Positions 1-64,000 of a stretch of DNA of 64,000 bases are shown piece by piece (the stretch's first letter is position 1; every line of letters begins with the position of its first letter). The stretch is from Desulfoferula mesophila (lineage in GTDB: Bacteria > Desulfobacterota > Desulfarculia > Desulfarculales > Desulfarculaceae), in the NCBI RefSeq assembly GCF_037076455.1, contig NZ_AP028679.1, forward strand, positions 3,735,501 through 3,799,500, in the 5' to 3' direction. Made by a program: the position numbers and the translations under genes. Below the pieces are notes generated by a model. It was not told where the DNA came from. It did no database searches and saw only the letters and a program-made list of their open reading frames with translations.

Positions 1-1917
1 GTCACCGCCCCCCTGATTCGTGAGTTGGTCAACACCAAGCTCATCGAGCGCGGCCTGGAAGAGGAGCGCCTGCAACACACCCGTTTGGGCGTGCCCCTGT
101 ACGACGTGGACAACATGCTGCGCCTGCCCAACAAGGAGAACGCCAACGTTCCCCACGGGCCCGAGGCCACCAACCTCACCCTGGCCGAGAGCATCAAGAA
201 GGAATACGCCCTGATCAGCGTGTTCGGCCAGGACGTGGGCGACGCCCACATGCGCGGCGATCTGCACCTGCACGACTTGGGCTTCGTGGACCGGCCCTAC
301 TGCTCCGGCCAGAGCCTGGAATACATCAAGAAGTACGGGCTGAACCTGCCGGCCAGCCTGGCCCTGGCCAAGCCGGCCAAGCACCCCGAGGTGCTCTTGG
401 CCCACATGGTCAAGTTCGCCGCCGCCCTGCAATCCAACTTCGCCGGGGCCATCGGCTGGGACGCGGTGAACCTGTTCTTCGCGCCCTACCTGGAAGGCCT
501 GAGCGACAAGGCGGTCAAGCAGCTGGCCCAGATCCTCATCTTCGAGTTCAGCCAGCAGGCCGTGGCCCGCGGCGGCCAGGCCATCTTCACCGACATCAAC
601 CTGTACTGGGAAGTGCCCAAGCACTTCGAGGACGTGCCGGCCATCGGGCCCAACGGCGAATACACCGGCAAGACCTACTCCGAGTACGAAAAAGAGGCCC
701 AGCGCTTCGTGTGGAAGCTCTTCGAGGTCTACAAGGAGGGCGACGGCGCCGGCCGCCCCTTCTTCTTCCCCAAGCCCCTGGTGCACATCACCGAGAAGTT
801 CTTCCAGACCGAAGGCCACATGGACTTCCTGCACCACATCTGCGACGTGGCCGCCGACAAGGGCAACACCTACTTCGTCTTCGACCGGGGCGAGACCGCC
901 AAGATATCGGAGTGCTGCCGCCTTTCCTTCAAGCTGGAAAAGAGCGACATCGACGACGCCAAGACCCCCTGGAAGATGCGCTACAGCGCCCTGCAGAACG
1001 TGACCATCAACCTGCCGCGCATCGCCTACGAGGCGGCCGGCGACGACACCAAGCTGTTCCAGATTCTGCGGCAGCGGGTCAAGCTGGCGGCCAAGGCCCA
1101 CATAGAAAAGAAACGTTTTATCGAGCGCTTGCTCAGCTTCGGCAACCAGGGGCCCCTGGCCCTGCTGGCCATGCAGCTCGACGGCCAGCCCTACCTCAGG
1201 ATGCACCGGGTCACCTACCTCATCGGCATGGTGGGGCTCAACGAGATGGTGGTGGAGCACCTGGGCCAGGAGCTGCACGATTCCGAGGAGGCCATGAAGT
1301 TCGGCCTCAAGGTCATCGCCCAGATGAAGTACCTGTGCGACGAATACGCCGAGCGCGAGGGCATGCGCTTCGTGCTGGAGCAAACTCCGGCCGAGTCCAC
1401 CGCCTACCGCTTCGCCAAGCTGGATCTGAAGAACTTCCCGGAAAAGGCCAAGCACGCGGTCAAGGGCGATCTGTTCACCGGCGAGGTGTACTACACCAAC
1501 TCCACCCTGTTCAACGTGGGCTCCCACACCAACCCCATCGAGCGGGTCAAGCTGGAAGGCCGCTTCCACCCCCTGATCGAGGCCGGGGCCATCACCCACG
1601 TGTGGCTGGGCGAGCAGCGCCCCTCCAAGGAGTCCATGGCCAACTTCGTCATCAAGATCTTCCGGGAGACCAAGAACGACCAGGTGGCCTTCAGCCCCGA
1701 GTTCTCCTGCTGCAACAACTGCCAGAAGAACCACCGGGGCCTGCTGGACACCTGCCCCAACTGCGGCAGCGACAAGATGGACCACATCACCCGCATCACC
1801 GGCTACTTCACCAGGGTATCCTCCTGGAACAAGGGCAAGCTGGGCGAGCTTCGGGACCGCTGGCGCAACCAGGGCTTCTTCAGCGCCCCGCCCCAGGACG
1901 AGGCCAAGGTCGGTTAG
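1..1917 (+). CDS. nrdD: Anaerobic (class III) ribonucleoside-triphosphate reductase, large subunit, 5' end missing
   Basis: The frame is open to the left edge, so the N-terminus is outside the window and about 638 codons remain. Class III reductases make dNTPs from NTPs without oxygen, using a glycyl radical installed by NrdG. Seen in the sequence: a tandem Cys in SECC at 907-918, a zinc-ribbon-like pair CCNNC at 1708-1722 and CPNC at 1753-1764, and the glycyl-radical motif RITGY at 1792-1806, with the radical Gly codon at 1801-1803. The C-terminal position of that motif is as expected for NrdD. A glutaredoxin-like gene and nrdG follow on the same strand, which supports the call. The identity of the reductant subclass is inference. 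Confidence 0.95.
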   Translation, partial: VTAPLIRELVNTKLIERGLEEERLQHTRLGVPLYDVDNMLRLPNKENANVPHGPEATNLTLAESIKKEYALISVFGQDVGDAHMRGDLHLHDLGFVDRPYCSGQSLEYIKKYGLNLPASLALAKPAKHPEVLLAHMVKFAAALQSNFAGAIGWDAVNLFFAPYLEGLSDKAVKQLAQILIFEFSQQAVARGGQAIFTDINLYWEVPKHFEDVPAIGPNGEYTGKTYSEYEKEAQRFVWKLFEVYKEGDGAGRPFFFPKPLVHITEKFFQTEGHMDFLHHICDVAADKGNTYFVFDRGETAKISECCRLSFKLEKSDIDDAKTPWKMRYSALQNVTINLPRIAYEAAGDDTKLFQILRQRVKLAAKAHIEKKRFIERLLSFGNQGPLALLAMQLDGQPYLRMHRVTYLIGMVGLNEMVVEHLGQELHDSEEAMKFGLKVIAQMKYLCDEYAEREGMRFVLEQTPAESTAYRFAKLDLKNFPEKAKHAVKGDLFTGEVYYTNSTLFNVGSHTNPIERVKLEGRFHPLIEAGAITHVWLGEQRPSKESMANFVIKIFRETKNDQVAFSPEFSCCNNCQKNHRGLLDTCPNCGSDKMDHITRITGYFTRVSSWNKGKLGELRDRWRNQGFFSAPPQDEAKVG

Positions 1918-2178
1918 TTAGTTTGGGATAGGCCGGGGGGCGCTTTTGGGTCAAAAGGGCCCCCCGGACCCCGCAGTAAACTTTAAAGGAAGCTTGATGA
2001 AGGCAACTTCAAGCCACCGCCCAAACCCCTGGGGAATTTTCCCGGCCGCCGCTCAGACCACCGGTCTGAGCCAGGACGGGAAAATTTCGCGGAGTTTTTT
2101 GGGAGGGGGTTTGGGGGAGGCCTTTTTTGCAAAAAAGGGCTCCCCCGATATCGCCCACACACAAGGAGGGTCGATCCA
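1918..2178. repeat. Nested palindromic spacer between nrdD and the glutaredoxin gene
   Basis: No convincing gene. The spacer is almost entirely inverted repeats. A first hairpin (1933-1967) pairs CCGGGGGG with CCCCCCGG around CTTTTG/CAAAAG. A central perfect 9-bp stem GCTCAGACC-ACC-GGTCTGAGC (2051-2071) sits inside outer arms AATTTTCCCG / CGGGAAAATT and CCAAACCCC (2021-2029) / GGGGGTTTGG. A third hairpin (2113-2146) again nests CTTTTTTG/CAAAAAAG inside GGGGGAG/CTCCCCC. The first and third share one design. They could be terminators, mRNA processing elements or a small palindromic repeat. The 78-codon plus-strand frame here has no homology that I recognise and is probably not coding. Confidence 0.7.
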
Positions 2179-2427
2179 ATGACTTTGTTCACCAAACCCG
2201 GTTGCGAGAAGTGCCACTACATCACCGACAAGTTCGACCTGGGCTCCATGGGCATCGCCATTGACGTGCTGAGCCCGGCGGACCCCGCCGCCTTGGCCCA
2301 TCTGGCCTGGCACGAGTTGGTGGAGGTGGCCGAGAAGGAGCTGCCTATTTTGGTGTTGGACGACTCCAGCCACATCAGCGGAGCCATCAAGATCAAGTCG
2401 TATCTGAAGACCATGGCCCATGCCTGA
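2179..2427 (+). CDS. Small glutaredoxin-like protein
   Basis: 82 residues with a thioredoxin-fold start: TKPGCEKC near residues 5-12 gives a CxxC redox site, and KELPILVLDD in the middle resembles the cis-Pro segment of glutaredoxins. A clear ribosome binding site (AAGGAGGG, 2162-2169) precedes the ATG. It lies between nrdD and nrdG and overlaps nrdG by 8 bases, so the natural inference is that it delivers electrons to NrdD. Some class III reductases are known to use a glutaredoxin-type partner rather than formate. Whether this protein does so here is not shown by the sequence alone. Confidence 0.75.
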   Translation: MTLFTKPGCEKCHYITDKFDLGSMGIAIDVLSPADPAALAHLAWHELVEVAEKELPILVLDDSSHISGAIKIKSYLKTMAHA

Positions 2428-3148
2428 TGGCGTCTCCGCGGCCCGCGCCCCGGTTCCGCCGGTAATCAAGGGCTTCATCGAGACCAGTTTTCTGGACTGG
2501 CGGGGCCTGATTTCGGCGGTGCTGTTTTTGCCGGGCTGCAATTTCGCCTGCCCTTATTGCCACAACTTCACCCTGGTTTCCGACCCGGACAGCCTGATGA
2601 GCCTGCCGCTGGATAGTGTGCTGGACCGGCTCCGGCCGTTCGTGGGCTGGATCGACGGGGTGGTGGTTTCGGGCGGCGAGCCCACGCTGCATCCGGGCCT
2701 GGAAGAGCTTTTGGGCCTGATCCACCAGGAGGGCTTCCAGGTGAAGCTGGACACCAACGGCTATCGGCCGGAGGTGGTCAAGCGGGTGGTGGAGGCCGGT
2801 CTGGTGGACATGGTGGCCATGGACGTCAAGGCCCCGCTGGAGCCCCTGGCCTACCGCCGCAGTTGCGGCAAGGCCATCGAGGTGGACCAGGTGACCCAGA
2901 GCCTGGCCTATCTCAAGAGCTGCGGGGTGGCCCATGAGTTCCGCTCCACCATCTGTCCGGCCTGGCACGGCCCGGCCGAGTTGGAGCGCATGGCCGAGGC
3001 GGTGGAGGGCTGCGCGGCCTGGACCCTGCAGGCCATGAACCCGGCCACGGCCTGGAACACCGAGGCGGTGGAAGGGGTGACGATGTTCACTCCCGAGGAG
3101 TTGGACGAGTTGCAGCGCACCGTGGCCGATCCGGTTTGCCGTAACTGA
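2420..3148 (+). CDS. nrdG: Anaerobic ribonucleotide reductase activating protein (radical SAM)
   Basis: 242 residues. The radical SAM cluster motif CNFACPYC appears near residue 40 (Cx3Cx2C), followed by a SGGEPTLHPGLE segment typical of the family's SAM-binding region. NrdG reductively cleaves S-adenosylmethionine and abstracts hydrogen from the C-terminal Gly of NrdD to create its radical. The start overlaps the glutaredoxin-like gene by 8 bases, which suggests translational coupling. The length and the YCHN sequence after the motif match the TIGR02495-type activators seen in anaerobes, which are longer than the short E. coli NrdG. Confidence 0.9.
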   Translation: MPDGVSAARAPVPPVIKGFIETSFLDWRGLISAVLFLPGCNFACPYCHNFTLVSDPDSLMSLPLDSVLDRLRPFVGWIDGVVVSGGEPTLHPGLEELLGLIHQEGFQVKLDTNGYRPEVVKRVVEAGLVDMVAMDVKAPLEPLAYRRSCGKAIEVDQVTQSLAYLKSCGVAHEFRSTICPAWHGPAELERMAEAVEGCAAWTLQAMNPATAWNTEAVEGVTMFTPEELDELQRTVADPVCRN

Positions 3149-3178
3149 CGCTCCTAGGGGGACGAGACAATTTTGCCT

Positions 3179-3208
3179 GCGCCTGCCAAACGGCGGGCGC
3201 TTTTTTTT
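3179..3208 (+). terminator. Rho-independent terminator after nrdG
   Basis: GCGCCTGCC-AAAC-GGCGGGCGC forms a 9-bp stem with one G-T pair, directly followed by eight T residues. It closes the nrd operon. Confidence 0.9.
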
Positions 3209-3225
3209 ACGAGAGGGGATCTCAG

Positions 3226-4572
3226 ATGAAATTTGCTTGGCCTATGAGGAAAAACAGCATGTATTTACAACCAATTGCCAGGCGTTGCGCCGGATGGACC
3301 GGGGCGCTGCTGCTGGCGGCGCTCTTGGCCCTGGGGGTTGGCCCGGCCGGGGCGGAGCAGGCGGGCGGTCAACTGGACCAGCAAAAAAAGACCTACGACG
3401 CCCACCGGCCCTATGTCACCTATCATTTCAAGGACGCGGAGATGGACTTCGGCCTGGAATGGGTGCTGGGCAGCACCTCCATGGGCGGCTGCGAGATCGG
3501 CGAGGCCTTTTACGCGGCGGGGGGGATCAAGGACGGCGACCCGGCCAGTTGGCAGGAGCAGTGGGAGGCCCTGGCCGGGCGGGTGGAGGCCAAGGGGCGG
3601 GAGTTCCTGGCCGCCGGGCACCGGATCAGCGCCCGGGAGGCCCTGATCCGGGCCACCAACTATTACCGCACCGCCCTGGTGTCCATGATGCCCGACAACC
3701 CCAAGTTCAAACAGTTGGGACAACGCCTGCGGGCCGATTTCAAGCAGGCGGCCGAGCTGTTCGACCCGCCCATGGTCTACTTCGAGGTGACCTGCGACGG
3801 CGCCAAGCTGCCCGGCTATTACCGGCCGGTGGCAAAGGACGGCAAAAAGCGCCCCACCCTGATCATGATCGGCGGGGGGGAGACCTTTGCCGAGGAGCTC
3901 TACACCTACATCGCCCCGGCGGCGATCAAGCGGGGCTACAACTTCCTGACCGTGGATTTGCCGGGCCAGGGCATGCTGCCCCTGGAGGGCAAGTTCTTCA
4001 GGCGCGACGCCGAAGTGCCGCTGGTCAAGGTGCTGGACTACGCCCTGAGCCGCCCGGAGGTGGACCCGGCGCGGGTGGCCATGTACGGCATCAGCGGGGG
4101 CGGCTATTTCGTGCCCCGGGCCGCCTCGGTGGACCGGAGGATCAAGGCGGCGGTGTTGAACTCGGCGGTGGGCGACCAGTACACGCTGTTCAAGGACATG
4201 CCCAACTCCAAGGCCACGCCCCAGGAGATCGCGGAGTGGAGCCCCTTCAAGCGGGCCACCGCCGGGGTGGTGTCCTGGCGCTGGGGCCTGGGCGCCACGG
4301 ACATCCACGGCTTGGCCGAGGCCAACCGGGGCTGGACCGTGGACCCGGCCAAGGTCGAGTGCCCGGTGCTGATCTTGATCGGCGCGGGGGAGTACGCCAA
4401 CCAGACGGTGAAAAAGCAGCAGCAGGAGTTCCTGGCCAAGCTGCCCAACCCCAACAAAAAGCTGGTGGTGACTCCGGAAGACCTGGGGGCCTCGTCGCAC
4501 TGCATCGGCGAGAACCGCAGCCTGATGAGCGAGATCGTGTTCAACTGGCTGGACGATACGTTCAAGGAGTAG
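3226..4572 (+). CDS. Secreted alpha/beta hydrolase, FrsA/DUF1100-like
   Basis: 448 residues with an N-terminal export signal: basic start, hydrophobic run LLLAALLALGVG near residues 28-39, and probable cleavage after AGA. The C-terminal half is an alpha/beta hydrolase with nucleophile elbow YGISGGGY (about residues 286-293) and a late conserved His in SSHCIGEN. The long helical region before the hydrolase core resembles the FrsA / 2,6-dihydroxypseudooxynicotine hydrolase group, which cleaves C-C or ester bonds. The substrate is unknown. The ATG at 3226 has a weak GAGAGGGGA upstream; ATGs at 3244 and 3259 are alternatives and would still leave a signal peptide. It lies alone between a terminator and a convergent gene. 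Confidence 0.75.
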   Translation: MKFAWPMRKNSMYLQPIARRCAGWTGALLLAALLALGVGPAGAEQAGGQLDQQKKTYDAHRPYVTYHFKDAEMDFGLEWVLGSTSMGGCEIGEAFYAAGGIKDGDPASWQEQWEALAGRVEAKGREFLAAGHRISAREALIRATNYYRTALVSMMPDNPKFKQLGQRLRADFKQAAELFDPPMVYFEVTCDGAKLPGYYRPVAKDGKKRPTLIMIGGGETFAEELYTYIAPAAIKRGYNFLTVDLPGQGMLPLEGKFFRRDAEVPLVKVLDYALSRPEVDPARVAMYGISGGGYFVPRAASVDRRIKAAVLNSAVGDQYTLFKDMPNSKATPQEIAEWSPFKRATAGVVSWRWGLGATDIHGLAEANRGWTVDPAKVECPVLILIGAGEYANQTVKKQQQEFLAKLPNPNKKLVVTPEDLGASSHCIGENRSLMSEIVFNWLDDTFKE

Positions 4573-4758
4573 AAGAGCTCGCGAGGCATTGAGTCGGAGG
4601 GCTGTTGGTTGCTCGCCGGGGAGCGGCGGCCGGGTTACGGCGGCCAAGCACTGGATGCCGGTGTCTTTTCGCTACTCGCCGCCGGTCAACCGGAGCCAAC
4701 TAGCGGAACGCGAACATCACGGGGTTGCGGCCGGTATTGACCGGCCTCTTCCCCTTTT

Positions 4759-5391
4759 TCATAACCCTTTTCCCAGCGCCTCCAAAATGCCCCCCGCGTC
4801 CGGCAGCACCACCTGCGCCCCGGCTTGTCTGAGCCCCGCCTCGTCCACCCGGCCGCTGGTGACCCCCACGGCCAGGCACCCGGCGGCCACGGCGGCCTGC
4901 ATGTCGGTGGGGTGGTCGCCCACCATGGCCGCCCGGCCGGGCTCCAGGCCCATGACCGCGCAGGCGTCCCAGAGCTGCTGGGGATGGGGCTTGGGCTTGG
5001 GGGCCCGCTCGCGGGGCAGGAAGGCGTCCAGGCGGTCGGCCTCGGGCAACAGCAGGCGGATGGCCGCGGCGCAGTTGCGGCTGACCACCCCCAGGGACAG
5101 GCCCCGCTCCTTGGCCTGGGCCAAGAGAGGCCGGGTGAAGGGGAACAGGTGGGCCCGTCCGGCGGCCTCCAGCTCCACCGCCTGGATGACCTGGGCCGCC
5201 CGGCCCGGGAAGCCGTCGCCAAGGCGAGCGCTCACCACCTCCAGCGCCTCCAGCAGATAGCCCGAGGGCCAGGGGCCGGAGAAGCCCTCGGCGCGGGCCA
5301 ACTCCTCCACCCGCCGGGCCATGAGCCCGAAGTCCAGGTTCAGCTCGGCCAGGGTGCCGTCGAAATCAAAGATGAGGCCATTGATGTTCAT
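4759..5391 (-). CDS. HAD-superfamily phosphatase (phosphoglycolate phosphatase-like)
   Basis: 210 residues. All four HAD motifs are visible: motif I DFDGTL with nucleophile Asp9 and Asp11, motif II Ser/Thr region VVSRN, motif III Lys in KPKPHPQ, and motif IV VGDHPTD with the metal-binding acidic pair. A helical cap follows motif I, as in the phosphoglycolate phosphatase / beta-phosphoglucomutase subgroup. Substrate cannot be read from sequence. It is on the minus strand downstream of the APC permease and separated from it by intergenic repeat copy A, so co-transcription is possible but not clear. Confidence 0.85.
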   Translation of the reverse strand: MNINGLIFDFDGTLAELNLDFGLMARRVEELARAEGFSGPWPSGYLLEALEVVSARLGDGFPGRAAQVIQAVELEAAGRAHLFPFTRPLLAQAKERGLSLGVVSRNCAAAIRLLLPEADRLDAFLPRERAPKPKPHPQQLWDACAVMGLEPGRAAMVGDHPTDMQAAVAAGCLAVGVTSGRVDEAGLRQAGAQVVLPDAGGILEALGKGL

Positions 5392-5439
5392 AGCTAGTTA
5401 GTTTATCCGAGGGAGCACTTTTTTGAAAATGCGCTTTGC

Positions 5440-5503
5440 CCGGCACAGCCAGGCGCCGGCAAGCGATGCCGGCAACGCCGTATGGCGGGGTCTGGCGCAG
5501 CCG
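5440..5503 (+). repeat. Dispersed intergenic repeat, copy A (short form)
   Basis: About 64 bp. The arms CCGGCACAGCCAGG and TCTGGCGCAGCCGG are an imperfect inverted repeat, with the inner AACGCCGTATGGCGGGG block shared by other copies. This copy lacks the central GGCGTAG/CTACGCC stem found in copies B and C. It begins three bases after the permease stop codon on the minus strand. Other copies lie at 25264, 33652, 42904 and 50321, all in the same orientation. Confidence 0.8.
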
Positions 5504-5505
5504 GA

Positions 5506-6804
5506 CTAAACCTTGGGTTTCTTGCCCGGCCCCTTGAACCCCACCAGGCGATAGGTCCCCTCCAGGGCCAGGGCCCCGCCCAACAGGCCCACCAGCACCC
5601 AGGCCCGGTTGGGGTCGTCGCTCACGCTCTGCCAGATCATGGCCCCCAGGGCGGCCAGGCAGCCGATCAGACCCAGGGCGGCCATACCCCGGTGGGCCCG
5701 GGTCTCGTGGGCCAGGCGCAGGTTGGCCGCGTTGACCAGGGCGAAGACGATGAGGAAGCCCGCGCTGCCCAGGGTGGAGATGGAGCTCAGGTCCGCCGCG
5801 TTGGCCAGGATCAGGGCCAGGCCGGAGGTGATGAACAGGCCCTCCAGGGGCTGGCCGTAGATCTCGCGCTCCAGCTCGGCGGGCAGCTCGCCTTCCTTGG
5901 CGATGGTGTAGCTCAAGCGGGCCGACCCGTAGAGGGTGGCGTTGATGGCGCTGAAGGTGCTCAAAAGGGCGGCGATGGCGATCATGGTGAAGCCGCCTTG
6001 GCCCAGGAAGGGCCGGGCCGCCTCGGCCAGGGCGTAGTCGCGGGCGGCGATGAGCTTGGCCAGGGGCAGGCCGCCCACCGCCACCACGGCGATGGCTATG
6101 TAGAGCAGGATCACGAAAACCACCGCCGCGTAAAAGGCGCGGGGCAGGTTGCGGCCCGGGTCTTTTATGTCCTCGCCGGTGTTGGCGATCAGCTCGAAGC
6201 CCTCGTAGGCCACGAAGATGATCATGCCTCCGGCCACCAGGGGGATGGCCGGCACCCAGGTGGCCGGGGCCAGGCGGGCCGGGTCCACCCCCTGCCAGCC
6301 CACGGCCAGGAAAAACAGCAGGATGGACAGCTTGAGCCCCACCACGTAGACCTCGGTGCGCCCGATTATCTTGGCGCTGGCCACGTTGAGGGCGGTGGGG
6401 CCCAGGATGGCCAGGGAGATGAGCAGATGCTTGTACAAGCCCTGGTGGGCGGCGGGGAAAAAGGTGGCCCCATAGGAGCCGAAGGCGTAGGCGTACAGGG
6501 CGAGCATCACCACATAGCTAAGCCATAAAAGCACATTCGCCGATCCGGGCAGGTAGGAGGCGCCAAAGGCCTGATCCAAAAAGGCCACCGTGCCCCCCCG
6601 GCTGGGAAAGCGCACCGATAGCTTGACGTAGGAGTAGGAGGTGACCAAGGCCACCAGCCCGGCGATGGCAAAGGCCACCGGGGTGCCGCCTCGGGCCAGC
6701 TGCACCGACAGGCCCAGCACCGCGAAGATGCCGCCGCCCACCATGCCGCCCACCCCGATGGCCGCCGCCGACCAAAACCCGATTTTTTTGCCCTGTGAGG
6801 CCAT
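5506..6804 (-). CDS. APC-superfamily amino acid / amine permease
   Basis: 432 residues, about 11-12 hydrophobic helices. The first helix carries the APC signature GVGGMVGGGIFAVLG (residues 17-31), the unwound substrate-binding segment of the LeuT-like fold. The protein would exchange or import amino acids or polyamines across the inner membrane; the substrate is not predictable. The ATG start places four residues (GKKI) and a short lead before TM1, which is normal. A fair sigma-70 promoter lies 37 bases upstream on the same strand. Confidence 0.85.
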   Translation of the reverse strand: MASQGKKIGFWSAAAIGVGGMVGGGIFAVLGLSVQLARGGTPVAFAIAGLVALVTSYSYVKLSVRFPSRGGTVAFLDQAFGASYLPGSANVLLWLSYVVMLALYAYAFGSYGATFFPAAHQGLYKHLLISLAILGPTALNVASAKIIGRTEVYVVGLKLSILLFFLAVGWQGVDPARLAPATWVPAIPLVAGGMIIFVAYEGFELIANTGEDIKDPGRNLPRAFYAAVVFVILLYIAIAVVAVGGLPLAKLIAARDYALAEAARPFLGQGGFTMIAIAALLSTFSAINATLYGSARLSYTIAKEGELPAELEREIYGQPLEGLFITSGLALILANAADLSSISTLGSAGFLIVFALVNAANLRLAHETRAHRGMAALGLIGCLAALGAMIWQSVSDDPNRAWVLVGLLGGALALEGTYRLVGFKGPGKKPKV

Positions 6805-7160
6805 GCACGACGCTCCCGCGAATAACCTACGGTTAATAGTACTTTAGCTCCTATAGGCCTTCTAGACAAGTTACCCTTGCCGAGAGACGGCAAGGGCGCT
6901 ACCATGCATCGCTATGGTCAGGGAAGCGTTGCGCCCAGTCAAGCGATCCCTGAGCGCTCAAAGGCCGGCTCCATGTCCCTTGGCAGAGTGTTGGGGCCCA
7001 AGCCGGCGGGAGGTTACATTCCCTTGTGCCCTTGCTGCACGGACGGGGGATATGTTAATTTGTTGAAAACAATGACCGAGCCGCGCTTGGGTCGTCCAAG
7101 TTGCAAAGCGGCCCGGCCTTCCCAACTCTATTTCGGGGCCATGGGCCCGGGGAGGCAAAC
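6805..7160. other. Divergent intergenic region between permease and TauE genes
   Basis: 356 bases without a gene. Contains a minus-strand promoter candidate for the permease (TTGTCT, complement of 6864-6869; 17-bp spacer; TAAAGT, complement of 6841-6846), a perfect hairpin CCCTTGCCG-AGAGA-CGGCAAGGG (6874-6896), a second weaker ACCAT/ATGGT hairpin right after it, and an operator-like TTGTT-GAA-AACAA (7060-7072) closer to the TauE gene. No known riboswitch consensus is recognised. Confidence 0.55.
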
Positions 7161-8549
7161 ATGCGCAAGCTTTGGTTGGCAACTCTCAGCATCCTGATCC
7201 TGGGCCTGATAACCGCGGTGGCCACCACCGGGAGCATCGCCCAAAACACCACCGCCGCCCCGGCCGCGGCCCCCGCCGCCACCGCCGCGGCGCCTGCCGC
7301 CCCGGCAACACCCGCATTGGTCACCAAAGACATGCCGGCCAAGCTGCAAAAGGCCATCAAGCAAAGCCTGGCCGACGCCAAATACGCGGACAAGACCAAA
7401 AAAGCGGTGGCCCAGGGCGTGGCCAAACGCGGCCAAGAGCCAGGCTTCCTGGGGATTCCCGGCGCTCCGGCGGCCCACTACGTATGGGGCCTGTTGTGGG
7501 CCATCTGGGTGGGCTGGATCTTCTCCACCGTGGGCGCCTTTGGCGGCATCATGGCCGGCGTGGGCCACATCACCATCTTCGGCCTGGGCGACTACGCCAG
7601 CAGCTACAGCAAGGGCAACCCGGTCAACAAGCTCATCACCGACTCCATCCGGGTGTCCAACCAGTGGCTGGTGGGGCTCTCGGCCCTCATCTCCAGCTTC
7701 AACTACTACAAAATGGGCCGCCTGGTGTTGCCCCTGGGCGCCTGCCTGGCGGTGGGTGGAGTGGCCGGCTCCTGGCTCATCCCCGAGCTGACCGCCGGCA
7801 AGGTCTCCCTGAAGGCCTACATCGGCTACTTCGGACTGCTGGTGTTCGTGCTGGCCTGCTTCCTCATCTACGAGATGACCCCCAAGGGCCAGGCCTCCAA
7901 AAAGGCGGCCAAGGCGGCGGCCGCGGCCTTTGAAAAGGGTGCCAAGGAAGGCGACAGCAGCGAAAAGGGCGTGAAGATTGTCGAGGGCAAGCAGGGCATC
8001 ATGTGGCTGGCCCTGGCCTGCGTGGTCATCAGCGCCCTGTGGTTCAACCTGGTGGGCTCGGTCATGGTGGTGGCCTACGTGCTGGCCCTGGCCGGCATGG
8101 TGCTCACCTTCTTCATGGGCACCATCCGCTTCACCTTCTTCGGGGTGGAGTTCAAGTTCAAGGCCTTCATCCCCATGCTGGGCGGCCTGATCATCGCGGC
8201 CATCGCCTCGTTCCTGGGCGTGGGCGGCGGCTTCCTGTTCGTGCCCTTCCTCACCTCGGTGGCCGGCCTGCCCATGTTCCTGGTGGCGGGCACCAGCGCC
8301 CTGGCCGTGTTGGTGGGCATGATCGTGAGCATCTTCTCCTACATGGTGGGCAAGGGCGTCGTGGTCTCCTGGGGCCTCATCGGCGCCGAGCTGGTGGGCA
8401 TCTTCATCGGCTCCATGATCGGCCCGCGCACCTCCAAGTACATCCCGGAAAAGGGCCTGAAGTGGATCTTCATCATCCTGGCCTTCTACGTGGGCCTGCG
8501 CTACACCACCAAGGGCTTCCTGGGCTACAGCATCGTGCCCCCCTTCTAG
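7161..8549 (+). CDS. TauE/SafE-family sulfite/sulfonate exporter-like membrane protein
   Basis: 462 residues. Start chosen at the ATG with GGGGAGG seven bases upstream; an earlier TTG at 7101 lacks a binding site. An N-terminal hydrophobic signal or anchor is followed by an Ala/Pro-rich stretch (about residues 30-55) and an Ala/Lys-rich segment, then two blocks of transmembrane helices separated by a charged cytoplasmic loop rich in Lys and Ala. The second block has the conserved FLGVGGGFLFVPFL signature of TauE/SafE proteins. The family moves sulfite, sulfonates or related anions. In a sulfur-metabolising anaerobe this may be sulfite/sulfate handling, but the substrate is inference. It is closed by a strong terminator. 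Confidence 0.85.
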   Translation: MRKLWLATLSILILGLITAVATTGSIAQNTTAAPAAAPAATAAAPAAPATPALVTKDMPAKLQKAIKQSLADAKYADKTKKAVAQGVAKRGQEPGFLGIPGAPAAHYVWGLLWAIWVGWIFSTVGAFGGIMAGVGHITIFGLGDYASSYSKGNPVNKLITDSIRVSNQWLVGLSALISSFNYYKMGRLVLPLGACLAVGGVAGSWLIPELTAGKVSLKAYIGYFGLLVFVLACFLIYEMTPKGQASKKAAKAAAAAFEKGAKEGDSSEKGVKIVEGKQGIMWLALACVVISALWFNLVGSVMVVAYVLALAGMVLTFFMGTIRFTFFGVEFKFKAFIPMLGGLIIAAIASFLGVGGGFLFVPFLTSVAGLPMFLVAGTSALAVLVGMIVSIFSYMVGKGVVVSWGLIGAELVGIFIGSMIGPRTSKYIPEKGLKWIFIILAFYVGLRYTTKGFLGYSIVPPF

Positions 8550-8571
8550 AACCAAGATCGCGCAACCAAAC

Positions 8572-8602
8572 GGGGCGGCCCTCGCGGCCGCCCCTTTTTT
8601 TT
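8572..8602 (+). terminator. Terminator after the TauE-family gene
   Basis: Perfect 9-bp stem GGGGCGGCC-CTCGC-GGCCGCCCC followed by eight T residues. Confidence 0.95.
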
Positions 8603-8643
8603 GGGTATACTCTTGGCGTTGAACTTTGGCGCCGCGAGGTGGC

Positions 8644-9156
8644 ATGGATCCGGTTTACTGGTTGCTGGAAAAACTCGACCCTTTTTTGATCGCCCCCTAC
8701 CGCTGGCTGGGCGATCCCGTGGCCGGCTGGTGGCTGGGCACCGTGGTGCTGTGCCTTTGGTGCACCATCATCGGCGAGGCCACCTACGCCCTGGTCAAGC
8801 GCTGGAACCGCTCCCACATGCAGCGGCAACTGGACCAGATGAGCGAGGGCCAGGCCAAATCTTGGGAAGCCCTGCAAGCGGGCGACAAGCTGGCCTACAA
8901 GGGTTTCAACGACCAGGCCAACGAATCCTTCGGCAAGAGCTTTTTCATGGGGGCGGCCATGGGCAGTTCCTCGCTGTGGCCCGCCTTCGCGGCCATGGCC
9001 TGGCTGCAATGGCGCTTCGGCGAGGTGGAGATCCCCTTGCCCGGCACTCCCTGGAACATAAGCTACGCCTCCGCCTTCATACCCATGTACATCGTTATGC
9101 GGGTGCTGTGGGCCCTGGGCCGCAAATGGCTGCGCCCCCCTTCGCCGAGCAAGTGA
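8644..9156 (+). CDS. Small three-helix membrane protein, Oxa1-superfamily-like layout
   Basis: 170 residues; the ATG at 8644 has GAGGTGG just upstream, whereas the earlier TTG at 8626 does not. One hydrophobic helix near residues 28-50 is followed by a charged helical segment (about 54-92, including KRWNRSHMQRQLDQM and AGDKLAYKGFNDQA) and two further hydrophobic helices (about 95-118 and 138-158). This TM / cytosolic coiled region / TM / TM layout resembles DUF106/EMC3-type members of the Oxa1 insertase superfamily. That resemblance is inference from layout and composition, not a confirmed match. Product otherwise unknown. It stands alone after a terminator. Confidence 0.55.
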   Translation: MDPVYWLLEKLDPFLIAPYRWLGDPVAGWWLGTVVLCLWCTIIGEATYALVKRWNRSHMQRQLDQMSEGQAKSWEALQAGDKLAYKGFNDQANESFGKSFFMGAAMGSSSLWPAFAAMAWLQWRFGEVEIPLPGTPWNISYASAFIPMYIVMRVLWALGRKWLRPPSPSK

Positions 9157-9193
9157 CACATTAGCTAGGCCCTCGAAAAACATTACAAATCGC

Positions 9194-9223
9194 TTGACAA
9201 ACTTGCCGCGCTCTTGCTACCTT
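9194..9223 (+). promoter_or_regulatory. Candidate sigma-70 promoter for the porin
   Basis: A perfect TTGACA (9194-9199) is followed after 18 bases by TACCTT (9218-9223), a poor -10. It would give a leader of roughly 215 bases. Confidence 0.45.
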
Positions 9224-9300
9224 TGCCTACAAGGTCAAACAGCGGCTCAGGATTTCGGCTTCGGCTAGGATGTCAAAATCTCATTATGCCACTGTTTCCG

Positions 9301-9420
9301 ACCAGTTAGGCTGGACCCTTTGCTGAGCATGGTCCGGGGTGAACCAGCGTAGGCAAAGGGTAATCGGAGCGTCAGGTTCGGGCAGAAAGCCTGAAGACCA
9401 CAAGACGCATCCGATATTCC
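9301..9420 (+). ncRNA. Structured 5' leader of the porin mRNA
   Basis: Two consecutive stems lie in the untranslated leader. The first pairs CCCTTTGC (9316-9323) with GCAAAGGG (9353-9360) and holds an inner TGGT/ACCA stem. The second pairs ATCGGA plus GCGTC (9363-9373) with GACGC plus TCCGAT (9404-9415) around an inner CAGG/CCTG stem. The ribosome binding site follows at 9424-9432. I do not recognise a described riboswitch class. It may be an RNA thermometer, an sRNA target or a stability element. Confidence 0.5.
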
Positions 9421-9445
9421 TTTAGGAAAGGAGAAAAGGATTCAC

Positions 9446-10606
9446 ATGAAAAAATTGCTTATCATTGCCGTGGCGGTTATGGCGATCTTCGCCATGTCCG
9501 TACCGGCCATGGCGGCTGGCCCGAGCCCGTCGTCTTATACCTTTGAGATGGCCGCTCGTATGCTGACCGACATCGGTTGGGATCAGCAGAGCGCCGAGCA
9601 GACCCGCAACGGCCAGACCTCCGTGGGCAGCTGGTTCGTCAACATGCCTGGCCACAGCTACCTGCAGGCCCGCTTCTACAGCGTGGACAAAAACGTGGGT
9701 GGCCGTGTCGAGTTGGGCCTGAGGTCCTACAACGGTTCCGCCACCACCAGCCTGCGTTACGCGTACGGCTACTGGCGCGTGGGCAACTGCCGCATCCTGG
9801 CCGGCCAGACCGACAACTGGTTCGGCTCCCTGGCTTACCACGTCCGTCAGTATGTGGGCCTGAACGAGAGCGCCCACCTGTTGCTGTTCGGCTGGGGCTT
9901 CCTGTGGCCCGGTCGTGTGCCCCAGGTGCAGTTCACCTACAACACCGAGCAGTGGGGCGTGCAGTTCGCCCTGGAACAGCCCAGCAGCGCGTCCGACACC
10001 TTCTGGGAAGGCACCATCATTCCGGCCGCCACCCAGGACTTCTACTATCAGGTGCCCCGCATGAGCTTGACCTTCATGTTCAAGTTCGGCGGCTTCATGA
10101 CCCACCCCGGCGTCATGTGGAGCCAGCACCAGTATGAGCAGGGCGACAACCTGGGCTTCGGCGAGAACTGGGACACCTGGGCCTTCGTGCTCCCCATCAA
10201 GTACACCGCCGGCGCCTTCACCCTGAAGTTCCAGGGCCACTACGGCCAGAACTTCTGGGGTGAGATCCCCTTCTACACCGCCGACACCACCGCGCCCACG
10301 GTTAACGCCAGCGGCGAGGTTGAGGACACCATCATTTACGGTGGCGTGCTGGCCGGCGAGTACACCATTGGCAAGATCATGATCACCGGTGGCTTCGGCT
10401 ACGAGAACTTCCAGAACGACCAGTGGTCCGTCAACGGCGACGACACCATCAGCCGTTGGGGCGCCTTCATCGCGGTGCCCTACCAGTTCACCAAGAACTT
10501 TGGTGTGCACCCCGAGTTCAGCTACTATGACTACGACAACAACTCCAATGGCACCGATGCCGGCAACGAGTGGCTGCTGGGTGTCCAGTTCCGCTTCATC
10601 TTCTAA
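9446..10606 (+). CDS. Outer-membrane porin-like beta-barrel protein
   Basis: 386 residues with a typical signal peptide: MKKLL start, hydrophobic core, and probable cleavage after AMA near residue 23. The mature part is rich in alternating aromatic, Gly and polar residues and ends in the aromatic residue Phe (FRFIF), the usual outer-membrane assembly signal. This fits a trimeric-porin-like barrel that lets small solutes through the outer membrane; specificity is unknown. The codon pattern (many GGC, CGT, AAG) suggests high expression. A strong AGGAAAGGAG precedes the start, behind a long structured leader, and a perfect terminator follows. It is a single-gene unit. Confidence 0.8.
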   Translation: MKKLLIIAVAVMAIFAMSVPAMAAGPSPSSYTFEMAARMLTDIGWDQQSAEQTRNGQTSVGSWFVNMPGHSYLQARFYSVDKNVGGRVELGLRSYNGSATTSLRYAYGYWRVGNCRILAGQTDNWFGSLAYHVRQYVGLNESAHLLLFGWGFLWPGRVPQVQFTYNTEQWGVQFALEQPSSASDTFWEGTIIPAATQDFYYQVPRMSLTFMFKFGGFMTHPGVMWSQHQYEQGDNLGFGENWDTWAFVLPIKYTAGAFTLKFQGHYGQNFWGEIPFYTADTTAPTVNASGEVEDTIIYGGVLAGEYTIGKIMITGGFGYENFQNDQWSVNGDDTISRWGAFIAVPYQFTKNFGVHPEFSYYDYDNNSNGTDAGNEWLLGVQFRFIF

Positions 10607-10637
10607 GAAGATCCTGAACGCCTAAAAAATCACCCCA

Positions 10638-10675
10638 AAGCGGCCGGGGCCTCGCGCCCCGGCCGCTTTTCTTTT
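10638..10675 (+). terminator. Terminator after the porin gene
   Basis: Stem AGCGGCCGGGGC with GCCCCGGCCGCT around a CTCGC loop, then TTTCTTTT. Confidence 0.95.
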
Positions 10676-10713
10676 GCTGGCGCGCCCTGGATGGCGGTGG
10701 TAGCCTAGTGACT

Positions 10714-10768
10714 TTGGATACAATAATCTTGACAGCCTGGTTTTTTGGGCTTAAAAAATTGCATCCAA
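10714..10768 (+). promoter_or_regulatory. Promoter candidate bracketed by an operator-like inverted repeat
   Basis: TTGACA (10729-10734), 17-bp spacer, TAAAAA (10752-10757). The half-site TTGGATACAA (10714-10723) and its near-complement TTGCATCCAA (10759-10768) flank the promoter on both sides, as expected for a regulator that loops over or blocks it. It would serve the aminotransferase-serA operon with a leader of about 190 bases. Confidence 0.5.
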
Positions 10769-10958
10769 TAAAGCGCCGGTCTTGCAAGCGGCATTGGGGG
10801 GTGTTCAAGTTCGCCAAGGTTTCTGGGATGTTGTCTTGCTGGCAATCGTCATGCTGATTTGGTGATCGGCCCGGATAATAGTCTGATTACTTAAGTACTT
10901 CGGGGGGCCCCGCATCGAAGCAACCCGAGGTTGGTTTATTGGAGGAAGGAGCTCACTG

Positions 10959-12098
10959 ATGAAAAAAGTCTCCCTTTTGGCACCCGGCCCCACCCCGGTT
11001 CCTCCCCGCACCTTGCTGGCCATGGCCCAGCCCCTCATCCATCATCGCTCCAGCGATTTTCTGGATATCTTCGGGCAGGTGCGAGAAGGTCTGAAAAAGC
11101 TCTTCAAGACCGAAAACGACGTTTTGGTCTTTTGCAGCAGCGGAACCGGCGCCATGGAGAGCGCGGTGGCCAACCTGCTCTCGCCCGGCGACAAGGCCAT
11201 CGCCATCCGCGGCGGCAAATTCGGTGAGCGCTGGACCGAGCTTCTGGAGGCTTACGGTTGCCAGGCCGTCAACCTGGACGTGGAGTGGGGATACGCCGTA
11301 AAGCCCGCGGACGTGGCCGCCCTGCTCAAACAAGACCCCTCCATCAAGGCGGTCTACGTGCAGGCCCTGGAGACTTCCACCGGCGTGAGCCACCCCATCA
11401 AGGAGCTGGCCCAGGTGACCAAGGACACCGGCGCGGTGTTGGTGGTGGACGCGGTCAGCGCCCTGGGCGCCTACGACATCCCCACCGACGAGTGGGGCCT
11501 GGACGTGGTGCTCTCCGGTTCGCAGAAGGCCCTGATGCTGCCTCCGGGCCTGGCCTTCGCCAGCATCGGCCCCAAGGCCCTGGAGATGATGAAAACCTCC
11601 AAGTGCCCCAAGTACTACTTCTCCTGGGCCAAGGAGCTCAAGAACCAGGGGATCAACAAGGGCACCTTCACCTCGCCGGTGACCCTGTTCATGGGCCTGC
11701 TGGACATTTTCGAGCTGATAGAGGAAATGGGCCTGGACAACATCTATAGAGAGACCGAGATCAAGTCCAAGGCCTTCAAGGCCGCCATGGCCGCTCTGGG
11801 CCTGAGCCTGTATTCCAAGGAGAACGCCTCGGTGGGTCTCACCGCCGTGGAGGCGCCCGAGGGCATCGACGGCCAGGACGTGGTGGGATGGCTCAAGAAC
11901 AAGTACGCCATCTTCATCGCCGGCGGCCAGGCCCAGGCCAAGGGCAAGATCTTCCGGGTGGCCCACATGGGCTATATCAGCGAGTTCGACACCTTGCAGG
12001 GCATCAGCGCCATTGAGATGGCTCTGGCCGGTCTGGGGTACAAATTCGATATGGGCGCCGGCGTGGCCGCGGCCCAAAAGATTTTCGGGGAGGCTTGA
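10959..12098 (+). CDS. Class V PLP aminotransferase (serine-glyoxylate / alanine-glyoxylate type)
   Basis: 379 residues. The PLP lysine lies in SGSQKALMLPPG at about residue 190, and VVDAVSALGA holds the Asp that contacts the pyridine nitrogen. SSGTGAME near residue 60 forms the phosphate-binding loop. The protein belongs to the alanine-glyoxylate / serine-pyruvate aminotransferase group. Because a phosphoglycerate dehydrogenase gene follows after two bases, it most likely makes phosphoserine or serine in the phosphorylated serine pathway; several anaerobes use this class instead of classical SerC. This role is inference from context. The ribosome binding site GGAGGAAGGAG precedes the ATG. 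Confidence 0.85.
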   Translation: MKKVSLLAPGPTPVPPRTLLAMAQPLIHHRSSDFLDIFGQVREGLKKLFKTENDVLVFCSSGTGAMESAVANLLSPGDKAIAIRGGKFGERWTELLEAYGCQAVNLDVEWGYAVKPADVAALLKQDPSIKAVYVQALETSTGVSHPIKELAQVTKDTGAVLVVDAVSALGAYDIPTDEWGLDVVLSGSQKALMLPPGLAFASIGPKALEMMKTSKCPKYYFSWAKELKNQGINKGTFTSPVTLFMGLLDIFELIEEMGLDNIYRETEIKSKAFKAAMAALGLSLYSKENASVGLTAVEAPEGIDGQDVVGWLKNKYAIFIAGGQAQAKGKIFRVAHMGYISEFDTLQGISAIEMALAGLGYKFDMGAGVAAAQKIFGEA

Positions 12099-12100
12099 TC

Positions 12101-13051
12101 ATGAAGATACTGGTCTCCGATCCCCTGCACGACATGGGCGTGCAGATATTCAAGGATCAGGGCTTCGAGGTTGAGGTGAAGACCGGCATGGCTCCCGAGG
12201 AGCTGCGCCAGGCCATCAAGGGCGTGGACGGGCTGGTGATCCGTTCGGCCACCACCGTGGACAAAGCGCTTTTGGACGCCGCCGACCAGCTCAAGGTGGT
12301 GGGCCGGGCCGGCACCGGCCTGGACAACGTGGACATCCCCGAGGCCACGGCCCACGGGGTGGTGGTCATGAACACTCCGGGGCAGAACTCCAACGCCGCC
12401 GCCGAGTTGGCCATGGGCCACATCTTCGCCCTGAGCCGCCACATCGCCCGGGGCAACCGGGGCATCAAGGACGGCAAGTGGGAGAAAAAACAGCTCCGGG
12501 GCCGCGAGCTCAAGGGCAAGACCCTGGGCATCGTGGGCATGGGCAACATCGGGCGCATCCTGGCCGAGCTGGGCACGGGCGTGAAGATGAAGGTCATCGG
12601 CTATGATCCCTTCCTGAACGACGCCGAGATCCAGGCGCGCGGCGCCCAGCCCGTGAGCTTCGAGGACATGCTGCCCCAGGCCGACTACATCTCCATCCAC
12701 GTGCCCAAGACCGCCGAGACCAGCAACCTGTTCAGCGCGGACAACCTGGCCAAGATGAAGGACGGGGCCTATCTGATCAACTGCGCCCGGGGCGGCATCG
12801 TGGACGAGGGCGCCCTGTGCGACGCCCTGTCCTCCGGCAAGCTGGCCGGCGCGGCCCTGGACGTCTTCGAGGTGGAGCCCCTGCCGGCCGACAGCCGCCT
12901 GCTGTTCGCCGACGAGCTCACCTGCACCCCCCATCTGGGAGCCAACACCTTCGAGGCCCAGGAAAACGTGGCCGTGGCGGTGGCCAACCAGATGAGCGCC
13001 TATCTCAAGGGCGGGCCCGCCGAATTCGCGGTGAACGAACCCAAGAAATAG
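12101..13051 (+). CDS. serA: D-3-phosphoglycerate dehydrogenase, short form without ACT domain
   Basis: 316 residues; the ATG at 12101 has GGGGAGG upstream and follows the aminotransferase stop by two bases. It is a D-2-hydroxyacid dehydrogenase: NAD-binding GMGNIGRI near residue 147, the catalytic Arg in NCARGGIVD near residue 230, and the catalytic His in HLGANT near residue 280. It oxidises 3-phosphoglycerate to 3-phosphohydroxypyruvate, the first step to serine. It lacks the C-terminal serine-binding ACT domain of the long SerA, so allosteric feedback through that domain is not expected. Other 2-hydroxyacid substrates cannot be excluded. Confidence 0.85.
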   Translation: MKILVSDPLHDMGVQIFKDQGFEVEVKTGMAPEELRQAIKGVDGLVIRSATTVDKALLDAADQLKVVGRAGTGLDNVDIPEATAHGVVVMNTPGQNSNAAAELAMGHIFALSRHIARGNRGIKDGKWEKKQLRGRELKGKTLGIVGMGNIGRILAELGTGVKMKVIGYDPFLNDAEIQARGAQPVSFEDMLPQADYISIHVPKTAETSNLFSADNLAKMKDGAYLINCARGGIVDEGALCDALSSGKLAGAALDVFEVEPLPADSRLLFADELTCTPHLGANTFEAQENVAVAVANQMSAYLKGGPAEFAVNEPKK

Positions 13052-13075
13052 CGCCCGACCCCGCAAAACTTATCC

Positions 13076-13109
13076 GGCCCGGCCGCCAAAGCGGCCGGGC
13101 CTTTTTTGT
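13076..13109 (+). terminator. Terminator after serA
   Basis: Perfect stem GGCCCGGCCGC-CAAA-GCGGCCGGGCC followed by TTTTTT. Confidence 0.95.
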
Positions 13110-13204
13110 TGCCCGGTTGCGCCGGGCCATCGGCGTACTTATAGTTAGAAGTGTTATATCCGGTTAGGTGCGTCCCGGTGGAATCATTCATGAAAGGCTA
13201 GCCA

Positions 13205-13654
13205 ATGAGTGAACAGGAAAAGGGCTTTACCGTAAAGGATCGGCGCAGGTTCGACTCCAGCGGCGATACTCGCGGCGAGGCCGAGCCCCAGCAGAAAAAG
13301 GCCCCGGAGCCAGAGCCCCAACCCGCGCCCCAGGCGTCGGCCGAACCAGCCGCGCCCCAAGACGAGGCGCCGGCTGACCAGGGCCCCATGGCCGGAGGCC
13401 GCCATCAACTGCCCCCGGTGGACTTCAGCGGTCTGATCATATCCCTGGCCCAGGCGACCATGATGCATCTGGGCCAGATTCCCGGGCCCGACGGCCAGCC
13501 CATACCCCCGCAATTCGATCTGGCCCGTCATACCATCGATACCATCGCCATGCTTCAGAAAAAGACCGAGGGCAATCTTGATCCCGAGGAGAAGAAGCTG
13601 ATCGACGAGGTGGTGAAAGAGTTGCGCATGGCCTTTGTTCATCTGGCCGGCTAG
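13205..13654 (+). CDS. DUF1844 family protein
   Basis: 149 residues. The first half is disordered, rich in Pro, Glu, Ala and Gln. The second half matches the DUF1844 pattern: VDFSGLIISLAQATMMHLG, an AxHTIDTIAMLQKKTEGNL segment, and ELRMAF at the C-terminus. The function of the family is not known; it is widespread in Desulfobacterota and related phyla, often near housekeeping genes. The ATG follows GAAAGGC with modest complementarity. The htrA-type gene starts 26 bases downstream with its own good binding site, so the two may share an mRNA. Confidence 0.85.
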   Translation: MSEQEKGFTVKDRRRFDSSGDTRGEAEPQQKKAPEPEPQPAPQASAEPAAPQDEAPADQGPMAGGRHQLPPVDFSGLIISLAQATMMHLGQIPGPDGQPIPPQFDLARHTIDTIAMLQKKTEGNLDPEEKKLIDEVVKELRMAFVHLAG

Positions 13655-13680
13655 CCTCCTTTTTCCACTAGGAGGAAAAA

Positions 13681-15177
13681 ATGACCCTTAGGAAAACCAG
13701 ACTTACCGCCAAACCCGCGCTGCTTTTGCTGCCGCTGGTCTTGGCCCTGACCCTGGCCCTGGCCGCTCCCGCCTGGGCCAAATACGTCCCCGACTCCTTC
13801 GCCGACCTGGCGGGCAAAGTCAGTCCGGCGGTGGTGAACATCCGCATCGTCAAGACCATCAAGGAGGGGCCCATGACCGGCGTCATGCCCTTCCCCGGCC
13901 AGCAGCAGGCGCCGGACCAGGAAGACCCCCAGGGGCAGATGCCCGACCTGCATGAATTCTTCCGCCGTTTCTTCGGCGGCCAGGGCGGTCCGGGCGGTCC
14001 GGGCGGCGGCGCCCATCCCCGGCAATTCAAGCAACGCGCTCTGGGCTCGGGCGTCATCGTGGACGCCAAGGGCTACGTGATCACCAACAACCACGTGGTG
14101 GCCGAGGCCGACGAAATTTTGGTGCGCATGAAGGGCGGCGAGGAGTTGCCCGCCAAGATCATCGGCCGCGACCCCAAGACGGACCTGGCCCTGATCAAGG
14201 TGGACGCCAAGCATGACCTGCCCTTTTTGCCCTTGGGCGACAGCGACAAGCTCAGGGTGGGCGACTGGGTCCTGGCCGTGGGCAACCCCTTCGGCCTGGA
14301 GCACACCGTCACCGCGGGCATCATCAGCGCCAAGGGCCGCATCATCGGGGCCGGGCCCTATGACAACTTCCTGCAGACCGACGCCAGCATCAACCCCGGC
14401 AACTCCGGCGGCCCGCTGATCAACCTGCAAGGCGAAGTGGTGGGCATCAACACCGCCATCGCGCCCCAGGGCCAGGGCATCGGCTTCGCCATTCCGGTGA
14501 ACACCACCAAGACGATCATGTCCCAGCTTCGGGATCATGGCCGGGTGGTGCGCGGCTGGCTGGGAGTGACCATCCAGCCGGTGACCAAGGAATTGGCCGG
14601 CAAGTTCGGGCTCACCGAGCCCATCGGGGCCTTGGTGGCCGACGTGGCGCCGGGCGGCCCGGCGGACAAGGCGGGCATCAAGCGCGGCGATGTGATCGTG
14701 GGCTACGAAGGCAAGACGGTCAAGGACATGCACGCCCTGCCCCGCCTGGTGGCTGAAACCAAGGTGGGTAGCGAGGTCAGCCTGGAGGTGGTGCGCGAAG
14801 GCAAGAAACGCCCCTTGCAGGTAACCATCGGCGAGCTCAAGGCCGAGGGCCCCGTCTCGCCCAAGGCCGCCGCCCCCGAGAGCGAAGTCAAGCTGGGCAT
14901 GGGCCTGCAGGAGCTTAACCCCGAGTTGGCCAAGCAGCTGAACATGTCCGGCAAACAGGGCCTGGTGGTCACTTCGGTGGAGCCGGGCGGACCGGCGGCC
15001 GAGGCCGGCCTGCAGCGTGGCGACGTGATCCTGGAGGCGGCCCAAAAGCCGATCGCCAGCTTGGCCCAGTTCAAGGACGCGGCCGGCAAGCTCAAGGCGG
15101 GCGAAGGCCTGCTCCTGCTCATCCAGCGCCGCGACTCCACCCTGTTCGTGGTGATCAAGGCACCGGACTCCAAATAA
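13681..15177 (+). CDS. Do/HtrA-family periplasmic serine protease
   Basis: 498 residues. The signal peptide ends in AWA near residue 33. The trypsin-like domain has catalytic His138 (TNNHVV), Asp168 (KTDLALI) and Ser242 (NPGNSGGP). Two PDZ domains follow (about residues 290-375 and 400-490). A Gly/Pro-rich loop of about 25 residues before the protease core contains PGGPGG-type repeats. This is the DegP/DegQ/MucD type that degrades or refolds damaged envelope proteins. AGGAGG precedes the ATG, and a perfect terminator follows. Confidence 0.95.
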   Translation: MTLRKTRLTAKPALLLLPLVLALTLALAAPAWAKYVPDSFADLAGKVSPAVVNIRIVKTIKEGPMTGVMPFPGQQQAPDQEDPQGQMPDLHEFFRRFFGGQGGPGGPGGGAHPRQFKQRALGSGVIVDAKGYVITNNHVVAEADEILVRMKGGEELPAKIIGRDPKTDLALIKVDAKHDLPFLPLGDSDKLRVGDWVLAVGNPFGLEHTVTAGIISAKGRIIGAGPYDNFLQTDASINPGNSGGPLINLQGEVVGINTAIAPQGQGIGFAIPVNTTKTIMSQLRDHGRVVRGWLGVTIQPVTKELAGKFGLTEPIGALVADVAPGGPADKAGIKRGDVIVGYEGKTVKDMHALPRLVAETKVGSEVSLEVVREGKKRPLQVTIGELKAEGPVSPKAAAPESEVKLGMGLQELNPELAKQLNMSGKQGLVVTSVEPGGPAAEAGLQRGDVILEAAQKPIASLAQFKDAAGKLKAGEGLLLLIQRRDSTLFVVIKAPDSK

Positions 15178-15191
15178 CCGCAAACCGACCT

Positions 15192-15220
15192 GGGGGCCCC
15201 AAGGGGCCCCCATTTTTTTT
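15192..15220 (+). terminator. Terminator after the HtrA-family gene
   Basis: GGGGGCCCC-AA-GGGGCCCCC followed by A and eight T residues. The two-base nominal loop means the top pair or two will open. Confidence 0.9.
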
Positions 15221-15232
15221 GGAGGCGGCGTT

Positions 15233-16081
15233 TTGAAGCAACTGACCCTGTCGGCCCCGGCCAAGGTCAACCTGTTTCTGCGGGTGCTGGGCCGGCGGCC
15301 CGACGGCTACCACGATCTGGCCACCCTGATGCAGCCTTTGGATTTGGCCGACACCCTTACCGCGCGCCTGGGTTCCCCCGGCTTGTCGCTCACCTGCGAC
15401 CGGTCCGAGTTGGCCGGTCCGGACAACCTGGTGCTGGCCGCGGCCCGGGCTTATTACGCCGCCCTGGGCCGCGAGCCCGCCGCCTCCTTCGAGCTCACCA
15501 AGCGCATCCCCGTGGCCGCCGGCCTGGGCGGCGGCAGCTCCGACGCCGCCGCCGCGCTGATGGCGCTGAACGCCCTGCACGACGGCGCCCTGGAGCCCCG
15601 GCGCATGGTGGAGTTGGCCGCCGGATTGGGCGCGGACGTGCCTTTCTTCCTGGCCGGGTGCACCGCCTGGTGCACCGGTATCGGCGAGCGGGTGGAGCCC
15701 TGGCCCGACTTCCCGCTGCTCGATATGGTTTTGGTCAACCCCCGCTTCGCCCTATCCACAGCTCACGTCTATCAACAATTTGATTTCTATTGGACAAATC
15801 CCCATCAACCAATTAGAATAAAGCGCCCCTCAAGGAACGCCACCTCCTTGGCCCAATTGCTGGTCAACGATCTGGAGAAGGTTTCTTTAGAGGAGCATCC
15901 CACCCTGGGCCAGATCAAACAGACGCTTCGCAAGACCGGCGCCAGGGGATGTTTGATGAGCGGAAGCGGACCTACCGTTTTCGGGGTGTTCGCCGATGCT
16001 GCCCAGGCAGAGCAAGCGGCACGAAACCTGCGGGCCCAAGGCCGCTGGTGGGTCAGGTCTTGCCGAGGCGTCAGAGCTTGA
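15233..16081 (+). CDS. ispE: 4-diphosphocytidyl-2-C-methyl-D-erythritol kinase
   Basis: 282 residues, GHMP kinase of the non-mevalonate isoprenoid pathway; it phosphorylates the 2-hydroxyl of CDP-methylerythritol. The N-terminal KVNLFLRVLGRRPDGYHDL block and the ATP loop AAGLGGGSSDAAAA (about residues 94-107) are diagnostic. The start must be TTG at 15233: GGAGGCGG lies just upstream and the conserved N-terminus begins immediately. From about 15755 to 15840 the codons become AT-rich, unlike the rest of the gene, and this patch contains a promoter-like sequence for downstream genes. spoVG starts 21 bases after the stop. Confidence 0.93.
   Translation: MKQLTLSAPAKVNLFLRVLGRRPDGYHDLATLMQPLDLADTLTARLGSPGLSLTCDRSELAGPDNLVLAAARAYYAALGREPAASFELTKRIPVAAGLGGGSSDAAAALMALNALHDGALEPRRMVELAAGLGADVPFFLAGCTAWCTGIGERVEPWPDFPLLDMVLVNPRFALSTAHVYQQFDFYWTNPHQPIRIKRPSRNATSLAQLLVNDLEKVSLEEHPTLGQIKQTLRKTGARGCLMSGSGPTVFGVFADAAQAEQAARNLRAQGRWWVRSCRGVRA
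15790..15819 (+). promoter_or_regulatory. Promoter-like sequence inside ispE
   Basis: TTGGAC (15790-15795), 18-bp spacer, TAGAAT (15814-15819), in the only AT-rich patch of the gene. It would drive spoVG and perhaps prs independently of ispE. Confidence 0.5.
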
Positions 16082-16102
16082 GCTACGAGGAGGGGGCTGA
16101 GC

Positions 16103-16387
16103 ATGGACGTGACCGAGGTAAGGGTCTTCCCGGTAGAGGAAGAGCGACTTAAGGCCTATGCAACTATCACCCTAGATCATTGCTTCCTGGTTAGAGACCT
16201 CAAGATCATTAACGGTAACAAAGGTCTTTTCGTGGCCATGCCCAGCAAGAAGCGCAAGGATGGCACCTACCAGGACACCGCCCATCCCTTGAATCGGGAT
16301 ACCCGGCGAATGATCGAGGATGCGGTTCTAGGAGAATACGAACGGGTGCGGGCCGAAGGTCTGGAGGTCAGCGAAGCCGAGATGTAG
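16103..16387 (+). CDS. spoVG: SpoVG family RNA/DNA-binding regulator
   Basis: 94 residues matching SpoVG throughout: VTEVRVFP at the N-terminus, IINGNKGLFVAMPSKK in the centre and AHPLNRDTRRMIE after it. SpoVG proteins are small dimeric nucleic-acid-binding regulators, first named for sporulation in Bacillus but common in non-spore-formers. The position between ispE and prs is a widely conserved order. GAGGAGGGGG lies upstream of the ATG. No sporulation genes are seen in this window, so a general regulatory role is more likely. Confidence 0.95.
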   Translation: MDVTEVRVFPVEEERLKAYATITLDHCFLVRDLKIINGNKGLFVAMPSKKRKDGTYQDTAHPLNRDTRRMIEDAVLGEYERVRAEGLEVSEAEM

Positions 16388-16644
16388 GGCTCCGCGGCCC
16401 CATGCCCGACACCTAATCGCCGCCCGCCAAGTTCGGGTTGCGGCCGCCGGGGGCGTAACGCTCCGTTGCGGTGGTGTCGGCCGGACTGGCTTTTTGGCTC
16501 AAACCTGTTAAAAAAGGATAAGTCCCGGGCGCACGGCCGGACCGTGGTGGTTTGGTGCGTAACGTCTCGGGTATGGCCGTTTTAGCGGTCCGGCTTCTCG
16601 GACCGGCTACAGGGCCCTTGGGCCCGGGGAATCTCTAGTGAGCC
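16388..16644 (+). other. Structured spacer upstream of prs
   Basis: 257 bases with several stems: GCCCGACACC/GGTGTCGGC enclosing about 60 bases (from about 16403), GGTCCG-GCTTCT-CGGACC (about 16587-16604), and GGGCCC-TT-GGGCCC just before the start region. No tRNA is present, although related genomes often carry one near here. No described riboswitch consensus is recognised. Confidence 0.45.
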
Positions 16645-17586
16645 ATGTTTAACAAGCTCAAAGTATTCACCGGCAACAGCAATCCCCATCTGGTGGAAGA
16701 GATCTGTCACTACCTGCACCTGCCGCTTTCCCAGGCCGTGGTGCGCCGCTTCAGCGACGGCGAGGTCTTCGTGGAGGTGGGTGAAAACGTGCGCGGCTCG
16801 GACGTGTTCGTGGTGCAGTCCACCAGCCCGCCGGTCAACGACCACCTCATGGAACTGCTGATCATGCTCGACGCCTTCCGGCGCAGCAGCGCCCGGCGCA
16901 TCACCGCGGTGGTTCCCTATTACGGCTACGCCCGTCAGGACCGCAAGGTGGCCCCTCGGGTGCCCATCACCGCCAAGCTGGTGGCCGACCTGATCACCAC
17001 CGCCGGAGCGGGGCGGGTGCTTTGCATGGATCTGCACGCCGGACAGATCGGCGGCTTTTTCAACATCCCGGTGGACCACCTCTACTCCGCGCCGATCATG
17101 CTGGAGTACCTGCGCAAGCATCTCACCGGCGAAGCGGTCATCGTCAGCCCCGACGCCGGCGGCGTGGAGCGGGCCAGGGCCATCGCCAAGCGTTTGCAGG
17201 CGGGGCTGGCCATCATCGACAAGCGGCGCGAGGCGGCCAACGTGGCCGAGGCCATGAACATCATCGGCGACGTCAAGGGCAAGCTGGCGGTCATCCTGGA
17301 CGATATGATCGACACCGCGGGCACCCTGAGCGAGGCCGCCCGGGCGCTCACCGAACACGGCGCCCGCGAGGTTTGGGCCTGCGCCGCCCACCCGGTGCTT
17401 TCGGGCCCGGCCCTGGGGCGGCTGGCCGAAAGCCCCCTGACCAGGGTGGTGGTGACCAACACCATCCCTCTGGCCGAGGAAGCGGCGGCCAACCCCAAGA
17501 TACACAGCCTGTCCGTGGCCCAGCTTTTGGGCGAAGCGGTCCGGCGCATACACATGGAAGACTCGGTAAGCTCTCTGTTTGTGTAG
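16645..17586 (+). CDS. prs: Ribose-phosphate pyrophosphokinase
   Basis: 313 residues, full length for bacterial Prs. It makes PRPP from ribose 5-phosphate and ATP for nucleotide, His and Trp synthesis. The [10 protein letters not shown]-terminus, the PRPP/Mg loop [11 protein letters not shown] near residue 129, the VSPDAGG segment near residue 168 and the [13 protein letters not shown]-binding motif near residue 222 are all intact. The ATG lacks a convincing Shine-Dalgarno sequence; the leader just before it is palindromic. Position in the ispE-spoVG-prs-rplY-pth order supports the call. Confidence 0.95.
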
Positions 17587-17635
17587 ATAAACCCGTTCCC
17601 CCCCGGAGGGGCCGGATAACATAACGTGACCCATG

Positions 17636-17668
17636 CTGATTGCCGCGCGCCGTCGCCGGCAATCAGCT
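17636..17668. terminator. Hairpin between prs and rplY
   Basis: GCTGATTGCC and GGCAATCAGC pair perfectly (10 bp) around a GC-rich 13-base loop region. No T-run follows, so it may be a pause, a processing site or a Rho-assisted terminator rather than an intrinsic terminator. Confidence 0.5.
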
Positions 17669-17726
17669 TATTGAAGGCCAGGCAAAATCCCTTCCCCGAG
17701 CTAACTGCCCGGTGGAAGGAAAACAT

Positions 17727-17755
17727 TTGCCTTTTGTGAAAAATCGCATTATAGT
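17727..17755 (+). promoter_or_regulatory. Sigma-70-type promoter for rplY
   Basis: TTGCCT (17727-17732), 17-bp spacer, TATAGT (17750-17755), 58 bases before the rplY start. Confidence 0.65.
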
Positions 17756-17813
17756 CACTTGACTCAGCGGGCGGACCCTGCAAACATGGGCCGGCCGGAG
17801 GAAGTTAGCAGCC

Positions 17814-18461
17814 ATGGAACAAATACCCCTTACGGCAACTCGCCGCGAAAGCACTGGAAAAGGTCCCGCCAAGCAGATGCGGGTCGATGGTAAGGTGCCC
17901 GCGGTCTTTTACGCAGGCGGCAAGGACGCGGCCAAGCTCACCATCGAGCAGGCCGAGTTGGAGCGCCTGTTGCGCGGCACCACCGGAGGCAACGCCTTCT
18001 TGTCACTGACCATCGAGGGCGACTCCCCCCGCATGGCGGTGATAAAGGACCTCCAGTACGACTACTTGGGGAAAAACGTCCTGCATGCCGACTTTTACGA
18101 GGTCAGGGCCGACCAGGAACTGACCCTGGAAGTGTCCATTGAGCTCGTTGGCGAGCCCAAGGGCATGACCGCCGGTGCGCTGCTCAGCCAAAGCGCTTAC
18201 ACCGCCTCGGTGACCGGCCTTATCGCCGACATCCCCGACAACATCGAACTTGACATCAGCGAAATGGAAATGGGCGATGCCCTCCACGCCGAAAACCTGA
18301 CTTTGCCCGAAGGCGTCAAGCTGCACGGCGATGACAACTACATGGTAGTGTCGTTGAGCGAAGCCATCCTGGCGACCGAGGAAGAGGCAGAAGAAGAGGA
18401 AGGCGAGGAAGGCGAAAGCGAAGAAGGCGGCGAGGAAAAGGCCGAGGAAAGCGGCGAGTAA
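17814..18461 (+). CDS. rplY: 50S ribosomal protein L25 / general stress protein Ctc
   Basis: 215 residues: an N-terminal 5S-rRNA-binding domain (RREST-GKGPAKQMR-GKVPAVFYAGG) followed by the C-terminal TL5/CTC beta domain and a long acidic tail of alternating Glu and Gly (about residues 185-215). It is the long Ctc/TL5 form, not the short E. coli L25. GGAGG precedes the ATG. The pth gene starts seven codon-equivalents or fewer downstream in the same frame, separated by a single TAA stop. Confidence 0.93.
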   Translation: MEQIPLTATRRESTGKGPAKQMRVDGKVPAVFYAGGKDAAKLTIEQAELERLLRGTTGGNAFLSLTIEGDSPRMAVIKDLQYDYLGKNVLHADFYEVRADQELTLEVSIELVGEPKGMTAGALLSQSAYTASVTGLIADIPDNIELDISEMEMGDALHAENLTLPEGVKLHGDDNYMVVSLSEAILATEEEAEEEEGEEGESEEGGEEKAEESGE

Positions 18462-18467
18462 GACGCT

Positions 18468-19078
18468 TTGGCCGATTACTGGGACCAGGGGCCGCTTTTG
18501 GTTCTGGGACTGGGCAACCCGGGCTCCCAATATCAAGGGACCCGGCACAACATGGGATTCGCGGTCACCAGCCTCTTGGCTCAGCGTCATGGATTTTCCA
18601 TGGGGCGCAGCGGCCACCACAGCCTCTGGGGGCAAGGCCGGGTGGCGGGTCGCATGGTGATAATGGCCCAACCCCAAACCTACATGAACCTCAGCGGCGA
18701 GGCGGCCCAGAGCCTGCTTGGCTACTTCGATTTGGAGCCCGGCCGACTCATCGCAGTGCACGACGACTTGGATCTGCCCTTGGGGAGACTCAAGGTCGCC
18801 CTGGGAGGAGGGGCGGGAGGCCACAAGGGTGTGGCCTCGATAGTCCAGCGGACCGGCAGCCCGGATTTTGTCCGCCTAAAGGTGGGTATCGGGCGCCCCC
18901 GCTACGAGGAGCCGATTGAGAGGTTCGTGCTGAGCGGTTTTTACGCCGACCAGCGGCAGTTGGCAGAAGATATGGTGCTGGCCGCGGCAGATTGCCTGGA
19001 GGTAATAATTTCCGAAGGGCCCCAGGCGGCCATGCAAAGATTCCACCGACCTTTAAGCAATGAGGAGGTAGAGGGGTA

Positions 19079-19079
<1 letters not shown>
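18468..19079 (+). CDS. pth: Peptidyl-tRNA hydrolase
   Basis: 203 residues. It releases peptides from peptidyl-tRNA dropped by ribosomes. Conserved VLGLGNPG with Asn17, the catalytic His27 in TRHNMGF, the Asn in TYMNLSG and the Asp in HDDLDLPLG are present. Start: the frame has an in-frame TAA at 18459-18461, so TTG at 18468 is the only codon that keeps the LGLGNPG block. It lacks a strong binding site and is probably translated by coupling to rplY. Its stop overlaps the hppA start (TAATG). Confidence 0.93.
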
Positions 19080-21208
<2,129 letters not shown>

Positions 21209-21231
21209 GCGCCAACCCGCCCTGAAAACCG

Positions 21232-21262
21232 GGACCGGCCCCTTTGGGGCCGGTCCTTTTTT
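21232..21262 (+). terminator. Terminator after hppA
   Basis: GGACCGGCCCC-TTT-GGGGCCGGTCC, perfect 11-bp stem, followed by six T residues. Confidence 0.95.
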
Positions 21263-21308
21263 ATACCTTTGGCCGCAGGTTTAGCTCGCTCGCCCCATCC
21301 GATTAGGC

Positions 21309-21336
21309 TTGACACAAAATCGCAAGCTGATATAAT
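21309..21336 (+). promoter_or_regulatory. Consensus sigma-70 promoter for carD
   Basis: Perfect TTGACA (21309-21314), 16-bp spacer and perfect TATAAT (21331-21336). It is the best promoter match in the window, about 58 bases before the start codon. Confidence 0.85.
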
Positions 21337-21393
21337 AACAATTCATACAGGTTACACACCTAAGCGCAGCTTAGCGATCCTCAGGAGCGCGTC

Positions 21394-21876
21394 TTGTTCA
21401 AAAAGGGACAACTAGCGGTCTACCCCGCGCACGGGGTAGGGGTCATCGAGTCCGAGGAAGAGAAGCAAATCGGCGGACTGGCGCAGCGCTTTTATATCCT
21501 GCGCATTCTGGAAAACGACATGATAATCATGATCCCCACCGACAACGCCGCCACGGTGGGGCTTAGGCCGGTCATCGACCAAAAGCAAGTTTCCCAGGTT
21601 TACTCCATCCTCAAGGACCGTGACGTAATAATTGAAAACCAGACCTGGAACCGCCGCTACCGCGACTACATGAAGAAGATCAAGACCGGTTCGGTCTTTG
21701 AAGTGGCCGAGGTGCTCCGGGATCTTTTCCTGCTCAAGCTCGACAAGGAGCTTTCCTTCGGCGAGCGCAAGATGCTCGACACCGCCCGCGGGCTTTTGGT
21801 GAAAGAGCTTTCCGTGGCCCGCCAGGCCAAGGAAGAGGACATCGAGGCCGAAGTGGAGAAGATTTTCCACGCCTGA
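21394..21876 (+). CDS. CarD/CdnL family RNA polymerase-binding regulator
   Basis: 160 residues. The N-terminal RNA-polymerase interaction domain begins FKKGQLAVYPAHGVGVIES, a near-perfect CarD start, and the rest is helical with the expected LFLLKLDKELSFGERKML segment. CarD proteins bind RNA polymerase beta and stabilise open complexes, often at rRNA and housekeeping promoters. Start: TTG at 21394 with AGGAG nine bases upstream; no ATG keeps the domain. The gene has a consensus promoter, and its terminator ends seven bases before the next gene's start codon. Confidence 0.9.
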   Translation: MFKKGQLAVYPAHGVGVIESEEEKQIGGLAQRFYILRILENDMIIMIPTDNAATVGLRPVIDQKQVSQVYSILKDRDVIIENQTWNRRYRDYMKKIKTGSVFEVAEVLRDLFLLKLDKELSFGERKMLDTARGLLVKELSVARQAKEEDIEAEVEKIFHA

Positions 21877-21902
21877 TGGCCTCATCCCAGCGAAACCCTG
21901 TC

Positions 21903-21936
21903 GCCCCGGCCGCCCTCATGGCGGCGGGGGCTTTTT
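21903..21936 (+). terminator. Terminator after the CarD gene, abutting the rluD-type start
   Basis: GCCGCC-CTCAT-GGCGGC with flanking CCCC/GGGG pairs, then TTTTT at 21932-21936. The ATG of the next gene is at 21944. Confidence 0.8.
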
Positions 21937-21943
21937 CGTGGCG

Positions 21944-22900
21944 ATGAAACAGCACTCCCTGGAAATACCGCCCCAAGCCGACGGCCGGCGTCTGGACGCC
22001 GTGCTGGCCGATCTGTTGGGGCCGGAGCTTTCCCGCGCCCAGGTGCAGCGCCTGCTCAAGGAGGGCTGCATCACCCTGGAAGGCCGCCCGGCTAGAGCCT
22101 CGGCCAAGACCCGGGCGGGGCAGGAAGTCTTGGTGCGCCTGCCCGAGCCCGAGCCCCTGGAACTGGCCCCGGAGGAGCAGAACCTGCTGGTGCTCTACGA
22201 GGACGCCGACCTTATAGTGGTCAACAAGGCCCCCGGCGTGGTGGTGCATCCGGCGGCGGGTCACAGCGAGGGCACCCTGGTGGCCGGCCTGCTGGCCCAC
22301 TGCGGCGACCTGAGCGGCATCGGCGGCAAGCTCCGGCCGGGCATCGTGCACCGCCTGGACAAGGACACCTCGGGCGCCCTGGTGGCCGCCAAGAGCGAGG
22401 CCGCCCACCGCGGTCTGGTGGCCGCATTCGCCGCCGGGCGGGTGGACAAGACCTACCTGGCCCTGGTGCACGGCCGCCCGCCCCTGAGCGGCGAGGCCTC
22501 GGGAGCCATCGGCCGCCACCCGGTGGACCGCAAGCGCATGTCCACCCAGGCCCGGCACGGCAAAGCCGCCCTCACCCGCTGGCGGGTGACCCGGCGCTTC
22601 GGCCACGAGGCCAGCCTGCTGCGGGTAACCATCGCCACCGGCCGCACCCACCAGATCAGGGTGCACCTGTCCGAGGCCGGCTTCCCGGTTTGCGGCGATC
22701 GCGCCTATGGCGGCCGCCGGGTGCGCGCCGGCTTGCCAGGCCAGGCGGGCCAGGCCCTCAAGGCGGCGGGCCGCCAGATGCTGCACGCCACACAGCTGGC
22801 CTTCGACCACCCGGTGAGCGGCGCGCGGGTGGCGCTCACCGCCCCCCTGCCCTCCGACTTCCGGGCGGTGCTTCGGGCCCTGGAGGATGAATATGCTTAG
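21944..22900 (+). CDS. RluA/RluD-family 23S rRNA pseudouridine synthase
   Basis: 318 residues. An N-terminal S4 RNA-binding domain (RRLDAVLADLL, LSRAQVQRLLKEG) is followed by the RluA-type catalytic domain with HRLDKDTSGALV; the catalytic Asp is residue 139. It converts uridines to pseudouridine in 23S rRNA, probably of RluD type, although target specificity is inference. The ATG at 21944 has no clear binding site and follows a terminator T-run by seven bases; a GTG at 21938 is the alternative. The end overlaps coaE. Confidence 0.88.
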   Translation: MKQHSLEIPPQADGRRLDAVLADLLGPELSRAQVQRLLKEGCITLEGRPARASAKTRAGQEVLVRLPEPEPLELAPEEQNLLVLYEDADLIVVNKAPGVVVHPAAGHSEGTLVAGLLAHCGDLSGIGGKLRPGIVHRLDKDTSGALVAAKSEAAHRGLVAAFAAGRVDKTYLALVHGRPPLSGEASGAIGRHPVDRKRMSTQARHGKAALTRWRVTRRFGHEASLLRVTIATGRTHQIRVHLSEAGFPVCGDRAYGGRRVRAGLPGQAGQALKAAGRQMLHATQLAFDHPVSGARVALTAPLPSDFRAVLRALEDEYA

Positions 22901-23516
22901 CGTGGGGCTGACCGGAGGCATCGCCAGCGGCAAGTCCACGGTGGACCGCATGCTGGTGGAGCGGGGGGCCCATCTGATCGACACCGACCAGTTGGCCCGC
23001 CAGGTGGTGGAGCCCGGCTCCCCGGCCCTGGCCGAGATCGCCGCGGCCTTCGGGCCGGAAGTCATCGCCGCCGGCGGCAACCTGGACCGGGCGCGCATGC
23101 GCGCCATCGCCTTTGGCGATCCCCAGGCCCGGGCCAAGCTGGACGCCATCACCCATCCGCGCATCAACCAGATGGTGCGGGCCGAGCTAAAGCGCCTGGA
23201 GGCCCTGGACCCCCGGGGGGTGGTGATCGTGGACGTGCCCCTGTTGTTCGAAACCGGGGGTGACAAGCGCTACGATTGCACGGTGCTGGTGTATGTGCCC
23301 CACCATGAGCAACTGGAGCGGCTCATGGCCCGGGACCATTGCTCCCTGCCCGTGGCCCAGCAAGCGCTGGCCGCCCAGATGCCCTTGGAAAACAAGAAAA
23401 AAAAGGCCGATTTTTTAGTTGACAACTCCGGTAGCCTAGACGAAACTCTCAAGCAGGTGGAGCACCTATGGCAAAAATTATTGGGCAAGGCCCGCTCCAC
23501 CCAACCCCGGTCATAA
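22893..23516 (+). CDS. coaE: Dephospho-CoA kinase
   Basis: 207 residues. It phosphorylates dephospho-CoA in the last step of CoA synthesis. P-loop GGIASGKST is at residues 7-15, and the DTDQLARQVVEPG and HPRI segments are typical. Start: two ATGs are in frame, at 22887 and 22893. GGAGG at 22880-22884 is eight bases from the second and only two from the first, so 22893 is preferred. It overlaps the preceding gene by eight bases. Confidence 0.9.
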   Translation: MLSVGLTGGIASGKSTVDRMLVERGAHLIDTDQLARQVVEPGSPALAEIAAAFGPEVIAAGGNLDRARMRAIAFGDPQARAKLDAITHPRINQMVRAELKRLEALDPRGVVIVDVPLLFETGGDKRYDCTVLVYVPHHEQLERLMARDHCSLPVAQQALAAQMPLENKKKKADFLVDNSGSLDETLKQVEHLWQKLLGKARSTQPRS

Positions 23517-23760
23517 TCGACTCCCGGAAAGATTTTACCCTGCCTGCGAGTCCTTGTGTCATGAAGGTATGTGGTGCGTCCGGGGCTCAGCGTCAAAAGC
23601 CCATAGTTCCGAGCACGCAACCGGTTTAAAAACAAAAACAAACAACGCCCTCCCAGCGGCGGCAAGTTCCGGCGGACAAGCCTGTTTTGTATAGACCACC
23701 AATAGGGCCGCACCGGGGGGGAGCCCGCCAGGGCACGCAAACTCAAGCAGCGAAAGATCA
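23517..23760 (+). other. Leader region of rho
   Basis: 244 bases without a gene, less GC-rich than its surroundings, with a purine/AC-rich tract AAAACAAAAACAAACAACG around 23630-23645. C-rich, unstructured leaders are commonly used by Rho for autoregulation; that is a possibility here, not shown. Confidence 0.4.
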
Positions 23761-25176
23761 ATGAGCGAAAACAAGACCCCACGAAACACCGAGCGCCGCC
23801 CGGTCCGCGGCCGACGCCGCTCCGTCGCCCCACCCAAAAACCACAATGAAGGCAACGGGATCGACAACGGTAACGGCTATGACAACGGCAACGGCAACGG
23901 CGATGGCGGTGACGGCGGCCGCCTGAACATTCTGCAACTCAAGGAAATGCCCATCGGCGAGTTGAACGCCATGGCCCGCGAGTACAGCATCGAGGGCGCG
24001 GCGGGCATGCGCCGGCAGGATCTCATCTTCGCCCTGCTCACCGCCCAGGCCGAGCGCAATGGAGCCATCTACGGCTCCGGTGTTTTGGAAATATTGCCCG
24101 ACGGTTTCGGATTCCTGCGCGCCCCGGACTACAACTACCTGCCCGGCCCCGACGACATCTACGTCTCCCCCAGCCAGATTCGGCGCTTCAACCTGCGCAC
24201 CGGCGACACCATCAGCGGCCAGATCCGCCCCCCCAAGGAAGGCGAGCGCTACTTCGCCCTCTTGAAGGTGGAAGACATCAACCACGAGCCGCCCGAGGTG
24301 GCCCGCGACAAGATCCTCTTCGACAACCTGGTGCCCCTGTACCCCGACGAGCGCATCACCCTGGAGATCGAGGGCAAGCCCAAGAACTACTCCGCCAGGG
24401 TCATGGACCTGATGACCCCCATCGGCAAGGGCCAGCGCGGCCTCATCGTCAGCGCGCCCCGCACCGGCAAGACCATGCTCCTGCAAAACATCGCCAACTC
24501 TCTGGCGGTGAACCACCCCGAGGTGGTGCTCATCGTGCTGCTCATCGACGAGCGGCCCGAGGAGGTCACGGACATGCAGCGCTCGGTCAAGGGCGAGGTC
24601 ATCTCCTCCACCTTTGACGAGCCCGCCCAGCGCCACGTGCAGGTGGCCGAGATGGTCATCGAGAAGGCCAAGCGCCTGGTGGAGCACAAGCGCGACGTGG
24701 TGATTCTCTTGGACTCCATCACCCGCCTGGCCCGGGCCTACAACACCGTGGTGCCCCCCAGCGGCAAGATCCTCTCCGGCGGCGTGGACTCCAACGCCCT
24801 GCACCGGCCCAAGCGCTTCTTCGGCGCGGCCCGCAACATCGAAGGCGGCGGCAGCCTGACCATCATCGCCACCGCGCTGATCGACACCGGCAGCCGCATG
24901 GACGAGGTGATCTTCGAGGAGTTCAAGGGCACCGGTAACATGGAGATCCACCTGGAGCGCAAGCTCAGCGACAAGCGCATCTTCCCGGCCATCGACATCA
25001 ACCGCTCCGGCACCCGCAAAGAAGAGCTCTTGTTGCCCGAGTCCGACCTGAACCGCATCTGGATCATGCGCAAGCTCCTGGGCCCCCTCACCCCGGTGGA
25101 CACCATGGAGTTCTTGCTGGAGAAGATGCAGGGCACGGCCAGCAACGCCGAGTTCCTGGATTCCATGAGCCGTTAG
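23761..25176 (+). CDS. rho: Transcription termination factor Rho
   Basis: 471 residues, longer than E. coli Rho (419) because of an N-terminal addition. Residues 1-25 are basic; residues 27-50 are a low-complexity Asn/Gly/Asp tract with repeated GN pairs. The remainder is canonical: Rho-N helical domain, the RNA-binding cold-shock fold with DGFGFLR, Walker A APRTGKTM near residue 236, Walker [17 protein letters not shown], and the Q- and R-loop segments to the end. It is a hexameric ATP-driven helicase that ends transcripts. The binding site before the ATG is weak (GCGAAAG). The Asn/Gly tract resembles the disordered Rho insertions of several other phyla. Confidence 0.97.
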
Positions 25177-25263
25177 CTGGGGGGATTGAGGCAACTGCCG
25201 GAAGCTTTTAAGCAAGCGGCCAGGGGGTTGCCATGTAAAATAGCCCGCCCGGTTAGCGCCCCC

Positions 25264-25386
25264 GCCGGCACAGCCAGACGCCGCAGGGCAAGGCGGCAGG
25301 CAAGCGAGGGACATAGGCGTAGTCTACCTACGCCGAGGACCGAGAGAGGCTGACAACGCAGCCATGCGGGGTCCGGCGAATCCGGG
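25264..25386 (+). repeat. Dispersed intergenic repeat, copy B (full form)
   Basis: About 123 bp in the rho-rpmE spacer. The central stem is GGCGTAG (25316-25322) / CTACGCC (25328-25334), flanked by AAGCGAGGGA / GACCGAGAGA and by the AACGCAGCCATGCGGGG block, then the outer arm. It starts 88 bases after the rho stop. It shares order and sequence blocks with copies at 33652 and 50321. Confidence 0.85.
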
Positions 25387-25438
25387 CGCGCCGAGCCGAC
25401 TGTGCGGCTGAACCCGAGGAAGCAACGACCCGTATATG

Positions 25439-25466
25439 TTGCAAAAAAATCGGCTGGCGTTATACT
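25439..25466 (+). promoter_or_regulatory. Sigma-70-type promoter for rpmE
   Basis: TTGCAA (25439-25444), 16-bp spacer, TATACT (25461-25466), 38 bases before the rpmE start. It lies just past repeat copy B. The rest of the 327-base rho-rpmE spacer holds no gene. Confidence 0.7.
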
Positions 25467-25503
25467 TTGATGCCTTAAGGATTTAACGCCTGAGGAGGCG
25501 AAA

Positions 25504-25788
25504 ATGAAAAGCGATATCCATCCCGATTTCAAAGAGGTGAACGTGCGCTGCGCCTGCGGCAACGAGTTCACTTCCGGTTCCACCAAGGACGAGATCCGCG
25601 TGGAAATCTGCTCGGCCTGCCACCCCTTCTTCACCGGCAAGCAAAAGCTGGTGGACAGCGCGGGCCGCGTGGAGCGCTTCTACAAGAAGTACGCCCACCT
25701 GGACCAGTACAAGGGCAAGGCGGCCGAGATGGAGGCCGAGCGTTTGGCCCAGGCCGAGGCCAAAGCCAAGTCCGAGGACGAGGAGTAG
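25504..25788 (+). CDS. rpmE: 50S ribosomal protein L31, zinc-binding form
   Basis: 94 residues, against about 70 for a typical L31, because of a charged helical C-terminal tail rich in Ala, Glu and Lys. The zinc ligands Cys16, Cys18, Cys36 and Cys39 are all present (CACG, CSAC), so this is the C+ form. [15 protein letters not shown] and HPFFTGKQK are typical. AGGAGG precedes the ATG. It is followed by the DUF1385-prfA-prmC genes, a conserved order in many bacteria. Confidence 0.97.
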
Positions 25789-25809
25789 CCCACGGCCGGA
25801 GGCGTTACC

Positions 25810-26748
25810 ATGAATCCGGCCAACGTGGGCGGCCAGGCGGTTATCGAGGGGGTTATGATGAAAGCCCCCTCGCGCCTTTGCGTGGCCGTGCGCCGTCCCT
25901 CGGGCGAGATCCTGGTAAAAAACGACCCCCTGCGCTCCCTCACCTCCCGCTGGCCCATGCTGGCTTGGCCCTTTTTGCGCGGCCCGGTCATTCTGGGCGA
26001 AACCCTGGTGCAAGGCATGAAGGCCCTTTCCTTCTCGGCCCAGCAGGCTCTGGAGGAGGAAGGCGAGGAGCTGGGCTCCTGGGCCCTGCTCATGACCCTG
26101 GTGGTGGCCATCGCCGCCGGCCTGGGGCTGTTCGTGGCCCTGCCCCACCTGCTTTCCCTGGCCCTGGGGCGGGTGGTGCCCGGCGGCTTCGGCACCGACA
26201 GCTTCTGGTTCCACGCGGTGGACGGACTGATCAAGGTGGCCATCTTCGGGGCCTATTTGTGGCTCATCTCCCTGATGCGCGACATCAGGCGGGTGTTCGA
26301 ATACCACGGGGCCGAGCACAAGGCCATCTACTGCTACGAGTCCGGCGGCGAGCTTTGCGTGGAGGCGGCCCGGAGCTATTCCCGGCTGCACCCCCGCTGC
26401 GGAACCGCCTTTTTACTGGTGGTGCTGGCCGTGTCCATCCTGGTCTTCGCGGTGGCGCTGCCCTTTTTGCCCCGCTTGGCCGAAAGCGGCTGGCTCAACC
26501 AGGCCCTTTTAATCGGTCTGAAGATCGTGCTCATGCTGCCCATCGCCGGGGTGTCCTACGAGATCATCCGTCTGGCCGGCAAAAAGCAGGGCCAGGGCTT
26601 TTGGGGCGCCCTGATCTGGCCGGGGCTGCAACTGCAGCGCCTGACCACCCGCGAGCCCAGCGACGACCAGATCGAGATCGCCTTGGCCGCCCTGAAGGCC
26701 GCCACCGCCACCGCCCATGACGAGGAGCCGAGCATCTGCGTGCTCTAA
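25810..26748 (+). CDS. DUF1385 membrane protein
   Basis: 312 residues. The N-terminus NVGGQAVIEGVMMKAPSR is the DUF1385 hallmark, and four or more hydrophobic helices follow (about residues 90-120, 140-160, 205-225, 235-260). The conserved EYHGAEHKAIYCYESG segment lies in the middle, with the HPRCGT motif after it. The family is very widespread between rpmE and prfA, but its molecular function is unknown. Some family members have been linked to metal or heme handling in other phyla; I do not extend that here. Spacing to both neighbours (21 and 25 bases) suggests one operon. Confidence 0.9.
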   Translation: MNPANVGGQAVIEGVMMKAPSRLCVAVRRPSGEILVKNDPLRSLTSRWPMLAWPFLRGPVILGETLVQGMKALSFSAQQALEEEGEELGSWALLMTLVVAIAAGLGLFVALPHLLSLALGRVVPGGFGTDSFWFHAVDGLIKVAIFGAYLWLISLMRDIRRVFEYHGAEHKAIYCYESGGELCVEAARSYSRLHPRCGTAFLLVVLAVSILVFAVALPFLPRLAESGWLNQALLIGLKIVLMLPIAGVSYEIIRLAGKKQGQGFWGALIWPGLQLQRLTTREPSDDQIEIALAALKAATATAHDEEPSICVL

Positions 26749-26773
26749 ACCTCACCTCGGAGCCTAAAAAACC

Positions 26774-27868
<1,095 letters not shown>

Positions 27869-27872
27869 GAAT

Positions 27873-28740
27873 TTGTCCGAGCCCTGGACCGTCGGCCGCC
27901 TGATCCCCTGGGCGGCCGAATATCTGGGCGGCCACGGGGTGGACTCCCCGCGCCTGTGCGGGGAGCTCCTGTTGTCCCGGGTCTTGGGCTGCACCCGTCT
28001 GGAGCTTTACCTGCGCTTCGAGCAGCCCCTGGGCCCCGACGAGTTGGCCGATTTCAAAAAGTTGATCCTCAGGCGCAAGGAGCGCGAGCCGGTGGACTAC
28101 ATCCTGGGCCGCCGGGAGTTCTACGGCCGAGAGTTTCTGGTGGGGCCGGGGGTCTTGGTGCCCCGGCCGGAGACCGAGCACCTGGTGGAGGAGGCCCTGG
28201 CCCGCCTGGAGGGCCTGGATAGCCCGCGCATCCTGGATCTGTGCACCGGCAGTGGGGCGGTGGCCCTGAGCCTGGCCCACGAGCGGCCCGACGCCGAGGT
28301 GATCGGCTGCGATATTTCCCCCGAGGCCTTGACCTGGGCCCAGCGCAATGCCCACAATCTTTCTCTAACGGAGCGGGTGCGTTGGCTGCAGGGCGACCTG
28401 TGGGAGCCGGTGGCCGCGGCCGGGGGCTTTTTCGATGTAATCACCGCCAACCCGCCCTATGTGACCACCGCCGAGATGGCCGAGCTGCCCCCCGAGGTGG
28501 GGCGCTTCGAGCCCCGCCTGGCCCTGGAGGGCGGGGTGGACGGCCTGGACATCGTGCGCTCCATCGTCGGCGGGGCCGGGGCCCATCTGAGGCCCCTGGG
28601 CTGGCTCTTGGTGGAGCTGGGGGCCGGGCAAGCCCCCCAGGCCCTACGCCTGGCCCAGGCCGCCGGGGCCTATAGCGAAGCCGTCCTGGTCAAGGATTTG
28701 GCGGGTATAGAGCGGGTGTTGGTCTGCGAACGGAAGGATT

Positions 28741-28748
<8 letters not shown>
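27873..28748 (+). CDS. prmC: Release factor glutamine methyltransferase
   Basis: 291 residues. The N-terminal helical domain (residues 1-80) is followed by a Rossmann methyltransferase with LDLCTGSGAVALSLA as the SAM site and NPPY at residues 193-196, which binds the Gln side chain. It methylates the Gln of the GGQ in RF1 and RF2. Start: TTG at 27873 is the first start codon after the prfA stop in this frame. The open frame continues upstream inside prfA, but that part is out-of-frame prfA sequence. The end overlaps murA by eight bases. Confidence 0.93.
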
Positions 28749-30012
<1,264 letters not shown>

Positions 30013-30067
30013 GCCCCCCGCCCATCGCGGCCCCTAGGGGCCGCCCGATGTTCTACAATAGGCTCCC

Positions 30068-32551
30068 ATGAGCCGCTTGCATCCCTTGATCCTGCCCGCG
30101 ATAGCCCTGGTGGGGGGCGTTCTCCTGGCCGCCGCCCTGGGTCCCTGGCCGGCCTGGCCTCCGTTGGCCGGGGCCGGGCTGTTGCTGGCCCTGACCCTGG
30201 AGCGGGGCCTGCGCGGCAAGGGACTCAGCCCCTACCTCCTGGCCCTGGCCTGCCTCTTGGCCGGGGCCGGCCTGCTGCCTCTGGAGCGTGCCGCTTCCCT
30301 GCCCCCGGACCACCTCCTGCGCCTGGCCGACGGCAAGACCCACCAGATCGAAGCCGTGGCCCTGTCCCCGGCCCAGCCCGGCGGCCGGGGCGCGCGCCTG
30401 CTGGCCGAGGCCCGCGCGGTGGACGGCCGGGCGGTGAGCGGCCTGCTGCGCCTGTCGCTGGCCCCGGAACTGGCCCCGCCCCCGGCGGGGCGGCGCTTCG
30501 CCCTGCGGGTCAGCCTGCGCCCGGTGACCAGCCTGGCCAACCCCGGCGGCTTTGACTACGCCAAGTTCATGGCCGACCAGGGAATATGGGTGCAGGCCTA
30601 TGGGGGCCGCAACAGCGGCCTGCGGGTGTTGGGGGCCGGGGACCTGCCCTGGCCCCGCGCCCGGCTGCTGGCCGCCCGTCAGCGCCTGGCCGGGCAGATC
30701 GGCTCGCTGCCCTTTTCCCAGGGCCGGGAGCTCTTGCGGGCCCTGGTGCTGGGCCAGCGGGGCGGCCTGAGCGCCCCCCTGCGCGAGGCCTTCGGAGCCA
30801 CGGGCACGGCCCACCTGCTGGCCATCAGCGGCCTGCACGTGGGCCTGGTGTGGGGCCTGGCCTACGCCCTGTTGCGCTGGCTCCTGGCCGCCTGGCCCGG
30901 CCTGGCCCTGCGCTGGCCGGTGCTCAAGCTGGCCGCCGCCCTGGCCCTGCTGCCCGCCGGGGCCTACGCCGCCCTGGCCGGAGGCTCCACCCCCACCCTG
31001 CGGGCCCTGGTGATGATCGCCTGCCTGGTGGCCGCCTTGTGGGCCGCGCGGCCCTATCGCCCCGCCGGGGGCCTGGCCCTGGCCGCCCTGGTCATCGGCC
31101 TGTTGTGGCCCGAATCCCCCCTGACCCTCAGCTTCCAGATGTCCTTCGTGGCCGTGGCCGCCATCCTCCTGGCCGCCGCGCCCCTGGCCCGCTGGCTGCG
31201 GGGCCTGGCTCCCGGCCCCCGCCTGGCCGGGGCGCTCTTGGGCTGGCTGGGGCTCAGCGGGGTGGTGGGCCTGGCGGTGTGGCCCTTGGCGGTGCAGGGC
31301 TTCCACCAGCTCCCGCTGTACTCGCTGCCCGCCAACGCCCTGCTCATCCCCCTGGTGGCCATGCTCACCTTGCCCCTGGCCCTGCTGGCCGCCGGAGTGG
31401 GCCTGCTCTGGAGCGCCGGCGGCCAGGCCCTGTTCGCCCTGGCCGCCTGGCCAGCCCAGGGAGCGGTGTTCCTGGTGCAGTGGCTGGCCGGGCTGCCCGG
31501 CGCGGTGCGCTATTTGGCCGGTCCGGGCCCCTGGGCCGTGGCCCTGCTCTACGCCGGGGCCCTGGCCGCCCTGGCCCTGCCCCGGCGCTGGGCCTGGGGC
31601 CTGGGGGCCGGGCTGGGGGCGGCTGGCCTGGCGCTGTGGCTGGGATTCTCCGGCCCGCCGCTGGCCGACGGCCGCCTCCGGGCCTGGGTCTTGGACGTGG
31701 GCCAGGGCTCTGCCACGGTGGCGCGCCTGCCGGGGGGCCAGGTGCTGGTCATCGACGGCGGCGGCTGGGGGGGCAGCGACTTCGATTTCGGCCGCCAGGT
31801 CATCGCCCCCTTCCTGTGGGGCAGAGGCTTCAACCGGGTGGCGGTGGTGGCCTGCTCCCATCCCGACGCGGACCACGCCGGAGGCCTGCCCTTTGTGGCC
31901 CGCTGGTTCGCTCCCCGCCAGGTGTGGATCAACGGCGAGACGGCGGGGGGCTGGTACGGCCGCCTGCTGGCCATCGCCCGGGAGCAGGGCATCCCCGTGC
32001 TGGGGCCCCGGGAGATCGCCGCCCTGAAGGAGCTGGGAGGGGCTGAGCTGCGTCTGCTCTGGCCGCCGCCAGGGAGGGACTTGGCCGCCCTCAGCGAAAA
32101 CGATCGCTCCCTGTGGTTGGGGCTGGGCCTGGAGCGGGCCTGGCTGTGGCTGCCCGGCGACGGCGGGCCCCAGGTGGAACGGGCGGTCGCCCCCCTGCTG
32201 CCCGAAGGCGGTTTCCAGGTGCTCTTGGGCCCCCACCACGGGGCAAAGAACTCCCTGACCCCCGCCCTGCTGGAGCGCATGCAACCCCAGGCGGTGGTGT
32301 TTTCCTCGGGCTGCTGGGGCCGCTGGCCCTCGCCCAACCGCCGGGCCCTGGGCCAGGCGCTGGGGGCCGGGGCCAAGGTCTATGGCACCAACTGGCAAGG
32401 CTGCCTGGAGTTGGACAGCGGCGGAGGGGCCTGGAGCATCCGCCCCACCCTGGACCCGCCCCGCGAGTGCCTGGCCCCCCGGCCCGGAAAAAGCGAACCC
32501 GCCTCGCCAGGCGGCGAAGCGGGCCCCAAACCATCGAACAGCGGCGGTTAG
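30068..32551 (+). CDS. ComEC/Rec2-family DNA uptake channel with metallo-beta-lactamase-like domain
   Basis: 827 residues, very GC-rich. A DUF4131-like N-terminal segment with two or three helices and an OB-like domain is followed by the ComEC helical core; LLAISGLHVGLVWG (about residue 255) is the family hallmark. The C-terminal third is a metallo-beta-lactamase fold with LDVGQGSATV and HPDADHAGG near residue 598. It would transport single-stranded DNA through the inner membrane during natural transformation, with the C-terminal domain a candidate nuclease. Its end overlaps the convergent MerR gene by four bases. Confidence 0.9.
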   Translation: MSRLHPLILPAIALVGGVLLAAALGPWPAWPPLAGAGLLLALTLERGLRGKGLSPYLLALACLLAGAGLLPLERAASLPPDHLLRLADGKTHQIEAVALSPAQPGGRGARLLAEARAVDGRAVSGLLRLSLAPELAPPPAGRRFALRVSLRPVTSLANPGGFDYAKFMADQGIWVQAYGGRNSGLRVLGAGDLPWPRARLLAARQRLAGQIGSLPFSQGRELLRALVLGQRGGLSAPLREAFGATGTAHLLAISGLHVGLVWGLAYALLRWLLAAWPGLALRWPVLKLAAALALLPAGAYAALAGGSTPTLRALVMIACLVAALWAARPYRPAGGLALAALVIGLLWPESPLTLSFQMSFVAVAAILLAAAPLARWLRGLAPGPRLAGALLGWLGLSGVVGLAVWPLAVQGFHQLPLYSLPANALLIPLVAMLTLPLALLAAGVGLLWSAGGQALFALAAWPAQGAVFLVQWLAGLPGAVRYLAGPGPWAVALLYAGALAALALPRRWAWGLGAGLGAAGLALWLGFSGPPLADGRLRAWVLDVGQGSATVARLPGGQVLVIDGGGWGGSDFDFGRQVIAPFLWGRGFNRVAVVACSHPDADHAGGLPFVARWFAPRQVWINGETAGGWYGRLLAIAREQGIPVLGPREIAALKELGGAELRLLWPPPGRDLAALSENDRSLWLGLGLERAWLWLPGDGGPQVERAVAPLLPEGGFQVLLGPHHGAKNSLTPALLERMQPQAVVFSSGCWGRWPSPNRRALGQALGAGAKVYGTNWQGCLELDSGGGAWSIRPTLDPPRECLAPRPGKSEPASPGGEAGPKPSNSGG
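32493..32523 (-). terminator. Terminator of the MerR gene, embedded in the 3' end of comEC
   Basis: Read on the minus strand, CCCGCTTCGCC-GCCT-GGCGAGGCGGG is followed by TTCGCTTTTT. The stem has one mismatch. It lies inside the last codons of the convergent comEC gene. Confidence 0.7.
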
Positions 32552-32952
32552 CGCTTGGTTAGGCCGTCCACCAGGGCCAGGGTGCGGCCCTGAATCTCCT
32601 TGAGGCGGTTCACCTGCTCTTCCAGGCTCTGCACCTGGCGGCGCAGGGCGGCCACCTCGCTTTGCAAGCTTTCCTGCTCCGGGGCATTTGTGGGGCCCGC
32701 CCCGTCGCCGGACAGGAGCTTGCGGGCCTGGCGCAGGCTCAGGCCCTCGTCCTTGAGCAGGCGGCGTACCTCGCCCAGCCGATCCAGGGAGCCTTGGCTG
32801 AACAGCCTGCGGCGGCCCGCCCCCCGGGTGATGCCCAGGTACTCCTCGAACTGCTGGTCATAATAGCGGATGGTGGCCGCCGGTATGCCCGTGCGCTCCA
32901 CCACCTCCTTGAGGCTCATCAGCCCCTTGTCCGGACCCGCCGCTGTGTCCAT
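32548..32952 (-). CDS. MerR-family transcriptional regulator
   Basis: 134 residues. The winged helix at the N-terminus has the MerR pattern MSLKEVVERTGIPAATIRYYDQ, then a variable wing and LRQARKLLSG, and a C-terminal coiled coil (residues 85-130: LQSEVAALRRQVQSLEEQV) that would mediate dimers. No Cys or effector domain follows, so it resembles short MerR-like DNA-binding proteins rather than metal sensors. Start: GGAGG is five bases before the ATG at 32952; an ATG at 32970 is less likely. Targets unknown. It overlaps comEC tail to tail. Confidence 0.85.
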   Translation of the reverse strand: MDTAAGPDKGLMSLKEVVERTGIPAATIRYYDQQFEEYLGITRGAGRRRLFSQGSLDRLGEVRRLLKDEGLSLRQARKLLSGDGAGPTNAPEQESLQSEVAALRRQVQSLEEQVNRLKEIQGRTLALVDGLTKR

Positions 32953-33050
32953 GGCATCCTCCCGCTGCATACCTTCCTATAGCATGCCTCCGACCCGGGG
33001 GACAAGCCAAGCCCGGTGTGATATATTCTCGCAGCAAGGAAACCCGGCCT

Positions 33051-33548
33051 ATGCCCGCAACTGAAAACCGCAAAAATCTTCGTCTCAAGCGCTGGGAGTG
33101 GTGGGCCCTGGTGGGCATGCTGGCCCTGAGCCTGGGCCTGGCCCTCAGGGGGTATTACCTGCGCGAGCCCCATCCGGTGCGGCTTTTCTTGGAGCGGGCC
33201 GAGTTGATCGACCAGGCGGCCAAGCGCTTCGCCGCCGACCACGGCGGGGCCTTCCCGCCCGACGGCATCATCACCCGCCGCCCGGCCGGGCTGGACGACA
33301 GCTACATCCACTGGGACGACGCCTGGCTCATCGACTTCGAGGTGGGGCCCAACGGCAAGGGCAGCCGCTACGTGTGCCTGGAGTTCACCGGCCCCAACGG
33401 CCGCCACGAGTACCGCCGCCTGTGCGCCAACCCGGAATACCGCCGGCGCTACGGCGAGGGCCAACCTATCCCCGGCAGCGACAACCGTATCTGGGTAATC
33501 GCCGAAGAGGCCCCCATCTACCACCCCCCCGCACCCCTGGGGCGCTAG
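33051..33548 (+). CDS. Uncharacterised membrane-anchored protein
   Basis: 165 residues; the ATG at 33051 follows AAGGA by ten bases. A basic N-terminus (about 14 residues) precedes one hydrophobic helix (WWALVGMLALSLGLAL, about residues 19-34). The remaining 130 residues are soluble, with many Tyr, Arg, Asp and Pro, and no motif I recognise. One helix with a positive start suggests a single-pass protein with its body outside the cytoplasm (a pilin-like or type II anchor orientation). It lies between a divergent MerR gene and repeat copy C. Confidence 0.6.
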   Translation: MPATENRKNLRLKRWEWWALVGMLALSLGLALRGYYLREPHPVRLFLERAELIDQAAKRFAADHGGAFPPDGIITRRPAGLDDSYIHWDDAWLIDFEVGPNGKGSRYVCLEFTGPNGRHEYRRLCANPEYRRRYGEGQPIPGSDNRIWVIAEEAPIYHPPAPLGR

Positions 33549-33651
33549 CCCGGATATTTCGTGGGGGTTGGGTGGAGAGAAACAACGAAACCTTATTCAT
33601 GTGTCTGTTATGAAAAAGGCTTCAGCATTTCTTAACTACATCCTGTGCCCT

Positions 33652-33777
33652 GGCCCGGCACGGCAAGCCGCCGGCAGACAAGGCGTCTGGCGAGCGAGGG
33701 CCGCAGGCGTAGCCCAAGCTACGTCGAGGCCCGAGGGAAGCCAGCAACACCGTATGCCGGTGGCTGGCGAATCCGGA
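33652..33777 (+). repeat. Dispersed intergenic repeat, copy C (full form)
   Basis: About 126 bp. Central stem GGCGTAG (33706-33712) / CTACGTC (33719-33725), flanked by GCGAGCGAGGGCC / GGCCCGAGGGAAGCC and the AACACCGTATGCCGG block. The outer arms are GGCCCGGCACGGCAAGCC and GGCTGGCGAATCCGG. It starts 104 bases after the preceding plus-strand stop. Confidence 0.85.
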
Positions 33778-33809
33778 CCCACAACCCTCATGAAATTTGC
33801 GGGCTAGCT

Positions 33810-34727
33810 TTGGACGCCGCCCGTCTGGCGAGCCGGGTCAATCTGCTGGGCCCCTGGCTGCGCCGGGTCATGGGCGGCCCCGCCCGCAAGATAAGCCTGG
33901 ACCCAGGGCTGGGCTGCCCTCACCGGCCGGAGGGCGTCGGCCCCGGCGGCTGCCTTTATTGCCCGCCCGGCGGCTCGGGCCCCGGCCGGGGCGGCACTCT
34001 CAGCGAACAACTGGAGCACGGCCTGGACCGCCTTCGCGCCCGGCGCGGCCCCACCCCCCGGGCCCTGGCCTATTTCCAGGCCTATACCGCCACCAACGCA
34101 CCGGCCCAGGTCTTGGAGCCCCTGTTCATGGAGGTGGCCCGCCACCCGGCGGTGGCCGGGATCATCGTGGCCACCCGGCCCGACTGCCTGCCCCCGGCCA
34201 CCTGGGAGCTCTTGGCCGAGCTGGCCCGCCGCCGCCCCTTGTGGCTGGAGCTGGGCCTGCAAAGCGCCCACGACGCCACCCTGACGCGCATCAACCGGGG
34301 GCACGACGTGGCCTGCTTCGACCAAGCCCTGGCCCAGGCCCATGCCCGCGGACTGAGGGTGGTGGCCCATGTTATCCTGGGGCTGCCCGGCGAGGATATG
34401 GGCCACACCAACGCCACCGCCCGCCATCTGGCCCAGGGCGGGGTGTGGGGCGTGAAGCTGCACAACCTCATGGTGCTGGCCGGAGCCCCCCTGGCCCACG
34501 AGCACCGGGCCGGCGGGCTGGCCCTGTGGAACCAAGAGGAATACGCCCGAGCGGCGGCCGCTTTTTTGGCCCGCCTGCCCCGGCGGGTGCTGGTGCACCG
34601 CCTGGCCGCCGATCCCGGCCCGGACCGGCTGCTGGCCCCCGGCTGGGCCGCGGACAAGGACGCGGTGCTCAGGGCCATCGCCCAGGCAATGGAAGAGGAC
34701 AACCTACGCCAAGGAGACCTGGCATGA
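33810..34727 (+). CDS. Radical SAM protein, TIGR01212/YhcC-like
   Basis: 305 residues. The cluster motif is GLGCPHRPEGVGPGGCLYC, where the first Cys is separated from the CxxC pair by a long spacer, as in the TIGR01212 (YhcC) family. The LGLQSAHDATLTRINRGHD segment and VILGLPGED are also typical. The chemistry of this family is not established. Start: TTG at 33810 aligns with the usual short N-terminus; an ATG at 33870 would trim it. The open frame continues upstream through repeat copy C, which I do not consider coding. It overlaps the next gene by four bases (ATGA). Confidence 0.8.
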   Translation: MDAARLASRVNLLGPWLRRVMGGPARKISLDPGLGCPHRPEGVGPGGCLYCPPGGSGPGRGGTLSEQLEHGLDRLRARRGPTPRALAYFQAYTATNAPAQVLEPLFMEVARHPAVAGIIVATRPDCLPPATWELLAELARRRPLWLELGLQSAHDATLTRINRGHDVACFDQALAQAHARGLRVVAHVILGLPGEDMGHTNATARHLAQGGVWGVKLHNLMVLAGAPLAHEHRAGGLALWNQEEYARAAAAFLARLPRRVLVHRLAADPGPDRLLAPGWAADKDAVLRAIAQAMEEDNLRQGDLA

Positions 34728-35242
34728 GCGAGCTGGAGCTTTTCAGTTTGAAGACCCCCCTGGGAACCGTACGGGGGGCGATGGGGCCCCGGGGCCTGGT
34801 GGCCCTGACCCTGCGGCAAGACCAAGGGGAATATCTGGAGAAGCTTCTGACCAAGCGCGCCCCGGGGGCCAAGCGCAAGCGGGTGGCCGCTAAATCCTGC
34901 GAGGCGGCACGGCAGCTTACGGCCTACTTCAAGAGCCCCCAGGCTCCCCTGGACCTCCCCCTGGACCTGGAGGGGCTCACCCCCTTTACCCAGGCGGTGC
35001 TGTTGAGCCTCAAGGACATTCCCCCCGGCCAGACCCTTACCTACGGCCAGGTGGCCGAGATCGTGGGGCGCCCCCGGGCCCCCCGGGCGGTGGGCCAGGC
35101 CCTGCACAACAACCCCCTGCCCCTGTTTTTGGCCTGTCACCGGGTCATAGGGGCCGACGGCGGCCTGACCGGCTTCGGCTCCGGTCTGCCCGCCAAAAAG
35201 GCGCTACTGGCTTGGGAGGCTGGGGAAAACCCCTGGAATTAG
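34724..35242 (+). CDS. ogt: Methylated-DNA--protein-cysteine methyltransferase (Ogt/MGMT)
   Basis: 172 residues. It transfers alkyl groups from O6-alkylguanine in DNA to its own Cys. The acceptor Cys is residue 138 in LACHRVIG, where most family members have PCHRV; the Pro is replaced by Ala. The DNA-binding helix (TYGQVAEIVG) and the Arg finger region RAVGQALHNNPLP are present. It starts on the ATGA that ends the radical SAM gene, with AAGGAG upstream, so the two are coupled. The Pro-to-Ala change does not by itself predict loss of activity. Confidence 0.9.
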   Translation: MSELELFSLKTPLGTVRGAMGPRGLVALTLRQDQGEYLEKLLTKRAPGAKRKRVAAKSCEAARQLTAYFKSPQAPLDLPLDLEGLTPFTQAVLLSLKDIPPGQTLTYGQVAEIVGRPRAPRAVGQALHNNPLPLFLACHRVIGADGGLTGFGSGLPAKKALLAWEAGENPWN

Positions 35243-35243
35243 T

Positions 35244-36038
35244 CTAGGCGGCCAACTCGACGCGGCCGCCGCCGCTGGCCTTGGCGCGATACAGGGCCTG
35301 GTCGGCCCGGCGCAGCAGATCGTCCGCGTCGCCTTCGTGGCCCTGATTGCTCACCACCCCGATACTGGCCCCGAAGCTCAACACCTTTCCGCCCAGCACC
35401 AGGTCGGTGGCGACCAGGGCCCGCCGAATCCGATCCGCCAGGCTGGCCGCGCTCTCCAGGTCGCTGTAGGGGGCCAGCACCATGAACTCGTCCCCGCCGA
35501 AGCGACCCACCATGTCGTCCCGGCGGGTGGTGCGGCGAATGATATCCGCGCAGGCGTACAGGGCCTTGTCACCGGCCAGATGCCCCAGGCTGTCGTTGAT
35601 TTGTTTGAAACCGTCCAGATCGATGAGCAACAGGGAAACCGGGTGGCCATGCCTGGCGGCCAGGGAAAATTCCCGGCGGGCCATATCCATGAAGTAGCGG
35701 CGGTTGTAGGTCTGGGTGAGGTCGTCGGTACGCGACAGACGCTGGATCTCCCGGCGGGAATCCACCAAGTCCAGCATCAGGCTGAACACCTTGTAGGCCA
35801 CCGGCGGGGCCACCAAAAGGGGCGCCATGGTGCTGATGAGCATGCCCACGCCCAAGTCACCCAAGGAGTATTTGCCGGCCAAGAGCAACATTGGGACCGT
35901 GACCACCCAAGAACCCAGGACCGAAACCATGGCTACCAAAACGGTGGCCCTGACCACGTCCTTTTTATTTCTTATGGCGAAACGAGCCGTTTCCTTGTGA
36001 TCTTCGGTTCTCACCAGATTTCTCTTCCCGCGGACCAA
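35244..36038 (-). CDS. Membrane-bound diguanylate cyclase (GGDEF)
   Basis: 264 residues. Two hydrophobic helices (about residues 31-54 and 62-84) anchor a C-terminal GGDEF domain. The active site GGDEF is intact at 181-185, as is an inhibitory I-site RxxD at 172-175, so this enzyme should make c-di-GMP and be feedback-inhibited. No HAMP, PAS or other sensor domain is visible. The predicted start is TTG at 36038; a GTG at 36014 is an alternative that leaves both helices. Confidence 0.9.
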   Translation of the reverse strand: MVRGKRNLVRTEDHKETARFAIRNKKDVVRATVLVAMVSVLGSWVVTVPMLLLAGKYSLGDLGVGMLISTMAPLLVAPPVAYKVFSLMLDLVDSRREIQRLSRTDDLTQTYNRRYFMDMARREFSLAARHGHPVSLLLIDLDGFKQINDSLGHLAGDKALYACADIIRRTTRRDDMVGRFGGDEFMVLAPYSDLESAASLADRIRRALVATDLVLGGKVLSFGASIGVVSNQGHEGDADDLLRRADQALYRAKASGGGRVELAA

Positions 36039-36168
36039 TGGTGAAAAACGCTAAAATTTTCTTATCATAGCACACTTGCCGGAATGGTGAAGAGGGACAA
36101 AGGGCACAAACCACTACTATAAATATATGGATTTCGAAGCGGGGCCGAAGATTAGGCCGGCGCGGCCC

Positions 36169-36203
36169 AAAAAAGGGAGCCCCGCCATGGCGGGGCTCCC
36201 GGT
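36169..36203 (-). terminator. Terminator after the Na+-pump beta subunit gene
   Basis: On the minus strand, a 26-base perfect palindrome (36175-36200, GGGAGCCCCGCCA and its complement) is followed by TTTTTT. The zero-length nominal loop means the centre opens in RNA. Confidence 0.9.
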
Positions 36204-36222
36204 GAATACGCGGATCAGCGGA

Positions 36223-37416
36223 TCAGAAGTTGATGAACAGGCCCAGGAAGTAACCACCGGCCACCGCCGAGCCGATGACGCCGGCCACGTTGGGGCCCAT
36301 GGCGTGCATCAACAGGAAGTTCTTCTTGTTGTTCTTCTGGCCCAGGTGATGCACGATGCGCGCGCTCATGGGGACGGCCGAAACACCGGCCGCGCCCAGC
36401 ATGGGGTTGAAGGGCTCCTTGGATATCTTGGCCATGATCTTGCCGAAGATGACCCCGGCCCCGGTGCCCACGCAGAAGGCGGCCAGGCCCAGGAACAGCA
36501 CCAACAGGGTGCGCGGGTCCATGACCCGGTCGGCCGGCATGGAGGCACCGATGCCCAACATGAGCAGGATGGTGATGATGTTGATCAGCTCGTTCTGGGC
36601 GGTGTTGGAAAGGCGCTCCACCACCCCGGACTCGCGGAACAGGTTGCCCAGCAAGAGGAAGCCCACCAGGGGGGCGCTCTTGGGGATGATCAGGATGATG
36701 AGCAGCATGGCCACGATGGGGAACAGGATCCGCTCAATGCGGCTCACCGGACGCAGGGTGGGCTTCATGAACACGGAGCGTTCGGCCTTGGAGGTCAACA
36801 GCTTGATGATGGGCGGCTGGATGATGGCCACCATGGCCATGTAGGAATAAGCCGCCGTGGCGGTGATGCCCATGATGTCCGGGGCCAGGAGCCCGGTGGT
36901 GTAAATGGTGGTGGGGCCGTCCGCCCCGCCGATGATGCCTATGGAGCAGGCCTCCTTGAGCGAGAAGCCCCAGTCGGGCCACACCAGACCCACGGCCAGG
37001 GCCCCCAGGAAGCTGGTGTAGATGCCCACCTGGGCCGCCGCGCCCAACAGGAAGGCCCGGGGATTGGCGATCAGGGGGCTGAAGTCGGTGAGCGCCCCGA
37101 TGCCGAAGAAGATGAACTGGGGCAGGATGGTCCAGGTGTAGAGCCCGTACTTGAGGATGATGCCCAACACCCCGGCCATGCCCGGCTGCATTCCCGGTTC
37201 CGGCTGGCTGGTCAGGCCGGTCAGCGGCAGGTTGGCCAGGATCATGCCCGCGCCGATGGGTAGAAGCTCGTAGGGTTCCCACTCCTTGATGATGGCCAGG
37301 GCGATGAAGCCCAGGCCCACCAGGATCATGATGATATGGGGCAGGTCCAGGTTGCCGAAGCCCACCTGGATGCCCAGTATCTTGAGCACTCCCTCGTGAT
37401 AAGCGATCCAACTCAT
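36223..37416 (-). CDS. Na+-translocating decarboxylase beta subunit (OadB/GcdB/MmdB type)
   Basis: 397 residues, about 11 hydrophobic helices. It is the membrane ion channel of biotin-dependent decarboxylase pumps, which export Na+ using decarboxylation of oxaloacetate, methylmalonyl-CoA or glutaconyl-CoA. IIGGADGPTTIYTTG is the conserved helix that holds the essential Asp, and GAAGVSAVPMSAR near the C-terminus is also conserved. The gamma-like gene lies directly upstream. No alpha (carboxyltransferase) or biotin-carrier gene is in the window, so the substrate cannot be assigned. Confidence 0.92.
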   Translation of the reverse strand: MSWIAYHEGVLKILGIQVGFGNLDLPHIIMILVGLGFIALAIIKEWEPYELLPIGAGMILANLPLTGLTSQPEPGMQPGMAGVLGIILKYGLYTWTILPQFIFFGIGALTDFSPLIANPRAFLLGAAAQVGIYTSFLGALAVGLVWPDWGFSLKEACSIGIIGGADGPTTIYTTGLLAPDIMGITATAAYSYMAMVAIIQPPIIKLLTSKAERSVFMKPTLRPVSRIERILFPIVAMLLIILIIPKSAPLVGFLLLGNLFRESGVVERLSNTAQNELINIITILLMLGIGASMPADRVMDPRTLLVLFLGLAAFCVGTGAGVIFGKIMAKISKEPFNPMLGAAGVSAVPMSARIVHHLGQKNNKKNFLLMHAMGPNVAGVIGSAVAGGYFLGLFINF

Positions 37417-37418
37417 GC

Positions 37419-37592
37419 CTAGGCCTCCTTTTGGGCGGCCGCGGCGGCCTTTTTCTTGGCCTCGCGCGCGGTGAAGATTTTGCCCATCAGGCTGGTGGCC
37501 AAGGCCAGCAGCGACATGATCAGGAACACGACCAGGAGCCCTCCGCCCACGATACTGAAGGCCTGTCCCCAGTCAACCGGTGGTGGTTGCAT
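37419..37592 (-). CDS. Small Na+-pump gamma-like subunit (OadG-like)
   Basis: 57 residues. One hydrophobic helix (about residues 13-35: FSIVGGGLLVVFLIMSLLAL) is followed by a basic/Ala-rich tail (REAKKKAAAAAQKEA). This is the usual layout of OadG/MmdE-type gamma subunits. The ATG has GAGAGA upstream; the stop (37419-37421) is two bases before the beta-subunit start, and AAAAGGAGG inside its 3' end is the binding site for that gene. It was identified by reading the minus strand by eye. Confidence 0.8.
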   Translation of the reverse strand: MQPPPVDWGQAFSIVGGGLLVVFLIMSLLALATSLMGKIFTAREAKKKAAAAAQKEA

Positions 37593-37730
37593 GATTTTCT
37601 CTCTCCCTTGTGGTCAAGCGCGGCCTACACCCTGCCTGCCAATGTGTTTGGCCGCTCCCTCGGCGGCCATGATTGGTTTCGGGAAATAATAGGAGGGCAA
37701 CGGGGCTATGTCAAGGTTAGTCCTTAAAGC

Positions 37731-39539
37731 TCAGTCGTCGGTATCGCTCTGCAAAACCGCCAAAAAGGCCTTTTGGGGAATGGGCACGTTACCAACCAGT
37801 TTCATGCGCTTTTTGCCCGCCTTTTGCTTTTCCAACAGCTTGCGCTTACGCGACACGTCGCCGCCGTAGCATTTGGAGGTAACGTCCTTGCGATAGGCGT
37901 TGACCGTGCTGCGGGCGATGATTTTGGAACCGATGGCCCCCTGGATGGCGATCTTGAACTGTTGGCGGGGGATGGTGTCCTTGAGCTTGTTCACCGCGTG
38001 CAGGGCCCGGGGCCGGGCCTTTTCCGAGTGCACCAGCATGGACAGGGCGTCCACCTTTTCGCCGTTTACCAGGATATCCAGGCGCACCAGGTCGCTCCTG
38101 CGGTAGCCGATCATCTCGTAGTCAAAGGAGCCGTAGCCCTGGGTGACGGTCTTGAGCTTGTCGTAGAAATCGTAGATCACCTCGGCCAGGGGCAGGTCCA
38201 CGCTGAGCTCCACCCGGCCGGGGTTGGGGTAGTTCAGGTTGGTGTTCTCGCCCCGGCGGTCCAGACACAGGGGCATCACCGCCCCGATGTAGCGCTCGGG
38301 CATGAGGATGGAGGCCCGCACAAAGGGCTCCTCGCAATAGTCGATGCCGGCCGGGTCCGGATAGTAGGCCGGGTTCTCGATCTCCAGCTGGGTGCCGTCG
38401 TGCAGAAAGATGTTGTAGCGCACGCTGGGGGTGGTGAGGATCAGCGACAGGCCGAATTCGCGCTCCAGGCGCTCCTGCACCACCTCCAGGTGTAACAGGC
38501 CCAAGAAACCGCAGCGGAAGCCGAAGCCCAGAGCCTGGGACGAGTCCTTCTGGTAAATGAGGCTGGCGTCGTTGAGCTTGAGCTTTTCCAGGGCGTCGGC
38601 CAGGTCGGGGTAGTCGTCGGTGGCCACGGGGTAGATGGAGGAAAACACCACCGGCTTGGCCTCGCGGAAGCCGGGCAGGGGTTCGGCCGCCGGGCGCTCG
38701 GCATCGGTGATGGTGTCGCCGATGTTGGTGTCGGCCACGGTCTTGACCCCGGCCACCACGTAGCCCACCTGACCGGCCCTGAGCTCCTTCTTGGCGATGC
38801 GCTTTACCTGCATCACCCCCACCTCTTCCACCCGGTAGTCGGTCCCGCCGTGCATGAAGTGGATGGTCTGGCCCTGGCGCAGGGTACCCTGCATCACCCG
38901 CACGAAGATCACTGTGCCCCGATAGGGGTCGTACTGGGCGTCGAAGATCAAGGCCTGCAAGGGCGCGGCGGGGTCGCCGGTGGGCGCGGGCAACAGCCTG
39001 ACCACCGCCTCCAGCACCGCGGGCACGTTTTCGCCGGTCTTGGCCGAGACCGCCACGGCCTCGTCGCCGTCCAGGCCCAGCTCGTCGCTGATCTGGCGGC
39101 GGGCCTCGGGCACGTCGGCGCTGATGAGGTCGATCTTGTTGATGACCGGCACCACCTCCAGGTCGTGCTCCAGGGCCATGTACAGGTTGGCCAGGGTCTG
39201 GGCCTCCACCCCTTGGGAGGCGTCCACCACCAAAAGCACCCCCTCGGCCGAGGCCAGGGCCCGGCTCACCTCGTAGGAGAAGTCCACGTGGCCGGGCGTG
39301 TCGATGAGGTTCAGCTCGTACTCCTCGCCGTCGGCGGCGGTGTAGGGCAGGGTTATGGCCTGGCTCTTGATGGTGATGCCCCGCTCACGCTCCAGGTAGA
39401 GGCTGTCGAGCATCTGGTCCTGGAAGTCCCGCTCGCTCACCACCCCGCAGAGTTGGATGAGCCGGTCGGCCAGGGTGGATTTGCCATGGTCGATGTGGGC
39501 GATGATGGAGAAATTGCGGGTATGGGCCTTGTCCGCCAC
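37731..39539 (-). CDS. lepA: Elongation factor 4 (LepA)
   Basis: 602 residues, full length. It is a GTPase that back-translocates or helps ribosomes during translation stress. G1 AHIDHGKST is at residues 14-22, the G2 region ERERGITIKSQ follows, then DTPGHVDF (G3) and NKIDL (G4). The C-terminal domain characteristic of LepA ends in KRKLLEKQKAGKKRMK. Start GTG at 39539 with GAGG seven bases upstream. The AT-rich region just upstream probably holds its promoter. Confidence 0.97.
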   Translation of the reverse strand: MADKAHTRNFSIIAHIDHGKSTLADRLIQLCGVVSERDFQDQMLDSLYLERERGITIKSQAITLPYTAADGEEYELNLIDTPGHVDFSYEVSRALASAEGVLLVVDASQGVEAQTLANLYMALEHDLEVVPVINKIDLISADVPEARRQISDELGLDGDEAVAVSAKTGENVPAVLEAVVRLLPAPTGDPAAPLQALIFDAQYDPYRGTVIFVRVMQGTLRQGQTIHFMHGGTDYRVEEVGVMQVKRIAKKELRAGQVGYVVAGVKTVADTNIGDTITDAERPAAEPLPGFREAKPVVFSSIYPVATDDYPDLADALEKLKLNDASLIYQKDSSQALGFGFRCGFLGLLHLEVVQERLEREFGLSLILTTPSVRYNIFLHDGTQLEIENPAYYPDPAGIDYCEEPFVRASILMPERYIGAVMPLCLDRRGENTNLNYPNPGRVELSVDLPLAEVIYDFYDKLKTVTQGYGSFDYEMIGYRRSDLVRLDILVNGEKVDALSMLVHSEKARPRALHAVNKLKDTIPRQQFKIAIQGAIGSKIIARSTVNAYRKDVTSKCYGGDVSRKRKLLEKQKAGKKRMKLVGNVPIPQKAFLAVLQSDTDD

Positions 39540-39741
39540 GCTTACCTCATAAATTTAATAGGTTGTGCCAGGCAGAGCTTAACCTGTGGCGGCGGTTTCG
39601 TCAAATGGCGCGGGTCCGGTGGGGGGGATAAAGCCAGGGGCCCCTTGTATTATCTGTACTAAATTTAATATTGTATTTTAACTTTAAATTATAATAAAAT
39701 ATGCCCAGCTTTCACCGCACCCCCTAAGCGGGAGAATCATC
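39540..39741. other. AT-rich divergent intergenic region
   Basis: 202 bases between lepA (minus) and the PAS-like gene (plus). The segment 39645-39702 is the most AT-rich in this part and contains TATAAT at 39690-39695 on the plus strand, without a convincing -35 at the usual spacing. Promoters for both genes are probably here. Confidence 0.5.
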
Positions 39742-40107
39742 ATGTCCATGGAATCGTTGACCCCCGTCGCCCAACCCGCCGCCTCCGCGCCCTTGCCTGC
39801 GCAAACCGCCCTTTTGGTGGACGAAAGCGGTTTCGTCTCCAGCCACAGCCTGGCGGTGCTGGGATTTCTGGGATATGCCCCGGGCCAGGCCCCCAAGCGC
39901 GTCAACCTGCTGAGCCACATCGCCGTTTGGGACCGCGAACGCGCGGGGCGGGCCATGAGTCAGAGCCTGATCAGCGGCAGGCCGCACCAGAGCATCTACA
40001 CCCTGACCAATTGCGACGGTCAGTGTTTTTCGGTGCGCCTCACCTGCGCCCCCTGCCATTGCTCGGGACGCCCCTCGGGGCTGAAAATCTCGCTGGACTG
40101 CCTGTAG
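39742..40107 (+). CDS. Small protein with PAS-like domain
   Basis: 121 residues. After a Pro/Ala-rich lead (about 22 residues), the sequence follows the PAS rhythm: LLVDESGFVSSHSLAVLGFLGY, then NLLSHIAVWDRERAG, TNCDGQCFSVRLTCAP and a final strand. A Cys-rich patch (CAPCHC near residue 100) is unusual. No kinase, GGDEF or other output domain is attached. PAS membership is inference from pattern only. GGGAG lies before the ATG. It is upstream of the AsnB-like gene, but the 274-base spacer suggests separate promoters. Confidence 0.55.
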   Translation: MSMESLTPVAQPAASAPLPAQTALLVDESGFVSSHSLAVLGFLGYAPGQAPKRVNLLSHIAVWDRERAGRAMSQSLISGRPHQSIYTLTNCDGQCFSVRLTCAPCHCSGRPSGLKISLDCL

Positions 40108-40381
40108 AGCTGCCGGCCGAGCCGGACCCGAGCACTCTCCCCGAGGCCGCCCTTGCGCGGCTGCGGATGCTATGTTATTTTAAATAATAGATAATTTAAT
40201 CGCCCCCCAAACCCTAAGCGCAAAGTTATAGCTTATAAGTCTTCTCCATTCTTTCTGAGCAGCAGCCGGAAGGAGTGGAGTTTCTTTTTTTGGGGGGCCC
40301 GGCGTCGCCATATACGCGGCGCCCAACACCCATGCGGCCACCGGCCGGGCAAGGCCGGAGCCACGGAAAAGGAGAATGATC
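40108..40381 (+). other. Leader of the AsnB-like gene
   Basis: 274 bases without a gene. An AT-rich near-palindrome (CTATGTTATTT / AAATAATAG, about 40169-40189) lies in the likely promoter area. A hairpin GGCGTCGC-CATATA-CGCGGCGCC region lies near 40302-40324, before the binding site. No described riboswitch is recognised. Confidence 0.45.
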
Positions 40382-42037
40382 GTGTGCACCATCTGCGGAC
40401 ACTACGTCCAAGGAGGCCACATCTGTTCCAGCGACATTTACGACATGCTCAAAAAAATGGATCACCGGGGGCCCGACACCCACGGGATCTACCTGGACCA
40501 GCAGACCCACCGGGCCCGCCAGGTGGACGATTTGCGCGATGAGCTTACCAGCGACTCGCACATCGCCCTGGGACACTCCCGCCTGAGCATCGTGGGCCGG
40601 GAACAAAGCACCCAGCCCTACGTCTCCTGCGACGGCCGGCTGTCCCTGATCCACAACGGCGAGATCTACAACTATCAGAAGCTGCGCACCCTGCTCTACC
40701 AGGAGCACGACATCAAGACCACCAGCGATTCCGAGGTGATAGTGCACCTGCTGGAGGAGTCCTACCGAGGCGACCTGTTGGACGCGGTTCAGCAGATCGT
40801 GGGGCTGTTGGACGGCATGTACGCCCTGGCGGTCACGGACGGCAAATCGGTGGTGGTGGCCCGCGACCCCATCGGTAAAAAGCCCATTTATTACATCCAA
40901 AACGGCCCGGCCACCTACTTCGCCTCGGAGAAAAAGGCGCTGTGGAACGGCCGGGACGAACCGGTGCGTCTCAACCCCGGCGAACTGTTGTGCATCGACG
41001 ACCAGGGCCCCAGGGTGGAGGGCGGCTACCGCCTGGAGGTGCCCCAGATCGACATCGTGGACTTCCGCCAGGCGGTGGAGGAGTACAAGAAGGTGCTCAC
41101 CCGCTCGGTGTCCAAGCGCCTGACCGGGCTTACCGAGTCCACCCTGGGGGTGATCTTCTCCGGAGGCATCGACAGCGTGCTGGTGGCCAACCTGCTGATG
41201 CGCGAGGGCAAGAACATCGTGTGCTATTGCACTGGCACCGCCGACAGCGCCGACGTGCAGGCCGCCGAGGCGGTGGCCAAGGATCTGGGCCTGGAGCTGA
41301 AGACCTCCATCATCGACGAGGCAACGGTGGAGGCGCTGTTGCCCGAGGTGATCGAAAACGTGGAGGAGAGCGGCCTGTTGCAGGTGGAGGTGGCCATACC
41401 CATGTACCTGGCGGCCAAGCTGGCCGCGGCCGACGGCATCCGGGTGATGTACACCGGCCAGGCGGCGGACGAGCTGTTCGCGGGCTATCCCTGGTACAAC
41501 GACGTGTTGGCCGAGCACGGCTATCTGCGCCTGCACGAGAAGCTCTGGGACGACATCAACATGCTCTACTCCGACACCCTGGAGCGCGAGGACAAGCTGA
41601 CCATGGCCCACAGCATCGAGCTTCGGGCCCCCTACCTGGACCGCGACGTGATCCTCACCGCCATGCGCATCTCGCCGCGCCTCAAGCTGGAGGGCGCCGA
41701 GGACAACCTGCGCAAGCGGGTGCACCGCCAGGCCTCGGCCGAGCTGGGAGTGCCGCCCTACCTGGCCTTCCGCACCAAGGACCCGGCCCAGTCCGGCTCG
41801 GGCATCCACCAGATCATCCAAAACATCGCCGCCGCCAAGGCCGGGGTGGTGGAGGAAAAGATGGTGGACAAGAACATCGCCCGGGACAAGGGCAGCCTCT
41901 ACCGCTACGGCGACGAGTACGAGCACTACGGCGAAAGCCGGGCCCGCTTTTATTTGCAGCGCATCGAGGACGACATAAGGAAGCGCTTCATCCCGCCCTT
42001 CTTGAGCTGCGAACGCCCCCAGGCCCCGGCGGCATAG
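40382..42037 (+). CDS. AsnB-like glutamine-dependent amidotransferase / asparagine synthetase
   Basis: 551 residues with the start set at GTG 40382. GGAG is seven bases upstream, and this start places Cys at residue 2, the N-terminal nucleophile that class II glutaminases require. An ATG at 40376 would bury that Cys behind MIV. The glutaminase also has LGHSRLSIV, HNGEIYNY and an Asp in TTSDSEV. The synthetase half has the ATP PP-loop FSGGIDSV and GQAADELFAGYPWY. It would amidate a carboxylate with Gln and ATP. Because a nitrilase-type gene follows after seven bases, the true substrate may be something other than free Asp. Confidence 0.8.
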   Translation: MCTICGHYVQGGHICSSDIYDMLKKMDHRGPDTHGIYLDQQTHRARQVDDLRDELTSDSHIALGHSRLSIVGREQSTQPYVSCDGRLSLIHNGEIYNYQKLRTLLYQEHDIKTTSDSEVIVHLLEESYRGDLLDAVQQIVGLLDGMYALAVTDGKSVVVARDPIGKKPIYYIQNGPATYFASEKKALWNGRDEPVRLNPGELLCIDDQGPRVEGGYRLEVPQIDIVDFRQAVEEYKKVLTRSVSKRLTGLTESTLGVIFSGGIDSVLVANLLMREGKNIVCYCTGTADSADVQAAEAVAKDLGLELKTSIIDEATVEALLPEVIENVEESGLLQVEVAIPMYLAAKLAAADGIRVMYTGQAADELFAGYPWYNDVLAEHGYLRLHEKLWDDINMLYSDTLEREDKLTMAHSIELRAPYLDRDVILTAMRISPRLKLEGAEDNLRKRVHRQASAELGVPPYLAFRTKDPAQSGSGIHQIIQNIAAAKAGVVEEKMVDKNIARDKGSLYRYGDEYEHYGESRARFYLQRIEDDIRKRFIPPFLSCERPQAPAA

Positions 42038-42044
42038 GAGGAAC

Positions 42045-42869
42045 ATGCGCATAAGCCTGGTTCAAATAAACTTCGACCCCGAGGACGTGGCCGGCCACAT
42101 CGCGCGGCTCAAGCGGATCATCACCCAGGAGCGCGCCAGCGATTTGATCGTGTTCCCCGAGCTGATCCTGCACGGCCACCCCTCGCAGATGAAGCCCGAG
42201 GGCTTCCTCTACCGCAAGGTGGAGGTGGCCCTGTCCCACGCCTCCGGGGAGATCCGCCGTCATGTAAAGAAGTGCGGGGCCAGGGTGGTGTTGGGCGAGC
42301 TCAAGCGCGAGGGCGACGAGTTTTTGAACCTGGCCACCTATGTGGACGCGCAGGGGGCCAAGAGCTACGCCAAGGCCCACGTGCACTGGACCGAGAACTT
42401 CCGCCCGGGCGGCCGGCTCAAGGTGTTCAGCACCCCGGTGGGCCGCCTGGGCCTCAACATCTGCTACGACTCGGCCTTTGACGAGGTGTGGCGGGTATTG
42501 GCCCTGAACGGGGCCCGCCTGGTGGTGAACATCTCGGCGGTGCCCGCCCACTTCCCGGTGCCCTACATGCGCCGGCGCATGCAAGGCGCGGCGATATTCA
42601 ACCAATACTTCGTGGTCTACGTGAACCGCCCCGGCCCGGTGTTTTCCGGGGGCAGCGCGGTGTACGACCCCCACGGCGACGAGCTTTTGGCCCTGGGCGG
42701 CGGCGATGAGGTGGCTCGGGTGGATATCGATTTGGCTGAGACGGAGCGCTGGCGGGAGGAGGAGGTCATCTTCCCCAACCGCCGCCCCCACCTCTACCGC
42801 CGGGTGGCCAGCCGCAACAAGGAGGTTCCCGGCCCCAAGAAGGAGCCCCATCTCAAGGCGGTGGGTTGA
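42045..42869 (+). CDS. Carbon-nitrogen hydrolase (nitrilase superfamily)
   Basis: 274 residues. The Glu39-Lys110-Cys140 catalytic triad is intact (FPEL, YAKAHV, NICYDSAF). The family hydrolyses amides, nitriles or carbamoyl groups, or runs as the synthetase-type amidase of NAD synthetases. The ATG starts seven bases after the AsnB-like stop with GGAGGA upstream. The pairing of an amide-forming and an amide-cleaving enzyme in one short unit suggests a shared pathway, perhaps a modified-amide metabolite or an ammonia relay. This role is inference. Other members in operons with AsnB-like genes are not something I can check here. Confidence 0.85.
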   Translation: MRISLVQINFDPEDVAGHIARLKRIITQERASDLIVFPELILHGHPSQMKPEGFLYRKVEVALSHASGEIRRHVKKCGARVVLGELKREGDEFLNLATYVDAQGAKSYAKAHVHWTENFRPGGRLKVFSTPVGRLGLNICYDSAFDEVWRVLALNGARLVVNISAVPAHFPVPYMRRRMQGAAIFNQYFVVYVNRPGPVFSGGSAVYDPHGDELLALGGGDEVARVDIDLAETERWREEEVIFPNRRPHLYRRVASRNKEVPGPKKEPHLKAVG

Positions 42870-42903
42870 TTCCCGCCGCTCAGGGGATTGCGTAACAAAG
42901 GCC

Positions 42904-42986
42904 CCGCGGCACAGTCAGGGAGGCACGGGTAAGGCGGAAACGAACGAGGCCGGCAACGCAGCCCCCGGCCGCCTGGCGCAGCCGCC
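42904..42986 (+). repeat. Dispersed intergenic repeat, copy D (short form)
   Basis: About 83 bp in the convergent spacer between the nitrilase and DUF3047 genes. Arms CGCGGCACAGTCAGG and CCTGGCGCAGCCGCC, with the GGCAACGCAGCC block shared. The central stem is missing, as in copy A. Its right arm meets the DUF3047 stop codon. Confidence 0.75.
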
Positions 42987-43630
42987 TATCTGGGCTCCAG
43001 GGTGATGTCGCCGTAATAGGCCACCGCCCTACCCCCGGTGTTGTCGCTGTCGGTCATCACCGCGATGGCCCCGATGGCCGGCGGCTCCTCGCCGAAGCAA
43101 CGGCGAAAATCGGCGGCCAGGTCCCGGCGGTGGCTCACCCACTGCCCGGCCTGGCCGTCGCCGCTGTTCACGGCCAGCATCATGACGTTGTTGCCCGCAA
43201 AGGCGTTGGGCCAAAAGCTGTCCACCGGCAGCTTGTTGGCCCATACGTAATTGATGGCCCGAGTGTTCCAAAAGAAAAAGGAGGGGAACACCACGTAGAC
43301 CCGGGCCGCGAAGTCGTCGCCCGCCTTGCTGCGGCCGTCCCCCTGGGGCAGGACGCCCTCGATCTTCCAGGACCACGCCAGCATGGGGGTCTTGGCCGGG
43401 TCGGCCTCGATTTCCTTTATAAGGGCCGAGGCGCTCTTCTGGCTCACCGCCCGGAGCACCTGGCGGCCGTCCTCGCTCACCAGGGTGTAGGTGGTGAGTC
43501 CCTTGAACTCCTTGGGCTCCCAGCCGGCCAAATCGCCCGCGCTGAAACGGCCCACCACAACCACCCCCGCCGCCGCGCCCAGGGCCAGGGCGGCGCCAAG
43601 CAGCAGGGCAACCAGGGCCCAGCGTCTCAC
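42986..43630 (-). CDS. DUF3047 family protein
   Basis: 214 residues with start GTG at 43630. That GTG overlaps the upstream gene's TGA stop (GTGA), so a coupled start is likely. A hydrophobic helix (residues 5-26) acts as signal or anchor. The remaining soluble part matches the DUF3047 pattern: LAWSWKIEG, GDDFAARVYVVF, NYVWANKLP and IGAIAVMTDSDNTGG. The family has a jelly-roll-like predicted fold and is common in Desulfobacterota; its function is unknown. It is the last gene of a three-gene coupled operon. Confidence 0.8.
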   Translation of the reverse strand: MRRWALVALLLGAALALGAAAGVVVVGRFSAGDLAGWEPKEFKGLTTYTLVSEDGRQVLRAVSQKSASALIKEIEADPAKTPMLAWSWKIEGVLPQGDGRSKAGDDFAARVYVVFPSFFFWNTRAINYVWANKLPVDSFWPNAFAGNNVMMLAVNSGDGQAGQWVSHRRDLAADFRRCFGEEPPAIGAIAVMTDSDNTGGRAVAYYGDITLEPR

Positions 43631-43860
43631 GGTTGGGGGGTCCGCTCGGGTCCCTTGGCCACCAGGCCGGTGCAGGAGCAGTGGATCATCGCCCCTTCCC
43701 AGGGCCCGCCAAGGGCCACCGCCGCGCGCATGGCCTCCCAGCCGGGGCAGCCCCGGCACACCAGGCGCTCCTTGCCCAGGCAGGGAGGCGCGGGGCCGCG
43801 GCGCAACACGTTCAAGGTAGGTTGATTTTTCATGGGGCTAATTTTAGCACGACCACTCAT
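43627..43860 (-). CDS. 77-residue Cys-rich protein, translationally coupled
   Basis: 77 residues. Both ends are 4-base overlaps: its ATG lies in the upstream gene's stop (ATGA), and its TGA lies in the downstream gene's start (GTGA). Five Cys occur: residues 27, 35, 38, 61 and 63 (Cx7Cx2C, then CxC), a spacing that could bind zinc or an FeS cluster. No signal peptide is evident. I know no family for it. An ATG at 43833 is a later alternative start, but the overlap favours 43860. The upstream AAAGGGAA can serve as the binding site. Confidence 0.75.
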   Translation of the reverse strand: MSGRAKISPMKNQPTLNVLRRGPAPPCLGKERLVCRGCPGWEAMRAAVALGGPWEGAMIHCSCTGLVAKGPERTPQP

Positions 43861-44375
43861 TTGTCGTTCCCTTTGGCGGTGGCGGCCTGGCGGGTAAGCA
43901 GCACCAATTGCAGGTGGCCCTTGGTGTGGGGCACCCGCAGGGCGTAGCCCTGCTTGGGGCTGGTAATCAAGGCCCCGTTGAAGGGGGGCTGGGCGGCGGC
44001 TTCCTGGGCCACCCGAAACACCTCGGCCAACGCCTTGGGGGGATAGGCCCCCCGGCTGGCCGCTTCCACCAGCTCGGCCACCTCGGAGCTGGTGGCCAGG
44101 GCCTGGTCCGTGGCCGGGCTCAGGGCGCCCCCCGGCCCGGCGGCCTTGATCATCAGCACCGGGCCGGGCGCTTGCCCCAGTCCCTGGGGCAGGCTGACCC
44201 ACAGGGTAATCCCCTCCAGGGGCTTCTTATAGACCAGCTCCCCCTCGTGCGGGGCCGGGGCCTGCTCAAAGCCCATCTGGTTGAGCAGGGTGGGCAGGGG
44301 CTCCTCCCCGGAAGAGGAGCAGGCCACGGCCAGCAGCAGGACCGCCAGCCAGACAAGACAGGGTCGCCAGCGCAA
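43857..44375 (-). CDS. Lipoprotein of unknown function
   Basis: 172 residues. Signal sequence with lipobox LAVAC (residues 15-19), so Cys19 would be lipidated and the mature protein anchored in a membrane. Start TTG at 44375 with GGAGG seven bases upstream; an ATG nearby is out of frame. The mature sequence has no recognised domain and no Cys beyond the lipidation site. It is the first of three overlapping genes (lipoprotein, 77-aa Cys protein, DUF3047), suggesting an envelope-associated complex or pathway. Confidence 0.75.
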   Translation of the reverse strand: MRWRPCLVWLAVLLLAVACSSSGEEPLPTLLNQMGFEQAPAPHEGELVYKKPLEGITLWVSLPQGLGQAPGPVLMIKAAGPGGALSPATDQALATSSEVAELVEAASRGAYPPKALAEVFRVAQEAAAQPPFNGALITSPKQGYALRVPHTKGHLQLVLLTRQAATAKGNDK

Positions 44376-44427
44376 AACATGTCCTCCAGCGGTGGTTAGG
44401 CTTTCAACTATACACCCGGCCGCCGCC

Positions 44428-45645
44428 CTACTCTAAGGCCCCCTCTTGCTCCAGGCGCGCGTACTCCGCCTCATCCATGGCCAACAGGCCCAGGCATAGC
44501 TCCCTGGTGTGCTCGCCCAGGCAGGGGGAGCGCTCCACCCGCTGGGGCGCAGCGGAAAAAACCAAGGAGTGGCCCGCGTAGTCCACCAGGCCCATGGTGG
44601 GGTGCTCCCGCCGGGCGTAATAGCCGTCGTGGATTAACTGGGGGTCTTGCCCCAGGTCGCGGCCGTCGTTGGCCGCCCCGGCGGGCACCCCCAGGCCCTG
44701 CAAAAGCTCCATCACCGCCCGGGCCGCTTGGGGCCGGGTCCATTCGGCCAGGCGGTGGTCCAGTTCCTCGGCCCGGGCCAGGCGGCCCTCGCGGTGGTCC
44801 AGCTCCGGAGCCAGGGCCCAGGCCGGGGCGCCCATGGCCCGCACCAGGCCTTGCCACTGCCCGTCGTCCCGCACGCTGATGGCCACCCAGCGGTCCTCGC
44901 CGGCGCAGGGGTAGACCCCGTGGGGCGCGGCCTGGGGGTCGCGGTTGCCTTGGCGGGTGGGCGAGGTGCCGGTGAGGGCGGCCTCCAGCAGGGCCGGGGC
45001 CATGAACTGGGCTCCGGCCTCCAACTGCGAGGCGTCCATGTACACCCCCCGGCCGGTTCGCCTCCGGTAGTCCAAGGCCGCGGCCACGGCCAGCAGGTTG
45101 AGCCGGGGCACCACGTAGTCGGTGTGGGCCCCGTAGGGGCCGCAGGGCGCGCGGTCCGGCCAGCCGGCCAGATGGGTCAGGCCGCACAGGGCGGTCAGGG
45201 GCATGCCATAACCGGGCATGGTGGACAGCTCGCCGGTCTGGCCGTACATGCACGAGGAGATCATGATCAAATCGGGCCGCACCCGCACCAGGTCGTCATA
45301 GGCCAGCCCCAGCTTGGCCATGACCCCGGCGGTGTAGTTCTCCACCACCACGTCGCAATGGGCCGCCAGGCGCAGGGCCACCTCCCGGCCGCGGGGATGC
45401 TTCAGATTCAGGGAGACACTCTTTTTGCCCGCGTTTTCCCGGGCGAAGAAATGGGAGTTGTCCAGCCCCTGCTTGCCGTCCTTGAAGGGGGTAAAGGAAC
45501 GGATAATGTCGGGGCGGGTGCGGGTCTCCACCTTGATCACCTCGGCCCCGTAACCCGCCGCCCAGGAGGCGGTGAGAGGCCCGGCCACCGCCCAGCCGAA
45601 CTCCAGGACGCGCACCCCCTCCAATATGCCCGTGGAAGCCGCCAT
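44428..45645 (-). CDS. CaiB/BaiF-family CoA transferase, catalytic-type subunit
   Basis: 405 residues with ATG at 45645. The class III CoA-transferase N-terminus (GVRVLEFGWAVAGPLTASW, GAEVIKVE) is present, as is the family's catalytic Asp in GRGVYMDASQLEA near residue 190. The enzyme moves CoA between acyl groups without covalent enzyme-CoA anchoring by Glu. The partner gene at 45648 is in the same family and appears to lack that Asp, so the two probably form a heteromer, as known for (R)-benzylsuccinate CoA-transferase. The open frame continues upstream, but only inside the neighbour in a different frame. Confidence 0.85.
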   Translation of the reverse strand: MAASTGILEGVRVLEFGWAVAGPLTASWAAGYGAEVIKVETRTRPDIIRSFTPFKDGKQGLDNSHFFARENAGKKSVSLNLKHPRGREVALRLAAHCDVVVENYTAGVMAKLGLAYDDLVRVRPDLIMISSCMYGQTGELSTMPGYGMPLTALCGLTHLAGWPDRAPCGPYGAHTDYVVPRLNLLAVAAALDYRRRTGRGVYMDASQLEAGAQFMAPALLEAALTGTSPTRQGNRDPQAAPHGVYPCAGEDRWVAISVRDDGQWQGLVRAMGAPAWALAPELDHREGRLARAEELDHRLAEWTRPQAARAVMELLQGLGVPAGAANDGRDLGQDPQLIHDGYYARREHPTMGLVDYAGHSLVFSAAPQRVERSPCLGEHTRELCLGLLAMDEAEYARLEQEGALE

Positions 45646-45647
45646 GC

Positions 45648-46931
45648 CTATATCACCCCTTCCCGGCCCATGGCGGCCAGGCCGGCCTGGTCCAGGCCCA
45701 AGGCGGCGTAGACCTCGCCATTGTGCCGGCCCAGGGTGGGGGCCGGGCCGCGCACTCGGCACAGCCCCTCCTCGGTCCGCACAAAGGGGCCGGGCAGGGT
45801 CAGTTCCTGGGCATGGGCGGGGTGGGCCATTTTCACCCAAAAGCCCCGCTGGGCCAGGTGGGCGTCGGCCAAGACCCCGGCGGCGTCGTTGATCGGGTAG
45901 ACCATGACCCGCCGCCGCACCCCTTGTTCCCAAAGCTCGGCCTGGGTGTGGCGGGCGAAAAAGGCAGCCACCGGCTCCACCAGGCGCCGATCCGCCTCCT
46001 CTTGGGGCATGCGGCCCAGGTCCAGGCTGGGCCAGTCCAGGCTCTTCATTTCTTCCGGGGCCAGGCCCTCCTCGTCCATCCAGGCGGCCAGGGCCGGGTT
46101 GCTGATCATCCCCATCTGCCCGCCGAAGATGTAGAACACCACGTGGCCGTCGGCGCAGGGCCACACGATGGGCAGGGTGGTTCCCAAAGGCTGGATGGGC
46201 AGGCCGCCGCCCTGGCGGCGCATGACCTTGCCCATGGCGTCCCACAGGATGCGCGAGGAGTAGGCCGCCCGCTCCAGGGACCGCATGGCCGAGACCACCA
46301 CCCGCTGGCCCCGGCCGGTGCGCCCCCGGTGGAACAGGGCCAGGGCCGCCCCGGTGGCCGCGTCGGCCCCGGCGTGCAGCCAGCATTGGGGCAGGCTGAT
46401 GCGCACCGGGGGGCGGTCCGGGTCGCCGCAGATGTAGAGCAGGCCGGACAAGGCCCAGATCACCAGGTCGTCCGCCGCGTAGTCCCGGTAGGGGCCGCTG
46501 TCGCCAAAGGGAGTGATGGACACCAGGATCAGCTCGGGCCGCGCCTGGCATAGCGTCTCATAGCCCAGGCCCAGCTCCGCCAGGCCGCCGGGCCCCGGGC
46601 CCTCGATCACCACGTCGGCCGTGACCGCCAGCCGAAGAAACAGCTCCCGGCCCTGCCGCCGCCCCAGGTCCAGGGTGACGCCCTGCTTGCCGGTGTTGAG
46701 CGACTGCCACAACAGGCTCGCCTCTGGGGCCGCCACCCCTGGGGCGAGGGGCCCCAGCAGGCGCGCGGGGTCGCCGTCCGGCGGCTCCACCTTGATGACC
46801 GTGGCCCCCAGGTCGGCCAAGAGCTTGCCCGCGAACAGGCTCTCCTGGCCGCCCAATTCCAACACCCGGTAGCCGGTCAAAAAACCCGGCTCCGGCCCAG
46901 GGCGGGGCTCCGCCCTTTGCGCTTGCGACAC
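45648..46931 (-). CDS. CaiB/BaiF-family CoA transferase, probably non-catalytic subunit
   Basis: 427 residues; GTG start at 46931 with GGGGGGAAA before it. The N-terminal LTGYRVLELGGQESLFAGKLLADLG and GATVIKVEPPDGDPARL are typical. Where the active-site Asp is expected (GxGQxVDVS) this protein reads GRGQRVVVSAM, with Val in place of Asp. It probably serves as the partner of the catalytic subunit, whose start lies two bases past this gene's stop. The substrate is unknown. The presence of two non-identical family members in one operon is a known feature of heteromeric CoA transferases. Confidence 0.82.
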   Translation of the reverse strand: MSQAQRAEPRPGPEPGFLTGYRVLELGGQESLFAGKLLADLGATVIKVEPPDGDPARLLGPLAPGVAAPEASLLWQSLNTGKQGVTLDLGRRQGRELFLRLAVTADVVIEGPGPGGLAELGLGYETLCQARPELILVSITPFGDSGPYRDYAADDLVIWALSGLLYICGDPDRPPVRISLPQCWLHAGADAATGAALALFHRGRTGRGQRVVVSAMRSLERAAYSSRILWDAMGKVMRRQGGGLPIQPLGTTLPIVWPCADGHVVFYIFGGQMGMISNPALAAWMDEEGLAPEEMKSLDWPSLDLGRMPQEEADRRLVEPVAAFFARHTQAELWEQGVRRRVMVYPINDAAGVLADAHLAQRGFWVKMAHPAHAQELTLPGPFVRTEEGLCRVRGPAPTLGRHNGEVYAALGLDQAGLAAMGREGVI

Positions 46932-46988
46932 GGTTTCCCCCCATGCGTAGCGTTAGGCTGTGGGGCCGCCCCCCGGCGGCCCTATTTT

Positions 46989-47762
46989 TCAATCTTCGTC
47001 GGCCAGCTCCTTCATCAAGGCCTGGTAAGTGTCCGGCATCTCGGTGTGGAAGCGCAGATACGGCGTCACTGGATAGCGCAGCCCGGCGCGGTCGGTGAAC
47101 TCCAGGCCGCTGAGCAGCTTGTCCACCTCGGCGTAGGGGATGGCAAAGGCCATCTCGTCGTCCTGGGCCATGGCGAAGATGCGGTCACCGGCCCCGCAGG
47201 GCACCAGCTGGCACTGCCCGGTGATCAGCGCCTGGCTGATGTAGGAGGCGCAGCCGATGCCCCCCATGGTGCTGAAGTTCAGGGGGCGTCCGGTGTGGTG
47301 CACCAGGGCCTGCACCAGGCGCACCATCTGGGCCGGGTTGCCGTAGACGATGATTAGCTGGGGCTCCCAGTCGGCCTGGGCCAGGGGCGCGGCGATCATG
47401 TAGCCCGCCTGCCCGTGGGGCAGCTTGGGAATGGCCTCGGCCACCACGGAGCGGGCCGCGTCGTCGCACACCCAGTTGGGCACCCCGGTGTGGCCGGAGA
47501 GAAATTCGTCGGTGGGCGGGGCGAAGCCCAGGGCCAGGGCCCCCAGGGGACAGACCATGTCCTGGGGCGTGAGGCACACCTTCCAGCCGTAGCGCCGGGC
47601 CAGGGTCACCCCCTGGCACACCAGCATGGGGCTGGGCCGGTCCGCCGCCTTGGCCATGGCCGGGGGCAACTGCTCGCGGTCGGCCACCATGCTAAGGGCC
47701 ACCGGATAGGTGGCCGGGCGCAGAAATCGGCTCAGTTTTTCATCCAGACTCTTCAGATCCAT
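46989..47762 (-). CDS. DUF169 family protein
   Basis: 257 residues. Start: ATG at 47762, six bases after GGGAGGG; an ATG at 47768 abuts the binding site and is less likely. The DUF169 (COG2043) pattern is visible: CQGVTLARRYGWKVCL, CPLGALALGF, MGGIGCASYI and GCGxGD-like CGAGDR. Six or seven Cys, several conserved in the family, make metal or FeS binding plausible. Function unknown. It shares the strand with the two CoA transferases (58-base spacing) and diverges from the molybdoenzyme at 47881. Confidence 0.85.
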   Translation of the reverse strand: MDLKSLDEKLSRFLRPATYPVALSMVADREQLPPAMAKAADRPSPMLVCQGVTLARRYGWKVCLTPQDMVCPLGALALGFAPPTDEFLSGHTGVPNWVCDDAARSVVAEAIPKLPHGQAGYMIAAPLAQADWEPQLIIVYGNPAQMVRLVQALVHHTGRPLNFSTMGGIGCASYISQALITGQCQLVPCGAGDRIFAMAQDDEMAFAIPYAEVDKLLSGLEFTDRAGLRYPVTPYLRFHTEMPDTYQALMKELADED

Positions 47763-47880
47763 GCTCATCCCTCCCGTGGCCAGGCCAGGCTGCGCTTGCC
47801 AAGCGCGCGTCACAATGCTTAAATCTCCCCATTCGTCCGGAATTATAACCCCGCCCCACCGGGGGAAGGCAAGCAAAGCC

Positions 47881-49959
47881 ATGGACCAAAATTCCCGCGA
47901 GGTAAAAACCCACTGCTCCTACATGGACCACGGCGGCTGCGGCATCATCTGCACCGTGGAGAACGGGCGCATCGTAAAGGTCAAGGGAGACCCCGACGGC
48001 TGGCTCAACCAGGGCTACATCTGCCCCAAGGGCCTGGCCTCCCCTCACCGCCTGAACCATCCGGGGCGCCTGCGCCATCCCCTGCGCCGGGTGGGCGCGC
48101 GGGGCGAGGGCCACTGGGAGCGCATCTCCTGGGACGAGGCCCTGGGGGAGATCAGCGAGCGCCTGGACGAGATTCGCCGGCGCGAGGGCGCCCGCGCCGT
48201 GGCCTTTGGCCTGGGCATGCCCAAGGGCCTGGACCACTTCGCCCAGATCCGCCTGGCCAACACCTTCGGCTCGCCCAACCTGGTGGCCAGCCAGGACGTG
48301 TGCCACGCCCCGAGGGAGATCACCGGGGTGCACACCTGCGGCTTCTACCCGGTGGTGGATTTCAAAGAGCCCAGCGAGCTGGTGGTGCTGTGGGCCAGCG
48401 GGGTGAGCACCACCAACGAGGAAGGGGCCATATGCTCCCAGCTCTACAAGCAGTTGGAAGACGGCACCCGGCTGATGGTCATCGACCCCTATCGCAGCCG
48501 TTTGGCCGAGCGGGCCGAGCTGTGGCTGCCGCTCAGGCCGGGCAGTGACGCGGCCCTGGCCCTGGGCATGATCAACGTAATCATCGCCGAAAAGCTCTTT
48601 GACGCCGAGTTCGTGGATCAGCACGTGCATGGCTTTGCCGAGCTGGCCGCCCAGGCGGCCGACTACCCGCCGGAAAAGGTGGCGGCGATCACCTGGCTGG
48701 AGCCGGAGCAAATCCGCCAAGCGGCCCGGCTCTACGCCACGGCCAAGCCGGCGGCCCTGGCCTGGGGCAACCCCATCGAGCACACCAACCAGGCCTTCCA
48801 CGCGGCGCGGGGCCTGGTGTGCCTCATGGCCCTGACCGGCAACCTGGACGTGGCCGGGGGCAACGTGCAGCCCCTGGAGCCCAAGATCGCCGGGCTGGGC
48901 CCCTACGTGCGGGCCGACCTGGTGCCCGACAAGCGCAAGGAGATGCTCAGCGCGGCCCACGGGGTGATCCCCCGCTTCATGACCATACCGCCGGCCTTTT
49001 TGCGCCGGGCCATCCTGGAGGGCGAGCCATACCCGGTGAAGGCCCTGTTCAGCCTGGGCACCAATCCGCTGATGGTCTGGGCCGACAGCCGCCTGACCAA
49101 GCGGGCCCTGGAGAGCCTGGAGTTTTTCGCCTGCGCCGAGCTTTTCCTCACCCCCAGCGCGGCCCTGGCCGACGTGGTGCTGCCCGCCGCGGCCAGCCTG
49201 GAGTTCGACGACATCGGCCACTACGGCATCGGCCACGGCTACATCCTGGCCCGGCCCCGGGTGGTGGCCCCGCCCGAGGAGTGCCGCCCGCCCTTGCAGA
49301 TCTGCTGCGACCTGGGGCGTCGCCTGGCCGGAGAGGAGCTGTGGCCCGTGGACTACCACGCGCTGCTGGACATGGTGCTGGAGCCCAGCGGCATTGGCTG
49401 GCAAGAGTTCATGGCCATGGGCCACCTGGAAGGCCCCCACAAATATCGCAAGTGCGAGGCCAAGGGCTTCCGCACCCCCACCGGCAAGGTGGAGCTAAGG
49501 CTCTCCACGGCCGAGAAGTTCGGCCTGCCTCCCTTGCCCGCCTGGGAGGGCTTTGCCGAGGACACCAGCGAAGAATTCCCCTTGGTGCTCACTGGGCGCA
49601 AGAACAAGGCGGCCCTGCACTCCTCCTACCGCTGGGTGGAAGAGCTAAAGAAACACGACCCCGAGCCCATAACCGAGCTGCACCCGGCCGATGCGGTGCG
49701 CCTGGGCATAAACGATGGCGACCGGGTGCGGCTGAGCACCAGGCAAGGCAGCATCGAGCAGGTGGCCAGGCTGAACCAGCGGGTGCGCCCTGGCGTGGTC
49801 TTTGCCGAGCACGGCTGGTGGTTCCCCGAGGAGGACGACCCCCTGGGCGGCTGGGAGCGCAGCAACTTCAACCTGCTCACCAGCGCGGCCAAGCTGGGCA
49901 AGGAGTTCGGCACCCCCAACCTGGCGGCCATCCCCTGCCGGGTGGAAAAGGTGGAGTAG
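47881..49959 (+). CDS. Molybdopterin oxidoreductase, formate-dehydrogenase-like family
   Basis: 692 residues, DMSO-reductase superfamily. The 4Fe-4S cluster uses Cys12, Cys20, Cys24 and Cys48. Cys141-His142 (DVCHAP) sit where formate dehydrogenases carry SeCys/Cys-His, so Cys141 is the likely Mo/W ligand. ERISWDEALGEI and WLPLRPGSDAALALGMINVII are conserved in formate dehydrogenase and acetylene-hydratase-like members. No electron-transfer subunit lies nearby and no Tat signal is seen, so it is probably soluble and cytoplasmic. The actual substrate is open. ATG 47881 is the first start after the divergent promoter region. Confidence 0.85.
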   Translation: MDQNSREVKTHCSYMDHGGCGIICTVENGRIVKVKGDPDGWLNQGYICPKGLASPHRLNHPGRLRHPLRRVGARGEGHWERISWDEALGEISERLDEIRRREGARAVAFGLGMPKGLDHFAQIRLANTFGSPNLVASQDVCHAPREITGVHTCGFYPVVDFKEPSELVVLWASGVSTTNEEGAICSQLYKQLEDGTRLMVIDPYRSRLAERAELWLPLRPGSDAALALGMINVIIAEKLFDAEFVDQHVHGFAELAAQAADYPPEKVAAITWLEPEQIRQAARLYATAKPAALAWGNPIEHTNQAFHAARGLVCLMALTGNLDVAGGNVQPLEPKIAGLGPYVRADLVPDKRKEMLSAAHGVIPRFMTIPPAFLRRAILEGEPYPVKALFSLGTNPLMVWADSRLTKRALESLEFFACAELFLTPSAALADVVLPAAASLEFDDIGHYGIGHGYILARPRVVAPPEECRPPLQICCDLGRRLAGEELWPVDYHALLDMVLEPSGIGWQEFMAMGHLEGPHKYRKCEAKGFRTPTGKVELRLSTAEKFGLPPLPAWEGFAEDTSEEFPLVLTGRKNKAALHSSYRWVEELKKHDPEPITELHPADAVRLGINDGDRVRLSTRQGSIEQVARLNQRVRPGVVFAEHGWWFPEEDDPLGGWERSNFNLLTSAAKLGKEFGTPNLAAIPCRVEKVE

Positions 49960-49996
49960 CCGCCCGGGCCAGATCAAAGCAAGCCAAAAACACAAC

Positions 49997-50033
49997 CGCC
50001 CGGCCTGGATGTTTCACCAGGCCGAGCGCTTTG
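49997..50033 (+). terminator. Terminator after the molybdoenzyme gene
   Basis: CGCCCGGCCTGG and CCAGGCCGAGCG pair with one mismatch around ATGTTTCA; CTTTGG follows. The T-run is weak. Confidence 0.6.
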
Positions 50034-50320
50034 GTGTGAGTCGTCAATAAAAGCAGGTAAGGAAAACCCCGCCGCTGGTCGAATCGCCGGAATCTAAGCG
50101 GAGCAATCATGCGGGAGCGGCAGGTCTAGGGGATGGTCAGTAAGAAAAACCGGAGCAAAGCAAGGCCACGACCAACAGCACAGGTCAACCCCGATTTTTT
50201 CCTTCTGGACCTCTTTGCCTTGCGGCCGAGCCAACGGAGCAGACGCAGCACCGTCAGGCGGCGGCCCCCGCAATGTCCCAATCTCCATTTCCGGCGGTCC
50301 CGCCTGAGCGCCCGTCCTGG

Positions 50321-50442
50321 TGCGGCACATCCAGGGAGGGCCAGGCAAGGCGGCGGCGAGCGACAACCGGAGCTGTAGGTATATCTACAGCGAGGTTGGA
50401 GCGATGCCGCCAACGCCGCATGGCGCTTCCTGGCGCAGCCGC
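50321..50442 (+). repeat. Dispersed intergenic repeat, copy E (full form)
   Basis: About 122 bp. Outer arms TGCGGCACATCCAGG and CCTGGCGCAGCCGCA. Central stem GCTGTAG (50372-50378) / CTACAGC (50385-50391): two of seven pairs differ from copy B, and both partners have changed together. The AACGCCGCATGGCGC block is shared. It begins 14 bases after the neighbouring minus-strand stop. Confidence 0.85.
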
Positions 50443-50455
50443 AAGCCGCCCCTTC

Positions 50456-51205
50456 CTACTCAACCAGCGTAAACTTCCAGGCGCAGTACCACTCCTCGGG
50501 ATGCGGATCGGGCGGGCAGCCCACGCACTCGGTGACGATGCGCGGGTCTATGCTGGAAGCAAAGGTGGGGTATTCCACCAGGCCCGCCGAGCGGCAGGGG
50601 TAGTCGGCCAGGCCCCGGCGCTTGCGCGCGCTCTGCACCCGGCAGTCGTTCATCCGGAAGATGAAGCTGTGCTCGTCCACATCGTGCATGGACTGGCGGT
50701 TGACCATGGTGTAGTTGCGCAGGCCTAGGGCGGCCTTGAGCCCGGCCAGGCCGGGGCGCTCGCCCAGGCCCAGCACCCGCTTGATGTAAAAGGCCTCGTG
50801 GGGGCTCAGGCGGCTCCAGCACAGGTCGTTGGCCCGCTTGGCCGCGTCCATGCCGTGGGACTTTTCCACCGTCTGGAACCACACCCCGTCGGTGACCAGC
50901 CAGTTGGCCCCCGACGCCCGCGCCAGGTCGATGAGCTCCTCGCGGCTCAGGTTCTTGAGTTTGAGCGGCACGCCCTTTTCATCCACCTCGAAGCCCAGGA
51001 TCTTGCCCAGGCGGCCCATCTGAAAGGCCAGGCAGGCCTCGAACACCTCCTGGTCGGCCGCCAAGGCGCTCTCCAGGCCGTTCTGGTGCTCCACTTCGCG
51101 GAACCACAGGCCGTAGTGAATCAGATTGCGGTGAAAGGTCTCCAACACGAAACGGACCAGTTGTTCCTGGTCCAGGTCGTCTATCTGCGGGCTGGGATGA
51201 GCCAT
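50456..51205 (-). CDS. Uncharacterised Cys-rich protein (DUF6125-like)
   Basis: 249 residues. ATG at 51205 with GGAGCAA upstream. The first 170 residues are helical, with FREVEHQNGLE and WFQTVEKSHGMDAAKRAND as two related-looking segments, suggesting an internal repeat. The C-terminal 60 residues hold clustered Cys (NDCRVQ, YPCRSAG, TECVGCPPD, WYCAWKF), a possible metal site. It resembles proteins annotated DUF6125 or L-2-amino-thiazoline-4-carboxylate hydrolase-like in related bacteria; I am not certain of this. It is divergent from the TetR gene, so that regulator may control it. Confidence 0.6.
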   Translation of the reverse strand: MAHPSPQIDDLDQEQLVRFVLETFHRNLIHYGLWFREVEHQNGLESALAADQEVFEACLAFQMGRLGKILGFEVDEKGVPLKLKNLSREELIDLARASGANWLVTDGVWFQTVEKSHGMDAAKRANDLCWSRLSPHEAFYIKRVLGLGERPGLAGLKAALGLRNYTMVNRQSMHDVDEHSFIFRMNDCRVQSARKRRGLADYPCRSAGLVEYPTFASSIDPRIVTECVGCPPDPHPEEWYCAWKFTLVE

Positions 51206-51288
51206 GAGTTGCTCCTGGGTGAATTAATTAAAGGTAGGCAATTGTAACCCAAGAGCCGGACCGTGTTAAGCCGCGCCGACGGTTGACT

Positions 51289-51304
51289 TTGACCCACGGG
51301 TCAA
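51289..51304. promoter_or_regulatory. Operator-like palindrome upstream of the TetR gene
   Basis: TTGACC-CACG-GGTCAA, a perfect 6-bp inverted repeat with a 4-base centre, 14 bases before the tetR-type start and overlapping the likely promoter area (TTGACT at 51283-51288). TetR proteins usually bind such sites to repress themselves and a divergent neighbour. Confidence 0.65.
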
Positions 51305-51318
51305 GGAAGAATGGCCCC

Positions 51319-51948
51319 ATGGCCATACCGACCAACCAGCAGCCGACGCCTCCCGGCCCGCGCGGGCAGCGCCGCCAGCAGGCGGCCCGCCGCCTGAGCG
51401 AGGAAGGCCAGCGGCTCATCGCCCGCCAGGGCCTGGCCGCGGCCAAGGTGATCGACATCACCGCCGCCGCCGGGGTGGGCAAGGGCACCTTTTTCACCCA
51501 CTGGCCCAGCAAGGAGGCCTTCGTGGCCGAGCTGGTGGACCAGGTGCTCAGCGACCTGGCCCGGCGGGTGCGCCCCCTGAACCTGGCCCCCACCGATGCC
51601 GAGACCCTGGTAGCCGACGTGGCCGCCGTGCATCTGCGCTATTTCCAGCTCAAGCCAGAGGCCGCCGCCCTGGTGAACCAGGCCCTGGCCCTGGATGCGG
51701 GCGGCGAGGCCCACCGCGCCGTGGCCCAGCGCCTGGGCGAACATGTGGCCCTGGTGGCCGACATGCTGGCCCCGGCCGGAGCGCAACTGGGCTGGCCTCG
51801 GGAACGAGCCCGCGAGCTGGCCCTGGCCGTGGTTGCCCTGGCCGGGGGCTATTTCTGGCTGGGCCCCGCCCTGGGGCTGGGGGCCGACACCCCCCTGGAG
51901 CTATTGGACCGCCTGGGCCGGGCCCTGGCCCGAGGACTGGCCCGTTGA
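51319..51948 (+). CDS. TetR-family transcriptional regulator
   Basis: 209 residues; ATG at 51319 follows AAGGA. The N-terminal helix-turn-helix reads EEGQRLIARQGLAAAKVIDITAAAGVGKGTFFTHWPSKEAF, a TetR signature apart from the long spacer (shown here across a break only for description): GVGKGTFFTHWPSKEAF is the core. The C-terminal ligand domain is Ala/Leu-rich and unremarkable. The palindrome immediately upstream is its probable operator, and the divergent Cys-rich gene is the probable target. Effector unknown. Confidence 0.87.
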   Translation: MAIPTNQQPTPPGPRGQRRQQAARRLSEEGQRLIARQGLAAAKVIDITAAAGVGKGTFFTHWPSKEAFVAELVDQVLSDLARRVRPLNLAPTDAETLVADVAAVHLRYFQLKPEAAALVNQALALDAGGEAHRAVAQRLGEHVALVADMLAPAGAQLGWPRERARELALAVVALAGGYFWLGPALGLGADTPLELLDRLGRALARGLAR

Positions 51949-52065
51949 GCGACCCGGCGCGGATGGGCTACATTAAGATATAGAGGGCGCCGCGCGGCAG
52001 CATCCCGAAAGAGCAACCCGAGCCCCGGCGCCGGAGGGAAAATCTATCGCGGGGAGGGATGCCCG

Positions 52066-52428
52066 ATGCTGGAGATGATGCCGCAAAGCAGCGATACGGC
52101 CCTGGCGGTGGAGGCCAGGGGCAAGCTCACCGACACCGACTATCAACAGGTGCTCATACCCCGCCTCAGGGAGATGATCGCCAAGCAGGGCAAGGCCCGG
52201 GTGATGATGGTCATGAGCCCGGAGTTTCGGGGCTGGGAGCCCCGGGGGGCCTGGGACGACGCCACCTTCGGCCTCAAGCACCGCAAGGACTTCGCCAAGA
52301 TGGCCCTGGTGGGCGCGCCCAAATGGGTGCGCTGGTCCCTGGACGTGGGCAAGCACTTCATGTCCGGGGAGGTGCAAAGCTTCCCGCCCGAGCAGGCGCA
52401 GGAGGCCTGGGACTGGGTGAACGGCTGA
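52066..52428 (+). CDS. SpoIIAA/STAS-like domain protein (SEC14-like pfam11964 type)
   Basis: 120 residues. The segment AVEARGKLTDTDYQQVLIPRLREMI and the later RGWEPRGAWDDATFGLKHRKDFAKMALVG match the single-domain SpoIIAA-like family. This group shares a fold with STAS anti-sigma-factor antagonists but lacks a clear phospho-Ser motif. Function unknown; possibly lipid or protein binding. ATG at 52066 lies eight bases after GGGAGGG; an out-of-frame ATG at 52060 is closer but not coding. The gene is isolated between TetR and tpx. Confidence 0.75.
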   Translation: MLEMMPQSSDTALAVEARGKLTDTDYQQVLIPRLREMIAKQGKARVMMVMSPEFRGWEPRGAWDDATFGLKHRKDFAKMALVGAPKWVRWSLDVGKHFMSGEVQSFPPEQAQEAWDWVNG

Positions 52429-52461
52429 GGCGCGGCCAAGAGCGCCAGGGCAAAAGTCGAA

Positions 52462-52484
52462 GGGGCCGGCGCAATGCCGGCCCC
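52462..52484. terminator. Hairpin between the convergent STAS-like and tpx genes
   Basis: GGGGCCGGC-GCAAT-GCCGGCCCC, a perfect 9-bp stem without a strong T-run on either side. It could end transcription from both directions weakly. Confidence 0.5.
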
Positions 52485-52508
52485 CACTCGTTCAACCGAT
52501 GGCGTCTG

Positions 52509-53021
52509 TTAGACCACCTTCTTTACCGCCGCCAGCACCTCGTCGTAGTTGGGCTCCTCGCTCAGCTCCTTGACCCGCTGGATGTAGGTGATCTTGCCCT
52601 CGCGGTCCAAGACCAGAACCGCGCGGGCCAGCAGGCGCAACTCTTTGATGAGCAGGCCGTAGGCCATGCCAAAGGCGGCCTCGCGGTGGTCGGACAGGGT
52701 CTTCACCGCCTCCACCCCGGCCGCGCCGCACCAGCGCGCCTGGGCAAAGGGCAGGTCCATGCTCACCGTGAGGATGGCCACGTCATCGCCCAGGTTCGCC
52801 GCCTCGCTGTTGAAGCGCCGGGTCTGCAGGTCGCAGGTGGGAGTGTCCAGGGAAGGCACCACGGACAGGATCACCACCTTGCCCTGGTAGTCGCTGATCT
52901 TCACCGGCGACAGGTCGTTGGCCAAAAGCTCCACGTCCGGGGCCGCCTGGCCCACGGCCACTTCCTGGCCCAACAGGTTCAGGGGATTGCCGTGCATGGT
53001 TACTTGCATGTTGTCGCTCAT
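52509..53021 (-). CDS. tpx: Thiol peroxidase (Tpx)
   Basis: 170 residues, full length. The peroxidatic Cys63 is in SLDTPTCDLQT and the resolving Cys98 in ARWCGAAG, matching the Tpx subfamily of atypical 2-Cys peroxiredoxins. The enzyme reduces organic hydroperoxides and H2O2 with thioredoxin. ATG with AAGGAGAAAAG upstream. It is divergent from rubrerythrin (53246), giving a shared regulatory region for oxidative-stress defence. Confidence 0.95.
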   Translation of the reverse strand: MSDNMQVTMHGNPLNLLGQEVAVGQAAPDVELLANDLSPVKISDYQGKVVILSVVPSLDTPTCDLQTRRFNSEAANLGDDVAILTVSMDLPFAQARWCGAAGVEAVKTLSDHREAAFGMAYGLLIKELRLLARAVLVLDREGKITYIQRVKELSEEPNYDEVLAAVKKVV

Positions 53022-53160
53022 CTTTTCTCCTTATGGGCGGCCCGGCTCCAGATGGCCGGTCACTGCCCGGTTTTACGGGGGTTAGTTATATTGTAAAAGC
53101 GTCGGGCAGGACTTGTCACATCAAGAGCCATGCCTCAGACTGTTTTTTACGGACGATGCC

Positions 53161-53206
53161 TTGACATCGTCCGGTTCATTCACTATATAATAATAGTAAC
53201 TATTAT
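53161..53206 (+). promoter_or_regulatory. Rubrerythrin promoter with PerR/Fur-like operator
   Basis: TTGACA (53161-53166), 17-bp spacer, TATATA (53184-53189). A perfect palindrome ATAATAGT-A-ACTATTAT (53190-53206) lies immediately after the -10, where a repressor would block the start site. Its AT-rich 8-1-8 shape resembles PerR/Fur boxes. Confidence 0.7.
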
Positions 53207-53245
53207 CAATAAGCAACTGCAAACTTCCAGAGAGGGGTTGAAACC

Positions 53246-53743
53246 ATGTCCAAAACGCAAGAATATCTGGCGGAAGCCTTTGCCGGCGAGTCTCAAGCCA
53301 ACCGCAAGTACCTGGCCTTTGCCAAGAAAGCCGACGAAGAGGGTTATGCGCAGGTCGCCCGTATGTTCCGGGCGGCGGCCGCGGCCGAGACCGTGCACGC
53401 CCACAATCACCTGCGGGCCATGAAGGGCATCGGCAGCACCGAGGAAAACCTCAAGGCCGCCGTGGCCGGCGAGACCCACGAGTTCGAGCATATGTACCCG
53501 GAGATGATCGAGACTGCCAAGGCCGAGGACGCCAAGGAGGCCCTGCGCTCCTTCGAGTGGGCCAACGCGGTGGAAAAGGTGCACGCCGATCTGTATCAGA
53601 AGCTCCTGGACAACCTGGGCGGCGAAGTCAGTGACTACGCCTACTACGTGTGCCCGGTGTGCGGCTACACCCAGGGCGGCAGCGCCCCGGACCGTTGCCC
53701 GGTATGTAACGCCAAGGGCGACCGCTTCATGAAGGTCGACTAG
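53246..53743 (+). CDS. Rubrerythrin
   Basis: 165 residues. The N-terminal ferritin-like diiron domain (GESQANRKYLAFAKKADEEG, AETVHAHNHL, EFEHMYPEM) carries the expected Glu/His ligands. The C-terminal rubredoxin-like iron site is YVCPVCGY and DRCPVC. Rubrerythrins reduce H2O2 in anaerobes, taking electrons through rubredoxin. The AGAGAGGGG site precedes the ATG. It is transcribed divergently from tpx and has a PerR/Fur-like operator; a GC-rich hairpin follows. Confidence 0.96.
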   Translation: MSKTQEYLAEAFAGESQANRKYLAFAKKADEEGYAQVARMFRAAAAAETVHAHNHLRAMKGIGSTEENLKAAVAGETHEFEHMYPEMIETAKAEDAKEALRSFEWANAVEKVHADLYQKLLDNLGGEVSDYAYYVCPVCGYTQGGSAPDRCPVCNAKGDRFMKVD

Positions 53744-53766
53744 TTAGAACGTTTTTCGCTTCCCCG

Positions 53767-53792
53767 CGGGGCCGCTTCGGCGGCCCCGTTGC
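53767..53792 (+). terminator. Terminator after rubrerythrin
   Basis: CGGGGCCGC-TTCG-GCGGCCCCG, perfect with a stable TTCG loop, then TTGCTTTT. Confidence 0.8.
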
Positions 53793-53840
53793 TTTTGCCC
53801 GGCCGCCTGTGCTGCAATGAAAGCAAAACAAGGAGGCGAC

Positions 53841-55394
53841 ATGAACCGGGCTCATCCGCCGCGCCGCGACGAACCGGTCTTGGTCTTGGGGGCCACCGGC
53901 TACGTGGGCGGCCGCCTGGTGCCCCGCCTGCTGGCCGCCGGCCACCGGGTGCGGGCCATGGGCCGCTCCCTGGACAAGCTGGCCTGCCGACCCTGGGCCT
54001 CCCACCCCGCCTGCGAGCTGGTGCGGGGCGACGTGCAAGATCCCCTGTCCCTGGCCCAAGGCCTCCGGGGCTGCTGGGCCGCCTTCTATCTCGTGCACTC
54101 CATGAACCCCGGCACCAAGGACTTTGCCGCCGCCGACCGCAAGGCGGCCCGCAATATGTCGCTGGCCGCGGCCGCCGCCGGGGTCGAGCGCCTAATCTAC
54201 CTGGGCGGGCTGGTACCCGACGATCCCCATATCAGCCACCACCTGCGCTCCCGGGCCGAGGTGGGCCGCATCCTGCAAAGCGGCGCGGTGCCCTGCACCT
54301 GGCTGCGGGCGGCCATGATCCTGGGGGCGGGCAGCGCCTCGTTTGAGCTGCTGCGCTATCTGGCCGAGCGCCTGCCGGTGATGACCGCCCCCCGCTGGGT
54401 GAACAGCCGCTGCCAGCCCATCGCCATCTCTAACGTGCTGGGCTATCTGTTGGGCTGTCTGGAGCACGACGAGGTGGCCGGGCAGACCTACGACATCGGC
54501 GGCCCGGACGTGCGCACCTATGCCGAGATGTTCCAGATGCTGGCCCAGGAGGCGGGCCTGCCCCCGCGCCTCATCATCCCGGTGCCCTTTTTCACCCCCC
54601 GCCTGAGCAGCTATTGGATCCACCTGGTCACCCCGGTGCCGGCCAGCCTGGCCCGTCCCCTGGCCGAGGGCCTGCGCAACACCGTGGTCTGCCGCGATGA
54701 GCGCATCCGCGAGATCGTTCCCCAGGATTTGCTCACCTGCCGCCAGGCCATCCGCATCGCCCTGGAGCGCTTGGCCCAGGATCAGGTGGAGAGCTGCTGG
54801 ATGGACGCGGGCGAGCTACTCCCGCCGGAATGGGTCACCTGCGGCGACGCGCCCTATGCCGGGGGCACGGTGCTCCGGGCGGGCTACCGCCTGGGCATCC
54901 CCCGGCCGGTGGAAGCGGTGTGGCCCCACGTGGCCGGGGTGGGCGGCCGCCGGGGCTGGTATTTCCAGAGTTGGCTGTGGAAGCTGCGCGGGGCCCTGGA
55001 CAAGCTCCTGGGCGGGGTGGGCCTGGGCCGGGGACGGCGCAGCGCGGCCGAGCTCCGAGTGGGCGAGGCCCTGGATTTCTGGCGGGTGCTGGCCGTGGAG
55101 CCGCCCCGGCGGCTGCTCCTGCTGGCCCAGATGAAGCTGCCGGGCTCGGCCACCCTGGAGCTCACCCTGAGCCCCCTGGGGGAGGCGGCTTGCGAGGCCC
55201 GCCTGGTGGCCAGCTATCTGCCCCGGGGCCTGATGGGCCTGGCCTATTGGTACGGGGTGTGGCCCCTGCACCACTGGGTGTTCCAGGGCATGCTGCCCGG
55301 CCTGGCCCGCGCGGCGGGGGCTCCGCCCGGCGGCCCGGCCCAGCCCTTCGACCCCGACGATCCCCGAAGCTGCGCCCTGCCCCCGGCCCATTGA
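53841..55394 (+). CDS. NmrA/SDR-like NAD(P)-binding protein with C-terminal DUF2867 domain
   Basis: 517 residues. The N-terminal Rossmann domain has VLVLGATGYVGGRLVPRLL (residues 12-30) and a YxxxK-like active site is not obvious, typical for NmrA-like members. FYLVHSMNPGTKDF and DIGGPDVRTYAEM are conserved in the group. The C-terminal 200 residues match DUF2867 (a START-like fold): GWYFQSWLWKLRGALDKLLGG. Substrate unknown; such proteins may be NADP sensors or reductases. ATG at 53841 with AGGAGGCGAC upstream; the upstream in-frame ATG at 53817 is within the terminator region. Confidence 0.85.
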   Translation: MNRAHPPRRDEPVLVLGATGYVGGRLVPRLLAAGHRVRAMGRSLDKLACRPWASHPACELVRGDVQDPLSLAQGLRGCWAAFYLVHSMNPGTKDFAAADRKAARNMSLAAAAAGVERLIYLGGLVPDDPHISHHLRSRAEVGRILQSGAVPCTWLRAAMILGAGSASFELLRYLAERLPVMTAPRWVNSRCQPIAISNVLGYLLGCLEHDEVAGQTYDIGGPDVRTYAEMFQMLAQEAGLPPRLIIPVPFFTPRLSSYWIHLVTPVPASLARPLAEGLRNTVVCRDERIREIVPQDLLTCRQAIRIALERLAQDQVESCWMDAGELLPPEWVTCGDAPYAGGTVLRAGYRLGIPRPVEAVWPHVAGVGGRRGWYFQSWLWKLRGALDKLLGGVGLGRGRRSAAELRVGEALDFWRVLAVEPPRRLLLLAQMKLPGSATLELTLSPLGEAACEARLVASYLPRGLMGLAYWYGVWPLHHWVFQGMLPGLARAAGAPPGGPAQPFDPDDPRSCALPPAH

Positions 55395-55451
55395 CCTCGG
55401 ACCCCGCTGCCTCTAAGCTGTAGCGGTTGCCAGATACCGGGAGGTACTCCG

Positions 55452-56765
55452 ATGATTAGGGCATGGTGCGGGGCGATTTTAGTGGGGCTGATGTGCCTGG
55501 CGGCCGTCCCGGCGCCGGGGGAGGAGCCCCGGCTCACCCTGGGCGAGGCGCTGGCCGTGGCCCTGGAGCAGAACCCCACCCTGGAGACCTATCGCCAGGA
55601 AGTGGCCCAGGCCGAGGGGCGCCTGACCCAGAGCAGCTCCCGCTGGTGGCCCCAGCTCTCCGGCGAGGCGGGCTACAGCCGCAACTACAGCGAAAACCGG
55701 CGCACCGCCTATTTGGAAGGCTCCAACAGCGACCAATACAACTACTACTCCACCGAGCTGGCCCTGACCCAAAAGATCTACGATTTCGGCCGCACCGGAG
55801 GCACGGTGGAGGCCAGCCGCCAGGAGCTCTCGGCCACCCGCCACGACCTGGTAACCCAGCGGGAAAAGGTGCTCCTGGAGGTGAAGGCCCAGTACTTCGA
55901 GGTGCTCAAGAACCAGCACCTGGTCACGGTGGCCCAAAAGACCCTGGCCTCCCAGGCCAAGCACGTGGAGCAGGCCAAGGGTTATTACAGCACCGGGCTG
56001 AGGCCCAAGATCGACGTGACCCGGGCCCAGGTGGACCTGGCCAACGCCCGCCTGGCCCTGATCAGCGCCCAATACAACCGCCGCCGGGCCCGGGTGGCCC
56101 TGGAAAAGGTGATGGGCAAGCGTCCCTATCCGGGCGACTACACCCTGGCCGACATTCAGAACAGCCCTCCCCTGCCCCCCGACCTGCCGCCCCTGGTGGC
56201 CGAGGCCCTCAAGCAAAGGCCCGAGACGGCCAGCCTGCAAGCGGGGATCCAGGCCGCCCAGGGACGCCTCACCTCGGCCCGGGGCGGCTATTGGCCCAGC
56301 CTGGACGCGGGGGCCGACTACGGGCTGTCCAACACCGACTTTCCCCTGGACAACGGCTGGAGCGCCGGGATGTTCCTTACCTGGCCCTTGTTCTCGGGCT
56401 TTCTCACCCAGGGCCAGGTGAGCGAATACCAGGCCCAGGTGCGCCAGCGCCAGGCCCAGTACAAGGAGCTGGAGCTGACCATCTCCCAGCAGGTGGAGGA
56501 GGCCTGGCTGGTGCTTAGGGAATCGGCCGAGCGCATCGATGTGGCCGAGGTCGCCCGCCTAAACGCGGAGGAGAACTTCCGCCTGGCCCAGGGGCGCTAC
56601 GAGGCCGGGGTGGGCGACGCCATCGAGTTCACCGACGCCCAGGTGAGCCTGTTCGACGCCCGCAGCGCGGTGGTCCGGGCCCGCTACGACTATTTGCAGG
56701 CCTTCGCCGCCCTGGAGCGGGCCATCGGGCGGCCCTTGGCCGGGAGCCGGGTCGCTTCGCGCTAG
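55452..56765 (+). CDS. TolC-family outer-membrane efflux protein
   Basis: 437 residues. Signal peptide with cleavage around APG/EE near residue 23. Two repeats of the OEP domain are visible (LTLGEALAVALEQNPTL and, after residue 215, the second ALKQRPETASLQAGIQAA), with long coiled helical stretches. It would form the trimeric outer-membrane channel of an efflux or type I secretion system. No inner-membrane pump or adaptor gene lies next to it. It meets a minus-strand lipoprotein gene tail to tail, nine bases apart. Confidence 0.9.
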   Translation: MIRAWCGAILVGLMCLAAVPAPGEEPRLTLGEALAVALEQNPTLETYRQEVAQAEGRLTQSSSRWWPQLSGEAGYSRNYSENRRTAYLEGSNSDQYNYYSTELALTQKIYDFGRTGGTVEASRQELSATRHDLVTQREKVLLEVKAQYFEVLKNQHLVTVAQKTLASQAKHVEQAKGYYSTGLRPKIDVTRAQVDLANARLALISAQYNRRRARVALEKVMGKRPYPGDYTLADIQNSPPLPPDLPPLVAEALKQRPETASLQAGIQAAQGRLTSARGGYWPSLDAGADYGLSNTDFPLDNGWSAGMFLTWPLFSGFLTQGQVSEYQAQVRQRQAQYKELELTISQQVEEAWLVLRESAERIDVAEVARLNAEENFRLAQGRYEAGVGDAIEFTDAQVSLFDARSAVVRARYDYLQAFAALERAIGRPLAGSRVASR

Positions 56766-56774
56766 ATACCGGCT

Positions 56775-57401
56775 TCAGGCGCGGGGCTTACCGGGGGCCG
56801 GGGTTGGCGGGGGGTTCCGCCGGCGCGCTGTGGGCGACACCAGGTTGTGGCGCGAGTTGCTGCGCACCTGGGTGGGCCGGAGGGTCGTCTCTTCACCGGG
56901 CTTTAGATCCACCTCATAGGTCTGGTCCACCAGCACGGTGGTGATGGGCCAATAGGTCCAGCCGCTGCGCACCCCCACGCTGGCCTGCACGATAAGGCGC
57001 AGGGTGTGCGCCCCCGGCGGGACCAGAAAAACCGTGTCGCGCACCAGGCGAGGGGTGCGAATCTCTTTGAGCGATTGGGGCGGCTGGGGCCTGAGCGGCA
57101 CGTTGCGCCCGTCCTGGGCCAAATACAGGCCCCAGTCCCAACTGGTGTAGGGGGTGGTGTCGTCAAAGGGGGTGAACAGGCTGCGGTCCTCAGCCAGATC
57201 CACCAGCACCCGCACCCGCGCCGGGTCGGGGCCGGGATCCACGGTGCCCAAGTCGGCGCAGGCCGCGCCCAGGGCCAGGAGCGACAGCAGCACGAGCACC
57301 GCCCCCCGTATCAGGGCGCGGCGCGCCGGGGGACGCCCCAGGCTAGTACAACCAGGGGCCCCAGGTGTCCAGGGGATCCACATCATCGACAGGCATCTCA
57401 A
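56775..57401 (-). CDS. Probable lipoprotein, start uncertain
   Basis: 208 residues if the ATG at 57401 is used. The hydrophobic stretch GAVLVLLSLLALGAAC (about residues 33-48) ends in a Cys that could be a weak lipobox. The long lead before it, which overlaps the upstream gene by about 59 bases, suggests a later start; GTG codons at about 57302 are candidates, and no strong binding site settles it. The mature part is soluble with Pro-rich ends and no recognised motif. It follows a second lipoprotein gene on the same strand, so a paired envelope role is possible. Confidence 0.5.
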   Translation of the reverse strand: MRCLSMMWIPWTPGAPGCTSLGRPPARRALIRGAVLVLLSLLALGAACADLGTVDPGPDPARVRVLVDLAEDRSLFTPFDDTTPYTSWDWGLYLAQDGRNVPLRPQPPQSLKEIRTPRLVRDTVFLVPPGAHTLRLIVQASVGVRSGWTYWPITTVLVDQTYEVDLKPGEETTLRPTQVRSNSRHNLVSPTARRRNPPPTPAPGKPRA

Positions 57402-57993
57402 AACGATGCACCGTTTGCACCCCGCCGCTGGTGATGGGCATGATCACGGTGAGGCGGTTGGGGAAGTCGCCTTGGGCGATCTGGGGATCGGTCAGCGGAG
57501 CCAAGAGCCATTGGCCGTCGCGCTTGAGCTCCCGGGCCGGTTGCAGGTCGTCGTCGATGGTCTGGCCGGGGCCCACCTGGGTGGGCTGCAGCATGCTCAC
57601 CGGCGACCAGAGGGGCACGCCCTGGTGGGCCACGTGGTACTTGTAGCCCTGGGTGTTCACGTAGTAGGTGTTGGCCCAGTCGATGGTGATGGTACCCACG
57701 GTCTCGTTGGCCAGCTTGAGCTCGAAGGTGAAGGTGCGGTCGGTATCTACGCGTAGGCGCACCTTGATGTTGCCCGCGCCGCCGCTGCTGTTTACGCCGC
57801 CGGCGGGGCTGTTGTAGGTGTATTGATCCAGCCCGGTGTCGTAGGTCATGGCCGCCTTGGGATAGGTGTCCAGCATCATGGTGGACTCGTCGCGGTAATA
57901 CTGCACCGCTCTGGGCCCGCCCCCGCAGGCGAAGATGGTGCCCATGAGCATGAGCAACGAAAGGCCCAAACCGACGACGGATGTAGCGCGCAT
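57343..57993 (-). CDS. Probable lipoprotein of unknown function
   Basis: 216 residues with ATG at 57993 (GGGGAT upstream). Signal sequence ends in the lipobox IFAC (residues 19-22), followed by GGG. The mature protein is beta-rich with Thr, Asn and Tyr (VRLRVDTDRTFTFELKLAN, TVGTITIDWANTYYVN), suggesting a beta-sandwich. No family recognised. The upstream extension to 58026 in the open frame has no binding site. Overlap with the downstream lipoprotein gene makes them a likely two-gene unit facing the TolC-type gene tail to tail. Confidence 0.7.
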   Translation of the reverse strand: MRATSVVGLGLSLLMLMGTIFACGGGPRAVQYYRDESTMMLDTYPKAAMTYDTGLDQYTYNSPAGGVNSSGGAGNIKVRLRVDTDRTFTFELKLANETVGTITIDWANTYYVNTQGYKYHVAHQGVPLWSPVSMLQPTQVGPGQTIDDDLQPARELKRDGQWLLAPLTDPQIAQGDFPNRLTVIMPITSGGVQTVHRFEMPVDDVDPLDTWGPWLY

Positions 57994-58089
57994 ATCCCCA
58001 CCGCTCCCTGAAGTTTCCCCGCCCAAGTGCGAGTCCCCCCTTTTAACATGTTTTCAGGGCCCTGCCCATAGTCCCCTCGGGGTGGGGCC

Positions 58090-58120
58090 AAAATAAAAGC
58101 CCACCCCCGGGGGGCGGGCT
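58090..58120 (-). terminator. Terminator after hsp20
   Basis: On the minus strand, AGCCCGCCCCC and GGGGGTGGGCT form an 11-bp stem with one G-T pair, followed by TTTTATTTT. Confidence 0.85.
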
Positions 58121-58144
58121 CTGTGCGGCCGGGCCGCGGCTGAA

Positions 58145-58594
58145 TCAGCCGGCCTTTACCTCGATGGTCTTGCTGGTGCTCTTGGTCGCCTTGGGAAGCT
58201 GGACCAGCAATACGCCGTCCTTGTGGCTGGCCTGCAGTTTTTCCACGTCCACTTCCCTGGGCAGGCGCACGCTGCGGCTGAAGCCGCCGAAACGCCGCTC
58301 CACCACATGGTAGTTGCCCTTGTCTTCCTCGTGTTCCTCGCGCTTTTCCCCGCTCAGGGTGAGCAAGCCGTCGTTGTACTCCACCTTGATGTCCTCGGGC
58401 TTGAGCCCCGGCACCTCGGCGCTGACCTCAAACGCGGCCTCGGTCTCTTTTACGTTGATCGCCGGCAGGAAGGAAGCCTCCGGCATCTCGCTGGTCTGAC
58501 CGGGCTCGAAAAAGCGGCTGAATAGGTCGTCAACCTCCCTACGAAGGCGGTTGACTCCCCTAACCTGCGGGTAGGGAATCAGATAGGCCATCAT
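58145..58594 (-). CDS. Small heat-shock protein (Hsp20/alpha-crystallin family)
   Basis: 149 residues. An N-terminal helical arm (VNRLRREVDDLFSRFFE) precedes the alpha-crystallin domain (about residues 42-140): VSAEVPGLKPEDIKVEYNDGLLTLSGEK and RRFGGFSRSVRLP. The C-terminal IxI-like tail KTIEV is present. It prevents aggregation of unfolding proteins. Two ATGs overlap at the start (58594 and 58591), with GGAGG just upstream. A 17-bp palindrome in the promoter region may be a heat-shock operator. Confidence 0.93.
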   Translation of the reverse strand: MMAYLIPYPQVRGVNRLRREVDDLFSRFFEPGQTSEMPEASFLPAINVKETEAAFEVSAEVPGLKPEDIKVEYNDGLLTLSGEKREEHEEDKGNYHVVERRFGGFSRSVRLPREVDVEKLQASHKDGVLLVQLPKATKSTSKTIEVKAG

Positions 58595-58624
58595 CGCCCT
58601 CCATTTTGGGTTTGTTGATTGATA

Positions 58625-58641
58625 ACAACATCATATGTTGT
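58625..58641. promoter_or_regulatory. Operator-like palindrome upstream of hsp20
   Basis: ACAACAT-CAT-ATGTTGT, a perfect 7-3-7 inverted repeat, 31 bases before the hsp20 start on the minus strand. No CIRCE element or clear sigma-32 promoter is seen. Confidence 0.6.
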
Positions 58642-58735
58642 CCCTATAACTAAAAAGTTAATCCGGGAACCTGCGGTTGCAAGTCCCCGGATCAAATTTT
58701 TAGGCCAAATTTTTCAGGTCGTCGAAGCCGAGCGT

Positions 58736-59664
58736 CTAATCCTGGTACAGCTCGGTGGACTGATAGCGCTCGCCGGTGCTGGGCAGCACCACCACGATGG
58801 TCTTGCCCACGTTTTCCGGGCGGCGGGAGAGCTGCCAGGCGGCCCAGGTGGCCGCCCCAGAGCTGATGCCGCACAACAGGCCCTCGTGGCGGGCCAGCAG
58901 GCGGGCGGTGTCCATGGCTTGGTCGTTGCTCACGGTGACCACCTCGTCGATAACCCCGCGGTCCAGCACCTGGGGCACGAAACCCGCGCCTATGCCCTGG
59001 ATCTTGTGGGGGCCGGGCTCGCCGCCGCTCAATACCGGGCTGTCGGCGGGTTCCACGGCCACGGCCTTGAGCCCGGGCTTTTGGCTCTTGAGATAGCTAC
59101 CCGCCCCGGTGATGGTGCCCCCGGTGCCCACCCCGCACACCAGGATGTCCACCGCCCCGCCGGTGTCCCGCCAGATCTCCGGGCCGGTGGTGTTGCGGTG
59201 GACGGCCGAGTTGGCCGGGTTGGCGAACTGGTCGGGCATGTAGGCCTTGGGGCTTTCGGCCACGATTTCCCGGGCCTTGTCGATGGCCCCCTTCATGCCC
59301 TGGGCCGCCGGGGTGAGCACCAGCTCGGCCCCCAGGTGCTTGAGCAGCTTGCGGCGCTCGATACTCATGGACTCGGGCATGGTCAGCAGCAGACGGTATT
59401 TTTTCACCGCGCAGACAAAGGCCAGGCCGATGCCGGTGTTGCCGCTGGTGGGCTCCACGATCAGGGTGTCGCGGTCGATCTTGCCCTCGGTCTCGGCCGC
59501 GCCGATCATGGACACGGCGATGCGGTCCTTCACCGATCCCAGGGGGTTCTGATACTCCAGCTTGGCCACCACCGTGGCCACCATGCCCTCCAGGCAGTTT
59601 TCGCTAAGCAGCACCAGGGGGGTGTCCCCCACCACGCGCACGACGTCGGGATTGATGTGGGTGC

Positions 59665-59668
<4 letters not shown>
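58736..59668 (-). CDS. cysK: Cysteine synthase (O-acetylserine sulfhydrylase)
   Basis: 310 residues. The PLP lysine is Lys47 in NPLGSVKDR, and the phosphate-binding GTGGTITG segment follows near residue 178. It converts O-acetylserine and sulfide to Cys. ATG at 59668 with AAAGGA upstream; it overlaps the cysE stop (ATGA), so the two are translated together. An in-frame start 96 bases earlier lies inside cysE and is not used. Some members use thiosulfate or phosphoserine instead; this is not distinguishable here. Confidence 0.93.
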
Positions 59669-60639
<971 letters not shown>

Positions 60640-60711
60640 GGCCATATCCTCGGTTCTTCCCTCTTGCCGGGGAGTGGTGGGTCTCTGATTTTTCAGGATA
60701 GCATAGGAGCG

Positions 60712-61503
60712 TTATTCGGAGGAAACCTCGCCCACCAGGTACTTGCGGGCCACGTTCTGCCATAGGCGGCATTCGGGCTCCAGGCCGTTGATGGTGGGCC
60801 CGGCGGCCACCTGCTGCAAAAGCTGCTTGGCCTTGGCGTCGCGGCCCTCGTGGTGATACAGCTCGGCCAGGTAAAGGTGGTTGAGCCAGTAGTGGGGGCC
60901 CCGGTCGATGGCCGATTTATAGTGCTCCTCGGCCTTGTCGTTGTCCCCGCCGATGAAAAAGGGCAGCTTGCTGTAGATGCGCCCCAAGACCCGGTCGGCC
61001 CCGCCGTGGCAATAGGAGGGGTCCATGGTGAGCAGCAGGCGCATGTTGCCCCGCGCCTCTTTCACCAGGCTCAGGGCCTGGCTGATGGGGGCCACGGTGG
61101 CCATCATGCCCTGGCCCACGCCCAGCCAGTACACCGGGCCGGGATCCTGGGGATGGGCCTGGCGGGCCCGCTGGGCCACGGCGATCATCTCGCGGTAATA
61201 GGGCTCCGCCTTGGCGTCCTGCTCCTGGGCGCCGATCCACACCAACAGCTCGCACTGCTTGAGGGAGGCGTCCAGGTCCTCGGGGGTGTAGGCGAGGATC
61301 TCGCGGTAGGCTTCCACCGCCCGGGCGGCCACGTCCATATCGGCACGCTGCTCGTAAAAGGCCTGGGCCTTGGCGGCTAGTTGCACCGGCACGTCCTGGG
61401 CCCAGGCCCGGGGGCCGCCCATGGCCAACAAGGCCAAAATCAAGGCCGCCGTGAGCCAAATGGCCGGCAAGCCGTGACCGGTTTTAACAGTGCCGCAATG
61501 CAA
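60712..61503 (-). CDS. TPR protein resembling TRAP-transporter T-component (TatT)
   Basis: 263 residues. Signal peptide with cleavage after AWA (about residue 35). The mature part is helical, with TPR-like repeats (ALSLVKEARGNMRLLL, DKAEEHYKSAIDRGP, LYLAELYHHEGRDAKA), and the segment GGADRVLGRIYSKLP resembles TatT, the periplasmic T-component found beside some TRAP transporters. No TRAP DctP, DctQ or DctM gene is in the window, so a partner would be elsewhere. TTG start at 61503, with GAGG upstream. Confidence 0.7.
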   Translation of the reverse strand: MHCGTVKTGHGLPAIWLTAALILALLAMGGPRAWAQDVPVQLAAKAQAFYEQRADMDVAARAVEAYREILAYTPEDLDASLKQCELLVWIGAQEQDAKAEPYYREMIAVAQRARQAHPQDPGPVYWLGVGQGMMATVAPISQALSLVKEARGNMRLLLTMDPSYCHGGADRVLGRIYSKLPFFIGGDNDKAEEHYKSAIDRGPHYWLNHLYLAELYHHEGRDAKAKQLLQQVAAGPTINGLEPECRLWQNVARKYLVGEVSSE

Positions 61504-61581
61504 ATCGAGACCTCGTGGTGATGAAACAGCGCATCACATTAAACTAAAATTTTACGCCCCTCGCCTGGTTGGTCAAGCTTT

Positions 61582-62235
61582 TTAAAACATGCCGCCCACC
61601 GACCAGGCGATGGCGAACTGACCGGTGTAGTAAAGGGGCAGGCCCACCAGGCGGTTGAGCCAGCCCGGCTTCTTAAAACGGTCGCGAGCCACGCACAAAT
61701 CACTGAGATAAAATGACAAAGCCCCGCCAAAGATAAGCCAGGCCTCCAGCCGGGGCAAGGCCGGGTTGAACGCCACCGCCTCGGCGGCCAACAGCATCAG
61801 GGTGATGACCACCACGTAGGCCACCACCGGGATGGTCATGTTGCCCAGGCTGGGGCGCAACCACAGGAACACCAGGCCGCTGAAGGCGCAGATGGCCAGA
61901 AAACCGGGGCGGATCCAGCCGCCGGGGTCGCTGAGCCCGGCAAAGGCGACCACGTAGGCCACGTGGCCCAACAGGAAGGCAACCAGCCCGGCCTTGAAAG
62001 GGGCGTCGCCCTTGAGGGCCAGGCACACGTCGCCGACCAGGCCCAAGACCAGACCGGCCAGCACCAGGTAGAAGTAGTGGGACTGGGCGTGGGGCAGCAG
62101 GAGGGCGGTGAGCACGAACAGGCCCGACAGGGGGGCCTTGCAGGCCAGCACCCGAGCGGGGCGCTGGCCGCGCTCGGCCCACAAGAGGCCCAGCAAGAGC
62201 AGAACGGCGGGTATCAACAGATAGGTCGCGGTCAT
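61582..62235 (-). CDS. YhhN-family membrane protein (lysoplasmalogenase-like)
   Basis: 217 residues; ATG at 62235 with GGAGGGGAA upstream. Seven or so hydrophobic helices are evident, with the YhhN-type segments GLVLGLVGDVCLALKG and SFYLSDLCVARDRF, whose Asp residues are conserved in the family. Some members, such as human TMEM86, hydrolyse the vinyl-ether bond of lysoplasmalogens; anaerobes often have plasmalogens, so this activity is plausible but not shown. It stands alone. Confidence 0.87.
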   Translation of the reverse strand: MTATYLLIPAVLLLLGLLWAERGQRPARVLACKAPLSGLFVLTALLLPHAQSHYFYLVLAGLVLGLVGDVCLALKGDAPFKAGLVAFLLGHVAYVVAFAGLSDPGGWIRPGFLAICAFSGLVFLWLRPSLGNMTIPVVAYVVVITLMLLAAEAVAFNPALPRLEAWLIFGGALSFYLSDLCVARDRFKKPGWLNRLVGLPLYYTGQFAIAWSVGGMF

Positions 62236-62347
62236 GATTCCCCTCCCAGGTCCCTGAGGCTGGGCCAATTTAGCACGCCGGGGCGGGGATTGTAAGCCAA
62301 GAGCCGTGGGGCCTTCTTGACCGGGCGGGCAGCAGTCCCGACTATTC

Positions 62348-62361
62348 CTACCAATTGGTAG
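62348..62361. promoter_or_regulatory. Operator-like site 1 (CTACC-N4-GGTAG)
   Basis: CTACCAATTGGTAG, part of a perfect 16-bp palindrome (62347-62362). The same motif recurs at 62377 (CTACAAATTAGTAG, one change in each half) and 62631 (CTACCGCTAGGTAG). Confidence 0.6.
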
Positions 62362-62376
62362 GCAACTCCAGGCTGT

Positions 62377-62390
62377 CTACAAATTAGTAG
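62377..62390. promoter_or_regulatory. Operator-like site 2
   Basis: CTACAAATTAGTAG, an imperfect relative of the site 29 bases upstream (start-to-start). Confidence 0.5.
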
Positions 62391-62630
62391 CTCCCCTATT
62401 TGTCACCAAGCCATGACTCCCGTGCAGGCTCTCCGCCCTCCCCAGCCAAGCCCCGGCCAAGAAACCAATGCCCCTTATCATTATAACTACCCAATTTATA
62501 TAATTATTATCTGACGTATTCGCCTCGGACCAAGCAAGGCCTCCACCCCACGCCCCGCCAGCCCCTTCTGCGCGTTGGGTCCAAGTTTTTCCATATTTCC
62601 CACCAAACGGTAGCATCGGCGGTTTTCAGC

Positions 62631-62644
62631 CTACCGCTAGGTAG
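62631..62644. promoter_or_regulatory. Operator-like site 3
   Basis: CTACCGCTAGGTAG, matching CTACC-N4-GGTAG, 99 bases before the sigma-54-type promoter. Confidence 0.6.
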
Positions 62645-62741
62645 TTTTATTGTTTACATTTTTGCAGGCTTGGTGGCGGCCGCGATGGCTTATTGGTGTA
62701 TTGCCGGTCTCTTAGCCCGCCCCCCTCCGGGCGGGCCAAGT

Positions 62742-62756
62742 TGGTATGGAGCTTGC
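62742..62756 (+). promoter_or_regulatory. Sigma-54-type promoter for amtB
   Basis: TGGTATGGAGCTTGC has the invariant GG (62743-62744) and GC (62755-62756) ten bases apart. TGG and TTGC fit the consensus; two C positions are T. It lies 104 bases before the amtB start. NtrC-type control would fit an ammonium transporter. Confidence 0.7.
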
Positions 62757-62860
62757 GTTAAGTCCCCCCGAGGAAAAGTCGCGCCGGTTGGGCCGTGGTG
62801 GCCCGGAACTGGGGAGTGGGCTCCCGGCAGGAAAAAATTCAGCATGCGAGGAGGGTAAGC

Positions 62861-64000
62861 ATGGCCAACCTCAACACGGGCGACACCGCCTGGTTGCTGG
62901 TCTGTTGTTCGCTGGTTCTGTTGATGACTCCGGGGCTGGCCTTTTTCTACGGCGGCATGGTGCGCCGCAAGAACATCTTGTCCACCCTGACCCTGAGCTA
63001 CGTGTTCATGGCCCTGATCGGGGTCCAGTGGCTGTTGTTCGGCTACACCCTGTCCTTTGGCCAGGACATCGGGGGCCTCATCGGGGGGCTCAACTTCCTG
63101 GGCTTCATGAACGTGGGCGCCGCGCCCAACCCCGACTACGGCTCCAGCATCCCCCACCAGCTTTTCGCCACCTATCAGATGATGTTCGCGGTGATCACCC
63201 CGGCGCTCATCACCGGGGCCTTTGTGGAGCGCATCCGCTTCAAGTCCTTTCTGCTCTTCGGCATCGCCTGGGCCACCCTGGTCTACGACCCCTTGTGCCA
63301 CTGGGTGTGGGGCGCGGGCGGCTGGCTACGGGAGATGGGCGTGCTGGACTTTGCCGGAGGCACCGTGGTGCACGTGGCCGCCGGTTGCTCGGCCCTGGCC
63401 TTCGCCATGGTCATCGGCCCCCGCAAGGGCTTCGGCCACATCCCCATGGAGCCGCACAGCATTCCCTACACCGTGCTGGGCGCGGGCCTGCTGTGGGTGG
63501 GCTGGTTCGGCTTCAACGGGGGCAGCGCCCTGGCCGCCAACGGGGTGGCGGTGAACGCCCTGTTGGCCACCAACACCTCCGGGGCCGCCGCCGGGCTGGT
63601 GTGGATGCTTCTATCCTGGCTGGACGGCCGCCCCTCCACCCTGGGCCTGGTCACGGGCATGGTGGTGGGCCTGGCCGCGGTTACCCCGGCCTCGGGCTTC
63701 GTCTCGCCCCTGGCCGCGCTGGTCATCGGGGCGGTGGCCGCGCCCATCAGCTACTACACCATCCGCTTCCGCGAGCAGCGGGGCCTGGACGAGTCCCTGG
63801 ACGTCTTCGCCTGCCACGGCATGGCCTCCACCTGGGGCATGATCGCCACCGGCCTGTTCGCCTCCACGGCCATCAACCCCGGCGGGGCCAACGGCCTGTT
63901 CCACGGCAATCCCTCCCAGTTGGGAGTGCAGATTCTGGCCACGGTGGTCACCATGATCTTCTCCTTCGCCGTCACCTACGTGTTGGCCAAGGCGCTCAAC
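62861..64000 (+). CDS. amtB: Ammonium transporter, 3' end missing
   Basis: 380 codons are present and the frame is open at the right edge. AmtB/Rh-type channel that carries ammonium across the inner membrane. The key residues are Asp163 and the pore His171 (DFAGGTVVHVAAG) and the second His319 (FACHGMASTWG), in the usual order. About ten helices are seen before the edge. ATG with GGAGGG ten bases upstream. A sigma-54-type promoter precedes it. A glnB/glnK gene commonly follows amtB and may lie outside the window. Confidence 0.95.
   Translation, partial: MANLNTGDTAWLLVCCSLVLLMTPGLAFFYGGMVRRKNILSTLTLSYVFMALIGVQWLLFGYTLSFGQDIGGLIGGLNFLGFMNVGAAPNPDYGSSIPHQLFATYQMMFAVITPALITGAFVERIRFKSFLLFGIAWATLVYDPLCHWVWGAGGWLREMGVLDFAGGTVVHVAAGCSALAFAMVIGPRKGFGHIPMEPHSIPYTVLGAGLLWVGWFGFNGGSALAANGVAVNALLATNTSGAAAGLVWMLLSWLDGRPSTLGLVTGMVVGLAAVTPASGFVSPLAALVIGAVAAPISYYTIRFREQRGLDESLDVFACHGMASTWGMIATGLFASTAINPGGANGLFHGNPSQLGVQILATVVTMIFSFAVTYVLAKALN

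Follow-up and report, generated by a model that had tools for sequence, protein, structure and literature searches.

A paired class III CoA-transferase, a DUF169 protein and a divergent Mo/W enzyme in Desulfoferula mesophila: one system or bordering units?

Four neighbouring genes of Desulfoferula mesophila raise the question of whether closeness on the chromosome reflects a shared substrate. Two encode CoA-transferase chains of the CaiB type (E and F), a third encodes a DUF169 protein, and the fourth, read in the other direction, encodes an enzyme of the bis-MGD Mo/W family (Table 1). All four are present and intact in the window, by which is meant the whole stretch of 64,000 nucleotides analysed. 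The reading preferred here, and considered probable on the evidence of the sequences, is that E and F would form a heteromeric class III CoA-transferase with F catalytic and E a silent partner, that they would be a detached copy of a pair belonging to a carboxylate operon in relatives, and that the Mo/W enzyme would be separate.

Table 1. Features of the locus, with positions counted from the first nucleotide of the window
Feature	Position	Strand	Description
CaiB_F	44428-45645	(-)	class III CoA-transferase subunit, like chain B of 9fn0; motif GRGVYMDASQ; PF02515, 4.5e-93
CaiB_E	45648-46931	(-)	partner subunit, like chain A of 9fn0; motif GRGQRVVVSA; PF02515, 2.7e-75
DUF169 protein	46989-47768	(-)	PF02596, 1.4e-49; heads the probable DUF169-E-F transcript
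Divergent intergenic region, DUF169 gene / Mo/W gene	47769-47880		112 bp; from sequence
Mo/W enzyme, bis-MGD family	47881-49959	(+)	stand-alone, cytoplasmic; Fe-S motif C12-x3-D16-HGG-C20...C48; metal site C141-H142-x-x-R145-E146
DUF6125 protein	50456-51205	(-)	PF19620, 3.3e-70; adjoins the Mo gene in the genus
TetR regulator	51319-51948	(+)	PF00440; divergent from the DUF6125 gene, syntenic in the genus

The CoA-transferase pair and its catalytic Asp

The Pfam family CoA_transf_3 spans the full length of both chains. E and F are separated by 2 bp and the DUF169 gene and E by 57 bp, spacing which suggests that DUF169-E-F is probably a single transcript. (The 707-aa open reading frame at 44428-46551 begins too early to be F, whose true start is near 45645.)

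The Asp of F, in YMDAS, and the Val of E, in VVVS, share one alignment column, which confirms the first-pass assignment of Asp to one chain and Val (RVVVS) to the other. The catalytic Asp that a class III enzyme has in at least one chain is therefore that of F. In the clade of the window pair, the E chains have Val, Gln, His or Arg at this column (9 of 9) and the F chains all have Asp, the clade of non-Asp E chains having 100/100 support in the tree. Most E/F pairs outside this clade have Asp in both chains.

The known enzyme with which the pair is best compared is succinyl-CoA:(R)-benzylsuccinate CoA-transferase, BbsEF (PDB 9fn0/9fol/9fun), which belongs to the toluene pathway. It too has two class III chains encoded by adjacent genes, with Asp in one and absent from the other, and each of the chains here matches one of its chains. 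In the PDB, E is matched best by 9fn0 chain A, at 1.7e-62 (chain B, 1.3e-22), and F by chain B, at 1e-84 (chain A, 2.7e-35); the 9fn0 sequences, being taken from HMMER alignments, have a few terminal residues missing. Identity between BbsEF and relatives of the window pair is about 32-40%, and the window genome lacks a close orthologue of 9fn0 chain B. However, the placement of the Asp differs. In 9fn0 the catalytic column holds Asp in chain A and Ser in chain B, whereas here it is the B-like chain that has the Asp. The placement known from 9fn0 is also seen at six 9fn0-type loci of Desulfobacterota, where the A chains all have Asp and the B chains Ala or Glu. Set against the Asp-less E clade, these Asp-less B chains indicate, at the level of sequence, that one heteromeric enzyme type has lost Asp from opposite chains in its two lineages. 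The earlier likening to benzylsuccinate CoA-transferase thus holds in kind (paired chains, one lacking Asp), but the chain predicted to be active is the opposite one.

That E is retained as a partner of F is suggested by its distribution and its rate of change. The E type was found in 19 genomes in a 395-genome search of the phylum at the threshold used, and the F type adjoins it at every examined locus with enough sequence, the exceptions being at contig ends. E types and F types are separate groups in the tree, and within the window clade the branching order of the F chains is that of the E chains. Compared with a second species of the genus (G047), dN/dS is 0.27 (E) and 0.23 (F), values which indicate that purifying selection acts on E as it does on F, and that E is not decaying despite the loss of its Asp. 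A heteromer with one active chain, as was first proposed, is well supported by the one-to-one matching to 9fn0, the adjacency, the shared branching order and the constraint on the Asp-less chain, and it is because of these that it is favoured. For 44428-46931 as a whole, a heteromer with a single active chain is likely, with roles reversed relative to the benzylsuccinate type. In such an enzyme F would use its Asp as the residue of the covalent intermediate and perform CoA transfer, and E would be retained as a structural or substrate-binding partner. It is possible that F forms homomers or that E has a different role.

The operon of relatives and the detached copy

Relatives show the pair in a fuller setting. 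In four genomes of the same genus (G045, G046, G047 and G050) it is part of an operon with the gene order E-F-MaoC-DUF169-ligase, in which the hydratase is MaoC/FAS1-like, the DUF169 protein is a second one and the ligase is AMP-forming; the operon also includes genes for a TRAP transporter and a GntR regulator. The core of this operon is also kept in two other families. In one of them (G433) it is E-F-MaoC-ligase with GntR and TRAP; no DUF169 gene is present between the hydratase gene and the ligase reading frame, which is incomplete at a contig end. In the other (G108) it is E-F-MaoC-DUF169-ligase with a transporter which, from its sequence, we take to be of the TTT type (TctA/TctC-like); the gene downstream is, presumably, 3-hydroxyacyl-CoA dehydrogenase-like, a name also given from sequence.

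The gene content of the operon points to uptake of a carboxylic acid, its activation with CoA and hydration, the substrate's being a carboxylate itself deduced from these genes. A TRAP or TTT transporter would import the acid, which would be converted to its CoA ester; the MaoC/FAS1-like hydratase would hydrate an unsaturated CoA ester, with DUF169 and the AMP-forming ligase usually also taking part. This setting (TRAP/TTT-MaoC-DUF169-ligase) differs from that of BbsEF and is the natural context of the pair, and the first-pass statement that no known pathway matches the gene set stands. Two type III CoA-transferases, MaoC proteins and a ligase are likewise found together in the 'Magic' benzene cluster (PMC13101534), a likeness of gene content.

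At the window site the remainder of the operon, transporter and ligase, is missing, and a search of the window genome for a homologue of the MaoC-like hydratase showed it to be absent. G047 has two copies of the pair, one in the operon and one detached beside a DUF169 gene, and it is with the detached copy that the window pair groups in the tree. The simplest reading of this is that the pair was duplicated and that the window lineage then lost the operon, its genome keeping the detached copy behind DUF169. Is this copy then a disused relic of the lost TRAP operon? The absence of MaoC from the genome and of transporter and ligase from the site would fit such a relic, as would the higher dN/dS of the detached copies (0.23-0.27, against 0.14-0.15 for operon copies). 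However, these values are far below 1 and the reading frames are intact; moreover, an intact detached pair is found in two species, and DUF169 immediately precedes it across the 57-bp gap, so that disuse is unlikely. The detached pair is more probably a working heteromer.

Several further features of the surroundings may be recorded. At 43627-43815(-) is a small Cys-rich reading frame (PPCLGKERLVCRGCPGW), which is conserved in the same position in several same-genus genomes. At 40376-42869(+) a gene for an asparagine-synthase-like protein is followed by one for a nitrilase-like protein (75-93% identity, syntenic in the genus). In two genomes of the genus, G048 and G049, a PHP/DUF2889-like gene and one for a 165-169-aa protein with no Pfam match replace the CaiB operon (L040:7952-9597(-) and L041:11935-13585(+)).

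DUF169 and the question of a joint pathway

The protein that lies between the CoA-transferase genes and the Mo/W gene is a clear member of its family. Its PF02596 match is full-length and scores 169.3 bits (curated cut-off 27), and C51-Q52 and C173 are invariant in a 47-sequence alignment. An AlphaFold model built with 47 sequences has a pLDDT of 92.5 and a pTM of 0.89. A search of the PDB with this predicted fold gave no clear match (best Foldseek E 0.04, best VIA Z 4.3); from the model no structural relative is named, nor is a new fold claimed. No function for DUF169 or DUF6125 was found in the literature.

Forty DUF169 regions were sampled and the gene re-found in 29, within about 4.5 kb of which were an acyl-CoA ligase gene in three and a CaiB gene in one; the control had a ligase in 1 of 75 loci. 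Naming a function from 3/29 against 1/75 was rejected, the difference being too weak. On plasmid pMTS3 of Cupriavidus, an unrelated betaproteobacterium, an acyl-CoA ligase gene directly follows the DUF169 gene (L208:7929-10410(+)). DUF169 also occurs fused to dephospho-CoA kinase, CoaE (L040:6531-7955(-), L170 and L171). G048/G049 have the fusion near the Mo gene in addition to another CoaE; for G108 and G433 no CoaE other than the fusion was found.

In the window the DUF169 gene (PF02596/COG2043) is transcribed away from the Mo/W gene and towards the CaiB pair, which it precedes, and it is through it that the two sides might be joined. In a joint pathway the CoA-transferase would activate a substrate and the Mo/W enzyme would hydrate or oxidise its CoA ester, with DUF169 as an accessory. 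In favour of this, the genes share a 5.5-kb region, the enzyme with the nearest fold to the Mo/W protein is acetylene hydratase, and the divergent DUF169-Mo arrangement is kept in all seven same-genus genomes with both gene starts in view. DUF169 also adjoins the Mo gene outside the genus, being directly downstream of it at three loci (L086, L118 and L114), as well as being a member of the relatives' CaiB operon. Two thirds of genomes have one to a few DUF169 genes, and a rough estimate of the direct DUF169 neighbours expected by chance in 75 Mo loci is about 0.1. As three were observed, the DUF169-Mo thread may be real, but the three copies share only 30-33% identity with that of the window.

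However, the Mo gene occurs without the CaiB pair, and because of this a joint pathway is unsupported. G048 and G049 have the DUF169-Mo arrangement and lack the pair. Most of the 75 Mo loci outside the genus, some of them shortened by contig ends, have none of these neighbours within 4.5 kb (DUF169 in 3, ligase in 1, CoaE in 1, CaiB in 0). In G108 the Mo gene and the CaiB operon are on different contigs, and outside the genus E/F and the Mo motif occur together in four genomes, three from one genus. The first-pass suggestion that CoA-transferase, DUF169 protein and Mo enzyme work on one substrate is not supported and is improbable. A functional link between the Mo enzyme and the CaiB module through DUF169 is possible, DUF169 being tied weakly to both, by its genus-wide divergence from the Mo gene and its membership of the CaiB operon. 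Most likely, to judge from these neighbourhoods, the Mo/W enzyme is a separate unit that borders the CaiB pair.

The Mo/W gene has a neighbour of its own in the DUF6125 gene, and this adjacency is also found at distant loci (L042, L054 and L123). In the last of these, from a distant MAG, the Mo/W gene is followed by DUF6125 and then by a stand-alone CoaE gene (L123:2447-3835(+)).

The Mo/W enzyme and its family

Pfam matches of the Mo/W protein are Molybdopterin (1.9e-37) with Fe4S4 and dinucleotide-binding domains. Its N-terminus (MDQNSREVKTHC) has no Tat signal or signal peptide, and the genes adjoining its own at the locus encode no partner subunit. With C141-H142 at the metal site, this bears out its initial description as a cytoplasmic Cys-His molybdoenzyme without partner subunits.

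In all 83 family members one of the Fe-S ligand Cys is exchanged for Asp, and C12, D16, H17, C20, C48, C141, H142, R145 and E146 are invariant in their alignment, though the invariance comes in part from the way members were selected, as the family was collected with two peptide patterns, one of which contains the MDH motif. Residues 15-17 of the model have a pLDDT below 50, which makes its local Fe-S geometry unusable. At position 16, relatives outside the family (G041b and G061) have Cys, and a ferredoxin-like gene lies beside theirs. Related enzymes of 40-41% identity, whose CxxC cluster motif is normal and whose genes adjoin a ferredoxin-like one, are encoded at L044:2336-4905(+) and L045:1477-3970(-), and are the natural comparison for the Asp-containing family. 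Within the phylum, 25 of 297 genomes have the Mo motif, and the family is also present in Syntrophomonadaceae; its distribution is patchy and its members mostly orphan.

In acetylene hydratase the catalytic residue is Asp13, adjacent to the [4Fe-4S] site, and Ile142 is also characteristic. In formate dehydrogenase Arg333 has a role. Acetylene hydratase (PDB 2e7z) is the best match of the Mo/W protein both in sequence (2.7e-84) and in fold (Z 41.9 over 678 residues, 30% identity), and shares with it the DMSO-reductase-family fold, a Cys metal ligand (C141 in 83/83) and the lack of a partner subunit. However, His and not Ile follows the metal-ligand Cys, at position 142, and in place of four cluster Cys with an adjacent Asp13 the second ligand position is itself Asp, followed by His. 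Formate dehydrogenase (FdhF, HDCR) is next, with Cys-His at the metal site and an FdhH fold Z of 37.5, but here the Arg333 position is Asp or Glu in 81/83 members, the RGQNN motif is absent, one Fe-S ligand is changed and there is no redox partner gene. A further relative of acetylene hydratase, the metallopterin-dependent ergothioneine synthase, catalyses unexpected chemistry; in that enzyme a cysteine desulfurase is fused on and four Fe-S Cys are conserved, and the Mo/W enzyme has neither feature (PMC9516567). That the protein is a plain formate dehydrogenase or acetylene hydratase, as Cys141-His142 and the two fold scores might suggest, is very unlikely given the Asp at the Fe-S ligand position, the residue after the metal Cys and the Asp/Glu at Arg333. 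By its residues it belongs to a distinct, uncharacterised family, and is a predicted soluble enzyme with an acetylene-hydratase-like fold and Asp for one Fe-S ligand Cys. A more speculative idea, to which little weight is given, is that DUF169 is a CoA-thioester-related partner of both the CaiB module and this MDHGGC enzyme, which, its Fe-S cluster being Asp-ligated and a redox partner lacking, would do new chemistry on an activated acid.

The family presents a natural Asp-for-Cys change at the Fe-S cluster of a widespread enzyme. The conserved operon of the relatives is a concrete candidate for an anaerobic carboxylate pathway. In the CoA-transferases, the apparent silencing of opposite chains in two lineages is a natural experiment on what a silent chain may do, be it substrate binding or half-of-sites control.
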